DNA of 64,000 nucleotides from Myxococcus stipitatus. GTDB taxonomy: Bacteria; Myxococcota; Myxococcia; Myxococcales; Myxococcaceae. The notes below the pieces were generated by a model, which made no database searches, was not told where the DNA came from, and saw nothing but the letters and a program-made list of their open reading frames with translations. A program made the translations under genes and the position numbers. This document shows positions 1 to 64,000 of the stretch, piece by piece. The stretch's first letter is position 1. Each line of letters starts with the position of its first letter. The stretch lies in assembly GCF_021412625.1 (NCBI RefSeq), contig NZ_JAKCFI010000010.1, positions 124,001-188,000 on the forward strand, given 5' to 3'.

Positions 1-525
1 GAGCCGCCGCCAGGGCTTCTGGCCGGGGGACTTCTCGCGCGTGAGCAGGCCGGCGCCGGCGAGCTCACGGAGGATTTGCGGGAAGGTGGAGGCGGGCGTG
101 GCCAGGTAGTAGAGCTGGTTGCCCCCGGTGCCCTGGCGCTGGGCCACCTGCTCCAGCCGTTCACGCAGCCGGGTGAAGGCGGCCGGGTCGTCATAGGCGC
201 CGGAGATTCCCTCCAGCCTCGGCGCGAAGCGCTGCCACGTGGCCTCGTCCAGGGGCTGGGTGCGCGCGAACTTCTGGAGGCCCTCCTTCACGTGCTGGCG
301 GAAGGCGTCGTTGTCGATGTTGGAGCGGCTGAAGGCGACGACGGAGAAGTGCTCCGGCAGCAGGTTGGCGCGCGCCAGCTCGAACAGCGCGGGGAACAGC
401 TTGCGCTGGGCCAGGTCCCCCGTCGCGCCGAAAATCACCGCCGTGCACGGGTCCGGCCGCGCCGCGCGCAGCAGCGGGTCTCCCTCTCGGGGATGGGTCT
501 CGATGTGCAGCCCCTGCGCGTCCAT
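1..525 (-). CDS. zwf: Glucose-6-phosphate dehydrogenase, N-terminal part (cut by window edge)
   Basis: Catalyses NADP-dependent oxidation of glucose 6-phosphate, the entry step of the oxidative pentose phosphate pathway, in the cytoplasm. The first 175 codons are visible. The Rossmann dinucleotide motif GATGDLAQRK lies at residues 33-42, and the LYYLATPASTFPQIL segment typical of the family is near residues 134-148. The catalytic His region lies beyond the left edge. The ATG at 525 is preceded by a good GGAGGAG ribosome binding site about 8 nt away, which fixes the start. The family is usually about 500 residues, so roughly two thirds of the gene is outside the window. Nothing in the visible part looks broken. 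Confidence 0.93.
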   Translation of the reverse strand, partial: MDAQGLHIETHPREGDPLLRAARPDPCTAVIFGATGDLAQRKLFPALFELARANLLPEHFSVVAFSRSNIDNDAFRQHVKEGLQKFARTQPLDEATWQRFAPRLEGISGAYDDPAAFTRLRERLEQVAQRQGTGGNQLYYLATPASTFPQILRELAGAGLLTREKSPGQKPWRRL

Positions 526-668
526 TCCGCTGCCTCCTCCGGTCCTTCGCGTGGGCGGCCACCTTACGCCGCTCGCGTCGTCCGGCGGCAAGCGGCGTGG
601 CGCGCAGTGACCGCCGCGTGACGTCCGAAGCGTTCGAAAACACGCCTCGGACGCCGGCAGCTCTAACA

Positions 669-714
669 GCGGCCCCGCCGGGCCGCCACGCCCGGTGGGG
701 GGAGGACGGGCGTG
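669..714 (-). terminator. Tandem hairpins after the collagen-like gene
   Basis: Two adjacent inverted repeats lie just downstream of the stop at 721. CACGCCCG (687-694) pairs with CGGGCGTG (707-714), giving 8 bp. GCGGCCC (669-675) pairs with GGGCCGC (680-686), giving 7 bp. There is no U-tract, so termination is inferred from position and stem strength only. A third weak repeat, CGTCCGA/TCGGACG, lies between here and zwf. Confidence 0.4.
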
Positions 715-720
715 GGACGC

Positions 721-1779
721 TCAGAGTTCGCCGCTGTAGGTGCCCACGAGCTTGATGTGGCTCTTGCCCGCCTCCGAGCAGGTGGCGTTGACGCTCAGCT
801 TCCAGCTCGGGGCGTCGGAGTGCCAGGTGAGGGTCCCCGTCCACTTGGTGCAGCTGTTGGCGGCGGCCGGCGCGTTGATCGACATGGACCACACGCGGGA
901 GTCGGGCAGCGTGTAGACCGTGTTGGGCGCGGGGAGGGGGCGCTTGATGGCGAAGCTCACGCTGCTGAAGGGGGCGTTGCAGACATTGGTCTCGCCGATG
1001 ATGGTGAAGAAGGTGCTGAAGTCGCTGTCCGCGGTGCACGGCGAGGGCGCCTGGCAGAAGCCCTCGCCATCCCTCGCCACGAAGGAGGTGCTCAGGAAGA
1101 CCTCCTCCTCGGTCGCGGGCGCGGTGAAGCTCCACTTGCACGAGGCCTTCGCCCGACGGCAGCACGCCGTGCCGCCCCCCGGGCACTGGGTGGCGTAACA
1201 GCCGATGGGGTTGGTGCTGGTCCCTCCGCCGCACTCCTCGCGGAGGACCGCGTCGGTGCCCGAGCGGGTGCAGGACCACAGCGTCGCCCCCTCGCAGAAG
1301 CTCTCCTTGGGCGTGCAGATCTGCGGCGCCTCACCCGCCGGGCCCATGGGGCCGACGGGGCCCGTCTCGCCCTGCGGCCCCTGAGGACCGGTGTCACCCT
1401 TGGGCCCCTGGGGACCCCGCTCGCCCGTCTCGCCCTTCACGCCCTGTAGACCCTGGGGACCCATGGCGCCGCGAGGCCCCTCCACGCCCTGCACGCCCTG
1501 CGGCCCCACCGGGCCCTGCTCACCGCGCGGCCCCTGCGACCCCTGCGGCCCCACCGGACCCTGGGGACCCGTGTCGCCCTTCACGCCCTGCGGTCCCTGG
1601 GGGCCTTCCGGTCCCTGGGGGCCCGGAGGTCCACCCTCGGGACCCCGCGGCCCCGCGGGCCCGGCGGGACCCTGCGGTCCCTGGGGCCCAACGGGGCCCT
1701 CGTCGGAGGAGCAGGCGGTGGTGGTGAGCAGGCAGCACAGCGACAGCGAGAGGAGTACGCGCCAGGAGGACTTGGTCAT
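721..1779 (-). CDS. Collagen-like (Gly-X-Y repeat) lipoprotein with Cys-rich C-terminal domain
   Basis: A 352-residue protein with three parts. Residues 1-23 form a lipoprotein-type signal ending in TTTAC, so Cys23 is the likely lipidation site. Residues 28 to about 149 are some 40 Gly-X-Y triplets rich in GPQ, GPV and GPR, as in collagen triple helices; one extra Gly near residue 49 (GPEGGPP) breaks the triplet register. The last 200 residues contain many cysteines and no family I recognise. Collagen-like tracts trimerise, so a surface-exposed trimeric stalk with a disulfide-bonded head is the likely architecture (inference). The gene follows a minus-strand membrane-protein gene after 183 bp and appears monocistronic. 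No clear Shine-Dalgarno sequence precedes the ATG. The function of the head is unknown. Confidence 0.85.
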
Positions 1780-1885
1780 TGTGTGGGCGCGCCCCTAACA
1801 GCTCGCTCGGGAGCGAATCAAGAGCAGGGCGGAGGGAGGTCTGGGCCCGCCGCGATGAGGCCTTCGAGAATCACCCGCGTGGCCC

Positions 1886-1905
1886 CGAGGTCCCCGGGGA
1901 CCTCG
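1886..1905. other. Perfect 20-bp palindrome between two minus-strand genes
   Basis: CGAGGTCCCCGGGGACCTCG is its own reverse complement. In RNA it would form an 8-bp stem with a CCGG loop. It lies 57 bp beyond the stop of the upstream membrane-protein gene and about 107 bp before the collagen-like gene start. It could be a terminator or a protein-binding site; no U-tract helps to decide. Confidence 0.35.
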
Positions 1906-1962
1906 CGTCCCATCGGAAGCACTGGCGGTGGAGAACAGACCGCACTGCAACAGCGGGGGGCT

Positions 1963-3840
1963 TCAGGGCGCCGACGGTGGAGGTGGAAACACCCGCGAGC
2001 GCAGCGCCTCCGTCTTCTTCCTCCGGTGCGCGTTGCCCCGGTCGAGCAGCGTGGCCAGCGAGTAGCTGCGCAGCGCGGGCACGAGCTTGCCTTCCTTCTC
2101 CAGCGCCTCGCCGCGCGCCTCGGCCAGGTCCGCCAGCCGGCGCAGCTCCGCGCGCTCGGGCAGCTCCTTGCGCGCCTTGTACGCGAAGACGCAGCGCCAG
2201 CGTTGCAGGCCCCGCTCGCCCGCGTCCTCCTGGATGTCCTGCTCGAACAGCTTCACCAGCGCCTGCCGGTCCGGCGCCAGCGCCGCGTTCTTGCCACCCG
2301 GACAGCGCGGGTCCTCCGTGGAGGACAGGCCATTGAGCTCCCAGCGGTCCTCGCCCAGCGCGTGGAACCGCGGCATCAGCGTCCGGAAGCCGATGAGGTG
2401 CCTGCTGGGGCCGTGCACGTCGAGGAAGCTCGGCGGCCCCTCCGACACCAGGTAGTCCTCCATGGCGGCGGGGTTGTTCGAATGGTGCGCCATCGCGTAG
2501 TCGCCCAGGCCGGCCACGTCGATGATTTCACCCTCGCGCAGCACCATCGACTGTCCGCCCAGGTCCGGGTACGCCACCAGCGGGTGCACCTGTCCGAGCG
2601 CGCGCGCCCGCTCCTGCACCACCCGCAGGCGATTGGCGATGAACTCGTAGGGCAGCTCCGGGTGCGCCCGGATGTGCGGCGCGCGCATCACCGACTTCTT
2701 CATCCACGGCCCCAGCTCCACCAACATCGCCACCACCACGACCGCCACCACGCCGCGCGCCACCCACCGCCACCGGAGGCCCCGCGCGCCCAGCCACGTG
2801 GCCCGCTCGCGCGCGCCGGCCACGCCCGCCGCCAGGCCCACGCCCAGCAGCGGCACCAGCGGCGCGAGGAAGCGCCACTCGCGCATCCAGTCCCCGTTGC
2901 GCCAGGCGAAGAACCCGCCCGCCAGGAGGAACAGCGCCGCGAGCATCGCCTGTCGCGCCGTGGCCGCGCCGCCCAGCATCCCGAGCACGAGGCCCGCCGC
3001 GGCGAGCAGGCACAGCCGTCCGTTCTCCGCGTAGTAGTTGCGCAGGTAGCCGGGACCGTCGAACGACCAGAACCGCTTGGCGTAGTACGTGTTGGGCAGC
3101 CAGTCCGCGAAGTACATCCAGCGCACCACGAACCAGCCGCCCACCAGCACCACCAGCCACAGGGCGATGCCCAGCGCCTGTCGCCCCGACCACCGGCGCT
3201 CCAGCGCCTGGTGGCTCAGCCACACCAGCCCGGCGGCGACGACGTACAGCAGCCCCTCCGGCCGCGTGAGGCACAGCAGGCCCAGCGCGAGCCCCGCCCA
3301 GGCGCCCGTGTTCGTGCGCAGCTCGCGCAGCAGCAACAGTCCGGAGAGCGCGAGCAGGAAGGCCTGCAGGCCCGTCTCCATGCCGCTCGAAATCCACGTC
3401 GCGTAGGTGGTGCTCGCCGCTGCCACCCAGGGGCCGAGCGCGTCCTCCAGCCGGGGCGCGCGGCGCGCGGCGACGGGGCCCCACGCGGCGAACACCGGCA
3501 GCGCCAGCAGTCCGAAGAGCACGCCCAGCGTGTGCGCGTACGTGTCGGGCGCGGCGCCCAGCGGCCGGCTCAGCCCCAGCATCAGGGTCCAGAGCAGGTT
3601 GGAGAAGCCCTCCACGGGCTGCGACGAAGGCGTGACGCGGAAGCCGTGGCCCGCGAAGAAGGTGTGGCCGTACGCGATGGAGATGGCCGCGTCGTCCACG
3701 ATGGGGATGGCCAGGTAGCCGCAGTGATACGCCGCCGCCGCCACCGCCGCGAAGACGAGCCCCGCCGCCGCCCAAGGCTCCGCGCTCCACCGGGACCGCG
3801 ACGGGGAGGGAGCTGGCTCGGTGGATGGGGGCGGAGTCAT
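1963..3840 (-). CDS. Polytopic membrane protein, GT-C glycosyltransferase-like
   Basis: A 625-residue protein with many hydrophobic helices in the N-terminal two thirds and a soluble C-terminal third. The first membrane helix (about 25-45) is followed by a loop containing VDDAAIS and then PVEGFSNLLWT near residues 76-86. This arrangement (acidic pair in the first external loop, then a VEG-F/Y-x-N/S-x-LW motif) is characteristic of GT-C fold transferases related to mycobacterial AftB, which use lipid-linked sugar donors. The donor and acceptor cannot be read from the sequence. TRPEGLLYVV near 210 also matches the family. The gene is divergent from plsC, 139 bp away. Transfer of a sugar to an envelope glycan or lipid is inferred. 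Confidence 0.6.
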   Translation of the reverse strand: MTPPPSTEPAPSPSRSRWSAEPWAAAGLVFAAVAAAAYHCGYLAIPIVDDAAISIAYGHTFFAGHGFRVTPSSQPVEGFSNLLWTLMLGLSRPLGAAPDTYAHTLGVLFGLLALPVFAAWGPVAARRAPRLEDALGPWVAAASTTYATWISSGMETGLQAFLLALSGLLLLRELRTNTGAWAGLALGLLCLTRPEGLLYVVAAGLVWLSHQALERRWSGRQALGIALWLVVLVGGWFVVRWMYFADWLPNTYYAKRFWSFDGPGYLRNYYAENGRLCLLAAAGLVLGMLGGAATARQAMLAALFLLAGGFFAWRNGDWMREWRFLAPLVPLLGVGLAAGVAGARERATWLGARGLRWRWVARGVVAVVVVAMLVELGPWMKKSVMRAPHIRAHPELPYEFIANRLRVVQERARALGQVHPLVAYPDLGGQSMVLREGEIIDVAGLGDYAMAHHSNNPAAMEDYLVSEGPPSFLDVHGPSRHLIGFRTLMPRFHALGEDRWELNGLSSTEDPRCPGGKNAALAPDRQALVKLFEQDIQEDAGERGLQRWRCVFAYKARKELPERAELRRLADLAEARGEALEKEGKLVPALRSYSLATLLDRGNAHRRKKTEALRSRVFPPPPSAP

Positions 3841-3979
3841 TCCCGAGCGCGTTTACGTCAGGAGGGCGGGGGTTTCCAGTGCGAGCTGGCGACCGACCTC
3901 CTCCCTCACGCGGGGCGGGCCGAAAGATGCTATGCCCTGGAGCCCCGAACCCGGCCTCCCGCCGAGTACGCCGCCCGCC

Positions 3980-4702
3980 ATGAAGTACGTCGTCACCGTC
4001 TGGTTCTGGCTCGTCTTCCTGCTCACCGCGCCCGTGCTCTTCACGTTGGGCGCGCTGCTGCTCGTCGTCACGCTGCCGTTCGACCGAAATCGCAACCTGT
4101 TGCACCTGCTCGTCTGTGGCTGGTGCCACCTCCTGTGGCTGCATCTGTCGCCGGGCTGGCGCACCCGCATCGAGGGGCGGGAGCTGCTGCCCCCGGGGCC
4201 GAGCGTCATCGTCGTCAACCACCAGTCCGCCATGGACATCCTCGCCGTCATGGGGCTGTTCCATCCGTACAAGTTCGTGGCGAAGGCGTCGCTGTTCTCC
4301 ATCCCCGTCGTCGGCTGGATGATGACGCTGCTGGCCTACGTGCCCATCGTCCGGGGCTCGACCACGGCCATGCACCAGTTGATGGACCCGTGCCGGCGGT
4401 GGCTGCGTCGGGGCATGTCCGTCCTCATCTTCCCGGAGGGTACGTACTCCACGGGCGGACAGCTCCTGCCCTTCAAGCGAGGCGCCTTCCAGCTCGCCGT
4501 GGAGGAGCACGTGCCGGTGGTGCCCGTGGTGGTGGAGGGCACGACCCAGCTGCTCGAGGGGGACGGCCCGTGGCTGCAGGCCCGCGCCGCCATCCGCGTG
4601 CGCGTGCTGCCGCCCCTGCCGCCCGAATCGCTGGGCGCCGACCCCGTGGAGCTGGCGACGCGCGTGCGCGCCCTGTACGAGGAGACCCTCGCCGCGGGCT
4701 GA
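3980..4702 (+). CDS. plsC: 1-acyl-sn-glycerol-3-phosphate acyltransferase
   Basis: Transfers an acyl group to lysophosphatidic acid to give phosphatidic acid at the inner membrane. The acyltransferase catalytic motif NHQSAMD gives His81 and Asp86 (HX4D), and FPEGT at 151-155 is the glycerol-phosphate binding motif. An N-terminal membrane helix spans about residues 4-31. The protein is 240 residues, normal for the family. The reading frame extends upstream to 3821, but the added residues are Pro/Arg-rich and overlap the divergent gene, so the ATG directly before the membrane helix is preferred. An alternative ATG is at 3932. No strong ribosome binding site is visible. Confidence 0.88.
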   Translation: MKYVVTVWFWLVFLLTAPVLFTLGALLLVVTLPFDRNRNLLHLLVCGWCHLLWLHLSPGWRTRIEGRELLPPGPSVIVVNHQSAMDILAVMGLFHPYKFVAKASLFSIPVVGWMMTLLAYVPIVRGSTTAMHQLMDPCRRWLRRGMSVLIFPEGTYSTGGQLLPFKRGAFQLAVEEHVPVVPVVVEGTTQLLEGDGPWLQARAAIRVRVLPPLPPESLGADPVELATRVRALYEETLAAG

Positions 4703-4858
4703 CGCGGACGTCGGTTCGAGAGCACCCGGTAGGGAGAGGTCGTCGGCGCGGCGGGGTTCTGGCACCTCGGCTGAAAAAAGCCGACCGCGTCGCAGCGTAC
4801 GCGCCCCTGTTACAGGAGCGCGCGGAGACACGCGCGGCGTGCGCTATCTTCATCGGTC

Positions 4859-7600
4859 ATGCGCCATCTCCTGCCCTTGCTGCTGTTGCTGGCCGCGCCC
4901 GCCTGGGCCGCGGTCCCCTCCGGTTTCACGGAGACCGACTACCTGTCGAACGACCTGACCAGCGCCACCGGGCTCGCCTGGGCGCCGGATGGCTCCGGGC
5001 GCTTGTTCATCATCCGCAAGGAGGGGCAGATTCGCGTGGTGTCGATGAAGGACGGCGTGCTGGAGACGTCGGGGAGCCCGCCGCGGCTGGTGACGAAGCT
5101 GTTCGCCACCGAGCCGAACGTCCACACGAACAGCGAGTGCGGTCTCGTCGGCATCGCGTTCGACCCGAACTACGTCGCCAACCGCTACGTCTACGTCTTC
5201 GTCACCGTGTCCGCGACGGAGCAGCAGATCGTCCGCTACACGGACGTGGACACCGTCGGCATCTCCCGCACCGTCATCGTCTCCGGGCTGCCCACGCGGG
5301 GGCAGAACCACGACGGTGGCGGCATCGGCTTCGGGCCGGATGGGAAGCTGTACTGGTCCATTGGTGACCTGGGCAACGGCACGGGCGTGGACGCGGACCT
5401 GACGTCGCTGGCCGCGAAGGTGAGCCGCGCCAACCGCGACGGCACGCCGGCCAACGACAACCCCTTCAACGACGGCGTGGGCCCCAACAACGAGTACATC
5501 TGGGCGCGGGGCTTCCGCAATCCGTTCACCCTCACCTTCCAGCCGTCCACCGGCCTGCTGTGGGTCAACGTGGTGGGCACCGGCTACGAGCAGACCTTCG
5601 TGGTGCGGCGGCGCAACCACGCGGGCTACGACGACTACGAGAACAACCAGCCCGCGACCAACGACTACATCACTCCGGTCATCAAGTACCGCACCAACGG
5701 CGCCGACACGCGCACCCTCACGACGGCGGTCCGGACCGGCGGCGTCACCACGCTGACCACCGGCACGCAGCGGCACGGCTTCCGCAAGGGCGAGAAGCTC
5801 ACCATCACCGACGTGGCGGACGCGACGTTCAACGGTGACTTCTACGTCGCCAGCGTCCCCAGCGACACCACCGTCACGGTGGCGCAGGCGGGCCAGCCGG
5901 ACGCGACGAGCACCGGGGGGACGGCGAGGACGCAGGCGCTGGGCGGCTGCATGAACGGCGGCGTCTTCTACGACTCCACGCTCTTCCCCGCGGAGTTCCG
6001 GGGCAACTACTTCTTCGGGGACTACAACTCCGCCAACTTCATGCGCGTCACCCTGGCGGAGGACAACACCGTGGCCACGGTGGACCAGTGGGGCAGCAGC
6101 TTCTCCTCGTATGTCGACGTCGCGGTGGGGCCGGACGGCGCGCTGTACACCATCGGCGTCACGGGGGGCCGGCTGCGCCGCATCGCTCCGGCGTCGACGG
6201 GTGGCCAGAAGCTGGTGGTGACGAACCTGTTCCCGCGCGTCGTGGAGGGCGGCCGCGCCACCTTCACGGTCGGCCTGGCGCAGGCCCCCACCGAGCCGGT
6301 GGTGGTGGACGTCTACCGCGCCCCGGGCGGGAGCACGGACCTGCGGCTGTCGGGTCCCACGGCCTTCACCTTCACCGCCTCGGACTGGAGCACGCCCCGG
6401 GTGGTGACCATCGAGGCGTTGGAGGACGCGGACGCCGACCCGGACACGGCCACCTTCGTCGTGGGGGCGAACGGCCTGTCGTCCGAGTCCGTGGTGGCCA
6501 CGACCATCGACGACAACCAGGTCCAGCTGGTGCTGACCAGCGGCAGCGTGACGGTGCCCGAGGGGGGCACGGCCACCTTCGACGTGTCCCTGTCGCGCGC
6601 GCCGGCGAGCGCGGTCACCTGCACCGTGGCCCGGTCCAGCGGTGACGCGGACATCACCGTGCAGTCGGGCGCGTCGCTCACCTTCGACGCGACCAACTGG
6701 AACGTGCCCCAGCGCGTGACGCTGGCCGCCGCCCAGGACGCGGACAACGCGGATGGGGTGGCGACCATCAGCGTGTCCGCGCCCAGGCTGGACGCGCGCA
6801 CCGTGACGGCGACGGAGGCGGACGACGAACCGCTCGCGCCCCTCATCACCTCCATCGCCCCCACCTCCGGCGTGGTGGGCAGCCCGTACCGCTACGACGT
6901 GGAGGTCCGGGCGCGCCCCGCCGCCACCTTCTCGCTCACCGCGAATCCGCCGGGCATGAGCATCGACGCGACCAGCGGCCTCATCACCTGGACCCCCACC
7001 ACGCCCATGTCGTCCACCGTGACGGTGGTCGCCGCCAATGGCATCTCGCCGGACGCGTCCCAGACCTTCACGCTCGAGGTGAAGCAGGACGAGCCGCCCC
7101 GCGCCTCCCTCACGCGGCCCAGGCCGGAGGAGCGCGTATCCGGAGACTCGGCGGAGTTCTACGGCGACTGCTTCGATGACGTGGGCTGCACCCGCGCCGA
7201 GTTCTTCATCGACGGCGTGCTGGAGTACGCCGAGGACCGCACGGACAACCACTTCCACTTCGGAGGCGAGCACAACCGCTGGGACACCACGGGCCTCGCT
7301 CCTGGCGGGCACCTGGTGAAGCTCGTCGTCGTCGACACGGGCGGCGCGCGCCACGAGGCCGAGGTGAAGGTGTGCGTCGGCACCGGCTCCTGCGAACTGG
7401 TGCCGCCTCCCGCTCCGGACGCGGGGACCTCCGACGCGGGGACCTCCGACGGGGGCATCTCCGACGGGGGCACCCTCGAGCCAGGCCCCGTCCCCGAGGA
7501 TGACAGCGGCTGTGGCTGCGGCGCCGCCCCGGTGGGCTCGCTCGCGTGGGCAGCGCTGACCCTGCTGGCCGTGTCGCGCCGCCGCCGCGCTCGCGACTGA
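4859..7600 (+). CDS. Secreted glucose/sorbosone dehydrogenase-like protein with Calx-beta-like repeats and MYXO-CTERM
   Basis: A 913-residue exported protein. Residues 1-18 form a signal peptide (MRHLLPLLLLLAAPAWA). About 20-445 is a beta-propeller of the glucose/sorbosone dehydrogenase type: GLAWAPDGSGRLFIIRKEGQ, the QNHDGGGIGFGPDGKLYWSI region, and IWARGFRNPF. About 455-660 holds two repeats starting VVEGGRATFTV and VPEGGTATFDV, resembling Calx-beta modules. Ig-like segments follow to about 845, then a Pro/Asp/Ser linker with short DAGTSDGG repeats. The end, SGCGCGAA followed by a hydrophobic helix and SRRRRARD, is a MYXO-CTERM sorting tail, predicting processing and display on the cell surface. 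Quinone (PQQ) dependence is known for some relatives but cannot be shown here. A TATCTT hexamer at 4845-4850 and absence of a ribosome binding site suggest a nearly leaderless mRNA. Confidence 0.85.
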   Translation: MRHLLPLLLLLAAPAWAAVPSGFTETDYLSNDLTSATGLAWAPDGSGRLFIIRKEGQIRVVSMKDGVLETSGSPPRLVTKLFATEPNVHTNSECGLVGIAFDPNYVANRYVYVFVTVSATEQQIVRYTDVDTVGISRTVIVSGLPTRGQNHDGGGIGFGPDGKLYWSIGDLGNGTGVDADLTSLAAKVSRANRDGTPANDNPFNDGVGPNNEYIWARGFRNPFTLTFQPSTGLLWVNVVGTGYEQTFVVRRRNHAGYDDYENNQPATNDYITPVIKYRTNGADTRTLTTAVRTGGVTTLTTGTQRHGFRKGEKLTITDVADATFNGDFYVASVPSDTTVTVAQAGQPDATSTGGTARTQALGGCMNGGVFYDSTLFPAEFRGNYFFGDYNSANFMRVTLAEDNTVATVDQWGSSFSSYVDVAVGPDGALYTIGVTGGRLRRIAPASTGGQKLVVTNLFPRVVEGGRATFTVGLAQAPTEPVVVDVYRAPGGSTDLRLSGPTAFTFTASDWSTPRVVTIEALEDADADPDTATFVVGANGLSSESVVATTIDDNQVQLVLTSGSVTVPEGGTATFDVSLSRAPASAVTCTVARSSGDADITVQSGASLTFDATNWNVPQRVTLAAAQDADNADGVATISVSAPRLDARTVTATEADDEPLAPLITSIAPTSGVVGSPYRYDVEVRARPAATFSLTANPPGMSIDATSGLITWTPTTPMSSTVTVVAANGISPDASQTFTLEVKQDEPPRASLTRPRPEERVSGDSAEFYGDCFDDVGCTRAEFFIDGVLEYAEDRTDNHFHFGGEHNRWDTTGLAPGGHLVKLVVVDTGGARHEAEVKVCVGTGSCELVPPPAPDAGTSDAGTSDGGISDGGTLEPGPVPEDDSGCGCGAAPVGSLAWAALTLLAVSRRRRARD

Positions 7601-7608
7601 GCGGGGCC

Positions 7609-8232
7609 TCAGGCCTCCTGGTATCCGCGGACTCGACCTGACTCGGCGTGCAGCGCGTCGGCCAGGTCGAGGACGGGGTCGACCCGGGAGGCCAGCGCCT
7701 CCAGGGAGCTCGGTGTCCCGCGTCGCTCCGCCTCCAGCAGGCCGGAGATGATGCAGAACCGCTCGTTCACGCGCCGCACCTCCAGCAGCGCCCGGGCCAC
7801 CGTGTCCGCCAGGAGCACCTCGCGGGACTCGGGTGACAGGCCCTCCAGGTCGAACGCCGCGTCCAGCACCTCGTTGCCCAGCTCCTCGTCGCGAATCCCC
7901 ACGAGCTTCAGGAGCTTGTCGCCCAGGCACTCGTGCTCGACGTGCAGCTCCGGCGGGACGCTGTCGCCCAGGTCCAGCCGCACCACCGTCACCGTGTGGC
8001 GACTCTTGCCGCGCCCGCGCGTCTCGGTGGTGATGGAGAACTGGCGCTCCTGGTGAAGCCCCTGGACCTCCAGCTGGCCCCAGGATTCGCTGTACTGCCA
8101 GCCCCGCTCCGTCGCGAACCGGCTCCAGGCCTCGCGCCTGCGACGCCTCTCACCGAGGGCTACCAGAACCCCTCCGACGACGAGGAAGCACGTCAGCAGG
8201 AGGAACACGACGGGTCCGAGGTCCGCGGGCAT
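7609..8232 (-). CDS. Unknown single-helix membrane protein
   Basis: Family not recognised. From the ATG at 8232 the protein has 207 residues. One membrane helix spans about residues 6-26 (VVFLLLTCFLVVGGVLVAL), followed by GERRRRR, which predicts a cytoplasmic body by the positive-inside rule. The body is a mixed alpha/beta domain rich in charged residues with no catalytic motif I can identify. The reading frame extends upstream to 8310, but those residues are low-complexity and precede the helix, so the internal ATG was chosen. The gene converges on the dehydrogenase-like gene with only 8 bp between stops and diverges from sbcD. Codon bias at third positions is strongly G/C, so it is a real gene. 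Confidence 0.7.
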   Translation of the reverse strand: MPADLGPVVFLLLTCFLVVGGVLVALGERRRRREAWSRFATERGWQYSESWGQLEVQGLHQERQFSITTETRGRGKSRHTVTVVRLDLGDSVPPELHVEHECLGDKLLKLVGIRDEELGNEVLDAAFDLEGLSPESREVLLADTVARALLEVRRVNERFCIISGLLEAERRGTPSSLEALASRVDPVLDLADALHAESGRVRGYQEA

Positions 8233-8469
8233 GGGGAACAAGCATCTCTCCGGGATGGCGCCTTCCACCAGTCGCCCTCCCGGGTCGGAGGAGGGGGCCC
8301 GACCCGGCACGCCCGTCGGGAGCGCAACCGCGCGGAATCCTTGAGGCCATTCCGCATGTCAGAGGGAGGGAGTAAGGGAGCGGGCGCCCGGCGCTTGGAG
8401 CGGGTGGCTTCCCCAGGTGAGGCTGCCGGCCGGCTCGACCGCCGAGGGGTGAGGGAGGGTGAACGCGGG

Positions 8470-9714
8470 ATGCGTCTGTTGCACACGTCGGACTGGCACC
8501 TGGGGCACACGCTGTACGACGTCTCGCGGGAGGCGGAGCACGGCGCGTTCCTGGAGTGGCTGCTGGACACGCTGGAGGCGAACGCGGTGGACGCGCTCCT
8601 GGTGGCCGGCGACATCTTCGACACGGCCAACCCGGGCGCGGAGGCGCAGGCGGCCTGGTACCAGTTCGTGGCGAAGGCCCGGCGCAGGCTCCCCCGGCTG
8701 GACGTGGTCGTCATCGGCGGCAACCACGACTCGGCCGCGCGGCTGGACGCGCCGGATCCGCTGTTCGCCGCGCTGGGGGTGAGGGTGGTGGGCGGGCTGT
8801 CCCGCGCGGGCGGGGCGCTGGAGCTGGAGCGGCTGCTCGTGCCCCTCCACGACGCGAAGGGGCACGTCGGCGCGTGGGTGGCGGCGGTGCCGTACCTGCG
8901 GCCCTCGGACCTGCCGCCCGTGGCGGACGACGCGGGCGACAGGCTGGTGGAGGGCGTGCGGGCCGTCTACTCGCAGGTGCTGGAGGAGGCGCGGCGCCGA
9001 CGCCGGCCGGGCCAGGCGCTGGTGGCCATGGGCCATTGCTACATGACGGGCACGGAGCTGTCGGTGCTCAGCGAGCGGAAGATCCTCGGCGGCAACCAGC
9101 ACGCACTACCGGTGGAGCTGTTCCCGGAGGACGTCGCGTACGTGGCGCTCGGACACCTCCACAAGGCCCAGCGCGTGGGGGGGCGCGAGGGCGTGCGCTA
9201 CAGCGGGTCGCCGGTGCCGCTGTCCCTGGCGGAGGCGGGCTACCGGCACCAGGTGCTGCTGGTGGAGCTGGAGGAAGAGGCGCTGGGGCGCGTGGAGGCG
9301 CTGCCCGTCCCGCGACGCGCGGACATGCTGCGCGTGCCGGCGCGGGACGCGCTGCCGCTGGAGGAGGTGCTGGCGCTGCTGGAGGCGCTGCCGGCGTGGG
9401 ACGCGGACGTGCCCGAGTGGCGGCGGCCCTACCTGGAGGTCTGCGTGTCGCTGCCCCGGCCCGAACCGTCGCTGCGGCAGAAGGTGGAGAAGGCGCTGGA
9501 GGGGCGCGCGGCGCGGTTGGTGAAGCTGACGCCCGCGTACACGGGCACCGGGGGCGCGCTGGCGGACGCGCGGCCGGGGCTGTCCTTGAAGGAGCGCACG
9601 CCCGAGGACGTCTTCCGCGCGAGGTACGCGCGCGACTACGAGGAGCCGCCGTCGGAGCCGCTGCTGGAGGCGTTCCACACGCTGCTCACCCAGGTCCAGG
9701 AGGAGTCGCGATGA
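8470..9714 (+). CDS. sbcD: Exonuclease subunit SbcD
   Basis: Nuclease subunit of the SbcCD (Mre11-Rad50-type) complex, which cleaves DNA hairpins and processes double-strand ends. The 414-residue protein begins MRLLHTSDWHLGH, with the first metal-binding motif (Asp8, His10), followed by GDIFDTA, GGNHDS, GHCYMTG and GHLHKAQ, the full set of Mn-binding motifs of a calcineurin-like phosphoesterase. The ATG at 8470 has a GAGGG ribosome binding site about 12 nt upstream; the longer open frame upstream is not coding-like. The stop overlaps the sbcC start in ATGA, indicating translational coupling. Confidence 0.96.
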   Translation: MRLLHTSDWHLGHTLYDVSREAEHGAFLEWLLDTLEANAVDALLVAGDIFDTANPGAEAQAAWYQFVAKARRRLPRLDVVVIGGNHDSAARLDAPDPLFAALGVRVVGGLSRAGGALELERLLVPLHDAKGHVGAWVAAVPYLRPSDLPPVADDAGDRLVEGVRAVYSQVLEEARRRRRPGQALVAMGHCYMTGTELSVLSERKILGGNQHALPVELFPEDVAYVALGHLHKAQRVGGREGVRYSGSPVPLSLAEAGYRHQVLLVELEEEALGRVEALPVPRRADMLRVPARDALPLEEVLALLEALPAWDADVPEWRRPYLEVCVSLPRPEPSLRQKVEKALEGRAARLVKLTPAYTGTGGALADARPGLSLKERTPEDVFRARYARDYEEPPSEPLLEAFHTLLTQVQEESR

Positions 9715-12700
9715 AGGTCCTCTCCATCCGGGGCGCGAACCTGACGAGCTTCGCGGGGGACTTCGCGCTGGAGCTGGACCGGCCGCCGTTGGACAGGCTC
9801 GGCCTGTTCGCGATTACCGGCGCCACGGGCGCGGGCAAGAGCACGCTGTTGGACGCCATGTGCCTGGCGTTGTTCGACCGGACGCCCCGGCTGGGCGGGC
9901 GCGGCGGCGTGCCGGTGGGGCGCGCGGACGAGGAAGAGGAGGCGCGGCTGTCCGCGTACGACGTGCGCGGCATGCTGCGGCGCGGGGCGGGCGAGGGCTT
10001 CGCGGAGGTGGACTTCCTGGGCAAGGACGGCAAGCGCTACCGGGCGCGCTGGTCGGTGTGGCGCGCGCGCAGCCGCGCGGAGGGGCGATTCCGGCCGCAG
10101 GAGATGAGCCTGACGGAGGTGGCGTCGGGGCAGCAGTTCGGCCGGACGAAGGGCGAGGTGCTGACGGCCATCCAGGAGCGGCTGGGCCTGTCGTTCGACC
10201 AGTTCCGCCGCTCCGCGCTGCTGGCCCAGGGCGAGTTCGCGGCCTTCCTCAAGGCGGACGCGAGCGAGCGCGCGGAGCTGCTGGAGCGGATGACGGGGAC
10301 GGAGATCTACAGCCGGCTGTCCATCGCCGCGCACGAGAAGAACAAGGCCGAGCAGGAGGAGCTGACGCGACGCGAGACGGGGCTGAAGGCCATCGCGCTG
10401 CTGTCCGAGGAGGAGCGCGGCGCGGTGGCGGTCCAACTCGGCGCGGAGTCCGAGGCGCGCCAGGCGGCGGAGGCGAGGCTGGCGGAGGCGGAGGCCGCGG
10501 CGGCGTGGCACGCGGAGGGCGCGACGCTGGCGTCCGCGCGGGTGGAGGCGCAGTCGCGGGAGGCCTTGGCGGCGCGGGAGCTGGAGGCGGCACGGCCCCG
10601 GGTGAAGCGCCTGGAGGAGGTCCGCGCGGCGGAGTCGTACCGGGGGCAGGTGGCCGCGGCCGGGGCTTTGGAGCGGCAGTGGGTGGAGGCGCGGTCCGCC
10701 CTCGAGGCGCGCGCGGCGGAGGTGGAGGCGGCGCGGGCCCGAGCCTCGAGCCGGAAGACGCTGCTGGCGGAGGCGGAGGCGGCGAGGGCGGCGGCGCTGG
10801 CGGAGGAGGAGGCCGCGAGGCCGGCCCTGGAGGAGGCGGCGGGGCTGGACGCGCGGCTGGGGGCGGCGACGAAGGAGGCGGAGGAGGCGCGCGGCCGGGC
10901 GAGGGCGTCGAGCGAGGCGGCGGCGAAGGCCCGCGCGGAGCTGGACCAGGTGGTCGCCCGCGAGGAGGCCGCGCGGGTGATGGGGGAGGGGGCGCGGACG
11001 TGGCTTTCGGAGAAGGCCCACTGGGCCGCGCTGGCGGACGAGTGGCCACGCTGGCAGCGAGAGCTGGAGCGGTACGAGAAGGCGCTCGGCGAGGCGCGCG
11101 GGGCGCGGGAGGCGGGCGCGGAGCTGCGCGCCCGCGCGGACTCGCTGCGCGACGCCACCCGGCTGCGCCGGCGGGAGCGCGACGCGGCGGCGGAGGCGGA
11201 GGCGCTCGCCCAGGCGGCCGCCACGCACGCGGACGCGGCGCTGGGGGAGGGCTCGGGGGCCGGACGCCGTGCCCTGCGTGAGTCGCTGCATGCCCGCCAG
11301 GAGGTGCTCCAGGAATTGAAGGAGGCCCGGCGGGAGCTGCTCGCCCGGGCGGTGGAGGCCGCGGACGCGGAGCGCGAGGGCTCGGCGGCGCGCGCGGAGG
11401 CGGAGGACGCGGAGCGTGCGTCGAGCGAGGCCGCGGGGCAGCGCCTCGAGCACGAGGTGACGCTGAAGGAGGCCCGCCGGGCGCTGGCGCAGGCACAGGC
11501 GACGCAAGGCTTCGCGTCGCAGCGGGCGCAGCTCCGGGAAGGCGAGGCCTGTCCGCTGTGCGGCGCCACGTCCCATCCGTATCGCCACGAGGTGTCCGCG
11601 CTGGAGGACCTGGTGGCGCGCTCCTCCGCCCGCGTGGAGGCGCTGGAGTCGGAGCGGGCCGAGAGCGCGCGCCGCGAGGTCGAGGCGAGCACGCGGCGGG
11701 CGGCGGCCCGGGCCCGGCAGACCCAGGCCGAGGAGCGGCGGGACGCCGCGACCGCGCGAGCCGCGGACCACCGCGCCGCCTGGGGCAAGGCCCGCGAGCG
11801 CTGGCGGTCGACCGCGGCGCTGGCCGGCGCGGCGCGCGAGGAGGCGGCGCCCCCCGAAGGAGGGGACTCGCCGGAGGCCGGTGCGTGGCTGGAGGCGATG
11901 GCGGGCGAGGTGCTCGCGCGGCTCGCGTCCGTGAAGGCGGAGGAGGAGGCCGCGGAGGGGCTGGCGCGCGCCTCGCGCGAGGCGCGCGCCGCCCTGGAGG
12001 CGCAGCGCACGCGGCGCGAGGTGGCCGGCGAGGCGCTGCGGCGCGCGGAGGAGGACCTCGCCCGGGCGGAGGGCGCGCTGAAGGAGGGGCTGGCGCGCCT
12101 GGAGGCCGCGGACGCGACGCTGCGGCAGGTGCTCGCGGACGTGTCCCCGGTGTTCGCCAACGACGCCGGCTGGGAGGCGAAGCTGGAGGCCAACCCCGAG
12201 GACTTCCGGCAGAAGTGCGGCAAGCGCGTGACGATGTGGCGGGAGCGCGAGGACGTCGTCCAGAAGGCGAAGGCGCGCGAGGAGGAGGAGCAGCGTCACC
12301 GCGCGCGCATCCAGGGACAGCTCGACGTGAACGCCCGGCGCGCGGAGGACGAGGCGGCGCTGGCCGCCCTCAAGGAGCAGGCGCGCGGAGAGCTGGCGCG
12401 CGCGCGCGCGGGGCTGTTGGGAGGCCGTCCCACCGACGAGGTCCGCGCGGGCCTGCGCGAGCGGCTGGCCCTGGCGACGCGGGCATTCGAGCAGGCGCGC
12501 GAGGCGGCGGAGGCGGGGCGTCAGGCGGAGGAGGTGGCACGGGCCCGGGCGGTGGACGCGGAGCGCGCCCTCGCCGCGGCCCAGGGGGCCCGGGATGCGG
12601 CGTGGGCGGAGCTGTCCTCCAGGCTCGCGGCGCGAGGCACGACGCTGGATGCGGTGGAGGCCCTGCTCGCGCACGACGCCGCGTGGTGTGACGCGGAGGA

Positions 12701-13514
12701 GCGGGCCCTGGCCGCGCTGCGGGAGGCCCTGGCCCAGGCGCGCGCGGTCCTCGCCGAGCGGCGGGAGCGCGAGGCGGCGCACACCGCTTCCGGCGCCCCG
12801 GCGCTGTCGGAGCCCGAGGCCCTGGAGGCACGGGGGCGGCTGCGCGGAGACGTGGAGGCGCGGCGGAGCGCGGAGGCCCGGCTGCGCGCGAGGCTCGAGG
12901 CGGACGACGCCGCGCGGGCCCGCCATGGCAGCGAGGCGGAGGCCCTGGCGGAGCGCCGCCGCGCGGGCGAGGTGTGGAAGGCGCTGGGGGAGCTCATCGG
13001 CTCGCACGACGGCAAGCGCTTCAAGGTGTTCGCGCAGAGCCTCACGCTGGACGCGCTGCTGCTGCACGCCAACGCGCACCTCCAGGAGCTGGCGCGGCGC
13101 TACCGGCTGATGCGCGTGCCCGGGCACGACCTGGACCTGCAGGTCGTGGACGGGGACATGGGAGACGAGGTGCGGGGCGTGGCCAGCCTCTCCGGCGGAG
13201 AGAGCTTCCTGGTGTCGTTGGCGCTCGCGCTGGGGCTGGCCTCGCTCTCGTCGGAGACCACGCAGGTGGAGACGCTCTTCATCGACGAGGGCTTCGGCAC
13301 GCTGGACCCGGAGACGCTGGAGGTGGCGCTGGCCACGCTCGACGCGCTCCAGGCGACGGGCCGGCAGGTGGGCATCATCTCCCACGTCTCCGGCCTGGCC
13401 GAGCGCATCGGCGTCCAGGTGCGCGTGGTGAAGCAGGGCGGCGGGCGCAGCCGGCTGGTGGTGGAGGGAGACCTGGGGCTGTCACTGCTGGTGGGCCAGC
13501 AGGTCGTCGCCTGA
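9711..13514 (+). CDS. sbcC: Exonuclease subunit SbcC (Rad50-like ATPase)
   Basis: ATPase and coiled-coil subunit of SbcCD. The 1267-residue protein has Walker A GATGAGKST near residues 36-44, long Ala/Glu/Arg-rich coiled coils from about 190 to 1070, and a zinc hook CPLCG near residue 614 between the two coils. The ABC signature SLSGGESF near 1160 and Walker B TLFIDEGFGTLD near 1190 complete the split ATPase head. The coiled coils are extremely Ala/Glu/Arg-rich, which in this GC-rich genome generates very long open frames on the opposite strand that are not genes. Longer than E. coli SbcC (about 1050 residues). Confidence 0.96.
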   Translation: MKVLSIRGANLTSFAGDFALELDRPPLDRLGLFAITGATGAGKSTLLDAMCLALFDRTPRLGGRGGVPVGRADEEEEARLSAYDVRGMLRRGAGEGFAEVDFLGKDGKRYRARWSVWRARSRAEGRFRPQEMSLTEVASGQQFGRTKGEVLTAIQERLGLSFDQFRRSALLAQGEFAAFLKADASERAELLERMTGTEIYSRLSIAAHEKNKAEQEELTRRETGLKAIALLSEEERGAVAVQLGAESEARQAAEARLAEAEAAAAWHAEGATLASARVEAQSREALAARELEAARPRVKRLEEVRAAESYRGQVAAAGALERQWVEARSALEARAAEVEAARARASSRKTLLAEAEAARAAALAEEEAARPALEEAAGLDARLGAATKEAEEARGRARASSEAAAKARAELDQVVAREEAARVMGEGARTWLSEKAHWAALADEWPRWQRELERYEKALGEARGAREAGAELRARADSLRDATRLRRRERDAAAEAEALAQAAATHADAALGEGSGAGRRALRESLHARQEVLQELKEARRELLARAVEAADAEREGSAARAEAEDAERASSEAAGQRLEHEVTLKEARRALAQAQATQGFASQRAQLREGEACPLCGATSHPYRHEVSALEDLVARSSARVEALESERAESARREVEASTRRAAARARQTQAEERRDAATARAADHRAAWGKARERWRSTAALAGAAREEAAPPEGGDSPEAGAWLEAMAGEVLARLASVKAEEEAAEGLARASREARAALEAQRTRREVAGEALRRAEEDLARAEGALKEGLARLEAADATLRQVLADVSPVFANDAGWEAKLEANPEDFRQKCGKRVTMWREREDVVQKAKAREEEEQRHRARIQGQLDVNARRAEDEAALAALKEQARGELARARAGLLGGRPTDEVRAGLRERLALATRAFEQAREAAEAGRQAEEVARARAVDAERALAAAQGARDAAWAELSSRLAARGTTLDAVEALLAHDAAWCDAEERALAALREALAQARAVLAERREREAAHTASGAPALSEPEALEARGRLRGDVEARRSAEARLRARLEADDAARARHGSEAEALAERRRAGEVWKALGELIGSHDGKRFKVFAQSLTLDALLLHANAHLQELARRYRLMRVPGHDLDLQVVDGDMGDEVRGVASLSGGESFLVSLALALGLASLSSETTQVETLFIDEGFGTLDPETLEVALATLDALQATGRQVGIISHVSGLAERIGVQVRVVKQGGGRSRLVVEGDLGLSLLVGQQVVA

Positions 13515-13526
13515 GGCCGGGGCGCG

Positions 13527-14441
13527 TCAGGGCGCCGGGCCCACCAGCCCGCGCACCACGGCGGCCACGGCCAGCGGCGTCGCCACGCGGTCGTCCGCGA
13601 TGGCGGCCAGCGCGCGGGCGAACTGCCTCGCGGAGGTGAAGCGCTGGGCGGGGTGGGGCGCCAGCGCTCGGTCCAGCACCAGGGCCAGCGCGTCCGACAC
13701 CGCGGGCGCGCTCAGTCGCACCGGCTTCACCCGCCCGCCCCGGATGGCGGCCTCGACCTCCTCCTCCGGGCCGGAGGGGAAGGGCGACTCCAGCGACAGC
13801 AGCTCGTACAGCAACACCGCCGTGGCCCACAGGTCCACCGCGACGGACACCTCTCCCGCCAGCAGCTCCGGCGAGCGGTAGTGCTGCTTGCCCAGCCGCC
13901 GCGCGTCGAGCGTCATCCCCGCCCGGGAGCGCGCCACGCCGAAGTCCGCCAGCTTCACCTCCCCCGCGCGCGACAGCAGGACGTTGTGCGGGGACACGTC
14001 GCAGTGCACCACGCCCAGGGGACGCCCGGTGGTGCTGGTGGCGGAGTGCGCGTGCTCGAGCGCCTCCAGCACCTGCCGCACGATGAGCACGGAGATGTCG
14101 ATGGGCAGCTCGATGCCGCGCTTGCGGCACTGCGCCAGCACGCGCCCCAGGTCGGGCCCCTCCACCAGCTCCAGCGCCAGGTAGCCCCCATCCGGGGCCT
14201 CGCCGTACTCGATGAAGCCGACGATGTGCGGATGGCTCAGGCACCGCGCGAGCTCCGCCTCGTGCAGCAGCTGCTCGTGGGCCTCGGCGTCGTGGGCGCG
14301 CTCGGGGCGCACGCGCTTGAGCGCCACGTGCTCGCCGGCCCTCGGGCCCTCGCGCACGCGCGCCAGGAACACCTCCGCCATGCCGCCGCGCCCCAGCCGG
14401 GACAGCAGCTCGTAGCGCCCCACCACGCCCAGGTCGCTCAT
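13527..14441 (-). CDS. Hanks-type serine/threonine protein kinase
   Basis: A 304-residue kinase with no membrane helix. The glycine loop LGRGGMAEVFLA is at 16-27, the ATP-binding Lys is Lys42 in VALKRV, the catalytic loop is HCDVSPHNVLL at 146-156 (catalytic Asp148, metal-binding Asn153), and DFG is at 166-168. Cys replaces the usual Arg of HRD, which suggests no RD-type activation-loop control; Ser replaces the usual catalytic-loop Lys, a change common in myxobacterial kinases. The C-terminal 40 residues are helical. The start overlaps the stop of the upstream PilZ gene in ATGA, so both are co-translated and probably act together. Substrate unknown. Confidence 0.9.
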   Translation of the reverse strand: MSDLGVVGRYELLSRLGRGGMAEVFLARVREGPRAGEHVALKRVRPERAHDAEAHEQLLHEAELARCLSHPHIVGFIEYGEAPDGGYLALELVEGPDLGRVLAQCRKRGIELPIDISVLIVRQVLEALEHAHSATSTTGRPLGVVHCDVSPHNVLLSRAGEVKLADFGVARSRAGMTLDARRLGKQHYRSPELLAGEVSVAVDLWATAVLLYELLSLESPFPSGPEEEVEAAIRGGRVKPVRLSAPAVSDALALVLDRALAPHPAQRFTSARQFARALAAIADDRVATPLAVAAVVRGLVGPAP

Positions 14442-15367
14442 CCCATTCCGCCCGCGAGGCTCGCCAGATAGTCGTCCAGGGTACGAGAGAAGGTCGCGTC
14501 GTCGCTCAGGAACGCCAGGCCCACGCCGCCCTGGTACGGGTCGTCCACCACGTGGACGACGACGGCGTCCCCCTGGAGGTGCTCGCCGTTGGGCAGCTTC
14601 ACGTCGACGGTGACGACGCTGTCCGGCAGCGGCCGGTGCGCGGTGCGCACGAAGAGGCCGCCGTTGGAGATGTTGAGCGCGTGCTCGCGCACGAACTCCA
14701 GCTCCGAGCGGAACTCCAGCTCCAGCCGCACCGCGAAGCGCCGCCCCCGCCGCTGGGGGCTGCCCGGCGGCGCCTGGGGCACGCGGCGCGGGTCCTGCTC
14801 CGCGGCCGGGTCGGGAGGAGGCGGCGGCGCGGGGGGCGGCGGCGCGGAAGGGGCGGCGGCGCCTCGCGCGGCCAGCGCGGTCAGGTGCCGCGCCAGCTCA
14901 CGCGCGGCTCCGGCGCGCTCGTCGCCTCCGAACGCGCGGCCCCCCGCGAAGGTGCTGGTGCGGAACGCATCCCGTTCGGCCTTGGGCAGGCGCCACAGCT
15001 CCACGAAGATGCCGCCGCTGCGCTTCACCTCGTCCGCCAACCGCTCCACCGACGCGCGCGGATAGCCGGGGGCCTCCACCTTCAGCTCGACTCCCGCCTG
15101 CTCGTCGCGCGCGGCGACGACCAACTGGAGGGACTGCGCGGTGGGCAGCATGTCGCCGAGCCCCTCCAGCACCTGCGCCGCACGCTCGGGTGACGCCTTT
15201 CCACTCCACAATGCCGCGAGACCGAAGACAGGCACGGAAACGACGATAGCTGACGCCCCCGGAGGCGCGAACAGCGATTGAAGAACAGTCGTATGGCAAT
15301 CGAATCGTGGGGCTGGAGGCTGGGCATACGAAGAGCGACGGAAAACTCGTACTGGAGGGATATCCAC
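14438..15367 (-). CDS. PilZ-domain protein (TIGR02266 type)
   Basis: The protein has about 309 residues from a GTG at 15367. The C-terminal domain (about 205-305) begins RRFAVRLELEF and continues with NISNGGLFVRT and VGLAFL, matching the myxobacterial PilZ subfamily TIGR02266. The middle (about 175-205) is a Pro/Ala linker. The N-terminal 170 residues are unassigned. The usual c-di-GMP motif RxxxR with DxSxxG is only partly kept (NISNGG), as in other TIGR02266 members, so nucleotide binding is uncertain. The first 60 codons are less GC-rich and less coding-like than the rest, so the true start may lie further in, for instance a TTG near 15218. It forms an operon with the kinase downstream. 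Confidence 0.75.
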   Translation of the reverse strand: MDIPPVRVFRRSSYAQPPAPRFDCHTTVLQSLFAPPGASAIVVSVPVFGLAALWSGKASPERAAQVLEGLGDMLPTAQSLQLVVAARDEQAGVELKVEAPGYPRASVERLADEVKRSGGIFVELWRLPKAERDAFRTSTFAGGRAFGGDERAGAARELARHLTALAARGAAAPSAPPPPAPPPPPDPAAEQDPRRVPQAPPGSPQRRGRRFAVRLELEFRSELEFVREHALNISNGGLFVRTAHRPLPDSVVTVDVKLPNGEHLQGDAVVVHVVDDPYQGGVGLAFLSDDATFSRTLDDYLASLAGGMG

Positions 15368-15453
15368 TCACCATTTTCCGGAGGTCTTCATAGACTTGGG
15401 GTTCGCCCTGACTCGTCCCCTCCCCCCCGGAGTCAGGGCCATGGAGTTGCACC

Positions 15454-18400
15454 ATGATGCGCAAGTCATTGGCCCGGGTCTTCTGCTGCGTATTGTTGTC
15501 GGCCTCCGTGCTGACGACGGGTTGCGGTGGGTCGGATCCCGAAGAGCCCATTCCCAACGAAGACAGAGATGCCGGTACCGACGGTGGTTCTTCCGACGGA
15601 GGCGACGGCGGTGGAAACCCCGGCGAGCCCAACGTCGAACCGGATCCGGACCCGGATCCAGGTCCCGTCCCCACCGACATCGGAGATCCGAAGAACACCA
15701 CCAAGGATTCCGACTGCGACGGTCTCACCGACGCCGAGGAGTTCGCCAACGTCTACCCGGGCGGGTTGAAGACGGACCCGGGCAAGCGCGACACCGACGG
15801 AGACGGCATCCGTGACGGCGTGGAGGTCGGTCGGACCTCCAGCGTGGACCCGAGCTGTTCGTTCTACCCGGACAAGGACCCGGACACGCGCACCTCGCCG
15901 GTCAAGAAGGACACCGACGGCGACGGCATCGACGACGGCATGGAGGACCTCAACCGCAACGGCGCGAGGGACCCGGGAGAGACGGACCCCAACGCCCTCG
16001 ACTCGGACGGGGACGGCCTGTCCGACGGTGACGAGGACAAGAACAAGAACGCGGTGGTGAACGCGGGCGAGACGGACCCGCGCAACCGCGACACGGACGG
16101 CGACGGCCTGCCGGACGGCCTGGAGCTGGCGCACGGCACCGACCCGCTCGACCCGGACACGGACGGCGACTCGTGCAGCGACGGCGACGAGGACCGCAAC
16201 CGCAACGGCGTGAAGGACGGGCAGGAGACGGACCCGCGCGTGAAGGACTGCGCGGCCTCCGTGCCGGACGCGGACTTCGACGGCATCCCGGACGAGGTGG
16301 AGCTCGCCACCGGCACCAACAAGGACAACGCGGACACGGACGGTGACGGCCTGCCGGACGGCGTCGAGGACGAGAACAAGAACGGCCGCGTCGACTCCGG
16401 CGAGACGGACCCCCGCCTGACGGACACCGACTGCGACGGCCTCCAGGACGGCCCGGGGCGCAACGGCTTCCTCGGCGAGGACGCCAACGGCAACGGCAAG
16501 GTGGACGGCAACGACACGGACCCCACCAACCCGGACACGGACGGTGACGGTCTGGTGGACGGCCTGGAGCGCGGCGTGGCGACGTCCGCGGCCCCGCGCA
16601 AGGACTGTGGCTACTCCGGTGACACGCAGCCCTCCACGACCACCAACCCCAACGACGCCGACTCCGACGACGACGGCATCGTGGATGGCGCGGAGGACGC
16701 GAACCACAACGGCCAGGTGGACGCGAACGAGCTGGACCCGAAGAACCCCAACGACGGCGCCCCCGGGACGCCCGCGGGTCAGGCCTGCCGCACGAACAAC
16801 CTGCGCCCGGTGACCTTCAAGGAGGAGAACGGCGCGGACATCCGGCTCGCGCTGCCCGCCACCTTCAAGGACGCCAACCTGGTCAACATCAAGTCGGGTG
16901 ACCGCACGGTGGGCATCATCGGCTGGGACGACACGAAGCAGGTGACGTTGATTGCCTACAAGCGGGGCGCCGTGTCGGGCTCCACCACGCCCGTGGGCGA
17001 CGAGGCCGGCATCCGCGGCGCGTCGTTCAACACCGCGACGCGCGACTTCTCGCAGACCTTCACCACGTGGGACGGCCACGCGGCGCTGGCGGCGCGCTAC
17101 GGGCTCAACAACACCACCGACCTGAAGACGTACACCAACACGCTGGTCCGCTCGCTCGTTCCCAACACCACGGGCGCGCTGTCGGGGACCGCGGGCGTCA
17201 CGGGCGCGTTCACGATTCAGGCGCAGTACGTCCACCGCAGCAACGACAGCGTGCTGGTGGTGCTGGCCATCACTCCGACGGCCCGCTACACGGAGGGCCA
17301 GGCCCTGTTCACCCTGGCGGACACGGCGGGCGGCTCGGCGCTGGCGCAGTTCGGCGACGCGGACGCGGTGCAGTGCGAGCTGTTCACCTCGCGGCAGGCG
17401 GTGGTGGACTTCCTCTTCGTCGTGGACGACAGCGGCTCCATGGCCAGCAGCCAGCTGGCCCTGGCGAACGCGGCGACGGCGGTGGCCAACAAGCTGTCCA
17501 ACTCGACGCTGGACTGGCGTCTGGCCATGGTGACGTCGAGCTACACCAACAGCAACGAGCCCAACTACAACACGGTGCGCGGCTTCACCCGCAACGTGAA
17601 CCAGTTCCGCGCGTGGCTGACGGAGGACAGCACCTGCAGCGGCAACCAGTGCACCATCGTCACCATCCCCGCGGGCACGCAGCCCACCACCTGCACCAAC
17701 GCCGACAGCAAGGAGTGCTGGGTGAACACCGACGGCGCTCCCGCGGAGAAGCCGCTGGAGTCGGCCCGCGCCGCCATCAACTTCCTGAAGACCCCGGGCG
17801 GAACCGCCGACACCCGCATCCGGACGGGGGCGAAGGTGGTCGTGGTCGTCCTCACGGACACGGCGGACCAGTCCGGTGACAACACGTCCATCTTCACGCA
17901 GTACTTCAACGACACCGGCACGACCCAGGGCGTCAGCAACAACCCGGTGGACCAGGTCATCCAGGTCCACGGCATCATCTGCCCGCCGGAGAACGCCACC
18001 GACAACACGTCGACGTGGTGCCACACGAGCGAGGACCCCCGCAATCCCAAGCACCTGGACATCATCCAGGCCACCGGCGGCGTGGTGGGCAGCATCCGGG
18101 ACGCGGCCTCCATCACCACGACCATCAACGGCATCGTCGACAGCGTCATCTCGTCGGTGGGCTACCGCACGCAGCAGCCGCCCATCGGCGCGTCGGTGAA
18201 GGTGTCGGTGGCGGAGGTGGCGGACGCGGGCCTGTGCCCCACGGCGGCGGACCTGCCGCGCAGCCGCACCAACGGCTTCGACGTGGACGGTATCAACCGC
18301 ACGCTGTCCTTCTTCGGCGGCTGCCGTCCGAAGACGGCCACCACGCAGGCGGCGGTGTCGTACCGGTACTGGGTCGACCGCTCGACGAACGTCAACGGCG

Positions 18401-18855
18401 TCCCCCCGCCGTGCGAGGGTGACAAGCACTACGACCCGAGCGAGGCGGACTACTGCGACGGCACGCTGTTCTGCAACCGCGTGTCGAACAAGTGCGAGTG
18501 CCCGGCGGACTGCGGCGGCGTGGGCGGCGCGCCCGGTCAGGTGTGCAACACCGACCCGGACGTGTGCGCCTTCGGCTGCACGGCGGACTGCGGCGGCACG
18601 TGCGGTACGTACGAGACGTGCAACTCGAGCACCTGCGCGTGCACCTGCGTGCAGTCCGCGTCGTGCGCGGCCGGGTACAAGTTCGACCCGAGCGTGTGCG
18701 CCTGCACCTGCGACACGGCCGGCCTGAACTGCGGCGGCACCCACCAGGCGGACGCGAACTCGTGCTCGTGCGTGTGCAAGCCGAACTGCGGCGGCTGCCC
18801 GTCGAACTCGGCGTGCAACCCGAGCAGCTGCGCGTGCGAGGGCGACATCGGCTGA
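15454..18855 (+). CDS. Large lipoprotein with TSP3-type Ca-binding repeats, VWA domain and Cys-rich tail
   Basis: An 1133-residue exported protein. The signal ends LTTGC, so Cys24 should be lipidated. An acidic Gly/Asp linker follows, then from about 85 to 450 a long array of thrombospondin type 3-like units built on [10 protein letters not shown], which bind calcium. About 650-890 is a von Willebrand factor A domain with the metal-site motif DDSGSMAS. The last 150 residues carry many Cys in CXC and CGG contexts, resembling EGF/Dickkopf-like modules. This predicts a calcium-stiffened stalk displaying an adhesive domain on the cell surface. It is monocistronic, with a divergent AT-richer promoter region (15190-15453) and a strong terminator at 18922. 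Similar proteins are often called putative internalins or adhesins; the ligand is unknown. Confidence 0.85.
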
Positions 18856-18921
18856 CGCGCTCGTCGTTGGCTCCGGCCTCCCGCGGTGAAGGGGAGCGCC
18901 GGAGCGGACGCCGGACATGAG

Positions 18922-18954
18922 AAGGCCCCGGAGGCGACGCGCCACCGGGGCCTT
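18922..18954. terminator. Strong hairpin between convergent genes
   Basis: AAGGCCCCGG (18922-18931) pairs perfectly with CCGGGGCCTT (18945-18954) around a 13-nt loop, and CGTGTTTC follows on the plus strand. It sits 66 bp after the VWA lipoprotein stop and 20 bp beyond the stop of the convergent carboxypeptidase gene, so it can serve both transcripts. Confidence 0.75.
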
Positions 18955-18974
18955 CGTGTTTCAGGGCGTGGGGT

Positions 18975-20738
18975 TCAGCGGCCCGCCGTCAGGCCCGTGG
19001 GCGCGGTGGCGGTGCGCAGCACGGGGTAGACGCGCAGGCGCGTGTCGCGGGCGGGGTGACGCTCGTAGAAGAAGCGCAGGCGGGCGCGCGCGTCCTTGGC
19101 GAAGGCGGGGTCCTTCAGCTTCGCGTCCCACTCGGCCTTCACGGCGGCGTCCTTGGCGAGCAGCTCGCGGGCGAAGGGCTCCAGCACGTAGTCCTCGACG
19201 TACTCCTTCTGCTCGAAGTGGGCGTTGAAGAAGCCCCACGCCAGCAGCGAGTCCGGCGCGGAGGGCTCGAACAGGTGCGCCACCAGCTCCACGCCCGGCT
19301 GGGCCGTGGGGACGTAGAGGGTGCCCGCGGGCAGCTCCTGGGTCTGCTTCTCCCAGGCGCCCTTGACGGTGAGCATCTGGTGGCCCTCGTTGGGCTGGGC
19401 GCCCCACTTCGCCTCGGTGGCGCGGAAGACCTCCACGTCGGCGGCGGGGGTCGCGCGCGACAGGCGCTGGAAGCGCAGACCGTGGGTGGTGAGCTTCTCC
19501 GCCACCCAGGCGGCGTGGGCGGGGGGCACCAGGTAGCCGCCCGCGGGGACGGTGGTGGTGAGGGCCGGCGTCAGCTCGCTGAAGTAGGGCACCTTCCAGA
19601 TTTGGGGCTTGGAGTCGTCGTAGCGAATCCAGGTCTGCCCGGAGACGTCGGAGGGGCCGCGCTCGTAGGCGTAGCCGCGGAAGTCGAGGGTCTGCTTCTT
19701 GTCCGTGTTCTTCCAGGCGAGGACGACCTCGCGCGTCTGGCCGGAGGTGGCCTGGGCGTCGGTGTCCTTCAGCGCGGACAGCAGCGCGGCGCCATCGCGG
19801 GCGACCAGGCGCAGCAGGCCCGCCACGACGTCGCGCGTGGCCTTCACGCGCTCGGCATAGGGCTTCCAGGAGTGGGTCTCCACCAGCACGCCGAAGCGGT
19901 GGTGGACGGCGGCGTACGCGTGGCTCATGCGCGGGGGCGGCACGCCGTAGGCGAAGCCAGAGGTCGGGTCGTCCTCCTGGAGGAAGGAGGGGTAGAAGGC
20001 GAGGGGCTGGTGTCCTTGGGTCTCCAGCTCCTGGAACAGCTCCTGGCGCAGCTTCACGCCCAGCTCGCGCAGCTTCTCCGGGCCGGTCTGCTGGGGCTCG
20101 ATGCCGACGGCGACGTCGGGCTCGAACTTGGCGCCGTCGGTGACGTGCAGGTCCGCGTAGACGACGGGGTCCCACGCGTGCAGGTAGCGCAGCAGGGCCA
20201 CCATCTCCGGGGCGTCGGCCTTCACGTAGTCGCGGTTGAGGTTGAGGTTGTGCCCGGTGACGCGCCAGCCCATCTCCTCGGGGCCCACCTGGTTGGGGCG
20301 GTTGTTGGGGCCGAAGCGCTCGTGGCCGTCCACGTTGAAGACGGGGACGAAGACGGCGGTGACGCCCTTGAGGACGCCGGGCAGCGCCTTGCCCGTGAGC
20401 ATGTCGCGCAGGAGCCAGAAGCCCGCGTCCTTGCCGTCGATTTCTCCGGCGTGGATGCCGCCCTGGAAGAAGACGACGGGGCGCGCCTTCTTCTTCGCGG
20501 CGGTGGGGGTGAGCACGCCGTCCGCGCTGGCGATGAGCGCGAGCATGGGCCGGCCCTCCGGGCTGGTGCCGAAGGTCTCGCAGCGGGCCTTGCCGGGGAA
20601 GGACTTCACGAAGGCGCGGCAGAGCGACTCGACCTCCGGGTAGCGGCCGGTGCGCGTCCAGCCGCTGGCTTCGGACACGGTCGTGAGGGGAGCGGGCGCC
20701 TGGGTGAGCGCCAGGGAGAGTGCGGTGGCGAGGAGCAT
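18975..20738 (-). CDS. Exported zinc carboxypeptidase-like protein, M14 family
   Basis: A 587-residue protein with a short signal peptide (residues 1-16) predicting export. Zinc ligands are visible: GGIHAGEIDGKD gives His96 and Glu99, and DLHVTDG supplies His198. VETHSWKPY near residue 283 carries the likely catalytic Glu. The first 350 residues therefore form the M14 peptidase domain and the last 200 an accessory domain of unknown type. M14 members of this layout remove C-terminal residues from peptides or act on peptidoglycan peptides; the substrate cannot be deduced. The gene ends against the terminator at 18922 and starts 32 bp from the end of the next minus-strand gene, so the two may share a transcript. 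Confidence 0.85.
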   Translation of the reverse strand: MLLATALSLALTQAPAPLTTVSEASGWTRTGRYPEVESLCRAFVKSFPGKARCETFGTSPEGRPMLALIASADGVLTPTAAKKKARPVVFFQGGIHAGEIDGKDAGFWLLRDMLTGKALPGVLKGVTAVFVPVFNVDGHERFGPNNRPNQVGPEEMGWRVTGHNLNLNRDYVKADAPEMVALLRYLHAWDPVVYADLHVTDGAKFEPDVAVGIEPQQTGPEKLRELGVKLRQELFQELETQGHQPLAFYPSFLQEDDPTSGFAYGVPPPRMSHAYAAVHHRFGVLVETHSWKPYAERVKATRDVVAGLLRLVARDGAALLSALKDTDAQATSGQTREVVLAWKNTDKKQTLDFRGYAYERGPSDVSGQTWIRYDDSKPQIWKVPYFSELTPALTTTVPAGGYLVPPAHAAWVAEKLTTHGLRFQRLSRATPAADVEVFRATEAKWGAQPNEGHQMLTVKGAWEKQTQELPAGTLYVPTAQPGVELVAHLFEPSAPDSLLAWGFFNAHFEQKEYVEDYVLEPFARELLAKDAAVKAEWDAKLKDPAFAKDARARLRFFYERHPARDTRLRVYPVLRTATAPTGLTAGR

Positions 20739-20769
20739 CCCCTCCCCACAGCACAGGCCCTGCTGTGTT

Positions 20770-21705
20770 TCAACCGCCGCGCAGGGTGAGCGTGCCTCCC
20801 ACCGGCAGCACGTACAGGTGTTCTCGTGACCAGCCGCGTCGGTTCCACTCGGCGTCCAGGCGGCGGGGCGGCTCGTCGAGCGGCTCGTCGGTGAGCTTGA
20901 AGGTGCCCCAGTGCATGGCGAGGAAGCGGGTGGCGCCGAGCGCCTCGAAGGCGCGCACGGCGTCCTCGGGGTTCATGTGCTGGCGGCTCATGAACCACTC
21001 CGGGTCATACGCGCCGATGGGGAGCATGGCGGCGTCGATACCCGGGAATCTCCGACCGATTTCCTGGAAGCCGTCGAACCAGGCGGTGTCGCCGGAGTGG
21101 TAGACGCGGGCGCTGGAGCCCTCGATGACGAAGCCGCCCCAGAGCATGTCGTTGGCGTCGTTGAGGCCGCGCCGGCTCCAGTGTTGCGACGGGACGTAGT
21201 GGACGGTGACGGGGCCGACCTTCGTGGACTGCCACCAGTCGAGCTCCGTGACGGCGAGGCCCGAACCCCTGAACACGGGCGTGTGGCCCAGGCCGGTGAC
21301 GACGGGCGCGCGCACGTCGCGGAGGCTGGGGAGGTCGAGGTGGTCGTAGTGGTTGTGGGAGACGAGGCTGGCGGCGATGGGAGGCAGCTTGTCGGAGGGG
21401 ACGCCGGGCGGGACGTTGCGGTGGATGACGACGTTGATGGCGTCACGCAGCACGGGGTCGACGAGGAGCGACACGCCGTCGAGCTGGACGAGCCAGCTGG
21501 CGTGGCCGAGCCAGGTGAGCCGCGCCCCCTCTCCGGGGGCTGGCGGCGTGGCGAGCAGGGCGAGGTCCGGCTCCACGCGGGGGACCGGGGCGCGCTCCGG
21601 CGCCTTGCGACGGCGTCCGGAGAGCTTGTCGGCCACGGCCCACTTGAAGACGCTGCTGAACGGCTGCGGGCCGCTGCCATCCAGGTTCTTGAAGCGCATG
21701 GCCAT
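20770..21705 (-). CDS. Metallo-beta-lactamase-fold hydrolase (UlaG/NAPE-PLD-like)
   Basis: A 311-residue protein. The metal-binding motif HNHYDH is at 117-122 after the LGHASWLVQLDG strand, with further likely ligands in SQHWSRR, HSGDTAWFDG and AMHWGTF. This order is that of the UlaG/NAPE-phospholipase D branch. No signal peptide is seen. The ATG at 21705 has a GGAGGAG ribosome binding site about 8 nt upstream and begins MAMRFKNLDGS, which relatives share; the frame extends upstream without coding character. Hydrolysis of a phosphodiester or lactone is a family-level inference only. It diverges from the Rrf2 regulator. Confidence 0.85.
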   Translation of the reverse strand: MAMRFKNLDGSGPQPFSSVFKWAVADKLSGRRRKAPERAPVPRVEPDLALLATPPAPGEGARLTWLGHASWLVQLDGVSLLVDPVLRDAINVVIHRNVPPGVPSDKLPPIAASLVSHNHYDHLDLPSLRDVRAPVVTGLGHTPVFRGSGLAVTELDWWQSTKVGPVTVHYVPSQHWSRRGLNDANDMLWGGFVIEGSSARVYHSGDTAWFDGFQEIGRRFPGIDAAMLPIGAYDPEWFMSRQHMNPEDAVRAFEALGATRFLAMHWGTFKLTDEPLDEPPRRLDAEWNRRGWSREHLYVLPVGGTLTLRGG

Positions 21706-21806
21706 GGGGGCGTGCTCCTCCGGGTGTTCCCAGTCATGCTCGCGGCGGCGGGGATGCGCAAGGTGAATGCGGCCCCCGCGCCAACGAGGTTGGGAGCGCG
21801 AGCGGC

Positions 21807-21839
21807 TTGACTTTCGACGACTCAAGATACATTTGAAGT
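21807..21839 (+). promoter_or_regulatory. Promoter with an imperfect palindrome overlapping the -10, before the Rrf2 gene
   Basis: TTGACT (21807-21812) and TACATT (21828-21833) resemble -35 and -10 elements with a short 15-nt spacer. ACTCAAGATACATTTGAAGT (21820-21839) is an imperfect inverted repeat (ACT-CAA against TTGA-AGT). Its core AAGATACATTT differs at one position from the AAGATGCATTT half-site known for the Rrf2-family regulator NsrR. The location suggests autorepression of the gene starting at 21843. Confidence 0.5.
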
Positions 21840-21842
21840 GGC

Positions 21843-22298
21843 ATGAGACGCGACAGCAGGCTTTCGGTCGCCTTGCATGTGCTGCTGCACCTGCCGGAGC
21901 TGGGGCCGGTGGTGACGTCCGAGCAGATGGGGCGGTTGTTGAAGGCGAATCCGGTGGTCGTGCGGCGGACGATGGCGGGGCTGCGCGAGGCGGGCATCCT
22001 GCGCTCGGAGAAGGGGCATGGTGGGGGCTGGTCGTTGGCGCGGAAGCTGGAGTCGGTGACGCTGGCGGACGTGTACGAGGCGTTGGGGGCGCCGACGCTG
22101 TTCAGCATCGGGCCACGGGACGAGAGCCCCGGGTGTTTCGTCGAGCAGGCCGTCAACGGGGCGCTCGGGAAGGCGTTGGAGGACGCGGAGGCGCTCCTCC
22201 TGGCGCGGCTTCGTGGCACCACGCTGGCGGACGTCGCGGCCAGTGTCCGTCGGGATGCCGCGCGTGCTCCGAGGAGTGGTTCTCGCAGGACGTCATGA
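21843..22298 (+). CDS. Rrf2-family transcriptional regulator
   Basis: A 151-residue DNA-binding protein. The N-terminal winged helix is clear: RLSVALHVLLHL, then PVVVRRTMAGLREAGILRS as recognition helix and wing, and GHGGGWSLAR as the Gly-rich wing typical of Rrf2 proteins. Iron-sulfur members (IscR, NsrR) have three conserved Cys after the wing; here only one Cys is present (SPGCFVEQ, about residue 98), so it belongs with the non-cluster YwnA-like branch, some members of which sense electrophiles through a thiol. It starts 10 nt after its own promoter-operator. The next gene, an epoxide-hydrolase-like enzyme 58 bp downstream, is the probable target. Confidence 0.88.
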   Translation: MRRDSRLSVALHVLLHLPELGPVVTSEQMGRLLKANPVVVRRTMAGLREAGILRSEKGHGGGWSLARKLESVTLADVYEALGAPTLFSIGPRDESPGCFVEQAVNGALGKALEDAEALLLARLRGTTLADVAASVRRDAARAPRSGSRRTS

Positions 22299-22356
22299 GC
22301 AGCGAGCCGTCCGTTGGACGGTCTGTCGGCGCGCGCAGGGGCGCGGAGGTGTTCCC

Positions 22357-23313
22357 ATGTCGGAAATCACGCATCGCACGGTCGAGACGAATGGCATCCG
22401 TCTCCATGTCGCCGAGGCGGGCGAAGGCCCCCTGGTCTTGTTGCTCCATGGCTGGCCGGAGTCCTGGTACTCGTGGCGGCATCAACTGCCGGTCCTGGCG
22501 CGCGCGGGCTATCGCGTGGTCGCACCGGACGTGCGCGGGTATGGGCGCAGTGATGCGCCGCTGGAGGTCGAGGCGTACCGGATGAAGGCGCTGGTCGCGG
22601 ACTTCGTGGGGCTGCTGGACTCGCTGGGGGAGCGGACGGCGGTGGTGGTGGGGCACGACTGGGGTGCGGCGATGGCGTGGGACTGCGCCGCGCTCCATCC
22701 AGAGCGCTTCCGGGCCGTGGTGGGGATGAGCGTCCCGCACCTGGGGCGTCCGCCGCTGCCGCCGACGCAGCTGTTCCGGAAGGCCTTCGGGGACCAGTGG
22801 TTCTACATCCTGTACTTCCAGGAGCCGGGGGTCGCGGAGGCGGAGCTCGAGGCGGACATCCCGAGGACGATGCGCACGGTGCTCGCGGGGACGGCGGGCT
22901 TCGACGTGACGTCGGAGGTGGTGCGCGCGCGCAAGCCGGGGGATGAATTCCTCACGGGCGTGCCGACGCCGGAGCGTCTGCCTTCGTGGCTCACGGAGGA
23001 GGACGTCGCGTACTTCGTGGGCGAGTTCTCGCGCAGGGGTTTCCGGGGTGGGCTCAATCGCTACCGGAACATGGACCGGGACTGGGCGGAGCTGCCGGAG
23101 CTGGCGACGGTGAAGATTGAGCAGCCCGCGCTCTTCCTCGTGGGAGAGAAGGACCCGGGGCGGGCCTTCGCTCCGGTGGACCTCATGAAGCCGCTGGTGC
23201 CGAACCTCCGGGAGGTGCGGGTCCTGCCGGGGGCGGGGCACTGGATTCAGCAGGAGCGCGCGGACGAGGTGAACGCGGCGCTGCTGGAGTTCCTGGCGTC
23301 ATTGCCCGCGTGA
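22357..23313 (+). CDS. Alpha/beta hydrolase, epoxide hydrolase-like
   Basis: A 318-residue cytoplasmic enzyme. HGWPESWYSW (31-40) is the oxyanion-hole HGxP motif, GHDWGAAMAW supplies the nucleophile Asp101, and GAGHWIQQE near the C-terminus supplies the catalytic His; the charge-relay Asp is probably in EKDPGRAF. An Asp rather than Ser nucleophile marks the epoxide hydrolase/haloalkane dehalogenase branch, and HGWP favours epoxide hydrolase. The ATG at 22357 follows a GGAGGTG site. The preceding Rrf2 regulator on the same strand suggests induction by a reactive electrophile (inference). Confidence 0.87.
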   Translation: MSEITHRTVETNGIRLHVAEAGEGPLVLLLHGWPESWYSWRHQLPVLARAGYRVVAPDVRGYGRSDAPLEVEAYRMKALVADFVGLLDSLGERTAVVVGHDWGAAMAWDCAALHPERFRAVVGMSVPHLGRPPLPPTQLFRKAFGDQWFYILYFQEPGVAEAELEADIPRTMRTVLAGTAGFDVTSEVVRARKPGDEFLTGVPTPERLPSWLTEEDVAYFVGEFSRRGFRGGLNRYRNMDRDWAELPELATVKIEQPALFLVGEKDPGRAFAPVDLMKPLVPNLREVRVLPGAGHWIQQERADEVNAALLEFLASLPA

Positions 23314-23320
23314 GGGTGGG

Positions 23321-24199
23321 TCACCACGTGGGGTGGCAGAACCAGGGGCCGGAGGGGCGGCGCTGGAAGCAGCGGTGGCCCTCGTCACAGGTGTTGGGGC
23401 CGTTGGGGTCGCAGGGCTGCTTGCAGGACCAGCCGTCGCAGACGCGGCCGTGGGGGCAGGGCGGTTGTCCGTCGCCGCAGCGCTCCTCGCACTCGGACCA
23501 GATGATGCCGGGGCGTGCGGCGGCGTGGATGACTCCGCAGCGTTGCCCGTTGGGGCACGGGGTCTGCTGGCAGGTCGGGCCGTAGACCCGAGCGCAGGCG
23601 GAGGCACCTTCCTCGTGTCGGATGCAGTGCATGCCCTCGGGGCAACCCGTCTGCTCACATGAGGGGAGACAGAGCGGGGAGGGGATGTCCGGGACGCAGA
23701 AGAAGTTCGGGGGACAGGTCGCGGGCGCATCCAGCTGGCAGGGGCGTCCGCAGAAGCCGGCGGCACCGCCGCACAGCAACCCTTCTCGGCAAGCTCCTTC
23801 TCGTGAGGACGCAATCTCGACGCAGCGCTCGCCTTCGTCGCGGATGCCCAGGGGCACGCAGTAGCGCACCAGCGGCCCCTGTCCCTCGGTGGCGAGGAGG
23901 CGGCAGACCTGGCCGTCCAGGCATTGCGCGTCCGTGAGGCACTGGCTGTCGGCGCAGTACTTCGCGTGGGCACGCGTGTCGTGGAGGCAGCCCAGTCCTT
24001 CCTCGCACTCGGAGCTCTTCGAGCAATCCCGGTGGTAGGTCTGGAGCAAGGCGCGCTCATGCGTGGCGAGGACGGGGCTGATGGCTCGACCATCGATGGT
24101 TTCGGGGGCCGTCGAGCGAATCACGCCCAGCGTGACGAGGACGAGAGGGAGTGGCAGCAGCAGCGCGACCCCCGCCCCCAGATAGGCTCTCCAGCTCAT
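23321..24199 (-). CDS. Exported Cys-rich repeat protein of unknown function
   Basis: A 292-residue protein with an N-terminal membrane or signal helix (about 6-27) and about 34 cysteines afterwards. These fall into repeated units such as CSKSSECEEGLGC, CLTDAQCLDGQVC, CPEGMHC, CPNGQRC and CPHGRVC, resembling the disulfide-bonded EGF or Dickkopf-like modules common in myxobacterial surface proteins. There is no catalytic motif. It is probably anchored by the uncleaved helix with the Cys-rich part outside. Its start overlaps the stop of the small lipoprotein gene upstream in ATGA, so both are translated from one mRNA and may form a complex. Function unknown. Confidence 0.75.
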   Translation of the reverse strand: MSWRAYLGAGVALLLPLPLVLVTLGVIRSTAPETIDGRAISPVLATHERALLQTYHRDCSKSSECEEGLGCLHDTRAHAKYCADSQCLTDAQCLDGQVCRLLATEGQGPLVRYCVPLGIRDEGERCVEIASSREGACREGLLCGGAAGFCGRPCQLDAPATCPPNFFCVPDIPSPLCLPSCEQTGCPEGMHCIRHEEGASACARVYGPTCQQTPCPNGQRCGVIHAAARPGIIWSECEERCGDGQPPCPHGRVCDGWSCKQPCDPNGPNTCDEGHRCFQRRPSGPWFCHPTW

Positions 24200-24414
24200 C
24201 CGCCCTCACCACACCTTTTGCGGCAGTCCTCCTCGGCGTCCGCTCCTTCGGCGTCGCAGTACATCCGGCGCTCTTCATCGGAGCACCGCTTGGGGATGTT
24301 CTCCAGCGCGTCCCTGTGCGCCGCGCGGTCCACCAGCCCGTCACGTCGATGGACCTCGGGGCAGCCGAGCAAGACCCAGGACAGCGCACAGACACAGCCG
24401 GTCCACCATGGCAT
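24196..24414 (-). CDS. Small Cys-containing lipoprotein
   Basis: A 72-residue protein starting MPWWTGCVCALSWVLLGC. The LLGC lipobox (Cys18) predicts a lipoprotein with a mature part of about 55 residues that contains four Cys (KRCSDEE, MYCDAEG, DCRKRC) and is strongly charged. Family not recognised. The ATGA overlap with the downstream Cys-rich gene shows it is the first gene of a two-gene operon. It is short, but the coupling, lipobox and codon bias support it being real. Upstream (24415-24600) is 186 bp of intergenic DNA with no clear promoter. Confidence 0.6.
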   Translation of the reverse strand: MPWWTGCVCALSWVLLGCPEVHRRDGLVDRAAHRDALENIPKRCSDEERRMYCDAEGADAEEDCRKRCGEGG

Positions 24415-24600
24415 CGCGGCGCCCCCCGCTGAGTGACTTGACCCGGAATCCTAAAGCAGGTGGTCTGCCTCGGTGATGACCTGTGAGGTAGGAACTGGCG
24501 CCACTGTCCGCGGCCCGACACCGCGCCGTGGGGCCGCGAGACAGGGAGCGGGCGCACGAGAGGGAAGAGCGCGGCCCCGGGCTCCCGTATATAGAGCGCG

Positions 24601-26061
24601 ATGCTTCCCTCTTCCGGCTCCACCACCCGCAAGCTGCTCCTGGCCTTCGGCGCCCTGGTCGCGCTGTTCACGGCGGCCTCGGGCTTCGCGCTCGCCCGGC
24701 TGGTGGACATCCGCGACGGCTCGCACGAACTGCGCGAGGCGGGCGCCCGGGTGCGCGACACGCTGGAGCTGGCCACCGCCGTGCGCGACCAGTACGCCCA
24801 CGTCGCCCACACCATCATCCTCGGCAACGCCAGCCACGTGCGCTTCCACGAGGAGTCCCGCGCGCGCGTGGAGACCCTCACGCGCAAGCTCCGGGAGCAG
24901 GCCCAGGACGACGAGGAGCGCGCCTGGGTCGCGGACATCCAGCGCAACGGCGACGCGCTCGACCGCCTCTACCGCGACACCCTCCTGCCCGCCGTGCTGG
25001 CGAAGGACCAGGCCGCCGTCACCTCCGCCCACGGCCACGCGCTGGAGCTCGTCTCCCTCATCCAGTCGCGCGCCGAGTCCCTCGCCCAGCGCTTCGACAC
25101 CTCCATCGGCCGGTTCGAGGAACACGTCGCCTCCGTGGAGCACACCAGCTTCCGCTGGGCCCTCTTCCTGCTCGGGGGCGCCACGCTGTTCGCCGTGGGC
25201 GTGGGCATCTACATCGGCAACTCCGTCGCCCGGCCCGTGGCCCGCCTCTCCGAGGGCACCGCCCGCGTGGCGCGCGGTGAGCTCGACGCCCGCATCCCCG
25301 AGGACGACCCGGGAGAGCTGGGACAACTCGCCGCGCGCTTCAACCAGATGACCCGCGCCCTGCGCACCCACCAGGCCCAGCTCGTCCAGCACGAGAAGCT
25401 CGCCAGCGTGGGGCGGCTCGCGGCGGGCGTGGCGCACGAAATCAACAACCCGCTGGGCGTCATCCTCGGCTATGTGCGCATCCTCCAGCGCAAGGCCGAG
25501 GGCGCGCTGGCCGAGGACCTGCGGGTCGTGGAGGAGGAGGCGGTGCGCTGTCAGCAGATCGTCGAGGGGCTGCTCGACCTCTCCCGGCCGGGTCTCGGCC
25601 CCGTGGAGCGGGTGGCCCTGCGTGAGGTGTGCGAGGACGTGGTGGCCCGGCTGCGCGAATCCGAGCGGCTCGGACAGGTCGAGGTCCGCGTGGAGGGCGA
25701 GGCCACGGCGTGGGCCCAACCCCCGCGCCTGCGGCAGGTGCTCCTCAACCTGGTGAAGAACGCGACCGAGGCCGCGGGTGACGGCGGCGCCGTGGAGCTG
25801 CGCATCGAGGCCACGCGGGAAGGCGGCGCGAGCGTGGCTGTCTCGGACTCCGGTCCAGGCGTGAAGCCCGAGGACCAGCCCCGCCTGTTCGAGCCCTTCT
25901 TCACCACGCGCCCCACGGGGACGGGCCTGGGGCTCGCGGTGAGCCAGGCCATCGCGGAGGCGCACGGCGGCGACATCGTCGCGGACCAGGGGCCGCTCGG
26001 AGGCGCCCGCTTCACGCTGCGCCTGCCGCCCGCGTCACCCGCGAGGGAGGCGATGGCGTGA
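24601..26061 (+). CDS. Membrane sensor histidine kinase
   Basis: A 486-residue sensor. Membrane helices at about 11-32 and 181-206 bracket a 150-residue helical periplasmic domain. HAMP follows (about 207-262), then HisKA with the phospho-acceptor His279 in AGVAHEINNPLG, and an HATPase domain with N-box NLVKNATEAA, G1 DSGPGV and G2 GTGLGLAV. The HEINNPLG H-box is typical of kinases that pair with NtrC-type regulators. The stop overlaps the start of the next gene (GTGA), which encodes exactly such a regulator. The signal is unknown. Confidence 0.93.
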   Translation: MLPSSGSTTRKLLLAFGALVALFTAASGFALARLVDIRDGSHELREAGARVRDTLELATAVRDQYAHVAHTIILGNASHVRFHEESRARVETLTRKLREQAQDDEERAWVADIQRNGDALDRLYRDTLLPAVLAKDQAAVTSAHGHALELVSLIQSRAESLAQRFDTSIGRFEEHVASVEHTSFRWALFLLGGATLFAVGVGIYIGNSVARPVARLSEGTARVARGELDARIPEDDPGELGQLAARFNQMTRALRTHQAQLVQHEKLASVGRLAAGVAHEINNPLGVILGYVRILQRKAEGALAEDLRVVEEEAVRCQQIVEGLLDLSRPGLGPVERVALREVCEDVVARLRESERLGQVEVRVEGEATAWAQPPRLRQVLLNLVKNATEAAGDGGAVELRIEATREGGASVAVSDSGPGVKPEDQPRLFEPFFTTRPTGTGLGLAVSQAIAEAHGGDIVADQGPLGGARFTLRLPPASPAREAMA

Positions 26062-27467
26062 GCACTCCCATCCCTCCCAGTGTCCTCGTGGTGGACGACA
26101 AGGAGAACATGCGCAAGCTGTTCTCCCGCATCCTCGGAGACGCCTACGCGGTGACGGAGGCGGCGGACGGGACGCAGGCGCTCGCGCTGCTGGCCGAGCG
26201 CGACTTCGACATGGTCGTCACCGACATCCAGATGCCCGGGGCCGACGGCTTCGCGGTGCTGCGCGAGGTGAAGCGGCGCACCCCGGACACGCAGGTGGTG
26301 CTCGTCACCGCCTACGCGAGCATTCCCAAGGCGGTCGAGGCCATCAAGGAAGGCGCCTACGACTACCTCTCCAAGCCCTTCGACCCGGACGAGGTCGCGC
26401 TGGTGGTCGCGCGCGCCCTGGAGCAACGCCGCCGCAGCCGCGCCGCCGCCGGCCTCAAGGACCGCCTGGCCACCGCGCCGGACCTGCACGGCCTGCGCGG
26501 CGAGAGCCCCGCGATGCGCGCGCTGCACGGCCTGCTGACCCAGGTGGCGGCGCGCGACCTCACGGTGCTGCTCACGGGCGAGACGGGCACCGGCAAGGAG
26601 CTCGCGGCCAGGGCCGTGCACGCGGAGAGCCCTCGTCGGGCGCGGCCCTTCGTCGCGGTGAACTGCGGCGCGCTGCCCGCGGAGCTGGTGGAGAGCGAGC
26701 TGTTCGGCCACGCCAGGGGCGCCTTCACGGGGGCCACCGTGGCCAAGGCGGGCCTCTTCGAGGAGGCCCACGGCGGCACGCTCTTCCTCGACGAGATTGG
26801 CGACCTGCCGTTGCCGGTGCAGGTGAAGCTCAACCGCGCCCTCCAGGAGCGCGAGGTCCGCCGCGTGGGCACCACCGTGCCGGTCAAGGTGGACGTCCGG
26901 GTCGTGGCGGCGACGCACAGGGACCTGGCCGCGGAGGTCGCGGCGGGACGCTTCCGCGAGGACCTCTACTACCGCCTCAACGTGGTGACGGTGCGCCTGC
27001 CCGCGCTGCGCGAGCGCCGCGAGGATGTGCCGTTGCTGGCCATGCACTTCCTCGCCCGCGCGGGGCGCCCGGAGCTGGACGGCTTCACGCCCGAGGCGCT
27101 CCAGGCGCTCGCGGGCCACGCCTGGCCCGGCAACGTGCGGCAGCTGGAGAACGCGGTGGCGCGCGCGGCGGCGGTGGCGCAGGGGGCTCGGGTGACGGTG
27201 GAGGACCTCCCGCCGGAACTGGCGACCGCGAGCGCCAGCGTGCCCACGCCTCGCGCCACGGCGGAGTCACTGACGCGGCTGCCCTATCGCGAGGCGGTGG
27301 ACAGCGCGCGGGACGCCGTCTCGCGCGACTACCTCATGGCGCTGATGCGCGAGTTCGGAGGCAACGTGACCCACGCCGCCGAACGCGCCGGCATGGAGCG
27401 CGAGAGCCTCCACCGCCTGCTCAAGCGCTACGGCGTGCGCTCCGAGGACTTCAAGCGCAACGACTGA
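26058..27467 (+). CDS. NtrC-family sigma54-dependent response regulator
   Basis: A 469-residue regulator with a GTG start overlapping the kinase stop. The receiver domain (8-125) has phospho-acceptor Asp56 in VVTDIQMPG and Lys in YLSKPFD. The AAA+ domain (about 140-375) has Walker A GETGTGKE, the sigma54 contact loop GAFTGA, Walker B GTLFLDEIGDL and the arginine-finger segment REDLYYRLNV. The C-terminal Fis-type helix-turn-helix (about 425-465) has NVTHAAERAGMERESLHRLL. It should activate sigma54 promoters when phosphorylated by the preceding kinase. No target promoter is obvious nearby. Confidence 0.94.
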   Translation: MSTPIPPSVLVVDDKENMRKLFSRILGDAYAVTEAADGTQALALLAERDFDMVVTDIQMPGADGFAVLREVKRRTPDTQVVLVTAYASIPKAVEAIKEGAYDYLSKPFDPDEVALVVARALEQRRRSRAAAGLKDRLATAPDLHGLRGESPAMRALHGLLTQVAARDLTVLLTGETGTGKELAARAVHAESPRRARPFVAVNCGALPAELVESELFGHARGAFTGATVAKAGLFEEAHGGTLFLDEIGDLPLPVQVKLNRALQEREVRRVGTTVPVKVDVRVVAATHRDLAAEVAAGRFREDLYYRLNVVTVRLPALRERREDVPLLAMHFLARAGRPELDGFTPEALQALAGHAWPGNVRQLENAVARAAAVAQGARVTVEDLPPELATASASVPTPRATAESLTRLPYREAVDSARDAVSRDYLMALMREFGGNVTHAAERAGMERESLHRLLKRYGVRSEDFKRND

Positions 27468-27503
27468 GAGGGCTTCCCGGTCGGCGAACGTCGCCCCGGC
27501 CAG

Positions 27504-27529
27504 CCCAGGGGCACCGCCATGGCCCTGGG
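27504..27529. terminator. Hairpin between convergent operons
   Basis: CCCAGGG (27504-27510) pairs with CCCTGGG (27523-27529) around a 12-nt loop. It lies between the response-regulator stop (27467) and the metQ stop (27567). No clear U-tract on either strand. Confidence 0.4.
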
Positions 27530-27566
27530 TCGTCACGTTCCAGGGCCTCGAACGCGAGGGGCACCC

Positions 27567-28415
27567 TCAGAACGCGGGGACCACCGCGTCGCCATACTTC
27601 GTCTGGATGAAGCGCCGGACCTCCTCGGACTGGAGCGCCTTGAGCAGGGTGCGCACCTCCGGGCGGGCCTCGTCGCCCCGGCGCACGACAATCACGTTGG
27701 CGTAGGGATTGCGCGTGGCCGACTCGCGGGCGAGGGCCTTCGCGTCCAGGTTCAGGTGCTTCTGGGCCTCCAGGAAGTAGTTGCCGTTGATGACGGCGGC
27801 GGCCACGTCCTCCAGGGTGCGGGGCTGCTGCTCGGCGTCGATTTCCCTCAGCGCCAGCTTGCGCGGATTGCCCACCACGTCCGCCACCGTGGCGCCTGCG
27901 CCCACGCCCTCGCGCAGGCGCAAGAGGCCGTTGTCCTCCAGCAGGTGCAGCGCGCGCGAGGCGTTGCTCGGGTCGGCGGGAATCGTCACCTGCGCGCCCT
28001 CGGGCAGCTCCGCCAGCTGGCGGTACTTGATGGAGTAGAGCGCCAGCGGCTCCAGGTGCACCGCGCCCGCGCTGCTCAAGGCCAGCCTCCGGTCCGCGGC
28101 GAACCGCTCCAGGTAGGGCACGTGCTGGAAGTAGTTGGCGTCCAGCTGCGAGTCCGCCAGCGCGATGTTGGGCTGCACGTAGTCGGTGAACTCCACCACC
28201 TCCACCCGCAGGCCCTCGCGCAGGGCCACGGGCACGGCGGCGCGGAGGATCTCCCCGTGGGGGACGGGATTGACGCCCACCTTCACGATGCGCAGGCCGG
28301 GGGCCTGCCCGGTGCTGAGCGGTTCGGACTTCGAGCACCCCGTGCCCACCAACAGCACGGCGGAGACGACGGCGAAGGCCAGGGGGATGAGCAGGAACGA
28401 CGCGGGCGGCTTCAT
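27567..28415 (-). CDS. metQ: D-methionine-binding lipoprotein of the MetNIQ ABC importer
   Basis: A 282-residue substrate-binding lipoprotein with signal ending LLVGTGC, so Cys27 is lipidated. The NlpA/MetQ fold is shown by LRIVKVGVNPVPHGEIL at the start of the mature domain and by FTDYVQPNIAL, LDANYFQHVPYL and PADPSNASRALHLL. It delivers methionine to MetNI. It is the last gene of the operon, 51 bp after metI. Placement with cysK and the cystathionine-type genes supports methionine as substrate; the NlpA family also contains members for other ligands. Confidence 0.92.
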   Translation of the reverse strand: MKPPASFLLIPLAFAVVSAVLLVGTGCSKSEPLSTGQAPGLRIVKVGVNPVPHGEILRAAVPVALREGLRVEVVEFTDYVQPNIALADSQLDANYFQHVPYLERFAADRRLALSSAGAVHLEPLALYSIKYRQLAELPEGAQVTIPADPSNASRALHLLEDNGLLRLREGVGAGATVADVVGNPRKLALREIDAEQQPRTLEDVAAAVINGNYFLEAQKHLNLDAKALARESATRNPYANVIVVRRGDEARPEVRTLLKALQSEEVRRFIQTKYGDAVVPAF

Positions 28416-28466
28416 GGGGTGTCTCCAACAGGGGCGCGGCGCGAACAGCGCATCGCCCCGGATATT

Positions 28467-29147
28467 TCAATCGAGCGGACGAGCAGGCTGTGCGCGACTG
28501 TGGTCGAACCGGGACGCGAGCCCATCCCCGAGCCACTGCACCCACTGGACCAGCGCGAGCAGCACCACGAGGCACCCCAGCATGACGTCGGTGCGGAAGC
28601 GCATGTAGCCGTACTTCACCGCCAGGTCTCCCAGCCCCCCGCCGCCCACCGCGCCGGCCATGGCGCTGTAGCTCAAGAGGCTGATGACCACGAGCGCCGT
28701 GCCACGCACGAGTGACGGCAGCGCCTCCGGCAGGAGCACGCGGAAGATGACCCGCGGGTGGGTGGAGCCCATGGCGATGGCCGCCTCGACGAGCCCGCCG
28801 TCCACCTCCCGCAGCGCCTGCTCCACCACGCGGCCCATGAAGGGAATCGCCGCCACCACCAGCGGGACGATGGCCGCCGTCGTGCCGATGGTCGTCCCCA
28901 CCAGCAACCGCGTCAGCGGGACGATGGCCACCATCAGGATGATGAATGGCACCGAGCGCCCCACGTTGACGAGCGTGCCCAGCACCCGGTTCAAGCCCGG
29001 CCGCTCCCACAGCCCGCCCCGGTCCGTCAGCACCAGCAGCACGCCCAGGGGCAGCCCCGCGAGCACCACCAGCACGCCGGCCACGGACGTCATGTAGAGC
29101 GTCTCCAGCGTGGCCACCCACAGCGAATGCGCCAGCTCACCCGACAT
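28467..29147 (-). CDS. metI: Methionine ABC transporter permease
   Basis: A 226-residue inner-membrane permease with about five hydrophobic helices. The segment AAIAMGSTHPRVIFRVLLPEALP is the EAA loop that couples to the ATPase. It works as a dimer with MetN. The start overlaps the end of metN by 11 bp, showing tight translational coupling. Size and helix layout match MetI. Confidence 0.93.
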   Translation of the reverse strand: MSGELAHSLWVATLETLYMTSVAGVLVVLAGLPLGVLLVLTDRGGLWERPGLNRVLGTLVNVGRSVPFIILMVAIVPLTRLLVGTTIGTTAAIVPLVVAAIPFMGRVVEQALREVDGGLVEAAIAMGSTHPRVIFRVLLPEALPSLVRGTALVVISLLSYSAMAGAVGGGGLGDLAVKYGYMRFRTDVMLGCLVVLLALVQWVQWLGDGLASRFDHSRAQPARPLD

Positions 29148-30134
29148 GGGCGGCCTCCTCGCGCGTCAGGCCCTCTTGCCGCAGGAACGCCAGCGCCTGG
29201 GCCACCGCGTCCGGCGCCCCCGTCAGCTCGAACAACAACCGCCCCACGCGCGTCTCGCCCACCCGCTCCAGCGAACCCTCCAGCAGGTGCGCGTCCACGT
29301 CGAAGCGGCGCGCCAGGGTGCTCAGGATGGGGCGCGTGGAGTGTTCGCCCGCGAGCGCCAGCTCCACCCGCTGGCCCCCCCGCAGCACCGCGGCCTCGCC
29401 CGTGACGAAGGGCGGGTAGCACAGCTCGTGCAACCGCGTGCCCGGCCTCGCGAGCAGGTCCGCCACCTTGCCCTGCTCGACGAGCCGGCCCTTCTCCAGC
29501 ACGGCGACGGAGTCGCAGATGGCCTTCACCACCTCCATCTGGTGGGTGATGAGCAGGATGGTGAGCCCCAGCCGCTGGTTGATGTCGCGCAGCAGCGACA
29601 GCACCGACCGCGTCGTCTCCGGGTCCAGCGACGACGTGGCCTCGTCCGACAGGAGGATGCGGGGACGGGGCGCCAGCGCGCGGGCGATGCCCACCCGCTG
29701 CTTCTGTCCGCCCGACAGCCGCGCCGGATAGACGTCCGCCTTGTCGGACAGGCCCACCAACGCGAGCAGCTCCGCGACGCGCTCGCGAATCCGCTCGCGC
29801 GGCAGCCCCGCCACCTCCAGCGGATAGGCGACGTTGCCCGCCACCGTCTGCGAGGAGAACAGGTTGAAGTGCTGGAAGATCATCCCGATGCCCTGCCGCG
29901 CCTGGCGCAGCTCCTCCGGCTTCAGGGACAGCAGCTCCTTTCCGTTCACCCGCACCCGGCCCGACGTGGGGCGCTCCAGCAGGTTGACGCAGCGGATGAG
30001 CGTGGACTTGCCGGCGCCGCTCTGCCCGAGCACGCCGAACACCTCTCCAGGCTCCACCCGCAGCGACACGTCCTGGAGGGCCACCACCTCCCGCCCACCC
30101 TGGGCGTACACCTTGCCGACCCCACGCAGCTCGA

Positions 30135-30138
<4 letters not shown>
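29137..30138 (-). CDS. metN: Methionine ABC transporter ATP-binding protein
   Basis: A 333-residue ATPase. Walker [11 protein letters not shown]-loop in [10 protein letters not shown], signature [15 protein letters not shown] and Walker [13 protein letters not shown] are all present. About 90 residues at the C-terminus form the NIL/ACT-like domain that in MetN binds methionine and inhibits transport when the cell is replete, so transport should be feedback-controlled. The ATG at 30138 overlaps the cysK stop in ATGA; the longer frame upstream lies within cysK and was rejected. Confidence 0.94.
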
Positions 30139-31103
<965 letters not shown>

Positions 31104-31153
31104 CCGTGTCTCTCGGGGGTTGGGCCGGGACCACGGTTGCGCCCCGGCGTGTG

Positions 31154-31198
31154 GGGAAAAGAAACGGCCCGTCTCCGATGCTGCTGGGGGACGGGCCG
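31154..31198 (-). terminator. Intrinsic terminator in the cysK leader (attenuator)
   Basis: On the minus strand CGGCCCGTC (from 31198) pairs with GACGGGCCG (ending 31165), a 9-bp GC stem extended by two more pairs after one mismatch, followed at once by TTTCTTTTCC. It lies about 25 nt after the leader-peptide stop and 50 nt before the cysK start. The upstream segment GACGGGTC (31250-31243) can pair with GGCCCGTC of the 5' arm (8 bp, one G-U), giving a mutually exclusive antiterminator. A small hairpin GGCACG/CGTGCC lies over the second Cys-codon pair and adjoins the antiterminator arm. Confidence 0.7.
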
Positions 31199-31222
31199 GA
31201 CACGCCTGTGCGCGAAGGACGC

Positions 31223-31309
31223 TCAGTACGCTCGAACGGATGGACCCGTCGGGGCACGACAACACGTGCCGCGACAACAGGTTCCGTGGGGAGCGACGAG
31301 GACGAGCAT
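31223..31309 (-). CDS. Cysteine-codon leader peptide before cysK
   Basis: A 28-codon ORF starting ATG at 31309 and ending TGA at 31223. The peptide contains [10 protein letters not shown]: two Cys-Cys pairs four residues apart. All four Cys codons are TGT, although genes in this window use TGC almost exclusively, and several other codons also end in T, so codon choice is unlike a normal gene here. The promoter at 31318-31346 would place the mRNA start within a few bases of the ATG, so the ORF is probably leaderless; GAGG also sits 2 nt before the ATG. A ribosome stalled at the Cys codons for lack of Cys-tRNA would affect the antiterminator/terminator choice downstream. Homology is unlikely to be detectable; the case rests on codon content and position. 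Confidence 0.65.
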
Positions 31310-31317
31310 CGCCTCAG

Positions 31318-31346
31318 GACGTAACCAATCCGCCGCACGCTGTCAA
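31318..31346 (-). promoter_or_regulatory. Promoter before the cysK leader
   Basis: On the minus strand TTGACA (31346-31341) is a perfect -35. After a 17-nt spacer, TACGTC (31323-31318) occupies the -10 position but matches the consensus poorly. The predicted start point, 31309-31311, coincides with the leader-peptide ATG. It overlaps the end of the upstream intergenic gap, only 14 bp after the preceding PLP-enzyme stop. Confidence 0.5.
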
Positions 31347-31359
31347 CCCGACCTCCTCT

Positions 31360-32517
31360 TCACGCGGCCTCCCTTACCGACTGGCTCAGCGCCCGCGCGA
31401 GGTCCGCCTGGAGGTCCTCCACGTCCTCCAGTCCCACCGAGAAGCGGATGAGCCCGTCGGTGATGCCCCGCCGCTCGCGCTCCGGGGCGGGCACGGAGGC
31501 GTGCGAGTGCCTCGCCGGCACCGTGACGATGCTCTCCACCGCGCCCAGCGACACGCCGAGCAACGGCAGGCGCAGCGACTCCACGAAGCGCCCCGTCATG
31601 CCGTCGCGCGCCAGCCGGAAGGACACCACCGCGCCGGTGCCCGGATAGAAGACCTCCCGGATTTCGGACCTGCCACCGAGCCACCGGGCGAGCGCTCCGG
31701 CGGTGCGGACCTGTCGCTCCATGCGCACGTGGAGCGTCTTGATGCCGCGCTGGAGCAGGAAGCAGTCCTGGGGGCCCAGCACCGCGCCCACCGCGTTCTG
31801 GAGGAAGTAGACCTCCCTGGCCAGCTCCGGCGTGCGCACCGCCACCGTGCCCGCGACGACGTCGCTGTGTCCGCCCAGGTACTTGGTGGCGGAGTGGATG
31901 ACGATGTCCGCGCCCTGGGTGAGCGGTCGCGACAGCGCCGGGGACAGGAAGGTGTTGTCCACGATGAGCAGCGCGCCGTACGTGCGCGCCAGGGTGGCCA
32001 TGGCCGGGATGTCGGTGCGCTTGAGGAACGGATTGCTCACCGTCTCCACCAGCAGGCCGCGCGTGTCGGGACGGAACGCGGCGCGCACCGCCTCCACGTC
32101 GCTGGTGTCCACGAAGGTGGCCTTGATGCCGAAGCGGCTGAAGACGCGGGTGAGCACCCGGAAGGAGCCGCCGTAGCAGTCGTCGGTGACGACCAGGTGG
32201 TCGCCCGCGCTGAACAGCATCAGCACGGAGGAGAGCGCGGCCATGCCGGAGCCGAAGGCGAACGCGCCCGCGGCCTCGTCCAGCGCGGCGAGCACGCCCT
32301 CCAGCGCCTTGCGCGTGGGGTTGCCCGAACGCGCGTAGTCGAACTCACCGGGCGTCTCCAGCCCCGGCTGGTCGAACATGGACACCTGGTAGACGGGCAC
32401 CGCCGCGGCGCCCGTCACCGGGTCCACCTCGTGTCCGGTGTGCAGGAGCCGCGTCGCGAAGCTCGACTCAGCGGGAGCCGGCGTCGAGCGCCTGGGCCAG
32501 GTCGGAGATGATGTCAT
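31360..32517 (-). CDS. Cystathionine gamma-synthase/lyase-family PLP enzyme (second of a tandem pair)
   Basis: A 385-residue Cys/Met-metabolism PLP enzyme. The PLP lysine is in DIVIHSATKYLGGHSD. The family hallmarks YARSGNPTRKALE, FGSGMAALSSVL and VDNTFLSP are present. The family covers cystathionine gamma-synthase, gamma- and beta-lyases and homoserine sulfhydrylases, and the motifs seen do not separate them. The ATG at 32517 lies 50 bp inside the end of the preceding paralogue and has GAGGA 6 nt upstream, so translation is probably coupled. Paired with the next gene and aspartokinase-homoserine dehydrogenase, it fits transsulfuration between homoserine and cysteine or methionine. Confidence 0.88.
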   Translation of the reverse strand: MTSSPTWPRRSTPAPAESSFATRLLHTGHEVDPVTGAAAVPVYQVSMFDQPGLETPGEFDYARSGNPTRKALEGVLAALDEAAGAFAFGSGMAALSSVLMLFSAGDHLVVTDDCYGGSFRVLTRVFSRFGIKATFVDTSDVEAVRAAFRPDTRGLLVETVSNPFLKRTDIPAMATLARTYGALLIVDNTFLSPALSRPLTQGADIVIHSATKYLGGHSDVVAGTVAVRTPELAREVYFLQNAVGAVLGPQDCFLLQRGIKTLHVRMERQVRTAGALARWLGGRSEIREVFYPGTGAVVSFRLARDGMTGRFVESLRLPLLGVSLGAVESIVTVPARHSHASVPAPERERRGITDGLIRFSVGLEDVEDLQADLARALSQSVREAA

Positions 32518-33556
32518 GGCAGTCCTCGATTCCCACGGAGAGGCGAAGCAGTCGGTCGGAGATGCCCAGCGCCGCGCGGCGCTCGGCGGGGATGTCCGCG
32601 TGTGTCTGGGTGGTGGGGTAGGTGATGAGCGTCTCGACGCCGCCCAGTGACTCGGCGAAGAGGCACAGCTTCACGGCGCCCAGCACCTGGGGCACCAGGG
32701 CCGGGTCGGTGACGTCGAAGGACAGCATGCCGCCGGCCCCCGGGTAGTAGACGCGCGCCACCTTCGGGTGACGCTCCAGGAACGCCGCCACCTCGCGCGC
32801 GTTGGCCTGGTGCTTCTCCATGCGCAGCGCCAGCGTCTTCAGGCCGCGAATCACCAGGTACGCGTCCTGCGGCCCCAGGATGGCGCCGATGCCGTTCTGC
32901 GCGTAGGCGAGCCTCTCTCCCAGCGCCGCGTCGCGCGCGACGAGCGCGCCCGCGACGACGTCGTTGTGCCCGGCCAGGTACTTGGTGGCGGAGTGGACGA
33001 CGATGTCCGCGCCCAGCTCCAACGGGCGCTGGAGATAGGGCGTGTAGAAGGTGTTGTCGACGATGAGCAGGATGCCCGCCTCGCGCGCCAGGGCGACGAG
33101 CGCGGGCAGGTCCGCCGTCTTCATCATCGGGTTGGTGGGGGACTCCACCAGCAGCGCGCGCGTGTCGGGCCGCAGCGCCGCGCGCACCGCCTCCACGCGG
33201 CTGGTGTCCACGAACGTGTGGGGCACGCGCAGCAGCCGGTCCACCAGGCGGTAGGTGCCGCCGTAGAGGTCCTCGGTGAGGACGACGTGGTCCTCCGGGC
33301 CGAAGAGCTGGAGCGCGCAGTGCAACGCGGCCATGCCGGAGGCGAAGGCGAGCCCCCGGGCGCCGCCCTCCAGCTGCGCGAGCGCGTCCTCCAGCGCCGC
33401 GCGGGTGGGGTTCTTCGTGCGCGAGTAGTCATAGCCCGTCGACTGGCCGAGCCCGGGGTGCTGGTAGGTGGCGGAGTGGTGGACGGGGACGGCCACCGCG
33501 CCGGTGGCGGGGTCCCGGCGGGTTCCGGCGTGGACGAGCGTCGTGGCGATGTTCAT
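32468..33556 (-). CDS. Cystathionine gamma-synthase/lyase-family PLP enzyme (first of a tandem pair)
   Basis: A 362-residue enzyme close to its downstream neighbour. It begins MNIATTLVHAGTRRDPATGA, carries YDYSRTKNPTRAALE and FASGMAALHCAL, and has the PLP lysine in HSATKYLAGHND. The start lies 25 bp after the aspartokinase-homoserine dehydrogenase stop, so the two are co-transcribed. One of the pair may act as synthase (acyl-homoserine plus cysteine) and the other as lyase or sulfhydrylase; which is which cannot be told from motifs. The two proteins differ enough that the duplication is not recent. Confidence 0.88.
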   Translation of the reverse strand: MNIATTLVHAGTRRDPATGAVAVPVHHSATYQHPGLGQSTGYDYSRTKNPTRAALEDALAQLEGGARGLAFASGMAALHCALQLFGPEDHVVLTEDLYGGTYRLVDRLLRVPHTFVDTSRVEAVRAALRPDTRALLVESPTNPMMKTADLPALVALAREAGILLIVDNTFYTPYLQRPLELGADIVVHSATKYLAGHNDVVAGALVARDAALGERLAYAQNGIGAILGPQDAYLVIRGLKTLALRMEKHQANAREVAAFLERHPKVARVYYPGAGGMLSFDVTDPALVPQVLGAVKLCLFAESLGGVETLITYPTTQTHADIPAERRAALGISDRLLRLSVGIEDCHDIISDLAQALDAGSR

Positions 33557-33581
33557 GGCGGATGCTCCTTCAGGGATGGGT

Positions 33582-36083
33582 TCAGCGACCGCGCAGCGTC
33601 TGCGACACGCGCAGGATGTCGGCCAGCACGCCGGAGGCCGTCACCGCGCCCCCCGCGCCCGCGCCGCGGACGGTGAGCGGGAAGTCGCTGTGCCGCGTGG
33701 TGGTGAAGGACACGAAGGACTCGGAGCCGCGCAGGTCGGCGGCGGGGTGGCCCACCTCCGCGGCGTGCAGGCCCACGCGGATGACGGGCGCACCGGTTCC
33801 CAGCCTCGACGGGTCGATGCGCGCCAGGTAGCGCAGCACCGTGCCGGCCTGCTGGCAGTGCGCCACCTTCTCCGCGTACTCCCCGTCGAGCGCGCGCAGC
33901 CCCCGCAGGAACGCCTCCGTCGTCTCCTCGGACCGCGCGGACACCGGGACGAAGGGCTCCAGCGCCACGTCCGCCAGGGACAGGGGCAGCCCCAGCTCGC
34001 GGGCGAGGATGAGCGCCTTGCGCGCCACGTCGGCGCCGCCCAGGTCCTCGCGCGGGTCGGACTCGGTGAAGCCCCGGTCCCTCGCGGTGCGCACCGCCAC
34101 CGACAGCGGCACGCCCGCCATCAGCTCGTTGCAGATGAAGCCCACGCTGCCGGACAGGGACGCGGTGATGAGGCGCACCGTGTCGCCGGTGCGCACCAGG
34201 TTGGCGAGCGTGTCGATGACGGGCAGGCTGGAGGCCACCGTCGTCTCGTAGTGGTAGGCGACGTGGTGACGCCGCGCCTCGGCGACGAGCGCCTCGCGCT
34301 CCTCCCAGGGCAGGGCCAGGGGCAGCTTGTTGGCCGCCACCACGTGCACGCCCCGGCGGAACGCCTCCGTGTAGAGCGGCGCCACGTCGCCGGCCGCCGT
34401 GCAGTCCACGAGGATGGGCACCGGCAGCCGGCGCAGCTCGTCCAAGAGGGGGATGAGCGCCCGCGTCCCGGGTCCACCCCGGACGACGCGCGCGAGCCGC
34501 TCCTCCAACCCCTCCAGCGACAACCCCGCGGGCTCGAACAGCGTGTGCTGGCTGTCGGCCAGGCCCACCACCCGCAGCGCGATGCCGTGGCGCTCGCGCA
34601 GCAAGGACTCCTGCGCCCGGAGCTGGGCGAGCAGCTGCCCGCCCACCGTGCCCTTGCCGAGCAGGAACAGGCTCACCTGCTGGTGGGCGAGGTTGAAGGC
34701 CGCGTGCGTCGTGCGCACCGCGATGGCGGTGTCCGCCGCGTCCACCACGCAGGAGATGGAGCGGGAGCTGGCGCCCTGCGCGCTGGCGCGCACGCCCACG
34801 CCCACCGCGCCCAGCGCGCTGAAGAAGCGCCCGGCCACGTTGACGCCCTGGCCCATGGCCTCGGCCACCAGCGTCAGCAGCGTCACCGGCTGGCGCACGC
34901 CCAGGGGCTCCACCTCGCGCCGCGCCAGCTCCTGGCCCAGCTCCTCCTCCAGCGCCGCGCGCGCCCGCTCCGCGTCGGGACGCGGCACGACGACGGCGAT
35001 GGACTGCCCGTTGGCGGACTGGGCCGTCATCCACACCGTGACGCGGGCGCCGCGCAGCGCGGACAGGACGCGCTCGCCCAACTGGAACTGGTCGGACAGC
35101 TTGCGCACCTCGATGCCCAGCAACGCCAGGTCCTCGCGCGTGGCGATGCAGGTGGGGCGCTGCCCGTCGCGCGAACCGATGGCGTCGATGAGCGTGCCCG
35201 GGTGGTCCGGGTGCATGGTGTTGCGGATGCGCAGGCTGATGCCGGACTCGATGAGCGGAATCATCGTTCGCGGGTGCAGCATGCGCACGCCCACGGAGGC
35301 CAGCTCCAGGCCCTCGCCATGCGTGAGGTGCGGCACCGGGTACGCGTCGCTCACCAGGTCCGGGTCGGCGGTGTGCAGGCCCAGCACGTCCGTCCACACC
35401 GTCACCTCGGTGGCGCCCAGTCCCTGCGCCACGAGCGCCGCCGTGTAGTCGGAGCCGTTGCGCCCCAGCGTGGTGGTGCGCCCGTCCGCCGTGGCCGCGA
35501 CGAAGCCGGGGATGACGGGCACGGCGGAGCCCCAGAGGGCGGACTGGCGCTGGAGCTGCTCGCGCGTGCGGGCCACGTCCACCCGCGCGTTGCCGAAGGT
35601 GGCGTCCGTCACCAGCAGCTGCCGCGCGTCGCGGAAGGCCGCGGGGGTGCCCGCCGCCTCGAGCAGCTCCGCCAGCAGCGTGGCGGAGACCAGCTCCCCG
35701 AAGGCGAGCGCCTTGTCGCGCGAGGCGGGCGAGCACTCGCGGGTGAGGCTGATGCCCTGCAAGAGCTGCTGGAGCGGGGCGAGCAGCTGGTCCACCCGCG
35801 CCGCGAGCGTGGTGGAGCGCGCGGGGTGCAGCGCGGCGGCGTTCGTCTTCGCCAGATGCGCCACGCGCGCCACCACCGTGAGCGCGCCCTCCAGCTCGCC
35901 GCGCGCGGCCAGGTCGGCCGCCTCCAGCAGCCAGTCCGTCGTGTCGCCCATGGCGGAGACGACGACCGCCAGCGGCCCCGCCTTCGCGTGGAGGCCAATC
36001 AGCTCCAGCACCTGCCGCAGCCGGCGGGGCGAGCCCACGGAGGAACCACCGAACTTCATCACCCGGAAGGACGTGCTGCTCAT
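33582..36083 (-). CDS. Bifunctional aspartokinase/homoserine dehydrogenase
   Basis: An 833-residue fusion enzyme (ThrA/MetL type) catalysing the first and third steps from aspartate to homoserine. The aspartokinase half (1 to about 460) begins FRVMKFGGSSVGSPRRL and includes GRNGSDYTAALVA and two ACT-like regulatory segments (LALLGIEVRKLSDQ; VGVRASAQGASSRSIS). The homoserine dehydrogenase half (about 465-833) has the nucleotide-binding segment VSLFLLGKGTVGGQLL, VDCTAAGD, and LREDLGG-like substrate residues seen as DPREDLGGADVARK. The ATG at 36083 is preceded by GAGGTTCGCGAC. It heads the sulfur amino-acid gene run and has a leader of about 440 nt carrying a SAM-like aptamer and an upstream ORF, so it is probably the point where SAM level controls the pathway. 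Confidence 0.95.
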   Translation of the reverse strand: MSSTSFRVMKFGGSSVGSPRRLRQVLELIGLHAKAGPLAVVVSAMGDTTDWLLEAADLAARGELEGALTVVARVAHLAKTNAAALHPARSTTLAARVDQLLAPLQQLLQGISLTRECSPASRDKALAFGELVSATLLAELLEAAGTPAAFRDARQLLVTDATFGNARVDVARTREQLQRQSALWGSAVPVIPGFVAATADGRTTTLGRNGSDYTAALVAQGLGATEVTVWTDVLGLHTADPDLVSDAYPVPHLTHGEGLELASVGVRMLHPRTMIPLIESGISLRIRNTMHPDHPGTLIDAIGSRDGQRPTCIATREDLALLGIEVRKLSDQFQLGERVLSALRGARVTVWMTAQSANGQSIAVVVPRPDAERARAALEEELGQELARREVEPLGVRQPVTLLTLVAEAMGQGVNVAGRFFSALGAVGVGVRASAQGASSRSISCVVDAADTAIAVRTTHAAFNLAHQQVSLFLLGKGTVGGQLLAQLRAQESLLRERHGIALRVVGLADSQHTLFEPAGLSLEGLEERLARVVRGGPGTRALIPLLDELRRLPVPILVDCTAAGDVAPLYTEAFRRGVHVVAANKLPLALPWEEREALVAEARRHHVAYHYETTVASSLPVIDTLANLVRTGDTVRLITASLSGSVGFICNELMAGVPLSVAVRTARDRGFTESDPREDLGGADVARKALILARELGLPLSLADVALEPFVPVSARSEETTEAFLRGLRALDGEYAEKVAHCQQAGTVLRYLARIDPSRLGTGAPVIRVGLHAAEVGHPAADLRGSESFVSFTTTRHSDFPLTVRGAGAGGAVTASGVLADILRVSQTLRGR

Positions 36084-36137
36084 GTCGCGAACCTCGAACG
36101 GGGGCGCGGGTGGCCCCGAAGGCGTGAGAGGGCGCTG

Positions 36138-36180
36138 GGCGCGCGTCGGCCAGACACACGTCTGGCGTTCGCGGCGCGCC
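36138..36180 (-). promoter_or_regulatory. Extended hairpin just before the aspartokinase-homoserine dehydrogenase gene
   Basis: GCCAGAC (36149-36155) pairs with GTCTGGC (36160-36166) around the tetraloop ACAC, and outer arms GGCGCGC (36138-36144) and GCGCGCC (36174-36180) also pair. It lies between the leader-ORF stop (36228) and the gene start (36083). No U-tract follows, so it may control RNA structure or translation rather than end transcription. Confidence 0.45.
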
Positions 36181-36227
36181 GAGGCGCCGAGGAAGGGAAT
36201 GGGAGAGGGATTGAGCGGAGACGGGCC

Positions 36228-36365
36228 CTAGCCGGCGCGCATCAGCCCGCGCATTCGCGCGGCCACCACGCGGAGGGGCCGGCGCATTCGAGCGGGCGCG
36301 GCGACGCGCGAGGCGTCACGGAGCGGCGGGGCGTCGAGGGATGCGGCGTTGACGGTGGGAACCAC
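36228..36365 (-). CDS. Candidate 45-codon leader ORF upstream of aspartokinase-homoserine dehydrogenase
   Basis: A GTG-started ORF (36365) ending TAG at 36228. GAGAGAGGA lies about 6 nt before the GTG, a good ribosome binding site. About 87% of its codons end in G or C, so it looks coding. Its C-terminal third is Arg-rich and contains three Met codons (RMRRPLRVV, ARMRGLMRAG) in 16 residues. It begins just after the hairpin at 36381-36409. Either it is a small protein gene or its translation is part of the control of the downstream gene. A different frame overlaps it (36242-36451) but has a worse start context. Confidence 0.45.
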   Translation of the reverse strand: MVPTVNAASLDAPPLRDASRVAAPARMRRPLRVVAARMRGLMRAG

Positions 36366-36380
36366 GGAGGTCCTCTCTCA

Positions 36381-36409
36381 CCGAAGCGGAGGGGCTGACC
36401 TCGCTTCGG
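36381..36409 (-). promoter_or_regulatory. Hairpin between the aptamer and the leader ORF
   Basis: CCGAAGCG (36381-36388) pairs with CGCTTCGG (36402-36409), 8 bp around a 13-nt loop. On the minus strand it is followed by TGAGAGAGGACC, which holds the leader ORF ribosome binding site. This is the position expected for the expression platform of the aptamer at 36448-36520; no U-tract follows, suggesting translational rather than transcriptional control. Confidence 0.45.
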
Positions 36410-36447
36410 ACGCTTGGTTTGCCCGGGGAGCACCTGCTCTCCGGACC

Positions 36448-36520
36448 GCATCGTTTGGACACCTTGGAGGTCCGACTCCAGGTTGTCGGGCCACCGCCGA
36501 AGCGGGACCGCTCTGGATGC
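36448..36520 (-). ncRNA. SAM-I/SAM-IV-like riboswitch aptamer (candidate)
   Basis: On the minus strand: P1 is GCATC (36520-36516) with GATGC (36452-36448). J1/2 reads CAGAG; with the P1 end this gives ATCCAGAGCGG against ATCAAGAGNGG in SAM-I. A short P2 (GGTC/GGCC plus CCGC-TTCG-GCGG) follows, then GGCCCGACAACC. P3 is ACCTGGAG with CTCCAAGGT, closing with AAGGTGTCCAAAC (SAM-I has AAGGTGCTAAATC). The order of SAM-binding core segments therefore matches the SAM-I/SAM-IV clan. P2 has no kink-turn and there is no P4 inside P1, which is nearer SAM-IV. It begins within a few nt of the predicted start point. Assigned by eye, not by covariance model. Confidence 0.6.
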
Positions 36521-36528
36521 TGGAATGG

Positions 36529-36557
36529 CTGATAGACGGTGTGCGGGAGCTTGTCAA
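36529..36557 (-). promoter_or_regulatory. Sigma70-type promoter of the aspartokinase-methionine gene run
   Basis: On the minus strand TTGACA (36557-36552), a 17-nt spacer, and TATCAG (36534-36529). This is one of the best promoter matches in the window. The expected start point is about 36522, directly before the aptamer P1 helix. Confidence 0.7.
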
Positions 36558-36588
36558 TCACTCGCACCTCGCGTCCGTCCGGGGCCCG

Positions 36589-36635
36589 CGAAAAGAACAC
36601 CGGGCGGCGGGGCACGAAGGCACCCGGCCGCCCGG
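36589..36635 (-). terminator. Intrinsic terminator of the goose-lysozyme-like gene
   Basis: On the minus strand CCGGGCGGC (36635-36627) pairs with GCCGCCCGG (36608-36600), a 9-bp GC stem with an 18-nt loop, followed by TGTTCTTTTCG. It lies about 38 bp after the stop at 36673 and insulates the aspartokinase promoter from upstream transcription. Confidence 0.75.
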
Positions 36636-36672
36636 CGTGGAGGGGAGGAGCGAGCGTCACGCCCGCGTGACG

Positions 36673-38271
36673 TCAGTCGCGCTTGATGGCGCCCTTCGGG
36701 ACCAGGATGACGACCTCCTTGCAGTCCGAATAGATGATGGAGCTCATGTCGGCGTAGTTGTGGGTGGTCTTCCCGTTGTTGCGCACGATGCCCATGTCGT
36801 TGCCCTTGGAGCCGCCGCTGTAGTCCCAGCCGTGGCGCGACTGGAAGATGATGGCGCCGTCCGGCACCTTCCCTTCCTTGACGAGCTGGCGGTACTGGTC
36901 GGCGCTGACGACGTTGGCGGTCGCGTTGCCGTAGGGGCTCTTGATGGCCTTCTGCTTGGCGCCCGGGAAGGGGATGGACTCCCAGCCGTTGCGCAGCATC
37001 TGCGCCATGCCGCCGCGCGGGTTGTTCGGGTCGTTGCCCGTGGCCGCCGGCGTGTTGGGGATGCCCAGCCGGCGCATGTTGTTGAGCGTGGTCAGCACGC
37101 AGTAGCCGGTGGGGCCGTTGTTCAGCTTGGACGTGGCCAGCTTCTTGAGCGTGGGGTGGTTGGTGTCGATGGTGACGCCGTTGCCCAGCACCGCGCCCGG
37201 CTTCTGGGTGGTGTTGTCGGTGTTCGTCTGCGTGGTGCCCGGCTTCGCCTTCGAGTCACCGGTCTCGAAGGTGTCGCCGGTGGGCCTGACGGTCGGCTTG
37301 TTGCCGACGCCCAGCTGCTTGAGCATGTTCCCGTCGACCATGCCCTCCTTGCCGGGGGCCGGCTTGAGGCCGTGCTCGAGCTGGTACCTGTAGGCGGCCG
37401 CGCGCGTCTTGGGACCGAAGAAGCCGTCCACCTCCACGCCCAGCTTCTTCTGCAGCTCCTTCACGGAGGCGCCGTGGTCGCCGATGCTCAGCTCGGCCTT
37501 GCCGGACCGCACGTCCGACAGGCTCGGCGCCGCCGAGTACTTGTTGTCGAACCTGGGCAGCGCGGACGGCTTCACCGGGTTCATCTGGGTGGCGGCGGGC
37601 CGGGTCGTCGTGCCGGACGGCTCCACCGTGGACGTGCCGCCGAAGTCCTTGGCCAGCGCCTGCGCGCGCGCCCACACGTCGTTGGAGTAGTCGTTGCCCG
37701 TGGTGCCCACGTCCATGTTCTGGAGGGTGCGCACGTTCTTCGGGCCGGCGTTGTACGCGGCCACCGCGCCGCGAAGCTGTTGCTCGGGCGGCCAGTCCGG
37801 GTGCGCCTTCTTCACGTCGTTGAGGAAGCCCTTGAGGATGCCGGCCGCCTGGTCGATGTGGCCCGCGCTGTACGGCCCGCCCTCGGGCTTGTGGTAGCGC
37901 TTGTCCACCTGCATCAGGCCAAAGCCATTGCCGTTGTCGCCCAGGCCCCGGCTGTCCAGCGCCGCGCCCCCGCGCGACTCGCGGCTGGCGATGGCCGCCA
38001 GCAGCGCCGGCGGCAAGCCGTACTTCTTGCCCGCGGCCTCGAACTCGGACGCGTACTTCTTCAGCCGCGCCGCGTCCGTCTGCGCCATCTTCGTGGACGC
38101 ATTGACGCCCGCCGTCAGGCCATCCTGCGACGCCGTGCGCTGCGAGGCCCCCGTGGGCTTGTACCTCGAGAGGATGGCGTTGAGGTCCTGCGTGCCGGCG
38201 TCATTCGAGAGGTTCCGGACTCGCGAGGTGGTCGAGGACCTCACGGACAGACTGTTTGACATTGGCGACAT
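36673..38271 (-). CDS. Three-domain peptidoglycan hydrolase: goose-type lysozyme, PG-binding and Cys/His C-terminal domain
   Basis: A 532-residue protein. About 75-205 is a goose-type lysozyme (GH23): AAIASRESRGG carries the catalytic Glu and GNGFGLMQVDKRYH is the family signature. About 265-320 is a PG_binding_1 domain (GDHGASVKELQKKLG, VDGFFGPKTRAAA). About 380-530 holds GYCVLTTLNNMRRLG and SRHGWDYSGG, a Cys...His arrangement suggesting an NlpC/P60- or CHAP-like peptidase (inference). No signal peptide is present; the N-terminus is Ser/Thr/Asn-rich, so it is released by lysis or by a non-Sec route. An in-frame ATG at 38262 has better spacing to AAGGGG and may be the real start. The amidase at 50125 has a similar signal-less N-terminus. 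Confidence 0.8.
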   Translation of the reverse strand: MSPMSNSLSVRSSTTSRVRNLSNDAGTQDLNAILSRYKPTGASQRTASQDGLTAGVNASTKMAQTDAARLKKYASEFEAAGKKYGLPPALLAAIASRESRGGAALDSRGLGDNGNGFGLMQVDKRYHKPEGGPYSAGHIDQAAGILKGFLNDVKKAHPDWPPEQQLRGAVAAYNAGPKNVRTLQNMDVGTTGNDYSNDVWARAQALAKDFGGTSTVEPSGTTTRPAATQMNPVKPSALPRFDNKYSAAPSLSDVRSGKAELSIGDHGASVKELQKKLGVEVDGFFGPKTRAAAYRYQLEHGLKPAPGKEGMVDGNMLKQLGVGNKPTVRPTGDTFETGDSKAKPGTTQTNTDNTTQKPGAVLGNGVTIDTNHPTLKKLATSKLNNGPTGYCVLTTLNNMRRLGIPNTPAATGNDPNNPRGGMAQMLRNGWESIPFPGAKQKAIKSPYGNATANVVSADQYRQLVKEGKVPDGAIIFQSRHGWDYSGGSKGNDMGIVRNNGKTTHNYADMSSIIYSDCKEVVILVPKGAIKRD

Positions 38272-38587
38272 CCCCTTGAGTCCCAGGGGCAGGTGGTCCC
38301 CGGGCAGCGAATGTCGGAATTGTCAGATCAAAAGCTGGAAAAGTTTCTTTGCGCGCCAGGTCGTAAAGAGAAGTTCAGTGAGTTCGGGTGGTTGTGTTTG
38401 CGCCGTGTGGGTCGTGACGCGCCTTGTGTCGCATTCGTGACAGTGGGGAATTGTCTGTCCATTGCGGTCGTGTCAAACAATTGCAGTGTGTGCGGGTCAC
38501 GAAGGTGTGACGGAGCGAGCGGCGTCCAGCCCGCAAGGACACTCGCATTCGCGGGCCTCCGGGCCGCGGACGGGGTATGGGGAGGGG
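38272..38587. promoter_or_regulatory. AT-richer divergent promoter region before the CorE-like sigma gene
   Basis: 316 bp without a gene and clearly less GC-rich than its surroundings (38310-38490). Inverted repeats are present: TGTCGC-N4-GTGACA (38425-38442, one mismatch) and GTCAC-N6-GTGAC (38496-38511). AATTGT and ACAATT flank 38452-38483. On the minus strand TTGACA (38476-38471) is a perfect -35 that could serve the lysozyme gene, but its -10 is poor. The GTCAC-N6-GTGAC repeat recurs as GTCAT-N6-GTGAC at 48026. Confidence 0.45.
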
Positions 38588-39175
38588 ATGAACCAGGAGG
38601 AAGGAGCAGGCGTGGAGGCGGTGCGGGCGGACGGCGACGCGGTGACGCGGGCGCTCGTGGAGAATCACCGTCAATTTCTGTCATTTCTGGAACGGCGCGT
38701 GGGCAACCGGGCGGTCGCGGAGGAGCTGCTCCAGGCGGCGTTCGTGAAGTCGCTGGAGCGGGGTGGGGCGTTGACGGAGGGCGAGGGCGCGGTGGCCTGG
38801 TTCTACCGGCTGTTGCGCAATGCGTTGGTGGACCACCACCGCCGGCAGGTGGCGGAGGGGCGGGCGCTGGCGCGCGAGGCCCTGGGGGCGGACGAGCCGG
38901 TGGAGGACCCGGAGCTGCGCCGCGTGGTCTGCGCGTGCGTGGGGGAGCTGCTCCCCACGCTCAAGCCGGAGTACGCGGAGATGGTGCGGCAGGTGGACCT
39001 GGAGTCGCGCGGAGTCCCGGAGGTGGCGCGCGAGGCGGGAATCACGCCCAACAACGCCGGCGTCCGGCTCCACCGCGCGCGTCAGGCGCTGAAGAAGCAG
39101 TTGGAGCGCAGCTGCGGGTCCTGCGCGGCGCATGGCTGCCTGGACTGCACGTGCCGCTCGCGCCCCGGCGCGTGA
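38588..39175 (+). CDS. corE: CorE-like ECF sigma factor with Cys-rich C-terminal domain
   Basis: A 195-residue sigma factor. Sigma-2 (about 25-95) has AEELLQAAFVKSLE and AVAWFYRLLRNALVDHHRR; sigma-4 (about 120-172) has GVPEVAREAGITPNNAGVRLHRARQ as helix-turn-helix. After sigma-4 comes CGSCAAHGCLDCTC (176-189): five Cys and one His, the metal-binding tail of CorE-type factors. A CXC pair (Cys115, Cys117) lies in the linker between the sigma domains. In M. xanthus CorE these features let copper directly activate and later inactivate the factor without an anti-sigma. The copA-type ATPase 1.3 kb downstream and the oxidase operon at 44.5-47.9 kb are likely targets. The ATG at 38588 has GGGGAGG 4 nt upstream; the longer frame is not coding-like. 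CorE versus CorE2 metal preference cannot be decided by eye. Confidence 0.8.
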   Translation: MNQEEGAGVEAVRADGDAVTRALVENHRQFLSFLERRVGNRAVAEELLQAAFVKSLERGGALTEGEGAVAWFYRLLRNALVDHHRRQVAEGRALAREALGADEPVEDPELRRVVCACVGELLPTLKPEYAEMVRQVDLESRGVPEVAREAGITPNNAGVRLHRARQALKKQLERSCGSCAAHGCLDCTCRSRPGA

Positions 39176-39380
39176 GCGGGCGGGGGGAGGGGCGCTCGGC
39201 GGGCGCGGAGAAAGCCCTTGCCGAGCCCCCGGTCCCACCGCTATCTCCCACGCAGGTGCCGAGGGGCGCCTGCCCGAAAAGACGACGTCACCCTCGCTGC
39301 TCCCGCTGGTCCGACAGTTTCCGCTGAAGTTCCTTCCACGGCCCGTGACCCGGGTGGGGCCGGCGACGAGGGACTTTTTC

Positions 39381-40370
39381 ATGGGAACCGTCTCATCCAC
39401 CTCCGAAGCCACCTCCCTCCATGAGTGCAAGGTCCGGGCGTCGCTCCTCTTGAAGGAGCTGGGCTCGACGGACGCCACGCGCGCCGCGCGGGCGGCGGAG
39501 CGGCTGCGCGCGCTGCCTGTCTTCGCGGGGCTCTCCCTGGGCGAGGTGCTCGCGCGCCGGGACTCGGTGCAGCGCAAGCACGTGCTGGCCGTCATCGCTC
39601 GCGAGCAGGGGCATGCCTCCTGGGACGAGCTGAAGCGCGCCCTGGAGGCGGACGCGTCGGCGCCCGTCGACTTCGAGCGGCTGCTGTCGCGCGTGGGCGG
39701 CCGCTACCTCAATCGCTGGTTCTCCTCGTACGCGGAGGCGGTCGCCTCGCTGCGGGACGCGGGGGGCTATCTCTTCCCGTTCCGCGAGCAGTTCTTCATC
39801 TGCGAGCGCGGGCTCGTCGCGGCGCTGGGGTTGGATCCGGACGACGCGGACTGGGCGCTCGCGGGTCCCAACTGGGTGGAGCCGCTCGACGCGGCGGCGC
39901 ACGCCCGGCTCGAGCAGCGCCTGCGGCGTCCCGACGTGGACGCTCCGGTTTCATCTCCCCTCACCAGGAAGTCACCCATGTCCTCGACCGACCCTTCTTC
40001 CGTCTCCGCGGGCCGCTCCCGCCGTTCGGAGCTCAAGCGTGGCTACAAGGAGAAGCCGCCCCCCATGGGGGTGTACGCCGTGCGCAACCGCGCCAACGGG
40101 AAGGTGCTGGTGGGCGCCAGCCTCAACCTGCCGGGCATGCTCAACCGCATCCGCTTCGAGCTGGAGACGGGCATGCCGCGCATCCCCGCGCTGCTGGAGG
40201 ACTGGCGCCGCCATGGCGCGGAGCAGTTCTCGTTCGACGTGCTGGACGTGCTCGAGCCGCCCGAGGAGCCGGGCGTGGACCTGAAGGCGGAGCTCCAGGT
40301 GCTGGAGGCGCTGTGGCTGGACCGGCTCCAGCCCTACGGGGACGCGGGCTACAACGAGCGGCCGAAGTAG
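39381..40370 (+). CDS. Fusion of an uncharacterised domain with a GIY-YIG-like domain
   Basis: A single 329-residue frame. The N-terminal 190 residues (RKHVLAVIAREQGHASWDEL; GGYLFPFREQFFICERG; GLDPDDADWALAGPNWV) match a family I have seen only as hypothetical. After a Ser/Thr/Arg-rich linker, residues about 200-329 form a GIY-YIG-like domain: PPMGVYAVRNRANGKVLVGA and the C-terminal LDRLQPYGDAGYNERP, the form usually found as a separate protein of about 125 residues. An internal ATG at 39978 with AGGAAG 7 nt upstream could still start that domain alone. The ATG at 39381 has GAGGGA 7 nt upstream. Whether the GIY-YIG part cuts DNA is unknown. Confidence 0.65.
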   Translation: MGTVSSTSEATSLHECKVRASLLLKELGSTDATRAARAAERLRALPVFAGLSLGEVLARRDSVQRKHVLAVIAREQGHASWDELKRALEADASAPVDFERLLSRVGGRYLNRWFSSYAEAVASLRDAGGYLFPFREQFFICERGLVAALGLDPDDADWALAGPNWVEPLDAAAHARLEQRLRRPDVDAPVSSPLTRKSPMSSTDPSSVSAGRSRRSELKRGYKEKPPPMGVYAVRNRANGKVLVGASLNLPGMLNRIRFELETGMPRIPALLEDWRRHGAEQFSFDVLDVLEPPEEPGVDLKAELQVLEALWLDRLQPYGDAGYNERPK

Positions 40371-40455
40371 GTCGCCTGGGGGTGTGGCGGGCGGCCTGCG
40401 AGGTTCACTCCGGGCGAGGGTGTCCCGGGGGCTCCACTCTTCGGGAGAGGGCCCC

Positions 40456-40481
40456 TGTAAGAGTTTTCGGGGTGCCTCGTT
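40456..40481 (+). promoter_or_regulatory. Possible ECF-type promoter before the copper ATPase gene
   Basis: TGTAAG (40456-40461) and CGTT (40478-40481) are separated by 16 nt, the spacing and base composition typical of ECF sigma promoters. It lies about 30 nt before the copA ATG, with AAAGGAG between. A CorE-like sigma gene is 1.3 kb upstream. No second clear match was found at the other copper operons, so the assignment is tentative. Confidence 0.35.
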
Positions 40482-40510
40482 GACCCGGGGGAAAGGAGTC
40501 GCGAAGCCCC

Positions 40511-43006
40511 ATGAATCGCCACAGCCACCACCCGAGCCACCCCCACCACCACTCCTCCCCGACGCCTCCCTCCACCCCGGGCGAGGGGACGCACGCCATC
40601 GACCCCGTCTGCGGGATGAAGGTGGACCCGAGCGCCCCCAAGGGGGGCAGCCTGGAGCACGGCGGGCGGACGTACCACTTCTGCAACCCGAAGTGCCGGG
40701 AGCGCTTCCGCGCGGAGCCTGAGAAATTCCTGTCCCCGTCGCAGGCGCCGGCGGAGGCCGCGCCCGTGGCGCCGGGCACGATGTACGTGTGCCCCATGGA
40801 CCCGGAGGTGCGGCAGGACCACCCGGGGGCCTGCCCGAAGTGCGGCATGGCGCTGGAGCCGGAGACGCTGGCCATCCCGGAGACGCGCGTCGAGTACGTG
40901 TGCCCCATGCACCCGGAGGTGGTGCGCGAGGGGCCGGGGAGCTGCCCCATCTGCGGCATGGCGTTGGAGCCGCGCACGGTGCTGCCGGAGGAGACGCCGG
41001 ACCCCGAGCTGAAGTCGATGTGGCTGCGCTTCCGCGTGGGGCTCGTCTTCACCGTGCCGCTGTTGTTGCTGGCCATGTCGGACATGATTCCGGGACAGCC
41101 GGTGCAGCACGCGGTGTCCGCGTCGGTGCTGGCGTGGGCGCAGCTCGTGCTGGCCACGCCGGTGGTGCTGTGGGCGGGCTGGCCCTTCTTCCAGCGAGGC
41201 TGGGCGTCGGTGCGCAACCGGCACCTCAACATGTTCACCCTCATCGCGCTGGGGACGGGGGCGGCGTATGCCTTCAGCGTCGTGGCCACGCTGTTCCCTC
41301 ACGTGCTGCCGGAGGGCCTGCGCACGGGGCATGGCGGTTCGGCGCCGCTCTACTTCGAGGCCGCGGCCGTCATCGTGACGTTGGTGGCGCTGGGGCAGGT
41401 GCTGGAGCTGCGGGCGCGGCACGCGACGTCCGGGGCGCTGCGCTCGTTGCTGAGCCTGGCGCCGCCGGTGGCGCGTCGCATCCGCGAGGATGGACACGAG
41501 GAGGACGTGCCGCTCGCCCACGTGCATCCGGGGGACCGGCTGCGCGTGCGTCCGGGCGAGAAGGTGCCCGTGGACGGGGAGGTGCTGGAGGGCTCGAGCT
41601 CCGTGGACGAGTCCATGGTGACGGGCGAGCCGGTGCCCGTGGAGAAGGCGCGCGGCGAGAAGGTGACGGGCGGCACGGTGAACGGGACGGGCTCGCTGGT
41701 GATGCGGGCCGAGCGCGTGGGGCGGGACACGCTGCTGTCGCGCATCGTCCAGCGGGTGAGCGAGGCGCAGCGGACGCGGGCGCCGATTCAGCGCCTGGCG
41801 GACAAGGTGGCGGGCGTCTTCGTGCCGGTGGTCATCGCGGTGGCGCTGGTGACGGCGGTGGTGTGGGCGGTGTGGGGGCCGGAGCCCCGAGGCGTCCACG
41901 CGCTGGTGAACGCGGTGGCGGTGCTCATCATCGCGTGCCCGTGCGCGCTGGGGCTGGCCACGCCCATGTCCATCATGGTGGCCACGGGGCGTGGGGCGCA
42001 GGCGGGCGTGCTCATCCGCGACGCCGCGGCGCTGGAGCGGCTCGCGGCGGTGGACACGCTGGTGGTGGACAAGACGGGCACCCTCACGGAGGGCAAGCCC
42101 CGGCTGGTGTCGGTGGTGCCCGCGGAGGGCTTCGACGAGGCACGGCTGCTGCGGCTCGCCGCCAGCCTGGAGCGGGGCAGCGAGCACCCGCTGGCGGAGT
42201 CCATCGTCGCGGGGGCGAGGGAGCGGGGGGCGACGTTGGGGACGGTGCGGGACTTCCAGTCGGTGACGGGGCAGGGCGTGGTGGGGCGGGTGGACGAGGT
42301 GGAGGTGGCGCTGGGCAACGTGGCGCTGATGAAGGCCCGGCGGGTGGACGTCGCCGCGCTGGGCGAGCGGGGTGAGGCGCTGCGTCGGGAGGGGCAGACG
42401 GTGGTGCTGGTGGCGGTGGATGGGCGCGTGGCGGGGCTGCTCGGCGTGGAGGACCCGGTGAAGGCGTCCACGCCGGAGGCGCTGGCGCTGCTGCGGCGGG
42501 ACGGGCTGCGGGTGGTGATGCTCACGGGGGACAGCCAGACCACGGCGGAGGCGGTGGCGCGTCGGTTGGGGATTTCAGAGGTCATCGCGGGCGTGCTCCC
42601 CGACGCGAAGGGCGACGCGGTGCGCAGGCTCCAGGGCGAGGGCCGCGTGGTGGCCATGGCGGGGGACGGGGTGAACGACGCGCCAGCGCTCGCCCAGGCC
42701 GACGTGGGCATCGCCATGGGGACGGGGACGGACATCGCGATGGAGAGCGCGGGCGTCACGTTGGTGAAGGGGGACCTGCGGGGCATCGTCCGGGCGCGCC
42801 GGTTGAGCGAGGGCACGCTGCGCAACATCCGCCAGAACCTCTTCTTCGCCTTCGTCTACAACCTGCTGGGGGTGCCGCTGGCGGCGGGGGTGCTCTACCC
42901 GGTCTTCGGCCTGCTGCTCAGCCCCATCTTCGCCAGCGCGGCGATGAGCCTCTCGTCCGTGTCGGTCATCGTGAACGCGCTGCGGCTGCGGCGGCTGAAG
43001 CTGTAG
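40511..43006 (+). CDS. copA: Copper-translocating P1B-type ATPase
   Basis: An 831-residue inner-membrane pump. The N-terminus is unusual: a His-rich stretch (residues 4-16), a YHS domain ([10 protein letters not shown] ... [11 protein letters not shown], about 31-75), then two heavy-metal-binding CPM modules (VCPMDPEV...[14 protein letters not shown]...CPICGM). The ATPase core follows with the CPC metal site in [13 protein letters not shown], the TGE loop MVTGEP, phosphorylation motif DKTGTLT, SEHPLA and the hinge [10 protein letters not shown]. Eight membrane helices can be traced. These features match copper or silver export ATPases. The ferredoxin-like GMxCxxC domain of classical CopA is absent, replaced by the YHS and CPM modules. 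Terminator at 43026. Confidence 0.94.
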
Positions 43007-43025
43007 TCGCGGCGGGGCCGTGCTT

Positions 43026-43067
43026 GCTTCCCGTGCGTGGGCGCCGTGTCGCTCACGCGCGGGAAGC
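43026..43067 (+). terminator. Long-stem terminator after copA
   Basis: GCTTCCCGTGCGTG (43026-43039) pairs with CACGCGCGGGAAGC (43054-43067), a 14-bp stem with one G-U and a 14-nt loop, followed by GGCGTTTCG. It begins 20 bp after the copA stop. Confidence 0.7.
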
Positions 43068-43197
43068 GGCGTTTCGTGCGCGGGGCGGGTCGCGCGGGAG
43101 CGCAAACGTTGCGTCCCGGTGGTGGGCATGGGCCCCTCGGGCCGCCGGCCAGCGCGGAGCGCGTGCACCGGGCGCTGATGCCATTAGACTGTGTTCC

Positions 43198-44289
43198 ATG
43201 AATTCCCGCGAGGAGGCGCGCACCCCGGGGGCGCCCGCCGGCCATGTCTCCGTCGTCCATCTGCCGAACGCCTGGTTCATCCTCTGTGCGTCCAGCGAGC
43301 TGGGCAGCAAGCCGCTGGCGCGCACGCTCCAGGGCACGCCCCTCGTCCTCTTCCGGGGCGAGGGTGGCAAGCCCGGGGCGTTGGTGGACCGCTGTCCTCA
43401 CCGCAACGTGCCGCTGTCCCTGGGGCGCGTGAAGGAGGGGCAGCTCCAGTGTGGCTATCACGGCTGGCGCTTCGACACCGGGGGGCAGTGCCGCGCCATC
43501 CCCGGCTTCCTCGGTGAGCCCGGCGCTCGCGCCCGTTGCGCGACCACCCACGCCACGCGCGAGCAGGATGGCTTCGTCTGGGTCTATTCGACGCCGGGCG
43601 TGGAGCCCACGACGGAGCCCTACCGCTTCCCGCTCCTCGAGGCGCGCGAGTACACCACGGTGCGGCGCATCCTCCGCGCGCCCGGCACGCTGCACGCCAC
43701 GTTGGAGAACACGCTGGACGTGCCGCACACCGCCTACCTGCACGGAGGCCTGTTCCGCACCGAGGAGAAGCGCAACGAAATCGAGGTCGTCGTGCGCCGG
43801 AGCGCGGACCGCGTGGAGGCCGAGTACATCGGCGAGCCGCGGCCCAGTGGCGTGGTGGGGCGTCTGCTGGCGCCGGGCGGAGGCGTGGTGCAGCACTTCG
43901 ACCGCTTCCTCATGCCCTCCATCGCCCAGGTGGAGTACCGCATCGGCGACGCGAGCCACATCCTGGTCACCTCGGCGATGACGCCCGTGTCCGACTTCGA
44001 CACGATGGTCTACGCCGTGGTGACGTTCCGGCTGCCGCTGCCACGCTGGCTCTTGCGCGCGGTGCTCCCGGTCGCGATGCCCGTGGCCCTCCACATCTTC
44101 AGCCAGGACGCGCGCATCCTCCGGACGCAGACGGAGACCATCCGCCGCTTCGGCACGGAGCAGTACGCGTCCACGGAGATCGACGTGCTCGGCCCCGGCA
44201 TCCTGCGCCTGCTGCGCGCCGCCGAACGGGAGAAGCCCGGCGCGGTCGGCGACGCCGTGCATGAGAGTCGCCTGAAGATGCGCACCTGA
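43198..44289 (+). CDS. Rieske non-heme iron oxygenase
   Basis: A 363-residue oxygenase. The Rieske [2Fe-2S] ligands are in CPHRNVPLSLG and CGYHGWRFD (C-X-H and C-X2-H). The mononuclear iron site is NTLDVPHTAYLHGGLF, with the expected Asp and two His. This layout matches single-component-type oxygenase alpha subunits such as vanillate demethylase or pheophorbide-type oxygenases; the substrate is unknown. There is a hydrophobic stretch near residue 280 (PRWLLRAVLPVAMPVAL) that could attach it to the membrane. The ATG is preceded by TAGACT at about the -10 position but has no ribosome binding site, so the mRNA may be leaderless. No reductase gene is nearby. Confidence 0.85.
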   Translation: MNSREEARTPGAPAGHVSVVHLPNAWFILCASSELGSKPLARTLQGTPLVLFRGEGGKPGALVDRCPHRNVPLSLGRVKEGQLQCGYHGWRFDTGGQCRAIPGFLGEPGARARCATTHATREQDGFVWVYSTPGVEPTTEPYRFPLLEAREYTTVRRILRAPGTLHATLENTLDVPHTAYLHGGLFRTEEKRNEIEVVVRRSADRVEAEYIGEPRPSGVVGRLLAPGGGVVQHFDRFLMPSIAQVEYRIGDASHILVTSAMTPVSDFDTMVYAVVTFRLPLPRWLLRAVLPVAMPVALHIFSQDARILRTQTETIRRFGTEQYASTEIDVLGPGILRLLRAAEREKPGAVGDAVHESRLKMRT

Positions 44290-44343
44290 GAGGGGGCTCG
44301 AGGGTGAGCCTCGGCCCATCCAGGTAGGGAGGGCGAGAGACAG

Positions 44344-44451
44344 TGCCTCGTCCTGGCCCGGGACCTGGCGATGACTCATGCGCAACGTCTGGTCGCGGTG
44401 CCGCGCGGATGGGCGCGGCGGGACTGCCACGTCCTGGCTCAGGACCTGCCG
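44344..44451. repeat. Two imperfect 27-bp direct repeats in the 3' gap between convergent genes
   Basis: Positions 44344-44370 and 44425-44451 match at 23 of 27 bases (core CGTCCTGGC...GACCTG), with an 81-bp period. Each copy contains an inverted repeat (GTCCTG-GCT-CAGGAC in the second). Weaker similarity continues for another 15 bp (CATGCG). No ORF of convincing codon usage covers them. They lie between the Rieske gene stop and the oxidase terminator. Confidence 0.4.
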
Positions 44452-44508
44452 ACGCCGCATGCGGCGTGTTCGCGCGCCACCAGTGGGCGAGCCGGCGCGC
44501 GGGCTCGC

Positions 44509-44551
44509 GCCTCCCCGCGCCGGTCCCCACTCGAGGACCGGCGAGGGAGGC
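44509..44551 (-). terminator. Terminator of the multicopper oxidase operon
   Basis: GCCGGTCC (44519-44526) pairs with GGACCGGC (44535-44542), and the outer arms GCCTCCC (44509-44515) and GGGAGGC (44545-44551) extend the stem. It begins 9 bp after the oxidase stop on the minus strand. No U-tract. Confidence 0.6.
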
Positions 44552-44559
44552 ACGGGGCG

Positions 44560-46035
44560 TCAACCCCTGAGTTTGCTCATCGGCGAGCCGGGCTCGGCGC
44601 GGGGCGGGGCCGCCACGTCGATGCCGTCCTTGCGCAGCTCGTCGAGGCTGGCCTCCATCGCGACCGTGCCAGCGGGCGCCTCGTACCAGCCCGGGTCGCC
44701 CTCACCGTCCAGCCGCTCGCGCACCTTGAGGATGGTGAACATGCCGCCCATGGTGATGTAGCCGTACTTCCCGTTCGCGCCCGTCATGGGGATGGAATTG
44801 CCGGGCATCGCCATGCCCATGTCCCCCATGTCGCCCATGCCCTCCTGGCCCATGGTCATGTAGCCGGGCAGCAGCGTGCGGACCTTCGCGTCCAGGTCAC
44901 CCGGCTTCACGCCGATGAGGTTGGGCAGGTCGTGGCCCATCTGGTTCATCACGTGGTGGGTCATGTGGCAGTGCATGGCCCAGTCGCCCGGCGCGTCCGC
45001 GACGAACTCGAAGGTGCGCGTGCTGCCCACGGGCACGAGGACGGTGGTCTCCGGGAACTGCGCGGACTCGGGGATGCGGCCCGCGTCCGTCTCGGTGACG
45101 CGGAAGTGGTAGCCGTGCAGGTGGATGGGGTGATGGTCCATCGCGCTCAGGTTGCCCAGGCGGATGCGGACCCGGTCTCCCTTGCGGACCACGAGCGGCT
45201 CCGTGCCCGGGAACGCCTTGGCGTTGAAGGTGAGGATGTTGAAGTCCGTCATCTCGTTCGGGTCCGGACGCTTCGCGCCCGGGTCGATGCGCCACTCGTG
45301 CAGCATGAGCGCGAAGTCGCGGTCCACACGCGGGCCCACCGGACGGCGCGGGTGCATGATGAACAGCCCCACCATGCCGAGCGCCATCTGCGTCATCTCG
45401 TCATGGTGCGAGTGATACATGCCGGTGCCCGTCTGCTTGATGGTGAACTCGTAGCGGTACGTCTCCCCGGGCGGAATCGACTTCTGGTTGAGCCCGCCCA
45501 CGCCGTCCATGCCGCTGGGAAGGATGAGCCCGTGCCAGTGGACGGTGGTGGGCGCCGGCAGCCGGTTGGTGACGTAGAAGCGGACGCGGTCGCCCTCCAC
45601 CACCTCGATGGCCGGGCCGTGCACCTGCCCGTTGTAGCCCCAGCACGTCGCCTTGAGGCCCGGAGCGAACTCGTGCTCCACCTCCTCGGCGACCATGTGG
45701 AACACCTTCACGCCGTCGACCACCTTCCACGGCAGCTTCGCGCCGTTGGGGACGATGACCGGCTGGTAGTCGCGCCCAGGCATGCCAGGGGCCAGCCAGT
45801 CGCGCCGCGCGGGCGCCTTGGCGGCGGCGCGTGGGGACGCCGTGGGCGCTGGCGATGGCTGCGCGTGAGCGGCGCCGCCGCGCAGGAGCAGCGCACCGCC
45901 CGCGAGCGTGGCGCCCGCGGTGGCGAGCATGCTGCGGCGGCTCATCGCGCCGACGTGCTCCGGCGCGGTCGTCGGCTCCGAGGTCTCCACCGTGTCGGTC
46001 GGCCGGGGAGCGAGGTCGTGGGGATGGGGGCTCAT
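44560..46035 (-). CDS. Tat-exported multicopper oxidase
   Basis: A 491-residue periplasmic oxidase. MSRRSMLATAGATLAGGALL (31-50) is a Tat signal, so Met31 could be the true start; the upstream ATG at 46035 overlaps the stop of the TolC-like gene in ATGA. All four copper-ligand motifs are present: HWHG (166-169), HSHHDE (208-213), HPIHLHGYH and HCHMTHHVMNQM, the last with the type 1 Met ligand. A Met/Gly-rich stretch (GMGDMGDMGMAM) near the C-terminus resembles the Met-rich segment of CueO-type cuprous oxidases. Likely role: oxidising Cu(I) to Cu(II) in the periplasm, comparable to M. xanthus Cuo proteins. It is the last gene of an operon with a metal-binding lipoprotein and a TolC-like protein. 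Confidence 0.9.
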   Translation of the reverse strand: MSPHPHDLAPRPTDTVETSEPTTAPEHVGAMSRRSMLATAGATLAGGALLLRGGAAHAQPSPAPTASPRAAAKAPARRDWLAPGMPGRDYQPVIVPNGAKLPWKVVDGVKVFHMVAEEVEHEFAPGLKATCWGYNGQVHGPAIEVVEGDRVRFYVTNRLPAPTTVHWHGLILPSGMDGVGGLNQKSIPPGETYRYEFTIKQTGTGMYHSHHDEMTQMALGMVGLFIMHPRRPVGPRVDRDFALMLHEWRIDPGAKRPDPNEMTDFNILTFNAKAFPGTEPLVVRKGDRVRIRLGNLSAMDHHPIHLHGYHFRVTETDAGRIPESAQFPETTVLVPVGSTRTFEFVADAPGDWAMHCHMTHHVMNQMGHDLPNLIGVKPGDLDAKVRTLLPGYMTMGQEGMGDMGDMGMAMPGNSIPMTGANGKYGYITMGGMFTILKVRERLDGEGDPGWYEAPAGTVAMEASLDELRKDGIDVAAPPRAEPGSPMSKLRG

Positions 46036-47477
46036 GGGGTGGCTCCGTGGCCGTGGCCGGGATGGGACTCGTGGCCCTGGGTGGGCGAGGGGGAGGGGAG
46101 GGCGGGCACGGGAGGCGCCTCGCCCGGAGTGGAGGGGAGACGGCCGCCGACGAGCTGCTCCAGCTCGGCGCGAGCCATCCAGTAGTCGCGGACGGCCTCG
46201 ATGTACGCGCGCCAGGCGGTCACCTGGGCGCGCTTCGCCTCGAGCAGCACGTAGAGGCCCAGCTGCATGGCGTTGTACTGGAGCTGGGTCTGCTCGACGA
46301 CCTTCTCGCGCAGGGGGAGGACGACGCGGTGGTAGCGCTCGGTGACGCCCCTGAGCGTGAGCAGCCGCGCGCGGGCGGCGCGGACCTCCGAGCGGGCATT
46401 GACGGACAGCTCGGTGAGCCGCCGCTCGCCCTGGCGGTGCTGGGCCTCCAGCTTCGCGATGAGGGCCTGGCGCTGGTCGAAGATGGGCAGGTCGAGCGAC
46501 AGCGTGGGGCCGAACAGGCGCGGGCCGTTGGCGTCGCGGTGCGTGTGGACGCCGACCTCGAAGCGCCCGATGAAGCGCGTGCTGCGGCTCAGCTCGAGCG
46601 CGTTCCACAACAGCTCCACCTGCTTGCGGGCCGCGTCGATGTCCAGCCGCTGGCGGATGGCGAGCGACTCCAGGTGCTCCAGCGGCGCCTCCTCGCCGGG
46701 CGGCGCGGGGAGCTTCTCGGTGAGGGTCCACTGCGTGCGTGGGCCCCACAGTCCGAGCAGCCGGTTGAGGTGCTCGCGGTCCTCGACGAGCGCCAGCTCC
46801 TCCTGGGCCAGCTCGAGCCGGGCCTCCTCGGCGGCGGCGCGCTCGTTGGCCAGCTCGAGCTCGGTGATGTTGCCGGCGCCGAACTGGAGCGTGGCGAGCT
46901 GGGCGGCGGAGTCGGCGGCCTCGAGGACCATGCGGCGCAGCTCCACGAGCTGTTGCCGCGCCTGGACCTGGCTGTAGGTCTTCTTGACCTCGGCGGCGGT
47001 GGCGAGGGCCTCGTGCGCGACGCGCAGCGTGTCGGCGATGAACTGCTCCTTGGCCACGCGCTTGCGCAGGGGCAGGGTGAAGAGGTCCACGAACTCCTGC
47101 ACCAGGGAGAACTCGGTCTCGCTGACGCCGTCGTTGGAGAGCGGGAAGCCGATGCTGCCGCTGAGGGTGGGGTTGGTGAGCAGGCCGGCCTGGACCATGT
47201 CGGCCTGGGACACGCCCAGGTCCTCGTAGGTGGCCTGGAGCGCGGGGTTGTTGAGCAGGGCGATCTCCACCGCGTCGTCCGAGGAGAGGTCCTTGGCGAG
47301 CAGCGTGTCGAGGTGTCGGGCGACCTCCGCGTCCTCGGGGGTGCCCTGGTTCCAGCGCGTCTTGCGGCCGATGCGCTCCTCGACGAGCGCGGCGACCTCC
47401 GCGTGGCCTCGCTCCTTTTGGATGGTGGCGCAGCCGCTGGCGAGCAGCGCCGCGCCGGCCAGGAAGAGGGCTCTCAC
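46032..47477 (-). CDS. Outer-membrane efflux lipoprotein, TolC/CzcC family
   Basis: A 481-residue protein with signal ending LLASGC, so Cys16 is lipidated. Two long helical repeats typical of OEP/TolC proteins are visible (DAVEIALLNNPALQATYEDLG; NERAAAEEARLELAQEELAL; SEVRAARARLLTLRG). The C-terminal 25 residues are His/Pro-rich (HESHPGHGHG), a possible metal-binding tail. The operon has no RND pump or fusion protein of its own, so this channel may work with an unlinked pump or carry another function together with the oxidase. ATGA overlaps at both ends show coupling with its neighbours. Confidence 0.85.
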   Translation of the reverse strand: MRALFLAGAALLASGCATIQKERGHAEVAALVEERIGRKTRWNQGTPEDAEVARHLDTLLAKDLSSDDAVEIALLNNPALQATYEDLGVSQADMVQAGLLTNPTLSGSIGFPLSNDGVSETEFSLVQEFVDLFTLPLRKRVAKEQFIADTLRVAHEALATAAEVKKTYSQVQARQQLVELRRMVLEAADSAAQLATLQFGAGNITELELANERAAAEEARLELAQEELALVEDREHLNRLLGLWGPRTQWTLTEKLPAPPGEEAPLEHLESLAIRQRLDIDAARKQVELLWNALELSRSTRFIGRFEVGVHTHRDANGPRLFGPTLSLDLPIFDQRQALIAKLEAQHRQGERRLTELSVNARSEVRAARARLLTLRGVTERYHRVVLPLREKVVEQTQLQYNAMQLGLYVLLEAKRAQVTAWRAYIEAVRDYWMARAELEQLVGGRLPSTPGEAPPVPALPSPSPTQGHESHPGHGHGATP

Positions 47478-47869
47478 GGGTGGGCTCCGTGTCCGCCGTG
47501 CTGCTCATGGCCCGAGGGAGGCGTCTGGGACGGCTGCTGCTGCGCGGGCTTCTTCTCCGGCACCAGCTTCATGCCGCACTTGGGGCAGCGGCCCTCCGTG
47601 GTCGAGCGGACCTCGGGGTCCATGGGGCAGGTGTAGACGGTCGTTCCCGCGTCGTCCTTGCCGGAGGGGGCCTGGGAGGCGCCGTGGTTCGCGTGCGGGT
47701 CGGAGGGGCGGGGCGCCGGGGTGGAGGCGAGGGTGGTCGGGAGGTCGGCGAGCGGGGCCTCGGGGGCCTCGGGGCTCGACGGGTCCAGGGCGGGCGGGAG
47801 GCGCTTCGGCTCGGAAGCGCAGGCGGCGAGCGTGAAGAGGCTCGCGAGGACGAAGGAGAAGGTACGCAT
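47474..47869 (-). CDS. Lipoprotein with heavy-metal-binding CPM module and His-rich tail
   Basis: A 131-residue lipoprotein; the signal ends TLAAC (Cys17). After a Pro-rich linker it has one heavy-metal-binding module, [21 protein letters not shown], the same type as the two in the copper ATPase at 40.5 kb, and a His/Gly-rich end (GHEQHGGHGAHP). It probably binds copper at the outer membrane or periplasm. The start ATG at 47869 was chosen for the signal peptide; the frame extends upstream to 47959 without coding character. First gene of the lipoprotein-TolC-oxidase operon. Confidence 0.85.
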   Translation of the reverse strand: MRTFSFVLASLFTLAACASEPKRLPPALDPSSPEAPEAPLADLPTTLASTPAPRPSDPHANHGASQAPSGKDDAGTTVYTCPMDPEVRSTTEGRCPKCGMKLVPEKKPAQQQPSQTPPSGHEQHGGHGAHP

Positions 47870-48025
47870 GATGGTGGACCTCGAAAGGGGGGCCATGACG
47901 GCGGCCGGACGACGCGCGGCTGTTGAGCAAGCTCCGGGCCAGGGGGCAATGGCCTTCAACTCCCTGAACCCACGACGGTGGCGAGTCGCGGAGCCCTTTC
48001 CGAGCGCGGCGCAGGTGTAACCGAG

Positions 48026-48041
48026 GTCATCACACTGTGAC
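48026..48041 (+). promoter_or_regulatory. Inverted repeat between the metal lipoprotein and arsC genes
   Basis: GTCAT-N6-GTGAC, with inner palindrome TCACACTGTGA (48030-48040), lies in the 293-bp divergent gap 47870-48162. TGTAAC (48016-48021) lies just upstream. It shares the form GTCAY-N6-GTGAC with the repeat at 38496-38511 before the CorE-like sigma gene. Apart from this I see no strong promoter in the gap. Confidence 0.35.
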
Positions 48042-48162
48042 GGGTCGGGCGGGTCGGAGGTGTTCAGGGGCGCACGCGGTGTGACGGGGAGCGGGGCCGG
48101 GATGTTCGGGTATGGTCCGAGCGAGCGGTGCGGGAAGCGTCCGCTGTGTGGAGGTCGACGCG

Positions 48163-48564
48163 ATGGACACGGTCATCTTCGCGTGTGTGCACAACGCGGG
48201 GCGTTCGCAGATGGCGGCCGCGTTCTTCAATGCCTTGGTCGCGCCAGAGAGGGCGCGCGCGGTGTCCGCCGGGACGCGGCCGGGGGAGCGTGTCCATCCG
48301 GAGGTGGTGGCGGCGATGGCGGAGGTGGGCCTCGACCTCTCGGAGGTCCGGCCCCGCCTGCTCACGGACGAGCTGGCGCGGGATGCCCGGTGGCTCGTCA
48401 CGATGGGCTGTGGAGAGGTGTGTCCGCACGTGCCTGGCTCGAGGCGCGACGACTGGCCGTTGGAGGACCCGAAGGGGCAGCCGGTGGAGCGGGTGCGCGA
48501 GATTCGGGACGAGGTGCGTGCCCGGGTCGTCACGTTGCTTCAGCGTGAGGGCTGGGCGCGATAG
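48163..48564 (+). CDS. arsC: Arsenate reductase, thioredoxin-linked (LMW phosphatase fold)
   Basis: A 133-residue enzyme reducing arsenate to arsenite. The P-loop CVHNAGRSQ (Cys8 to Arg14) is the phosphatase-type anion loop, and MGCGEVCP supplies Cys83 and Cys87 for the disulfide relay known in thioredoxin-coupled ArsC. DDWPLEDPKGQP is the conserved acid loop. The Cys spacing is shorter than in the Staphylococcus enzyme (82/89). The ATG at 48163 has GGAGG about 8 nt upstream. No ArsR, ArsB or Acr3 gene is adjacent, so it is an orphan in this window. Confidence 0.88.
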   Translation: MDTVIFACVHNAGRSQMAAAFFNALVAPERARAVSAGTRPGERVHPEVVAAMAEVGLDLSEVRPRLLTDELARDARWLVTMGCGEVCPHVPGSRRDDWPLEDPKGQPVERVREIRDEVRARVVTLLQREGWAR

Positions 48565-48621
48565 GGGCCTGTCGTGGGCGTGGTGCCCGCCTTGTGCGAT
48601 GTTCCGGACGGGGAGGGGCGG

Positions 48622-49292
48622 ATGAAGCCTCGACATGGCATCGCGTGGTTGTGGTTGCTCGGGGCGTGTTCCTGTTCGACGCCGCGAGACCAGCTGGCGA
48701 TTCCCCTGGGGCCGCTCATCGCGCCGAAGCCGGTGGTGCTGCCCGCGCCCGTGTGGCTGCGCCGCCGGTGCCGCTGGTGGTGAATCCGGAGTCCACCACG
48801 ACGCGGCCCTCGGCGGTGCGGGGCGGGGACGGCGCGGCGGCTTCGTCGGAGGAGGTCCCCGAGCCCCGGCCTTCGAGGGAGGGGAAGGGCTCACGGGTGA
48901 ATCCGCCGCCGCCCGTGGAGGCGACGAAGCGCCCCGAGTGCGCGCTCCAGCTGGTGCCACACAGCGGTGGTGATGCGGTACATGACCAGTGCGCGGATGC
49001 GTTCCCGCCCAACCGCTTCCCAGGCAAGGACGTGCTCGTCCACGGCAAGCGCTTCGACGCGCTCCAGGTCGGCGCGAACGTGCTGTGGGAGATCAAGACC
49101 GACCGGTTCGATGGGTACTCGGCGTTCTTGAAGGAACAAGTCAGCAAGAAGCAGGTGGTCGAGCTTCAGCGGGAGCGAGACCTCGCGCGCTCCTGCGGAT
49201 ATGACTTCGCCGTGGGCGTGAGCAGCGCCGAACACCGAGCGACCCTGCTCGAGCTGGATGTCGACCTCAAGATCGTCGTCACGGGATGCTGA
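48622..49292 (+). pseudogene. Frameshifted lipoprotein with DUF6310-like nuclease-type domain (SitA-like toxin candidate)
   Basis: Frame 1 starts at 48622 (GGGGAGG site upstream) and encodes a lipoprotein signal (AWLWLLGACSC) and VVLPAP, then stops at 48783. The expected continuation, AAPPVPLVVNPEST, runs in another frame to 49292. Joining at GTGTGG (48751-48756), where one G seems lost from GTGGTGG, gives one continuous protein of about 220 residues. The C-terminal 110 residues have the form I recognise as DUF6310: GGDAVHDQCAD, FPGKDVLVHGKRFDALQ, VLWEIKTDRFD and ELQRERDLARSCGYDF. The DALQ...EIK pattern resembles a PD-(D/E)XK nuclease core. With the DUF5953 gene 2 bp downstream it looks like a toxin/immunity pair. 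The break may be real or an assembly error. Confidence 0.65.
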
Positions 49293-49293
49293 G

Positions 49294-50061
49294 ATGGCCG
49301 CTCACAATGATGTCCTCTCCCTCGTGGTTCATGCGCCGGCCCTGGTGCCCGAGGAGGTCCGGCCCCTCTTGCTCACGAGGGCAGTGGAGGAAGTGCTCCA
49401 TGGGGTCGTGCTGGACTGGAAGGTCACCGACGAGGGTGGACTCGTCCGGCTGGATGACAGGGGGACATGGTTGCGCGGGCGCGCATCCGATGGTGGGTTC
49501 CCTCTCGTGTGCAACGGAGACGAGCACCATCCCGTGATGCTGCATGGCGTGGGGCTGCCCGCGACATCGAGCGCGGGAGGACAGCCACGACTCGCCGTCC
49601 ACATGAAGGCTCCCATGCTCGCGACTGGAGGCCGAATCGCGGGAGAGCTCCTGGAGCGGCTCGCCGAGGTCGCTGGCGCGGAGTGGGGCCACGCGACGCC
49701 GCGTCGTGCGCTACGAAACATCTTGGAGCAGGCGGCGCGCCCGGTGAGTGGACCACACCGCCCCCCCGGGGGGCTGCCCGTGCTTCAGCTGCCCGTGGAC
49801 CTCGCCTCCCCCGTGATTCCGCACCACCTCGGGTGGATCAACTTCTGGTCCGCCGCCACGGCGCGGGCGCTCGGCTTCCCGGATGCGACACGGGACTCGG
49901 AGTGGCTCGCTCGCGCGAAGAGGACGGGAGCGGGGGGCTGGGTCGTGCAACTCACGGACACGCCCCTGGACCTGGACACCCCCGAGCACCTCGCCACGCT
50001 GCTGCGTGCCTACGAGCGCTTCGGGGTGGTTGGCGGGCGCGCCCCGCCCCGGGACACGTAG
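49294..50061 (+). CDS. DUF5953-like protein, probable partner or immunity protein
   Basis: A 255-residue cytoplasmic protein without signal or membrane helix. Segments LVVHAPALVPEEVRPLLL, GGFPLVCNGDEHHPV, HHLGWINFWSAATARALGF and GGWVVQLTDTPLDLDTPEHL match what I know as DUF5953 in myxobacteria, where the gene commonly follows a DUF6310 lipoprotein. It starts 2 bp after the toxin-frame stop, so it is co-translated. In contrast to its broken partner, the frame is intact, as expected for an immunity gene kept under selection. The immunity role is inferred from arrangement. Confidence 0.65.
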   Translation: MAAHNDVLSLVVHAPALVPEEVRPLLLTRAVEEVLHGVVLDWKVTDEGGLVRLDDRGTWLRGRASDGGFPLVCNGDEHHPVMLHGVGLPATSSAGGQPRLAVHMKAPMLATGGRIAGELLERLAEVAGAEWGHATPRRALRNILEQAARPVSGPHRPPGGLPVLQLPVDLASPVIPHHLGWINFWSAATARALGFPDATRDSEWLARAKRTGAGGWVVQLTDTPLDLDTPEHLATLLRAYERFGVVGGRAPPRDT

Positions 50062-50124
50062 CGCGGGGAGCGCCTCGGTGAGGCACTCGACCCTCGCCAC
50101 GCCCGCGCGCCGCCCCACCTCATC

Positions 50125-50976
50125 TCAGGCGATGCCGATGCCCTTGCGCAGCCGGTTCCAGTCGAAGTTCGGCGCCGGGTCGTTCTTGCGGCCCTTGGGC
50201 ACCGCCACGTCCGCGTGGCCCACCAGGTTCTTCGCGGGCACGTCGTACTTCTGCATCAGATGGCCCGTCAGCTGCGTCAGCGCCTTGTACTGCGCCTCCG
50301 TGAAGGCCGTCTTGCCGCTGCCGTCGTTGACGATCTCGATGCCGATGGAGCGCGCGTTCACGTCCGTGGGCACGCCGTGCAGCTCGCTCTTGCCCGCGTG
50401 CCACGCGCGCTTGTCGTCACCCACGAGCTGGTAGATCTTCCCGTCGCGGTCCACCATGTAGTGCGCGGAGACCTCGCTCTTGGGGTTGCGCATCCACGAC
50501 AGGTCCGCCTTGCCGTCGTTGGACGCGGTGTGGTGCAGGACGATGGTGTCGACGTCCGCGCCCTTGCGCTCGTCGTAGTTCGGCGACGGCGCGCTGATGA
50601 CGGCGGGCTTGTCGAACTTGCCCGGCGGCTGGGTGGGGGGCGTCGTCGTCGTGCCACCCAGCGCCTTCTTCAACGCGGCGGCCGTCTGCTCGCCGTAGTA
50701 GCCCGTCGTCGGCAGCTTCTTGTCGCCCTGGAACTTCTTCACCGCCGCTTCCGTCTGCGCGCCGAACGTCCCCGGGCCCGTCGCCGCCTGCGCCTTCGTC
50801 AGGTAGCCCAGCTTCACCAGCGCGTCCTGGAGCTGCTTCACCTTGGGGCCCTTGTCCCCCTTGCCCAGTCCGGCGGCGGGCGCGGTGACGGTCGTCGCGG
50901 CGGCGGCGGCCTTGGTCGTGGTCAGGCGGGTCGTGGTCGCGGAGGAGGGAAGTCGGATGCTCATGGCCATCCCCAA
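50125..50976 (-). CDS. N-acetylmuramoyl-L-alanine amidase with PG-binding domain
   Basis: A 283-residue peptidoglycan hydrolase that cleaves the bond between muramic acid and the peptide. About 40-105 is a PG_binding_1 domain (GDKGPKVKQLQDALVKLGYL; GTFGAQTEAAVKKFQ). About 130-283 is an Amidase_2/PGRP domain: VLHHTASND and NLVGHADVAV supply zinc His ligands, with AHYMVDRDGKIYQLV between. No signal peptide; the N-terminus is Ser/Thr/Ala-rich, as in the lysozyme-like protein at 36673. Three in-frame ATGs (50976, 50970, 50964) compete; 50964 has the best spacing to TTGGGG. Its role in predation or in self-wall turnover cannot be told. Confidence 0.88.
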   Translation of the reverse strand: MGMAMSIRLPSSATTTRLTTTKAAAAATTVTAPAAGLGKGDKGPKVKQLQDALVKLGYLTKAQAATGPGTFGAQTEAAVKKFQGDKKLPTTGYYGEQTAAALKKALGGTTTTPPTQPPGKFDKPAVISAPSPNYDERKGADVDTIVLHHTASNDGKADLSWMRNPKSEVSAHYMVDRDGKIYQLVGDDKRAWHAGKSELHGVPTDVNARSIGIEIVNDGSGKTAFTEAQYKALTQLTGHLMQKYDVPAKNLVGHADVAVPKGRKNDPAPNFDWNRLRKGIGIA

Positions 50977-51010
50977 GGGGTGTGGGAGGTGTGAAATCCC
51001 CGGGATTATC

Positions 51011-51053
51011 GGTGCTCCAGGTTGGAAGTTGTCGATCCAAGCCCTGGAGCACC
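51011..51053. terminator. Long hairpin after the RND pump gene
   Basis: GGTGCTCCAGG (51011-51021) pairs with CCTGGAGCACC (51043-51053), 11 bp; TTGGA/TCCAA extends the stem inward past a 2-nt bulge. On the minus strand it follows the pump stop (51065) by 11 bp. The U-rich run TTTCTCAATTTTC is on the plus strand, so as a minus-strand terminator it lacks a U-tract. TGGAGCACC is repeated inside the pump C-terminus at about 51075. Confidence 0.5.
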
Positions 51054-51064
51054 TTTCTCAATTT

Positions 51065-54000
51065 TCAGGGTGTTGGAGCACCCCCTGGCATCACTCTTCG
51101 CCCGAGCCGCTCTCTCAAACCATGAACGAATGCGTAAAAAGTCGGCAGGACAAGGAGGGTGAAAATTGTCGATGTCACGAGACCGCCAACCATGACGACG
51201 GCGAGCGGCCGTTCGATTTCCGTCCCGTGCAGGGGCAGCACGAGCAGGGGCAGCAGGCCGAGGATGGCCGTCGCCGCGGTCATGAGCTTGGGACGCACGC
51301 GCCCCAGGCTCGCCTCACGCACCGCGTCGTCGAACGAGTGGCCCCGCGCGAGCAGGTCCTTGGTCTGTGACACGAGCACCAGTCCGTTCTGCACGGCGAT
51401 GCCGAACAGGCCGATGAGCCCCACGAGGCTGGAGACGTTCCAGGTCTCCCCGGCGATGAGCAGCGCGAGGATGCCGCCGACGAAGGCGTCCGGGAGCGTG
51501 GCGAGGATGACGAGCGCCTCGGCCACGGAGTCGAGCGCGAGGTACAGCAGGATGAACACCGCGAGGATGGCCACGGCGATGGCCATCGCCAGGGACTGCG
51601 CGGCGCGCTCCTGGCTCTCCACGCGTCCGCCCACGTCGACGAAGTAGCCGGTGGGCAGCTTCAGCTCCGTCGACAGCCGCTCGCGAATCTCCTCCGCGGT
51701 GCTGCCCAGGTCGCGCCCGGAGACGCTCGCCTCCACCGCGAGTCGCCGGCTGCCGGCCTCGCGGCGCACGCTGCCGGCGCCGAAGGTCTCCTCGATGTCC
51801 GCCAGCTGGCTCAGGGGGATGCGCGAGCCGTCGTGCCCGTCCACCAGCAGGTTGCGCAGCGCCTGGAGGTCGCCGCGCCGGTGGTCCGCCAGCCGCACGA
51901 CCAGGTCGTGCCGCCGCTGGCCCTTCCACACCTGCGAGGACTCCTCGCCCACCAGCCCCACGCGCACCGCGCGGATGACGTCGCCGGGCGTCAACCCCAC
52001 GCGAGCCACGGCGGCGCGGTTCACGGTGATGCGCAGCTGGGGCAGGCCGCTGAGCTTCTCCACGCGCAGGTCCTCCACGCCGTCCACCTTGGAGATGATG
52101 TCGCGCGCCTTCTCGCCCAGCCCCGCGAGCGTCTCCAGCTCCGGGCCGAAGATGCGCACGGAGATGTCCGCGGGACTGCCGCCCAGGCCCTCGTCGATGC
52201 GCATGCCCAGGGGCGTGGTGAACAGCGCGGTGACGCCGGGCACCTTCGCCACCGCCTCGCGCATGTCCGTCTCCAGCCGCTCTAGGCTCCGTCCCCGGTC
52301 CTTCTTGAGCACGACGAGCACGTCGGACACGGTGTGCGGCATCGGGTCCTCGGTGCGCTCGGCGCGGCCGGTGCGGCGCACGACGTCGTCCACCTCCGGG
52401 AAGCCGAGCAGCACGTCCTCCACCAGGTGGTTGAGGCGGTCCACCTCCTCCAGGGAGGCCTCGGGCGGCAGCACCGTCTGGAGCAGGAAGGCGCCTTCGT
52501 CCAGGCGGGGCATGAAGTCGCTGCCCACCGCGAAGGCCAGCCCCAGCGCGGGCACGGTGATGGCGAGCGCCACCAGGCGCACCAGCCCCGACCGGCGCAT
52601 GCACGCGTCCAGCACCGGCGCGTAGACGCCCTTCACCTTGCGGATGAGCCACACGTCCTCGGGCTGGTCCGGGCGCGGGGCCTTGAGCAGCAGCGCGGAG
52701 GCCACCGGCACCAGCGTGAGCGCCAGCGCGAGCGACGCCGCCAGGCACGCCACCACGGCGGCGGCGAGCGGCTGGTACATGCGCCCCTCGATGCCCGTCA
52801 TCGCGAACAGCGGGATGAAGACGGACACGACGATGAGCGTGGCGAAGGCGATGGGCCGCCCCACCTCCATCGACGCGGACAGCGCTTCGTCGCGCACGGA
52901 CCTGCGGCCCTTCCCCTCGCGCAGGTCGTGGATGATGTTCTCCGTGACGATGATGGCCGCGTCCACCAGCAGGCCCACGGCGATGGCGAGCCCTCCCAGC
53001 GTCATCGTGTTGATGCCGATGCCCGCGACCTTCAGGAGGATGCCCGCCAGCGCCAGCGACAGGGGCAGGGTGAGCGTGACGATGAGCGCCGCGCGCCAGT
53101 CCCCCAGCAGGGCGAAGAGCACCAGCACCACCAGCAGCGCGCCCAGGAGGATGGCGCGGCTGACGCCCCCCAGCGCCGCGTCCACCAGCTCCGACTGGTC
53201 GTAGACCACGCGCAGCTGCACGCCCTTGGGCAGGGACTGTTGCAGCTCCGTGAGCGCCTCGCGCACGCCCTCCGCCACCCGCTGCGTGTCCGCGCCGAAC
53301 TGCTTGATGACGCGGCAGCTCACCACCTCGCCCTTGAGCCGGTGGGCGATGCCCCGGCGCAGGGCGGGAGCCTCGCGCACGTCGGCCACGTCCCCCAGCA
53401 GCACGGGCGTGTCGTCGCGCAACGCGACCACCGTGCCGTTGAGGTCCTCCACCGTCTGCGCGCGTCCCACCGCGCGCACCGACCACTCCATGGGCCCCTG
53501 CACCACGAAGCCGCCGGAGGTGTTGAGGTTGGCGCCCTCCAGCGCGTGCTCCACCTCGTCCAGGGTGATGCCGCGCGCCACCATCTGGTCGGGGTCCAGC
53601 AGCACCTGGAACTGGCGCAGGTAGCCGCCCAGCCGCTCGACGCCCGCGACGCCCGGGACGGCGAGCAGGCGGTTCTTCACCTCGAACTCGGCCAGGTCTC
53701 GCAGGGCCATGAGGTCCGCTGAGCCGGGCTCCGCCTCCAGGGTGAACTCGAAGACCTCGTTGAGCCGGCCGGTGAGGCTGGAGACGAGCGGCGCGTCCGT
53801 GCCCGGGGGCAGCTCGCCCTGGGCCTGGGCCACGCGCTCGGCCACGTACTGGCGGCTGCGGAAGTAGTCCGCGTCCGGCTCGAACTCGACGGTGACCTGG
53901 GTGACGCCCAACTGGGACGTGGAGCGGATGCGCCGCACGTCCGGCAGGCCCGCGAGCGCCACCTCCATGGGCATGGCCACCGCCGTCTCCAGCTCCTCGG

Positions 54001-54196
54001 CGCCCATGGCCGGGTTCTGGACGATGACGTTGAAGATGGGCGCGGACAGGTCCGGGAACACGTCGCGGCGCAACCCGTGGAGCGCCACCGCGCCGAACGC
54101 GGACAGCGCCAGGGCGAGCACCACGGTGAGGCCGGGCCTCGAGAAGGACGTGCGCAGGATGCGCCCGACGAGCGACGGCGTCGTCTCAGTGGCCAT
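51065..54196 (-). CDS. Heavy-metal efflux RND transporter, CusA/CzcA family
   Basis: A 1043-residue inner-membrane proton-driven pump. The HME-RND layout is complete: N-terminal helix with GLRRDVFPDLSAP, a helix-4 proton-relay motif in AVGLLVDAAIIVTENI, PLFAMTGIEGRMYQPL, and the second repeat helices (YLALDSVAEALVILATLPDAF; GLIGLFGIAVQNGLVLV). The helix-4 sequence is neither the classical Czc (DGAV) nor the standard Cus form, so metal specificity is left open; the copper setting favours Cu/Ag (inference). It is the third gene of a CBA operon and overlaps the fusion-protein gene by 11 bp. Confidence 0.92.
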   Translation of the reverse strand: MATETTPSLVGRILRTSFSRPGLTVVLALALSAFGAVALHGLRRDVFPDLSAPIFNVIVQNPAMGAEELETAVAMPMEVALAGLPDVRRIRSTSQLGVTQVTVEFEPDADYFRSRQYVAERVAQAQGELPPGTDAPLVSSLTGRLNEVFEFTLEAEPGSADLMALRDLAEFEVKNRLLAVPGVAGVERLGGYLRQFQVLLDPDQMVARGITLDEVEHALEGANLNTSGGFVVQGPMEWSVRAVGRAQTVEDLNGTVVALRDDTPVLLGDVADVREAPALRRGIAHRLKGEVVSCRVIKQFGADTQRVAEGVREALTELQQSLPKGVQLRVVYDQSELVDAALGGVSRAILLGALLVVLVLFALLGDWRAALIVTLTLPLSLALAGILLKVAGIGINTMTLGGLAIAVGLLVDAAIIVTENIIHDLREGKGRRSVRDEALSASMEVGRPIAFATLIVVSVFIPLFAMTGIEGRMYQPLAAAVVACLAASLALALTLVPVASALLLKAPRPDQPEDVWLIRKVKGVYAPVLDACMRRSGLVRLVALAITVPALGLAFAVGSDFMPRLDEGAFLLQTVLPPEASLEEVDRLNHLVEDVLLGFPEVDDVVRRTGRAERTEDPMPHTVSDVLVVLKKDRGRSLERLETDMREAVAKVPGVTALFTTPLGMRIDEGLGGSPADISVRIFGPELETLAGLGEKARDIISKVDGVEDLRVEKLSGLPQLRITVNRAAVARVGLTPGDVIRAVRVGLVGEESSQVWKGQRRHDLVVRLADHRRGDLQALRNLLVDGHDGSRIPLSQLADIEETFGAGSVRREAGSRRLAVEASVSGRDLGSTAEEIRERLSTELKLPTGYFVDVGGRVESQERAAQSLAMAIAVAILAVFILLYLALDSVAEALVILATLPDAFVGGILALLIAGETWNVSSLVGLIGLFGIAVQNGLVLVSQTKDLLARGHSFDDAVREASLGRVRPKLMTAATAILGLLPLLVLPLHGTEIERPLAVVMVGGLVTSTIFTLLVLPTFYAFVHGLRERLGRRVMPGGAPTP

Positions 54197-55370
54197 GGTC
54201 GTCCCCTCCGCCCGCGGACTTCTCCACCTCGGCCTTGAGGAGGAAGGCGCCGTCCACCACCACGCTCTCTCCGACCTTCAGCCCGGAGAGCACCTCCACG
54301 TGGTCGCCGAGCGTGCGGCCCCGGCCCACCTCCCTGCGTTCGAACGAGCCGCGCTCGCCCGTGGGCAGGAAGGCCACCCAGCCGTTCTCCAGGCGCTGGA
54401 GCGCGGCGGCGGGGACGGTGGTGATGGTGCCATCGGGTCCCCCCAGGGGGATGGACGCGGTGGCGGACATGCCCGGCTTGAGCAGGCCGTCGCGGTTGTC
54501 GAGCACCAGCCGCACGGAGATGGTGCGCGAGGCCGCGTCCACGCGCTGGCCCACGTGGCCCACGCGCGCGGAGAACTCCCTCCCGGGGAACGCGGCGAAG
54601 CTGACGCGCGCCTCGGCGTCCGGTTGGATGCGCACGGCGTCGCGCTCGAAGGCGTGGACGATGAGCCACAGCGAGCCCAGGTCGCCCACGCGGAACAGGG
54701 GCTTGCCGGGGTCGGCCATCTGCCCCATGCGCGCGTCGCGCTCGATGATGGTGCCCTGGATGGGGGCGCGCAGGACGAAGCCCGCGCCCCCGCGCGCGGC
54801 GTCCTCGCTGGCGCCCAACGCGGCCAGCTCCGCGCGGGCGCCCGCCAGCTCCGCCTCGGCGGCGGCGGCGTCCACCTCCGCGGCCTGCACGTCCTTCTGC
54901 GCGACGATGCGCTCGGCGGCCAGGGCGCGCTTGCGCTCGACCCCCTGTCGCGCGGCGGTGGCGCGGGCGAGCGCGGACTGGAGCGCCGCGCGGGCCTTGC
55001 CCAGCTCCGGGCTGTGCAGCTCGACCAGCTTCTCGCCCTCCTTCACGTGCTGGCCGGTGGTGACGTGGACGGCGCCCACCCGCGCGGGGATGGGCGCGGC
55101 GACCTCCGCGTAGGCGTCCTCGCTGAAGGTCAGCTCGCCCAGCGCGGTGACGCTGTCGCCGCCCGGTCGCGCGGACGCGGGCGCGGTGGTGACGCGCAGG
55201 TCGCGCAGCATCTCGGGCGCGATGTGGACATGGGAGGCGTCATGGCCCTCGTCGTGGCCCTTCTGTTCGGCGGCCTCGTCGTGGTCGTGCGCGTCCGCGT
55301 GTTCGGGCGTGTCGCGCTTGCAGGCGGTCGCGAGGAGGAGGGTGGCGAGGAGGAAGGGGATGGTTCTCAT
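54186..55370 (-). CDS. RND periplasmic adaptor lipoprotein, CusB/CzcB family
   Basis: A 394-residue membrane-fusion protein; the signal ends LLLATAC (Cys17). The first 35 mature residues are His/Asp/Glu-rich (HADAHDHDEAAEQ, HDEGHDASHVH), a likely metal-binding segment. The barrel-sandwich and hairpin domains follow: IPARVGAVHVTTGQHVKEG, LHSPELGKARAALQSALARA, FVLRAPIQGTIIERD, and the C-terminal LLKPGMSATASIP. It links pump to outer-membrane channel and may hand over metal. It overlaps both neighbouring genes. Confidence 0.92.
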   Translation of the reverse strand: MRTIPFLLATLLLATACKRDTPEHADAHDHDEAAEQKGHDEGHDASHVHIAPEMLRDLRVTTAPASARPGGDSVTALGELTFSEDAYAEVAAPIPARVGAVHVTTGQHVKEGEKLVELHSPELGKARAALQSALARATAARQGVERKRALAAERIVAQKDVQAAEVDAAAAEAELAGARAELAALGASEDAARGGAGFVLRAPIQGTIIERDARMGQMADPGKPLFRVGDLGSLWLIVHAFERDAVRIQPDAEARVSFAAFPGREFSARVGHVGQRVDAASRTISVRLVLDNRDGLLKPGMSATASIPLGGPDGTITTVPAAALQRLENGWVAFLPTGERGSFERREVGRGRTLGDHVEVLSGLKVGESVVVDGAFLLKAEVEKSAGGGDDHGH

Positions 55371-56590
55371 GGAAGGACTCCCAGCTCGACGGCGAGCCGC
55401 ACCCGGGCGAGCGCGGCCTCGAGGTGACTGTCGAGCAGCGCCACGCGCGTCTCGAGGGTTTCACGGCGGACGAGGAGCAACCCCGCGAGGTCCATCTCCC
55501 CGGCTTCATAGGATTTGCGCGCGAGCGATTCGTTCTCGTCCAGCAAGGGCAGGGCGTCGCGCTCCAGCACCTCCAATGCCTCGTGGCGCTGTCGGTCCCG
55601 GGTGGTGGCTGCCTGGACCTGGAGGTCCCTCGTGCGGCGCGCGGCCTCCAGCGCGGTGCGCAGGCGGTTGACTCGCGCCGCGCCCGTCACCCGCGCCTCC
55701 TGTCCTCGGGAGAACAGGGGGAGGGGGAGGCTGAGCGTGCCCACGAGGGCGGACTCGTCCACCTCCTGTTCCAGGCGGATGCCCACGCTCAGGTCGGGCA
55801 GCCGCTCGCTCCGGCCCAGGCGCAGCTCCGCCTCGGCCTGGGCCAGCTCGGCCTCCAGCGCGACGATGTCCGCGCGGGGCTCGGTGGTGGCGGACACGGG
55901 CAGGGCCGCCAGCGCCTTCAGCTCGCCGCGCACCGCGAGCGGCTCCCCGGTGGGGACGCCGAGCCGCGCGCGCAGTTCGTCCAGCAGCGCGGCCTCCTCG
56001 CCCCGGGCGGCGGCGACGGTCGCCTGGGCGCGCGCCAGCGCCACGCGCGCGACGTTGACGTCCACCACGGGCACGTCACCGGCGTCGAAGCGCCGCTGCG
56101 TGGCGTGGGTCAGGTCGCGCGCGGCCTCCTCGGTCCGCGACATCAGCCGCGTCAGCTCCTGGGCGTACAGGGCGCGCAGGAAGGCCTCGCCCACCTCGCC
56201 CAGCACCTGGCGCTCCGTGTCGCGCTGGTCGGCGGTCTGCCGCGCCAGGCCCGCGCGCGCGGCCTCCCGGCGAGCGCCTTGTCTGCCGCCCAGCTCGAAG
56301 GGTTGGACGAGCCCCACCGCGTATTGGACGCCCCGCCGCGCGCCGTTCTCGACGGAGCGGGGGCCCACCTCGGCGCTCAGCGTGGGGTTCTCGCGCAGCG
56401 GCGGGGCGGCGCCGGCGACGGCGCCCTCGGCCTCGGCGACGCGGCCCGCGGCGTCCAGCAGCGCGGGGGCGCGCTGGCGGGCCAGGGCCAGGGCTTCATG
56501 GAATGACAATCCGGATTCGGCCATGCCGACGCATGGCCAGACGAGTGCGGTGGCGAGCCCGAGGGCCGCCATCGCGGAAGGGTTGAACAC
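55367..56590 (-). CDS. Outer-membrane efflux protein, CzcC/TolC family
   Basis: A 407-residue TolC-like channel subunit. Signal peptide about residues 1-25 ending GMAES. Helical hairpin repeats are seen in EALALARQRAPALLDAAGRV, TQRRFDAGDVPVVDVNVARV, and LARKSYEAGEMDLAGLLLVRRE. The start is GTG at 56590; an ATG at 56572 (MAALGLATAL) also begins the signal peptide well and cannot be excluded. It is coupled to the adaptor gene by ATGA. Together with the two downstream genes it forms a complete tripartite metal-efflux system. Confidence 0.88.
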   Translation of the reverse strand: MFNPSAMAALGLATALVWPCVGMAESGLSFHEALALARQRAPALLDAAGRVAEAEGAVAGAAPPLRENPTLSAEVGPRSVENGARRGVQYAVGLVQPFELGGRQGARREAARAGLARQTADQRDTERQVLGEVGEAFLRALYAQELTRLMSRTEEAARDLTHATQRRFDAGDVPVVDVNVARVALARAQATVAAARGEEAALLDELRARLGVPTGEPLAVRGELKALAALPVSATTEPRADIVALEAELAQAEAELRLGRSERLPDLSVGIRLEQEVDESALVGTLSLPLPLFSRGQEARVTGAARVNRLRTALEAARRTRDLQVQAATTRDRQRHEALEVLERDALPLLDENESLARKSYEAGEMDLAGLLLVRRETLETRVALLDSHLEAALARVRLAVELGVLP

Positions 56591-56699
56591 GGGAGATGAC
56601 CTCGCGAAAGGGACGCGAGCGTCGAACCGGGGCCTGTCCGGGCCGTACGCGCGGACACACCCCGCCTGGACTGACCTCGCGCGGGAAAGGGACCTGGGC

Positions 56700-57017
56700 C
56701 TACGCGAGGGGAGCTATGGGGACGTGCAGGATGTCGCCCACGTCGACGGTGGGGGGCGTGTCCTCGTCGTGCGTGACGGGCTCCCGACGGAGCAGGTCCG
56801 CCAGGAGCAGGGGCGCGGCGGCGGGCGTGGCGACGGTGCGCACGTGACTGCAGCAGGTGCAGTCCGCGCAGTCCGGGGCGCACTGGCCCCGCTCGTCGTC
56901 ATCCGGGCACTGCTGCGTGCACACGGCGTCCGTCGCGTCGGCGATGACCGTGAACAGGCCACCTCCCGTCGGGGCGAACAGCAACAGGCTGAGGCACAGC
57001 CAGATGCGCAGCAGCAC
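56700..57017 (-). CDS. Small exported Cys-cluster protein heading the RND metal-efflux operon
   Basis: A 105-residue protein from a GTG at 57017. An N-terminal hydrophobic signal (LLRIWLCLSLLLFAP) is followed by VCTQQCPDDDERGQC and CADCTCCSHV: eight Cys and one His in about 30 residues, a probable metal site. The remainder is Pro/Ala/Thr-rich. Comparable unnamed genes sit before czcCBA-type operons in other proteobacteria. It lies 109 bp before the channel gene on the same strand. The GTG was chosen because it starts the signal directly; the frame extends upstream through Arg-rich, implausible residues to 57068. A periplasmic metal chaperone is a reasonable guess, not shown. Confidence 0.65.
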   Translation of the reverse strand: MLLRIWLCLSLLLFAPTGGGLFTVIADATDAVCTQQCPDDDERGQCAPDCADCTCCSHVRTVATPAAAPLLLADLLRREPVTHDEDTPPTVDVGDILHVPIAPLA

Positions 57018-57119
57018 GGGAGGCCTTCTAGCACGTCGCCGGGCGGGGTGCACCCGGATGCCCGCCATCCGTGAAGTACCAGCGGCCGGACTGCCCGGAT
57101 GGCTGACGCGCGGACGACA

Positions 57120-58085
57120 TCATGCCGCGCCGCGCGAAGCGGCGGGCCGTGGCTGGATGAGCTCGGTGGAGAAGTAGCGCTCCATGCGGTCGGGGAACAC
57201 CGTCACCACCTGGGCGTTGGGGCCCAGCCGCTTCGCCGCCTCCAGGGCCGCGACATAGTTGAGGCCCGACGACGGCCCCACCGGGAAGCCCCGGCGGATG
57301 AGCGCGCGCGCGGTGCTCATGGCCAGGTCGTCGGACACGTCCAGCTCCACGCGGCCCGGCATGTCCGCCTCGCGGTAGAGCCGCGACATGCCGTCCACCA
57401 CGCCCGGCACGCGCGGGCTGAAGCTGCAGCATTCGATGTCGCAGCCCAGGCCGGCGATGGGCCGCGCGATGAAGGCCGTCACCGGACAGCCCGCCTCCGC
57501 GAACGCCTGGTACAGCCCCACCACGGTGCCGCCGGTGCCCACGCCGCTCACCACGCCGTGCACCAGCCCGCCCGGAATCTGCGAGAGGATCTCCTGCCCC
57601 GTCCACACGCGGTGCGCCTCGGCGTTGTCCGGGTTCTCGAACTGGCGCGGCGCGAACGCCTTGCGCTCGCGCGCCAGCTCCTCCGCCTTCTGGATGGCGC
57701 CGCGCACGCCCTCGGCGCGAGGCACGAGCACGACGTCGCCGCCGTAGGCCCGGATGGTGAGCACGCGCTCGTCCGTGACGCCCTCCGGCATCACCGCCGT
57801 GAAGCGCACGCCCATCTGCGCGCTGGCCAGCGCCAGGGCGATGCTCGTCGACCCGCTCGACGCCTCCACCACCTCGCCGCCCGGCACCAGCTCGCCCAGC
57901 CGCCAGGCCTTCTCCAGCATGTACCGCGCGATGCGGTCCTTGGTGGAGCCGCTGGGGTTGAGGAACTCCAGCTTGCACCAGATGGTGGGGCCCTCCGGGT
58001 CCAGCCGGACGGGCACGAGGGGAGTGGGGGCGATGGCCTGGAGGAAGCGGCCATCCGCGGGCAGCGGACGACAGGGAGGACGCAT
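57120..58085 (-). CDS. Cysteine synthase/cystathionine beta-synthase-family PLP enzyme
   Basis: A 321-residue fold-type II PLP enzyme. NPSGSTKDRIARYML carries the PLP lysine, ASSGSTSIALALAS the substrate loop, and VSGVGTGGTVVGLYQAF the phosphate loop. SGSTS replaces the SGNTG form seen in the CysK at 30135, so it is a separate subfamily and may use another substrate (for example O-phosphoserine or a cystathionine synthase reaction). A CysCys pair in DIECCSFSPR is unusual. It is monocistronic, with a small hairpin (CTCCCGG-T-CCGGGAG, 58107-58121) in its leader, and is divergent from the hybrid kinase. Confidence 0.82.
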   Translation of the reverse strand: MRPPCRPLPADGRFLQAIAPTPLVPVRLDPEGPTIWCKLEFLNPSGSTKDRIARYMLEKAWRLGELVPGGEVVEASSGSTSIALALASAQMGVRFTAVMPEGVTDERVLTIRAYGGDVVLVPRAEGVRGAIQKAEELARERKAFAPRQFENPDNAEAHRVWTGQEILSQIPGGLVHGVVSGVGTGGTVVGLYQAFAEAGCPVTAFIARPIAGLGCDIECCSFSPRVPGVVDGMSRLYREADMPGRVELDVSDDLAMSTARALIRRGFPVGPSSGLNYVAALEAAKRLGPNAQVVTVFPDRMERYFSTELIQPRPAASRGAA

Positions 58086-58245
58086 GGGGCTTCCCTATCG
58101 CGAAACCTCCCGGTCCGGGAGCGCGGAGACGCGCGTCCGTCGTCGGTTCCACTGCCCGTCCGCCTGCTCGGTGAGGGAGCGCGTGTCAGTGGATGAAGGT
58201 GGCGCGGCGCGTGACACACGGGTACGAAGCCTGTCCGGCCCCGTC

Positions 58246-59709
58246 ATGAGTTCTTCGTCCCCGGTCATCCTCAACGTCAACGATGATGTCGCCAGTCGCT
58301 ATCTGACGTCCCGCGTGCTGCGGCTGGCGGGCTTCCACGTCGTGGAGGCCGGCTCCGGGCGGGAGGCGCTGGACCTGGCGGACGAGCAGACGGACCTGGT
58401 CATCCTCGACGTGCGGTTGCCGGACCTCAGCGGACTGGAGGTCTGTCGGCTGCTGAAGACCGCGCCGCGCACGCGCGGCATCCTCGTGCTGCACCTGTCC
58501 GCGCAGGCCGTGGGACCGGGCGACCGGGCCATGGGGTTGGAGTACGGCGCGGATGGCTACCTGGTGGCTCCGGCGGACCCGGAGGAGCTGGTGGCGCAGG
58601 TGCACGCGCTGTTGCGGCTGCGGCGCGCCGAGCGCGAGGTCCGCACGCTGTCCCAGGAAGTGGAGCGGCAGCGCCGGCTGCTGGAGCTGGCCATGTCGTC
58701 CGCCGAGGACCCCATCGCGCTCTACGACGCGACCGGGCGGCTGTTGTTCGCCAACCACGCGGCCCGCGCGGCGCGGGGCGCGGGGCGCCTGCACGAGGCG
58801 GGCATGACGCTGGCGGAGCGCGAGGCGCTGGACCCCGCGCTGTCGACCTACGCGCGCGCCGTGGAGCTGGCGCTGGGCACCGGGCAGGCGCAGCGCGGCT
58901 CGGTGGTGATGCCCTCCGAGCAGGGGCCCCGGCACTACGACTACACGTTGTCGCCCGCGCTGGAGCCCGACGGCCGGGTGGCGGCGCTGATGGCCTGGTC
59001 GCGCGACGTCACCGAGGAGCGCAGCGGGGAGGAGTTCCGCGAGCAGTTCATCGGCATGCTCGGGCACGACCTGCGCAACCCCCTCAACGCGCTCTCCATG
59101 TCCGCGCAGCAGCTCAAGCGCAAGGGCGGGCTGGACGAGCGCCAGACGGCGCTCACCTCTCGTATCCTCACCAGCGCCGAGCGCATGGACCGGATGATTC
59201 GCCAGCTGCTGGACTTCGCCCGCGCGCGGCTGGGCGGGGGCGTGCCGGTGGTGCGCGAGGCGTGCGACGTGTTCGACGTGGCGCGACGCGCCGTGGAGGA
59301 GATGCGTGCGAGCCACCCCGGGCGCGTGGTGATGGTGGAGGTGCTCGGCGACGGCCGCGGCGCGTGGGACATGGACCGGCTGGAGCAGGTGTTCAGCAAC
59401 CTGCTGGTGAACGCGCTCAAGTACAGCCCGGCGGACTCGGCGGTCCGGCTGTGGGGCGAGGGGACGGAGCGCGAGGTGGTGTTGCACATCCACAACGCGG
59501 GCCCGCCGATTCCGGCCGAGGAGCTGCCGCACGTGTTCTCCGCGTGGCGCCGGGGCTCGCGCGCGGTGCAGACCGAGGTGGGGCCTCCCTCCGGCCTGGG
59601 GCTGGGGCTCTACATCACCCGACAGATTCTCCTCGCCCATGGTGGCGAGGTCTCCGCTGACTCGTCGGCGAAGCGCGGGACGACCTTCACGTTGCGCCTG
59701 CCGAGATGA
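58246..59709 (+). CDS. Hybrid receiver-PAS-histidine kinase
   Basis: A 487-residue cytoplasmic signalling protein. An N-terminal receiver domain (about 6-125) has phospho-acceptor Asp in LVILDVRLPDLSG; a short coiled coil and a PAS-like domain (about 150-260, DPIALYDATGRLLFANHAA) follow, then HisKA with GMLGHDLRNPLNAL and an HATPase domain (NLLVNALKYS, GLGLGLYITRQIL). The Lys of the receiver is replaced (VAPADP where KP is usual), so the receiver may be degenerate. The ATG at 58246 starts MSSSSPVILNVND; no good ribosome binding site is seen. It has no partner regulator nearby, as is common for myxobacterial orphan kinases. Confidence 0.9.
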   Translation: MSSSSPVILNVNDDVASRYLTSRVLRLAGFHVVEAGSGREALDLADEQTDLVILDVRLPDLSGLEVCRLLKTAPRTRGILVLHLSAQAVGPGDRAMGLEYGADGYLVAPADPEELVAQVHALLRLRRAEREVRTLSQEVERQRRLLELAMSSAEDPIALYDATGRLLFANHAARAARGAGRLHEAGMTLAEREALDPALSTYARAVELALGTGQAQRGSVVMPSEQGPRHYDYTLSPALEPDGRVAALMAWSRDVTEERSGEEFREQFIGMLGHDLRNPLNALSMSAQQLKRKGGLDERQTALTSRILTSAERMDRMIRQLLDFARARLGGGVPVVREACDVFDVARRAVEEMRASHPGRVVMVEVLGDGRGAWDMDRLEQVFSNLLVNALKYSPADSAVRLWGEGTEREVVLHIHNAGPPIPAEELPHVFSAWRRGSRAVQTEVGPPSGLGLGLYITRQILLAHGGEVSADSSAKRGTTFTLRLPR

Positions 59710-59775
59710 TGACTGGCTGACGGTGGCACCGTTCTCCGGGTCGCCATTCCGGGGGGCCGTTGCCACCTACTGGTC

Positions 59776-60372
59776 ATGTCCCCGGAGAAGCTCATCTTCG
59801 CGCAGTCGGTGGAAGCGCTCTTCGTGCGCGCCCTGGGCCCGTACCTCACGCGGGAGGGGCGCCAACGACTCAAGGCGGTGGGGCTGGACTTGTCCGAGCC
59901 GCTGCGGCCGGCGTACTCGCTGGAGCAGTGGCGGTCGTTCCTCCGGGTGGCGGTGAGGGACGTGTTCCCCGCGCTGCCGCCGAAGGAGGCCTGGCTCGCG
60001 CTGGGGGCGCGCTATCTCCAGGGGTTCCGGCAGACGGCGGTGGGGCGCGCCAGCCTGGCGCTCGTCACGCGCATGGACCCTCGCCGCACGCTGGAGCGGG
60101 TGCCCTACAACGTGAAGGCCGGCAACAACTTCAACGAGCTGCGCGTGGAGGAGGCCGCCGAGGGCGCCGCCACGCTGTGGATGAAGGACGTACTGGCGGA
60201 TGACCCGTACTTCGCCGCGGGCTTCCTCGCGGAGACGATGCGCTCGGCGGGCGCGGGGACGGTGGACATCCAGCCGGTGGCCTTCGACGGCACGGCGGCG
60301 ACGTTCCGCCTCACCTGGTCGCGCGCGGCGACGACGCCCGTGGGCGAGGTGGCGCCAGCGCACGGCGGCTGA
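59776..60372 (+). CDS. DUF2378 (TIGR02265) family protein
   Basis: A 198-residue protein of a family expanded in Myxococcaceae. Recognisable segments are FAQSVEALFVRALG, the middle LGARYLQGFRQTAVGR, RTLERVPYNVKAGNNF and the end TVDIQPVAFDGTAATFRLTW. No catalytic motif, signal peptide or membrane helix. The biochemical role is unknown. It lies 66 bp after the hybrid kinase on the same strand; co-transcription is possible. Confidence 0.85.
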   Translation: MSPEKLIFAQSVEALFVRALGPYLTREGRQRLKAVGLDLSEPLRPAYSLEQWRSFLRVAVRDVFPALPPKEAWLALGARYLQGFRQTAVGRASLALVTRMDPRRTLERVPYNVKAGNNFNELRVEEAAEGAATLWMKDVLADDPYFAAGFLAETMRSAGAGTVDIQPVAFDGTAATFRLTWSRAATTPVGEVAPAHGG

Positions 60373-60395
60373 GCCCCGTCCCTGGGTGTGTGCTC

Positions 60396-60415
60396 AGGGG
60401 CCTGGCAGGCCCCCT
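60396..60415. terminator. Short GC hairpin after the DUF2378 gene
   Basis: AGGGGCC (60396-60402) pairs with GGCCCCCT (60408-60415) around TGGCA. It begins 24 bp after the stop. No U-tract. The remaining gap to the helicase gene (60416-60509) has TTGACG at about 60463 but no convincing -10. Confidence 0.4.
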
Positions 60416-60509
60416 GCTGGAGGTGCGCATGCCACCGCTCCGGGTTCTCCCGGGCGTGCGTTGACGTCCGCCTGTACCTGTGTTCAGGCTGGGTGCCCGA
60501 GAGGTGCCC

Positions 60510-63500
60510 ATGGCTCCGCAGATCAGCCTCGACTTCGCCGCCGAGCAGGCGGCCCACCCGGCCCTGGCGAGCTTCCATCCGGTGGTGCGCCGCTGGTTCG
60601 CGGAGCGCCTGGGCGAGCCGACGCGTCCCCAAATCGAGGGCTGGCCCATCATCCAGGCCGGGCACGACGTGCTCATCGCCGCGCCCACGGGCAGCGGCAA
60701 GACGCTCACCGCGTTCCTCGCCGCCCTGGATTCGCTGTTCCGGCTGGCGCTGGAGGGGACGCTGGAGGACCGCACGCAGGTGCTCTACGTCTCGCCCTTG
60801 AAGGCGCTGGGCAACGACGTGCAGAAGAACCTGCTCCAGCCCCTGGAGGAGCTGCTGTCGCGGGCCCGGGCGGAGGGGTACACGCCCGGAGAGCTGCGCG
60901 TGCAGGTGCGCAGCGGCGACACGCCCGCATCGGAGCGCGCGCAGATGGTGCGCCGCCCGCCGCACATCCTCATCACCACGCCGGAGTCCCTCTACCTCTA
61001 CCTCACCGCCGAGCGCGCCCGCGCCACCCTGCGCGGCGTGCGCACCGTCATCGTCGACGAAATCCACGCGCTGGCCCGCGACAAACGCGGCAGCCACTTC
61101 ACGCTCTCCATGGAGCGCCTCAAGGCGCTCACGGAGACGCGCCCGCAGCTCATCGGCCTGTCCGCGACGCAGAAGCCGCTGGACGCCATCGCGGGCTTCC
61201 TCACGGGGGCCTCCCACCGGGAGTGCCGCCGCGTGGAGGTGGGCCACCTGCGCCCGTGGGATTTGACGCTGGAGATTCCGGACGCGGAGCTGTCCTCGCT
61301 GGCCAGCCACGAGATGTGGGGGCAGGTCTATGACCGGCTGGTGGAGCTGACGGGCCAGCACCGCACCACGCTCATCTTCGTCAACACGCGCAAGATGGCA
61401 GAGCGCGTGGCGCATGACCTGGGCGAGCGGCTGGGAGAGGGGCTGGTCGCGGCGCACCACGGCAGCATGTCCCGGGAGATCCGCCTCGCCGCCGAGGAGA
61501 AGCTCAAGGCGGGCCAGCTGCGGGCCATGGTGGCCACCGCGTCGCTGGAGCTCGGCATCGACGTGGGCAACGTGGACCTCGTCGTGCAGCTGGGCACCAC
61601 GAAGGCCATCGCCGTGCTGCTCCAGCGCGTGGGCCGCGCGGGTCACCACAAGTCGGCCATCTCCAAGGGCATCCTCTTCGCGATGACGCGCGACGAGCTG
61701 GTGGAGTGCGCCGCGCTCCTCAACGCCGTGCGCGAGGGGGACCTCGACGCCGTGCGCATCCCGCTCAAGCCGCTCGACGTGCTGGCGCAGCAGATCGTCG
61801 CCGCCTGCGCGTGCGAGGAGTGGGACGAGCGCGCCCTGTTCAGCCTCTTCCAGCGCGCGTGGCCCTACCGCGACCTCACCTGGGAGGAGTACCAGGGCGT
61901 GCTGGAGGTCCTCTCGGAGGGCATCGCCGACCGGCGCGGCCGCGCGGGCATCCACCTGCACCGCGACCGGGTGAACCAGCGGCTCAAGGGGCGCCGGGGC
62001 ATCCGCATCACCGCGCTCACCAACGGCGGCGCCATCCCCGACACCTTCACCTTCAACGTGATGGCGGAGCCCGAGGGGAAGGTGGTGGGCACGCTGGACG
62101 AGGACTTCGCGGTGGAGTCCTCGCCCGGGGACGTCTTCCTGCTGGGCAGCACCGCGTGGCGCATCCAGCGGGTGATGGGCAGCACGGTGATGGTGGAGGA
62201 CGCGCGCGGCGCGGCGCCCAACGTGCCCTTCTGGCGCGGCGAGGCCCCGGGCCGCACCGACGAGCTGTCCGCCCAGGTGAGCCGCTTGCGCGAGGAGCTG
62301 CTCGCGCGGGACGACGCGGCGGACTTCCTGGAGAAGCAGCTGCGCATGTCGCCGCCCGCGGTGGACGCGCTGCTGGGCTATCTGCGGCTGGGCCGGAAGA
62401 TGCTGGACGCGGTGCCCAGCCAGACGGTGGTCGTGGCCGAGCGCTTCTTCGACGAGTCCGGCGGCATGCAGCTCATCATCCACGCGCCCTTCGGTAGCCG
62501 CATCAACCGGGCGTGGGGCATGGCGCTGCGCAAGCGCTTCTGCCGCTCGTTCGACTTCGAGCTCCAGGCGGCCGCCACGGAGGACGGCATCCTCCTGTCG
62601 CTGGGCGAGCAGCACTCCTTCCCGCTGGCGGACATCTTCGACTTCCTGCACTCCGAGCACGTGGAGGAGGTGCTGGTGCAGGCGGTGCTCCAGTCCCCGC
62701 TGTTCGGCACGCGGTTCCGGTGGGTGGCCACGCGGTCGCTGGCGCTCAACCGGATGATGGGGGGCAAGCGCGTGGCGCCCAACCTCCAGCGCGCGCGCAG
62801 CGAGGACCTGCTGGCCGCCGTCTTCCCCGCGCAGGTGGGCTGCCAGGACAACCACGGGGGCGGGGACATCGAGCTGCCGGACCATCCGCTGGTGAAGCAG
62901 ACGATGGACGACTGTCTGCACGAGGCGATGGACATCGAGGGGCTGCGCGAGGTGCTGCGCCGCATGCGCGACGGGCGCATCCGCCTGGAGGCCCGCGACG
63001 TGCCGGAGCCCAGCGTCTTCGCGCACGCGATGATCCACAGCCAGCCCTACACCTTCCTCGACGACGCGCCGGCCGAGGAGCGTCGCGTGCGCAACGTGGC
63101 CCTGCGCCGGGCCATGCCGGCCGAGGACGTGGCGGCCTTCGGCGCGCTGGATGCCTCCGCCATCGCGACGGTGGTGGAGGACGCCGCGCCCCCCATGCGC
63201 GACGAGGACGAGCTGCACGACCTGCTGTTGCAGTGGGTGCTCGTGCGCGACTCGGAGTTCCCCCGGGGCATGGAGACGCCGCTGTTCGCGCAGGGGCGGG
63301 TGGCGTGGCTGACGCTGCCCACGGGCCGCTTCCTCGTGGCGGCGGAGCGGGGCAGCGCGCTGCGCGTGTTGTTCCCCGGCGTGGAGACGCAGCCGCCGCT
63401 GCCGGTGCTGGCGCATGACCGGCCGGTGGAGCGCGAGGCGGCGGTGCTCCAGGTGGTGCGCGGGCGGATGGAGATGCTGGGCCCCACGACTATCGCGGAG

Positions 63501-64000
63501 CTGGCCCGCCTGACGGTGCTGCCCGAGGACGAGATCGACGCGGCGATGCATCAGCTCGAGCTGCAGGGCTCGGTGCTGCGGGGCCAGTTCCGGCCGCTGG
63601 AGGCGCCGCTGGCGGAGGGACAGAAGCCGCCCCTGGAGTGGTGCGACCGGCGCCTGCTCCAGCGCATCCACCGCATGACGGTGGGGCGGCTGCGGCGCGA
63701 AATCGAGCCGCTGAGCGCGCAGGACTTCATGCGCTTCCTCTTCCGGTGGCACCACATGGAGGACGTGGACGCGCTGCGTGGCTCCACGGGGCTGGTGAAG
63801 GCGGTGCGGCTGCTGCAGGGCTACGAGGCGCCCGCCTCCGCGTGGGAGCGCTTCCTGCTTCCGGCGCGCATGCGCGGGTACACGCCGGACATGCTGGAGC
63901 GGGCCTGCTACGCGGGCGAGGTGGCCTGGGGCCGGTTGACGATGAAGGACGCGAAGCCCGCGCCGGGACCGCGCCGTGGCGCGCCCGTGACTCCGCCGGA
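60510..64000 (+). CDS. lhr: Lhr-family DEAD/DEAH helicase, N-terminal 1163 codons (runs off window)
   Basis: A large ATP-dependent superfamily 2 helicase linked to DNA repair. Translating from the ATG at 60510 gives MAPQISLDFAAEQ. Q-motif-like TRPQIEGWPII is at 38-48, Walker A APTGSGKT at 58-65, VSPLKALGNDVQKNL is motif Ia, VDEIHAL motif II (DEIH), LSATQKPLDAI motif III; further motifs ATASLELGIDVGNVDLV and LLQRVGRAGHH (motif VI) follow. The C-terminal region contains GEVAWGRL, typical of Lhr. The frame stays open to the window edge, so the stop is outside. On the opposite strand a 1216-codon open frame is an antisense artefact of codon bias. Confidence 0.93.
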   Translation, partial: MAPQISLDFAAEQAAHPALASFHPVVRRWFAERLGEPTRPQIEGWPIIQAGHDVLIAAPTGSGKTLTAFLAALDSLFRLALEGTLEDRTQVLYVSPLKALGNDVQKNLLQPLEELLSRARAEGYTPGELRVQVRSGDTPASERAQMVRRPPHILITTPESLYLYLTAERARATLRGVRTVIVDEIHALARDKRGSHFTLSMERLKALTETRPQLIGLSATQKPLDAIAGFLTGASHRECRRVEVGHLRPWDLTLEIPDAELSSLASHEMWGQVYDRLVELTGQHRTTLIFVNTRKMAERVAHDLGERLGEGLVAAHHGSMSREIRLAAEEKLKAGQLRAMVATASLELGIDVGNVDLVVQLGTTKAIAVLLQRVGRAGHHKSAISKGILFAMTRDELVECAALLNAVREGDLDAVRIPLKPLDVLAQQIVAACACEEWDERALFSLFQRAWPYRDLTWEEYQGVLEVLSEGIADRRGRAGIHLHRDRVNQRLKGRRGIRITALTNGGAIPDTFTFNVMAEPEGKVVGTLDEDFAVESSPGDVFLLGSTAWRIQRVMGSTVMVEDARGAAPNVPFWRGEAPGRTDELSAQVSRLREELLARDDAADFLEKQLRMSPPAVDALLGYLRLGRKMLDAVPSQTVVVAERFFDESGGMQLIIHAPFGSRINRAWGMALRKRFCRSFDFELQAAATEDGILLSLGEQHSFPLADIFDFLHSEHVEEVLVQAVLQSPLFGTRFRWVATRSLALNRMMGGKRVAPNLQRARSEDLLAAVFPAQVGCQDNHGGGDIELPDHPLVKQTMDDCLHEAMDIEGLREVLRRMRDGRIRLEARDVPEPSVFAHAMIHSQPYTFLDDAPAEERRVRNVALRRAMPAEDVAAFGALDASAIATVVEDAAPPMRDEDELHDLLLQWVLVRDSEFPRGMETPLFAQGRVAWLTLPTGRFLVAAERGSALRVLFPGVETQPPLPVLAHDRPVEREAAVLQVVRGRMEMLGPTTIAELARLTVLPEDEIDAAMHQLELQGSVLRGQFRPLEAPLAEGQKPPLEWCDRRLLQRIHRMTVGRLRREIEPLSAQDFMRFLFRWHHMEDVDALRGSTGLVKAVRLLQGYEAPASAWERFLLPARMRGYTPDMLERACYAGEVAWGRLTMKDAKPAPGPRRGAPVTPP

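Follow-up and report, generated by a model that had tools for sequence, protein, structure and literature searches.

Does a short, cysteine-rich open reading frame (ORF) in front of cysteine synthase and transporter genes in Myxococcus stipitatus serve to sense the supply of cysteine? In the trp, his, and ilv attenuators, a leader ORF with regulatory codons is combined with mutually exclusive 1:2, 2:3, and 3:4 pairings of the transcript. Here, we describe a leader found by sequence inspection on the minus strand (31346 to 31157) of a 64,000-nucleotide stretch of contig NZ_JAKCFI010000010.1, hereafter the window. It contains a short ORF enriched in codons for the end-product amino acid and an intrinsic terminator between this ORF and the first gene. 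A first-pass annotation had read it as ribosome-mediated attenuation responding to Cys-tRNA, and comparison among genomes supports that interpretation well, through conservation in 29 leaders, compensatory changes, and a computed switch. We put the probability at roughly 0.87 that the leader is a ribosome-mediated transcription attenuator sensing charged tRNA-Cys; the operon would then very probably be switched on by cysteine shortage.

The leader lies just downstream of a metC-like gene (31360 to 32517) that runs in the same direction, and all leader features given here are on the minus strand. It opens with the perfect −35 element TTGACA (31341 to 31346) reported in the first-pass annotation, which is found in all 33 metN-linked leaders (29 typical and 4 diverged). 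After a 16- to 17-nt spacer, a probable −10 element, TTACGT (31319 to 31324), occupies a position kept in the alignment, where relatives have TTACCT, CTACCT, GTAGCA, or GTACCA-like sequences. A simple sigma-70 consensus scan of the leader called no promoter because the −10 is poor. The distance from the start of TTGACA to the start codon is 36 to 39 nt in the 33 leaders, and judging by this promoter spacing the ORF is probably leaderless.

The ORF has 28 codons and a TGA stop (31223 to 31309), and its length, start, and stop are intact and free of indels in 29 leaders (23 distinct). Its four Cys codons form two TGT TGT pairs, at codons 11 and 12 (31274 to 31279) and codons 16 and 17 (31259 to 31264). 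TGT makes up 12% of Cys codons in the gene-like ORFs of the window, which bears out its earlier description as rare; the probability that four of four Cys codons are TGT is about 2 × 10−4, and that of at least four Cys in 27 codons is about 4 × 10−4. The second pair lies in the loop of a putative anti-antiterminator hairpin (1:2; 31244 to 31282), in which ACCTGTTGTCG is paired with CGACGGGT and encloses GGCACG-TGTTGT-CGTGCC (31270 to 31253), the local hairpin around the second Cys pair that had been pointed out before. Segment 2, GACGGGTC (31243 to 31250), could pair with the terminator 5′ arm, GGCCCGTC, in the ribosome-masking model described below. The strong hairpin and U-tract noted after the ORF are likewise present: the predicted intrinsic terminator (3:4), CGGCCCGTCCCCCAGCAGCATCGGAGACGGGCCG (31165 to 31198; −20.3 kcal/mol), has the arms CGGCCCGTC and GACGGGCCG, with its outer eight stem pairs invariant in 16 aligned leaders, and is directly followed by the U-tract TTTCTTTT (31157 to 31164). 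Compared with shuffled sequences, folding is more stable for the whole leader, the terminator, and the ORF alone, with z scores of −3.9, −3.7, and −2.6, respectively.

With the leader DNA as query, BLAST gave matches in 17 of the 27 same-genus genomes and no convincing match beyond them; the single match outside the genus (G036), 27 nt long and without the second hairpin arm, was rejected. A covariance model built from 16 same-genus leaders located the leader in 25 of the 27 same-genus genomes and in four genomes of a second genus, g31 (E values of about 1e-18 to 1e-21), and these make up the 29 typical leaders. The same-genus genomes without a leader (G015 and G021) are also without metN, and the four g31 genomes with a leader, of 16, are exactly those four with metN; no leader was found in a genome without metN. 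Among named species, Myxococcus dinghuensis and M. qinghaiensis are closest, which makes the genus Myxococcus in a broad sense. A cysK protein search of named genomes returned mainly unrelated CysK and was set aside. The ORF has 28 codons in all 29 leaders, with spacers of variable length on either side. Codons 11 and 16 are TGT throughout, and codon 17 is TGT or TGC, a change that is synonymous only. Conservation of the Cys codons, put forward as a check of the first-pass annotation, thus holds in all 29 leaders for codons 11, 16, and 17 but is partial for codon 12, which encodes Cys in 16 of the 23 distinct leaders. Diverged, GTG-started Cys leaders (VHASLLRCCRCPITRRPGEEGACERAFLV and VLLACARCCPHVVATWCGHEGARVRT, each up to its stop codon) stand upstream of metN in g32 and g30; in these, TTGACA precedes the start by 36 nt, and a terminator, CGCCCCGG...CCGGGGCG, with a U-rich tail is present. 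No such Cys leader was found upstream of metN in g8 and g9.

RNAalifold predicts that almost the entire ORF forms one long hairpin, followed by the terminator, with the second Cys pair in the loop and the first in the 5′ strand. Two-sided changes occur in the 1:2 hairpin at three alignment pairs (77-100, 83-94, and 84-93) and consist of C-G to G-C, A-U to G-C, and C-G to U-A replacements. The covariation score of this hairpin is 0.138, compared with 0.090 ± 0.009 for shuffles; 0 of 500 shuffles reach it, and it exceeds that of all slid registers. Since loop codons 16 and 17 are unpaired and yet kept as Cys, RNA pairing alone is insufficient, and translation is indicated; from this conservation, we infer that the leader ORF is translated.

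A translated and conserved ORF might also encode a functional small Cys-rich protein, with a metal or redox role, in which case the hairpin would be an ordinary terminator of the ORF or of the upstream metB/metC. The well-conserved C-terminal residues of the peptide, GPSVRA, and the shared direction of the upstream genes are consistent with such a protein. The GPSVRA codons, however, are conserved because they form the 3′ strand of the hairpin, and the terminator is kept in g31 although the gene upstream of the leader there is not the metC homologue. The g30 and g32 peptide, moreover, is quite different and still Cys-rich, and the leader is invariably upstream of metN. We therefore regard a small functional protein as very unlikely and return to attenuation as the preferred explanation.

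The alternative pairing of 31243 to 31250 with the terminator 5′ arm, suggested in the first-pass annotation, is possible and is retained in 95% of cells compared, but the duplex is not beyond chance: in the window, its energy is ordinary for GC-rich shuffles, 338 of 1,000 of which are as good. Complementary changes had been sought in both pairings and were found in the Cys-codon hairpin, at the three pairs above, but not between segment 2 and the terminator arm. Swapping segment 2 and terminator arms between clades revealed no cognate preference, with duplex energies inside the shuffle range, and co-evolution of the antiterminator is not claimed. The candidate antiterminator is supported by the modeled dependence on ribosome position and the conservation of that switch, not by pairing energy.

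For this computation, the transcript was folded up to the terminator 3′ arm with the RNA under and behind the ribosome, that is, all RNA upstream of it, hidden; the model describes equilibrium and not kinetics. In the window, pairing between the ORF and the terminator 5′ arm has a probability of 0.01 when no ribosome is present and of 0.92 when the A site holds codon 11 or 12; this value falls to 0.87 for codon 16, 0.45 for codon 17, and 0.17 for codon 20, and is at most 0.04 from codon 22 onward. The modeled switch turns over at the last Cys codons in the window and behaves broadly likewise in other clades. Dinucleotide-shuffled ORFs matched this contrast in 0 of 400 cases for the window, 0 of 400 for the 13-Mb clade, and 4 of 400 each for g31 and the 9-Mb clade; for the diverged leaders, the counts were 11 of 400 (g30) and 26 of 400 (g32, which is marginal). 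As an equilibrium model, the computed switch supports the classical 1:2, 2:3, 3:4 logic. A first masking model, which used a whole-arm average and a footprint-only mask, gave a blurred picture with some antiterminator left at the stop codon and was rejected.

According to the proposed mechanism, transcription would begin a few nucleotides ahead of the ATG, and ribosomes would load straight on the start codon. With plentiful Cys-tRNA, the ribosome would pass codons 11 to 17, and segment 2 would be covered or, around the Cys codons, would re-pair with segment 1; with segment 2 occupied, the GC-rich terminator would fold and transcription would end before cysK-metNIQ. With Cys-tRNA in short supply, the ribosome would stall on the Cys codons and hide segment 1. 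The freed segment 2 (ACGGGUC) could then pair with the emerging terminator 5′ arm, allowing read-through and transcription of the cysteine synthase and the MetNIQ-family importer.

Could the Cys-rich ORF, the terminator, and the complementary segments have come together by chance? A 2:3 duplex no stronger than that of shuffles and a weak −10 would be expected of such an assembly; preservation across 29 leaders, the compensatory changes, the shuffle control of the switch, and co-occurrence with metN would not. Because the leader is conserved, a chance origin is already refuted, barring an error common to all alignments, and we give it almost no weight against an evolved attenuator.

Conservation of the U-run, also anticipated in the first-pass annotation, holds for 21 of the 29 typical leaders, as well as for all 4 diverged leaders, but not for the other 8 typical leaders, in which a good U-tract or terminator is missing and the terminator is weak or absent. 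Seven of these, from the 9-Mb clade (L120 to L122, L124 to L126, and L128), have a hairpin that is not followed by a proper U-tract; in the eighth, from G020 (L127), no comparable terminator hairpin was recognised. The ORF and its Cys codons are intact in all eight. Termination in these leaders must therefore differ, and intrinsic termination is not universal; they may use Rho or may be partially degenerate. Such retention of the ORF after loss of the U-tract or terminator is what would be expected if Rho-dependent termination or translational coupling were the chief means by which the Cys leader acted, with the hairpin secondary, as proposed for mycobacteria. Cys leaders were first predicted in Actinobacteria; in the mycobacterial ones, no terminator hairpin was seen to be conserved, and Rho was suggested (PMC1262725). 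The window clade, however, has a conserved strong terminator, a U-tract, and a switch predicted to depend on ribosome position. We consider Rho or coupling unlikely as the main mode of action, although it could apply to the 9-Mb clade, and favor ribosome-mediated attenuation at an intrinsic terminator.

The gene past the leader in the window clade is cysK, which encodes cysteine synthase A (30135 to 31103; TIGR01139, 436 bits against a cut-off of 351). It is followed on the same strand by genes for a MetN-like ABC ATPase with a NIL domain (29140 to 30135; PF00005 and PF09383), a MetI-like permease (28467 to 29147; PF00528), and a MetQ/NlpA-family substrate-binding lipoprotein (27567 to 28415; PF03180). 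The first-pass annotation had named cysK-metNIQ as the target. The metN part of this assignment stands, as metN lies downstream of all 29 leaders, but cysK intervenes in only 11; the other 18 are without cysK, and the first gene recognised after them is metN. For this reason, metNIQ is taken as the constant target. By this comparison, the leader is a metNIQ leader, to which cysK appears as a lineage-specific addition acquired in one clade.

The best NCBIfam match of the ATPase gene product (29140 to 30135) is MetN, but under the equivalog cut-off. Both the MetN and MetQ homologues score under the NCBIfam cut-offs for the methionine-transporter models, and their substrate may therefore be other than methionine. 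Placement behind a leader that would sense cysteine suggests that the substrate is cyst(e)ine or some source of sulfur, and the MetNIQ-family transporter would thus import cyst(e)ine or a different sulfur amino acid.

A SAM-I/IV riboswitch (RF01725, 46.3 bits; 36525 to 36405, minus strand) lies further upstream in the same gene cluster. It precedes genes for an aspartokinase-homoserine dehydrogenase and two Cys/Met-metabolism PLP enzymes, after which comes the Cys leader, so that one gene cluster contains two different sulfur sensors. With this riboswitch nearby, the leader might itself be thought a riboswitch or a T-box instead of a translated leader. In the window, however, only the SAM-I/IV riboswitch matches Rfam at the gathering score; the leader falls below it for every family, with no T-box match, and its coding frame, which includes invariant Cys codons, is conserved. 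We judge a riboswitch or T-box most improbable here and retain the translated attenuator.

A search of the 10-Mb genome for TTGACA followed by paired Cys codons gave 10 hits, among which a short Cys-run ORF with a terminator-like hairpin was found only in the window leader and in a second locus, L150 (L150 1501-1700, G000:C13 near 108069; L180). The L150 ORF encodes MTLRTPIACCCCRAPAVGACPPVA up to its stop codon, with the poly-Cys stretch ACCCC, and is followed by a terminator-like hairpin. This second type of leader occurs in every one of the 27 same-genus genomes, and the genes after L150 encode an OprP-type porin, a sulfate-binding protein, CysT, and further sulfate ABC transport components. 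CCCC leaders with hairpins were also seen in g32 (L240, L241, and L244), before a sulfate-binding-protein gene; in g3 (L242), with five consecutive Cys codons, before a NirA/sulfite-reductase-like gene; and in g9 (L243), before a gene of no assigned identity. The relaxed own-genome scan (TTGACN...TGYTGY) was discarded as noise (196 hits, compared with 280 in the control), as was most of the class-wide CCCC pattern outside the genus, apart from the inspected hits in g32, g9, and g3. The switch model was not significant for two of three type II leaders tested, both from this genus, with 233 of 300 and 139 of 300 shuffles matching; for the g32 leader, 8 of 300 matched.

It is, on balance, reasonably probable that Myxococcaceae control sulfur acquisition through a regulon of leaderless attenuators that combine Cys codons with intrinsic terminators. 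Its members would be type I leaders before metNIQ (joined by cysK in one clade), type II leaders before the porin and sulfate ABC transport genes (27 of 27 same-genus genomes) and the g32 sulfate-binding-protein gene, and, probably, the leaders before the g3 and g9 genes. By implication, the MetNIQ-family transporter would handle cyst(e)ine or serve cysteine supply.

Compared with the classical trp, his, and ilv attenuators, the myxobacterial leader likewise combines a regulatory-codon leader ORF with alternative 1:2, 2:3, and 3:4 pairings, but it would sense cysteine, is probably leaderless, and has one long predicted hairpin across nearly the entire ORF. In mycobacteria, polycysteine leaderless short ORFs are cysteine responsive, as reported by Canestrari et al. 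(2020, doi 10.1111/mmi.14498) according to PMC9094748 and PMC9031893. As far as these accounts go, the mycobacterial and myxobacterial leaders are alike in being short, probably leaderless ORFs with adjacent Cys codons before sulfur or cysteine genes, with a Cys-tRNA response proposed; the myxobacterial leader differs in its phylum, its constant target MetNIQ, its strong intrinsic terminator, and its paired anti-antiterminator with compensatory changes. In Rhodobacterales, the uORFC-8-2 motif consists of a Cys uORF and a terminator upstream of cysS (PMC8632094). It shares tandem Cys codons inside a hairpin and a terminator with a U-run, and ribosome-mediated attenuation has been proposed for it as well (PMC8632094). 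It belongs to a different phylum, however, and has cysS as its target and a single Cys pair, mostly UGC, at codons 14 and 15 (PMC8632094), whereas the myxobacterial leader has two pairs (codons 11 and 12 and codons 16 and 17), mostly UGU, and metNIQ with or without cysK as its target. No paper on myxobacterial Cys leaders was found among the open-licence papers searched.

Cys-codon attenuation was thus previously known from mycobacteria, where a terminator was not found, and from one alphaproteobacterial cysS motif. What is new here is a Myxococcota version with a complete predicted terminator/antiterminator switch, compensatory changes, and several sulfur-gene targets, which suggests that leaderless Cys leaders are old or of repeated origin. 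Clades in which the U-tract is gone but the Cys ORF persists provide a natural series for leader function without an intrinsic terminator. For the myxobacteria, the leader offers a compact, testable mechanism of sulfur control and hints at cysteine-related substrates of the MetNIQ-type transporter.
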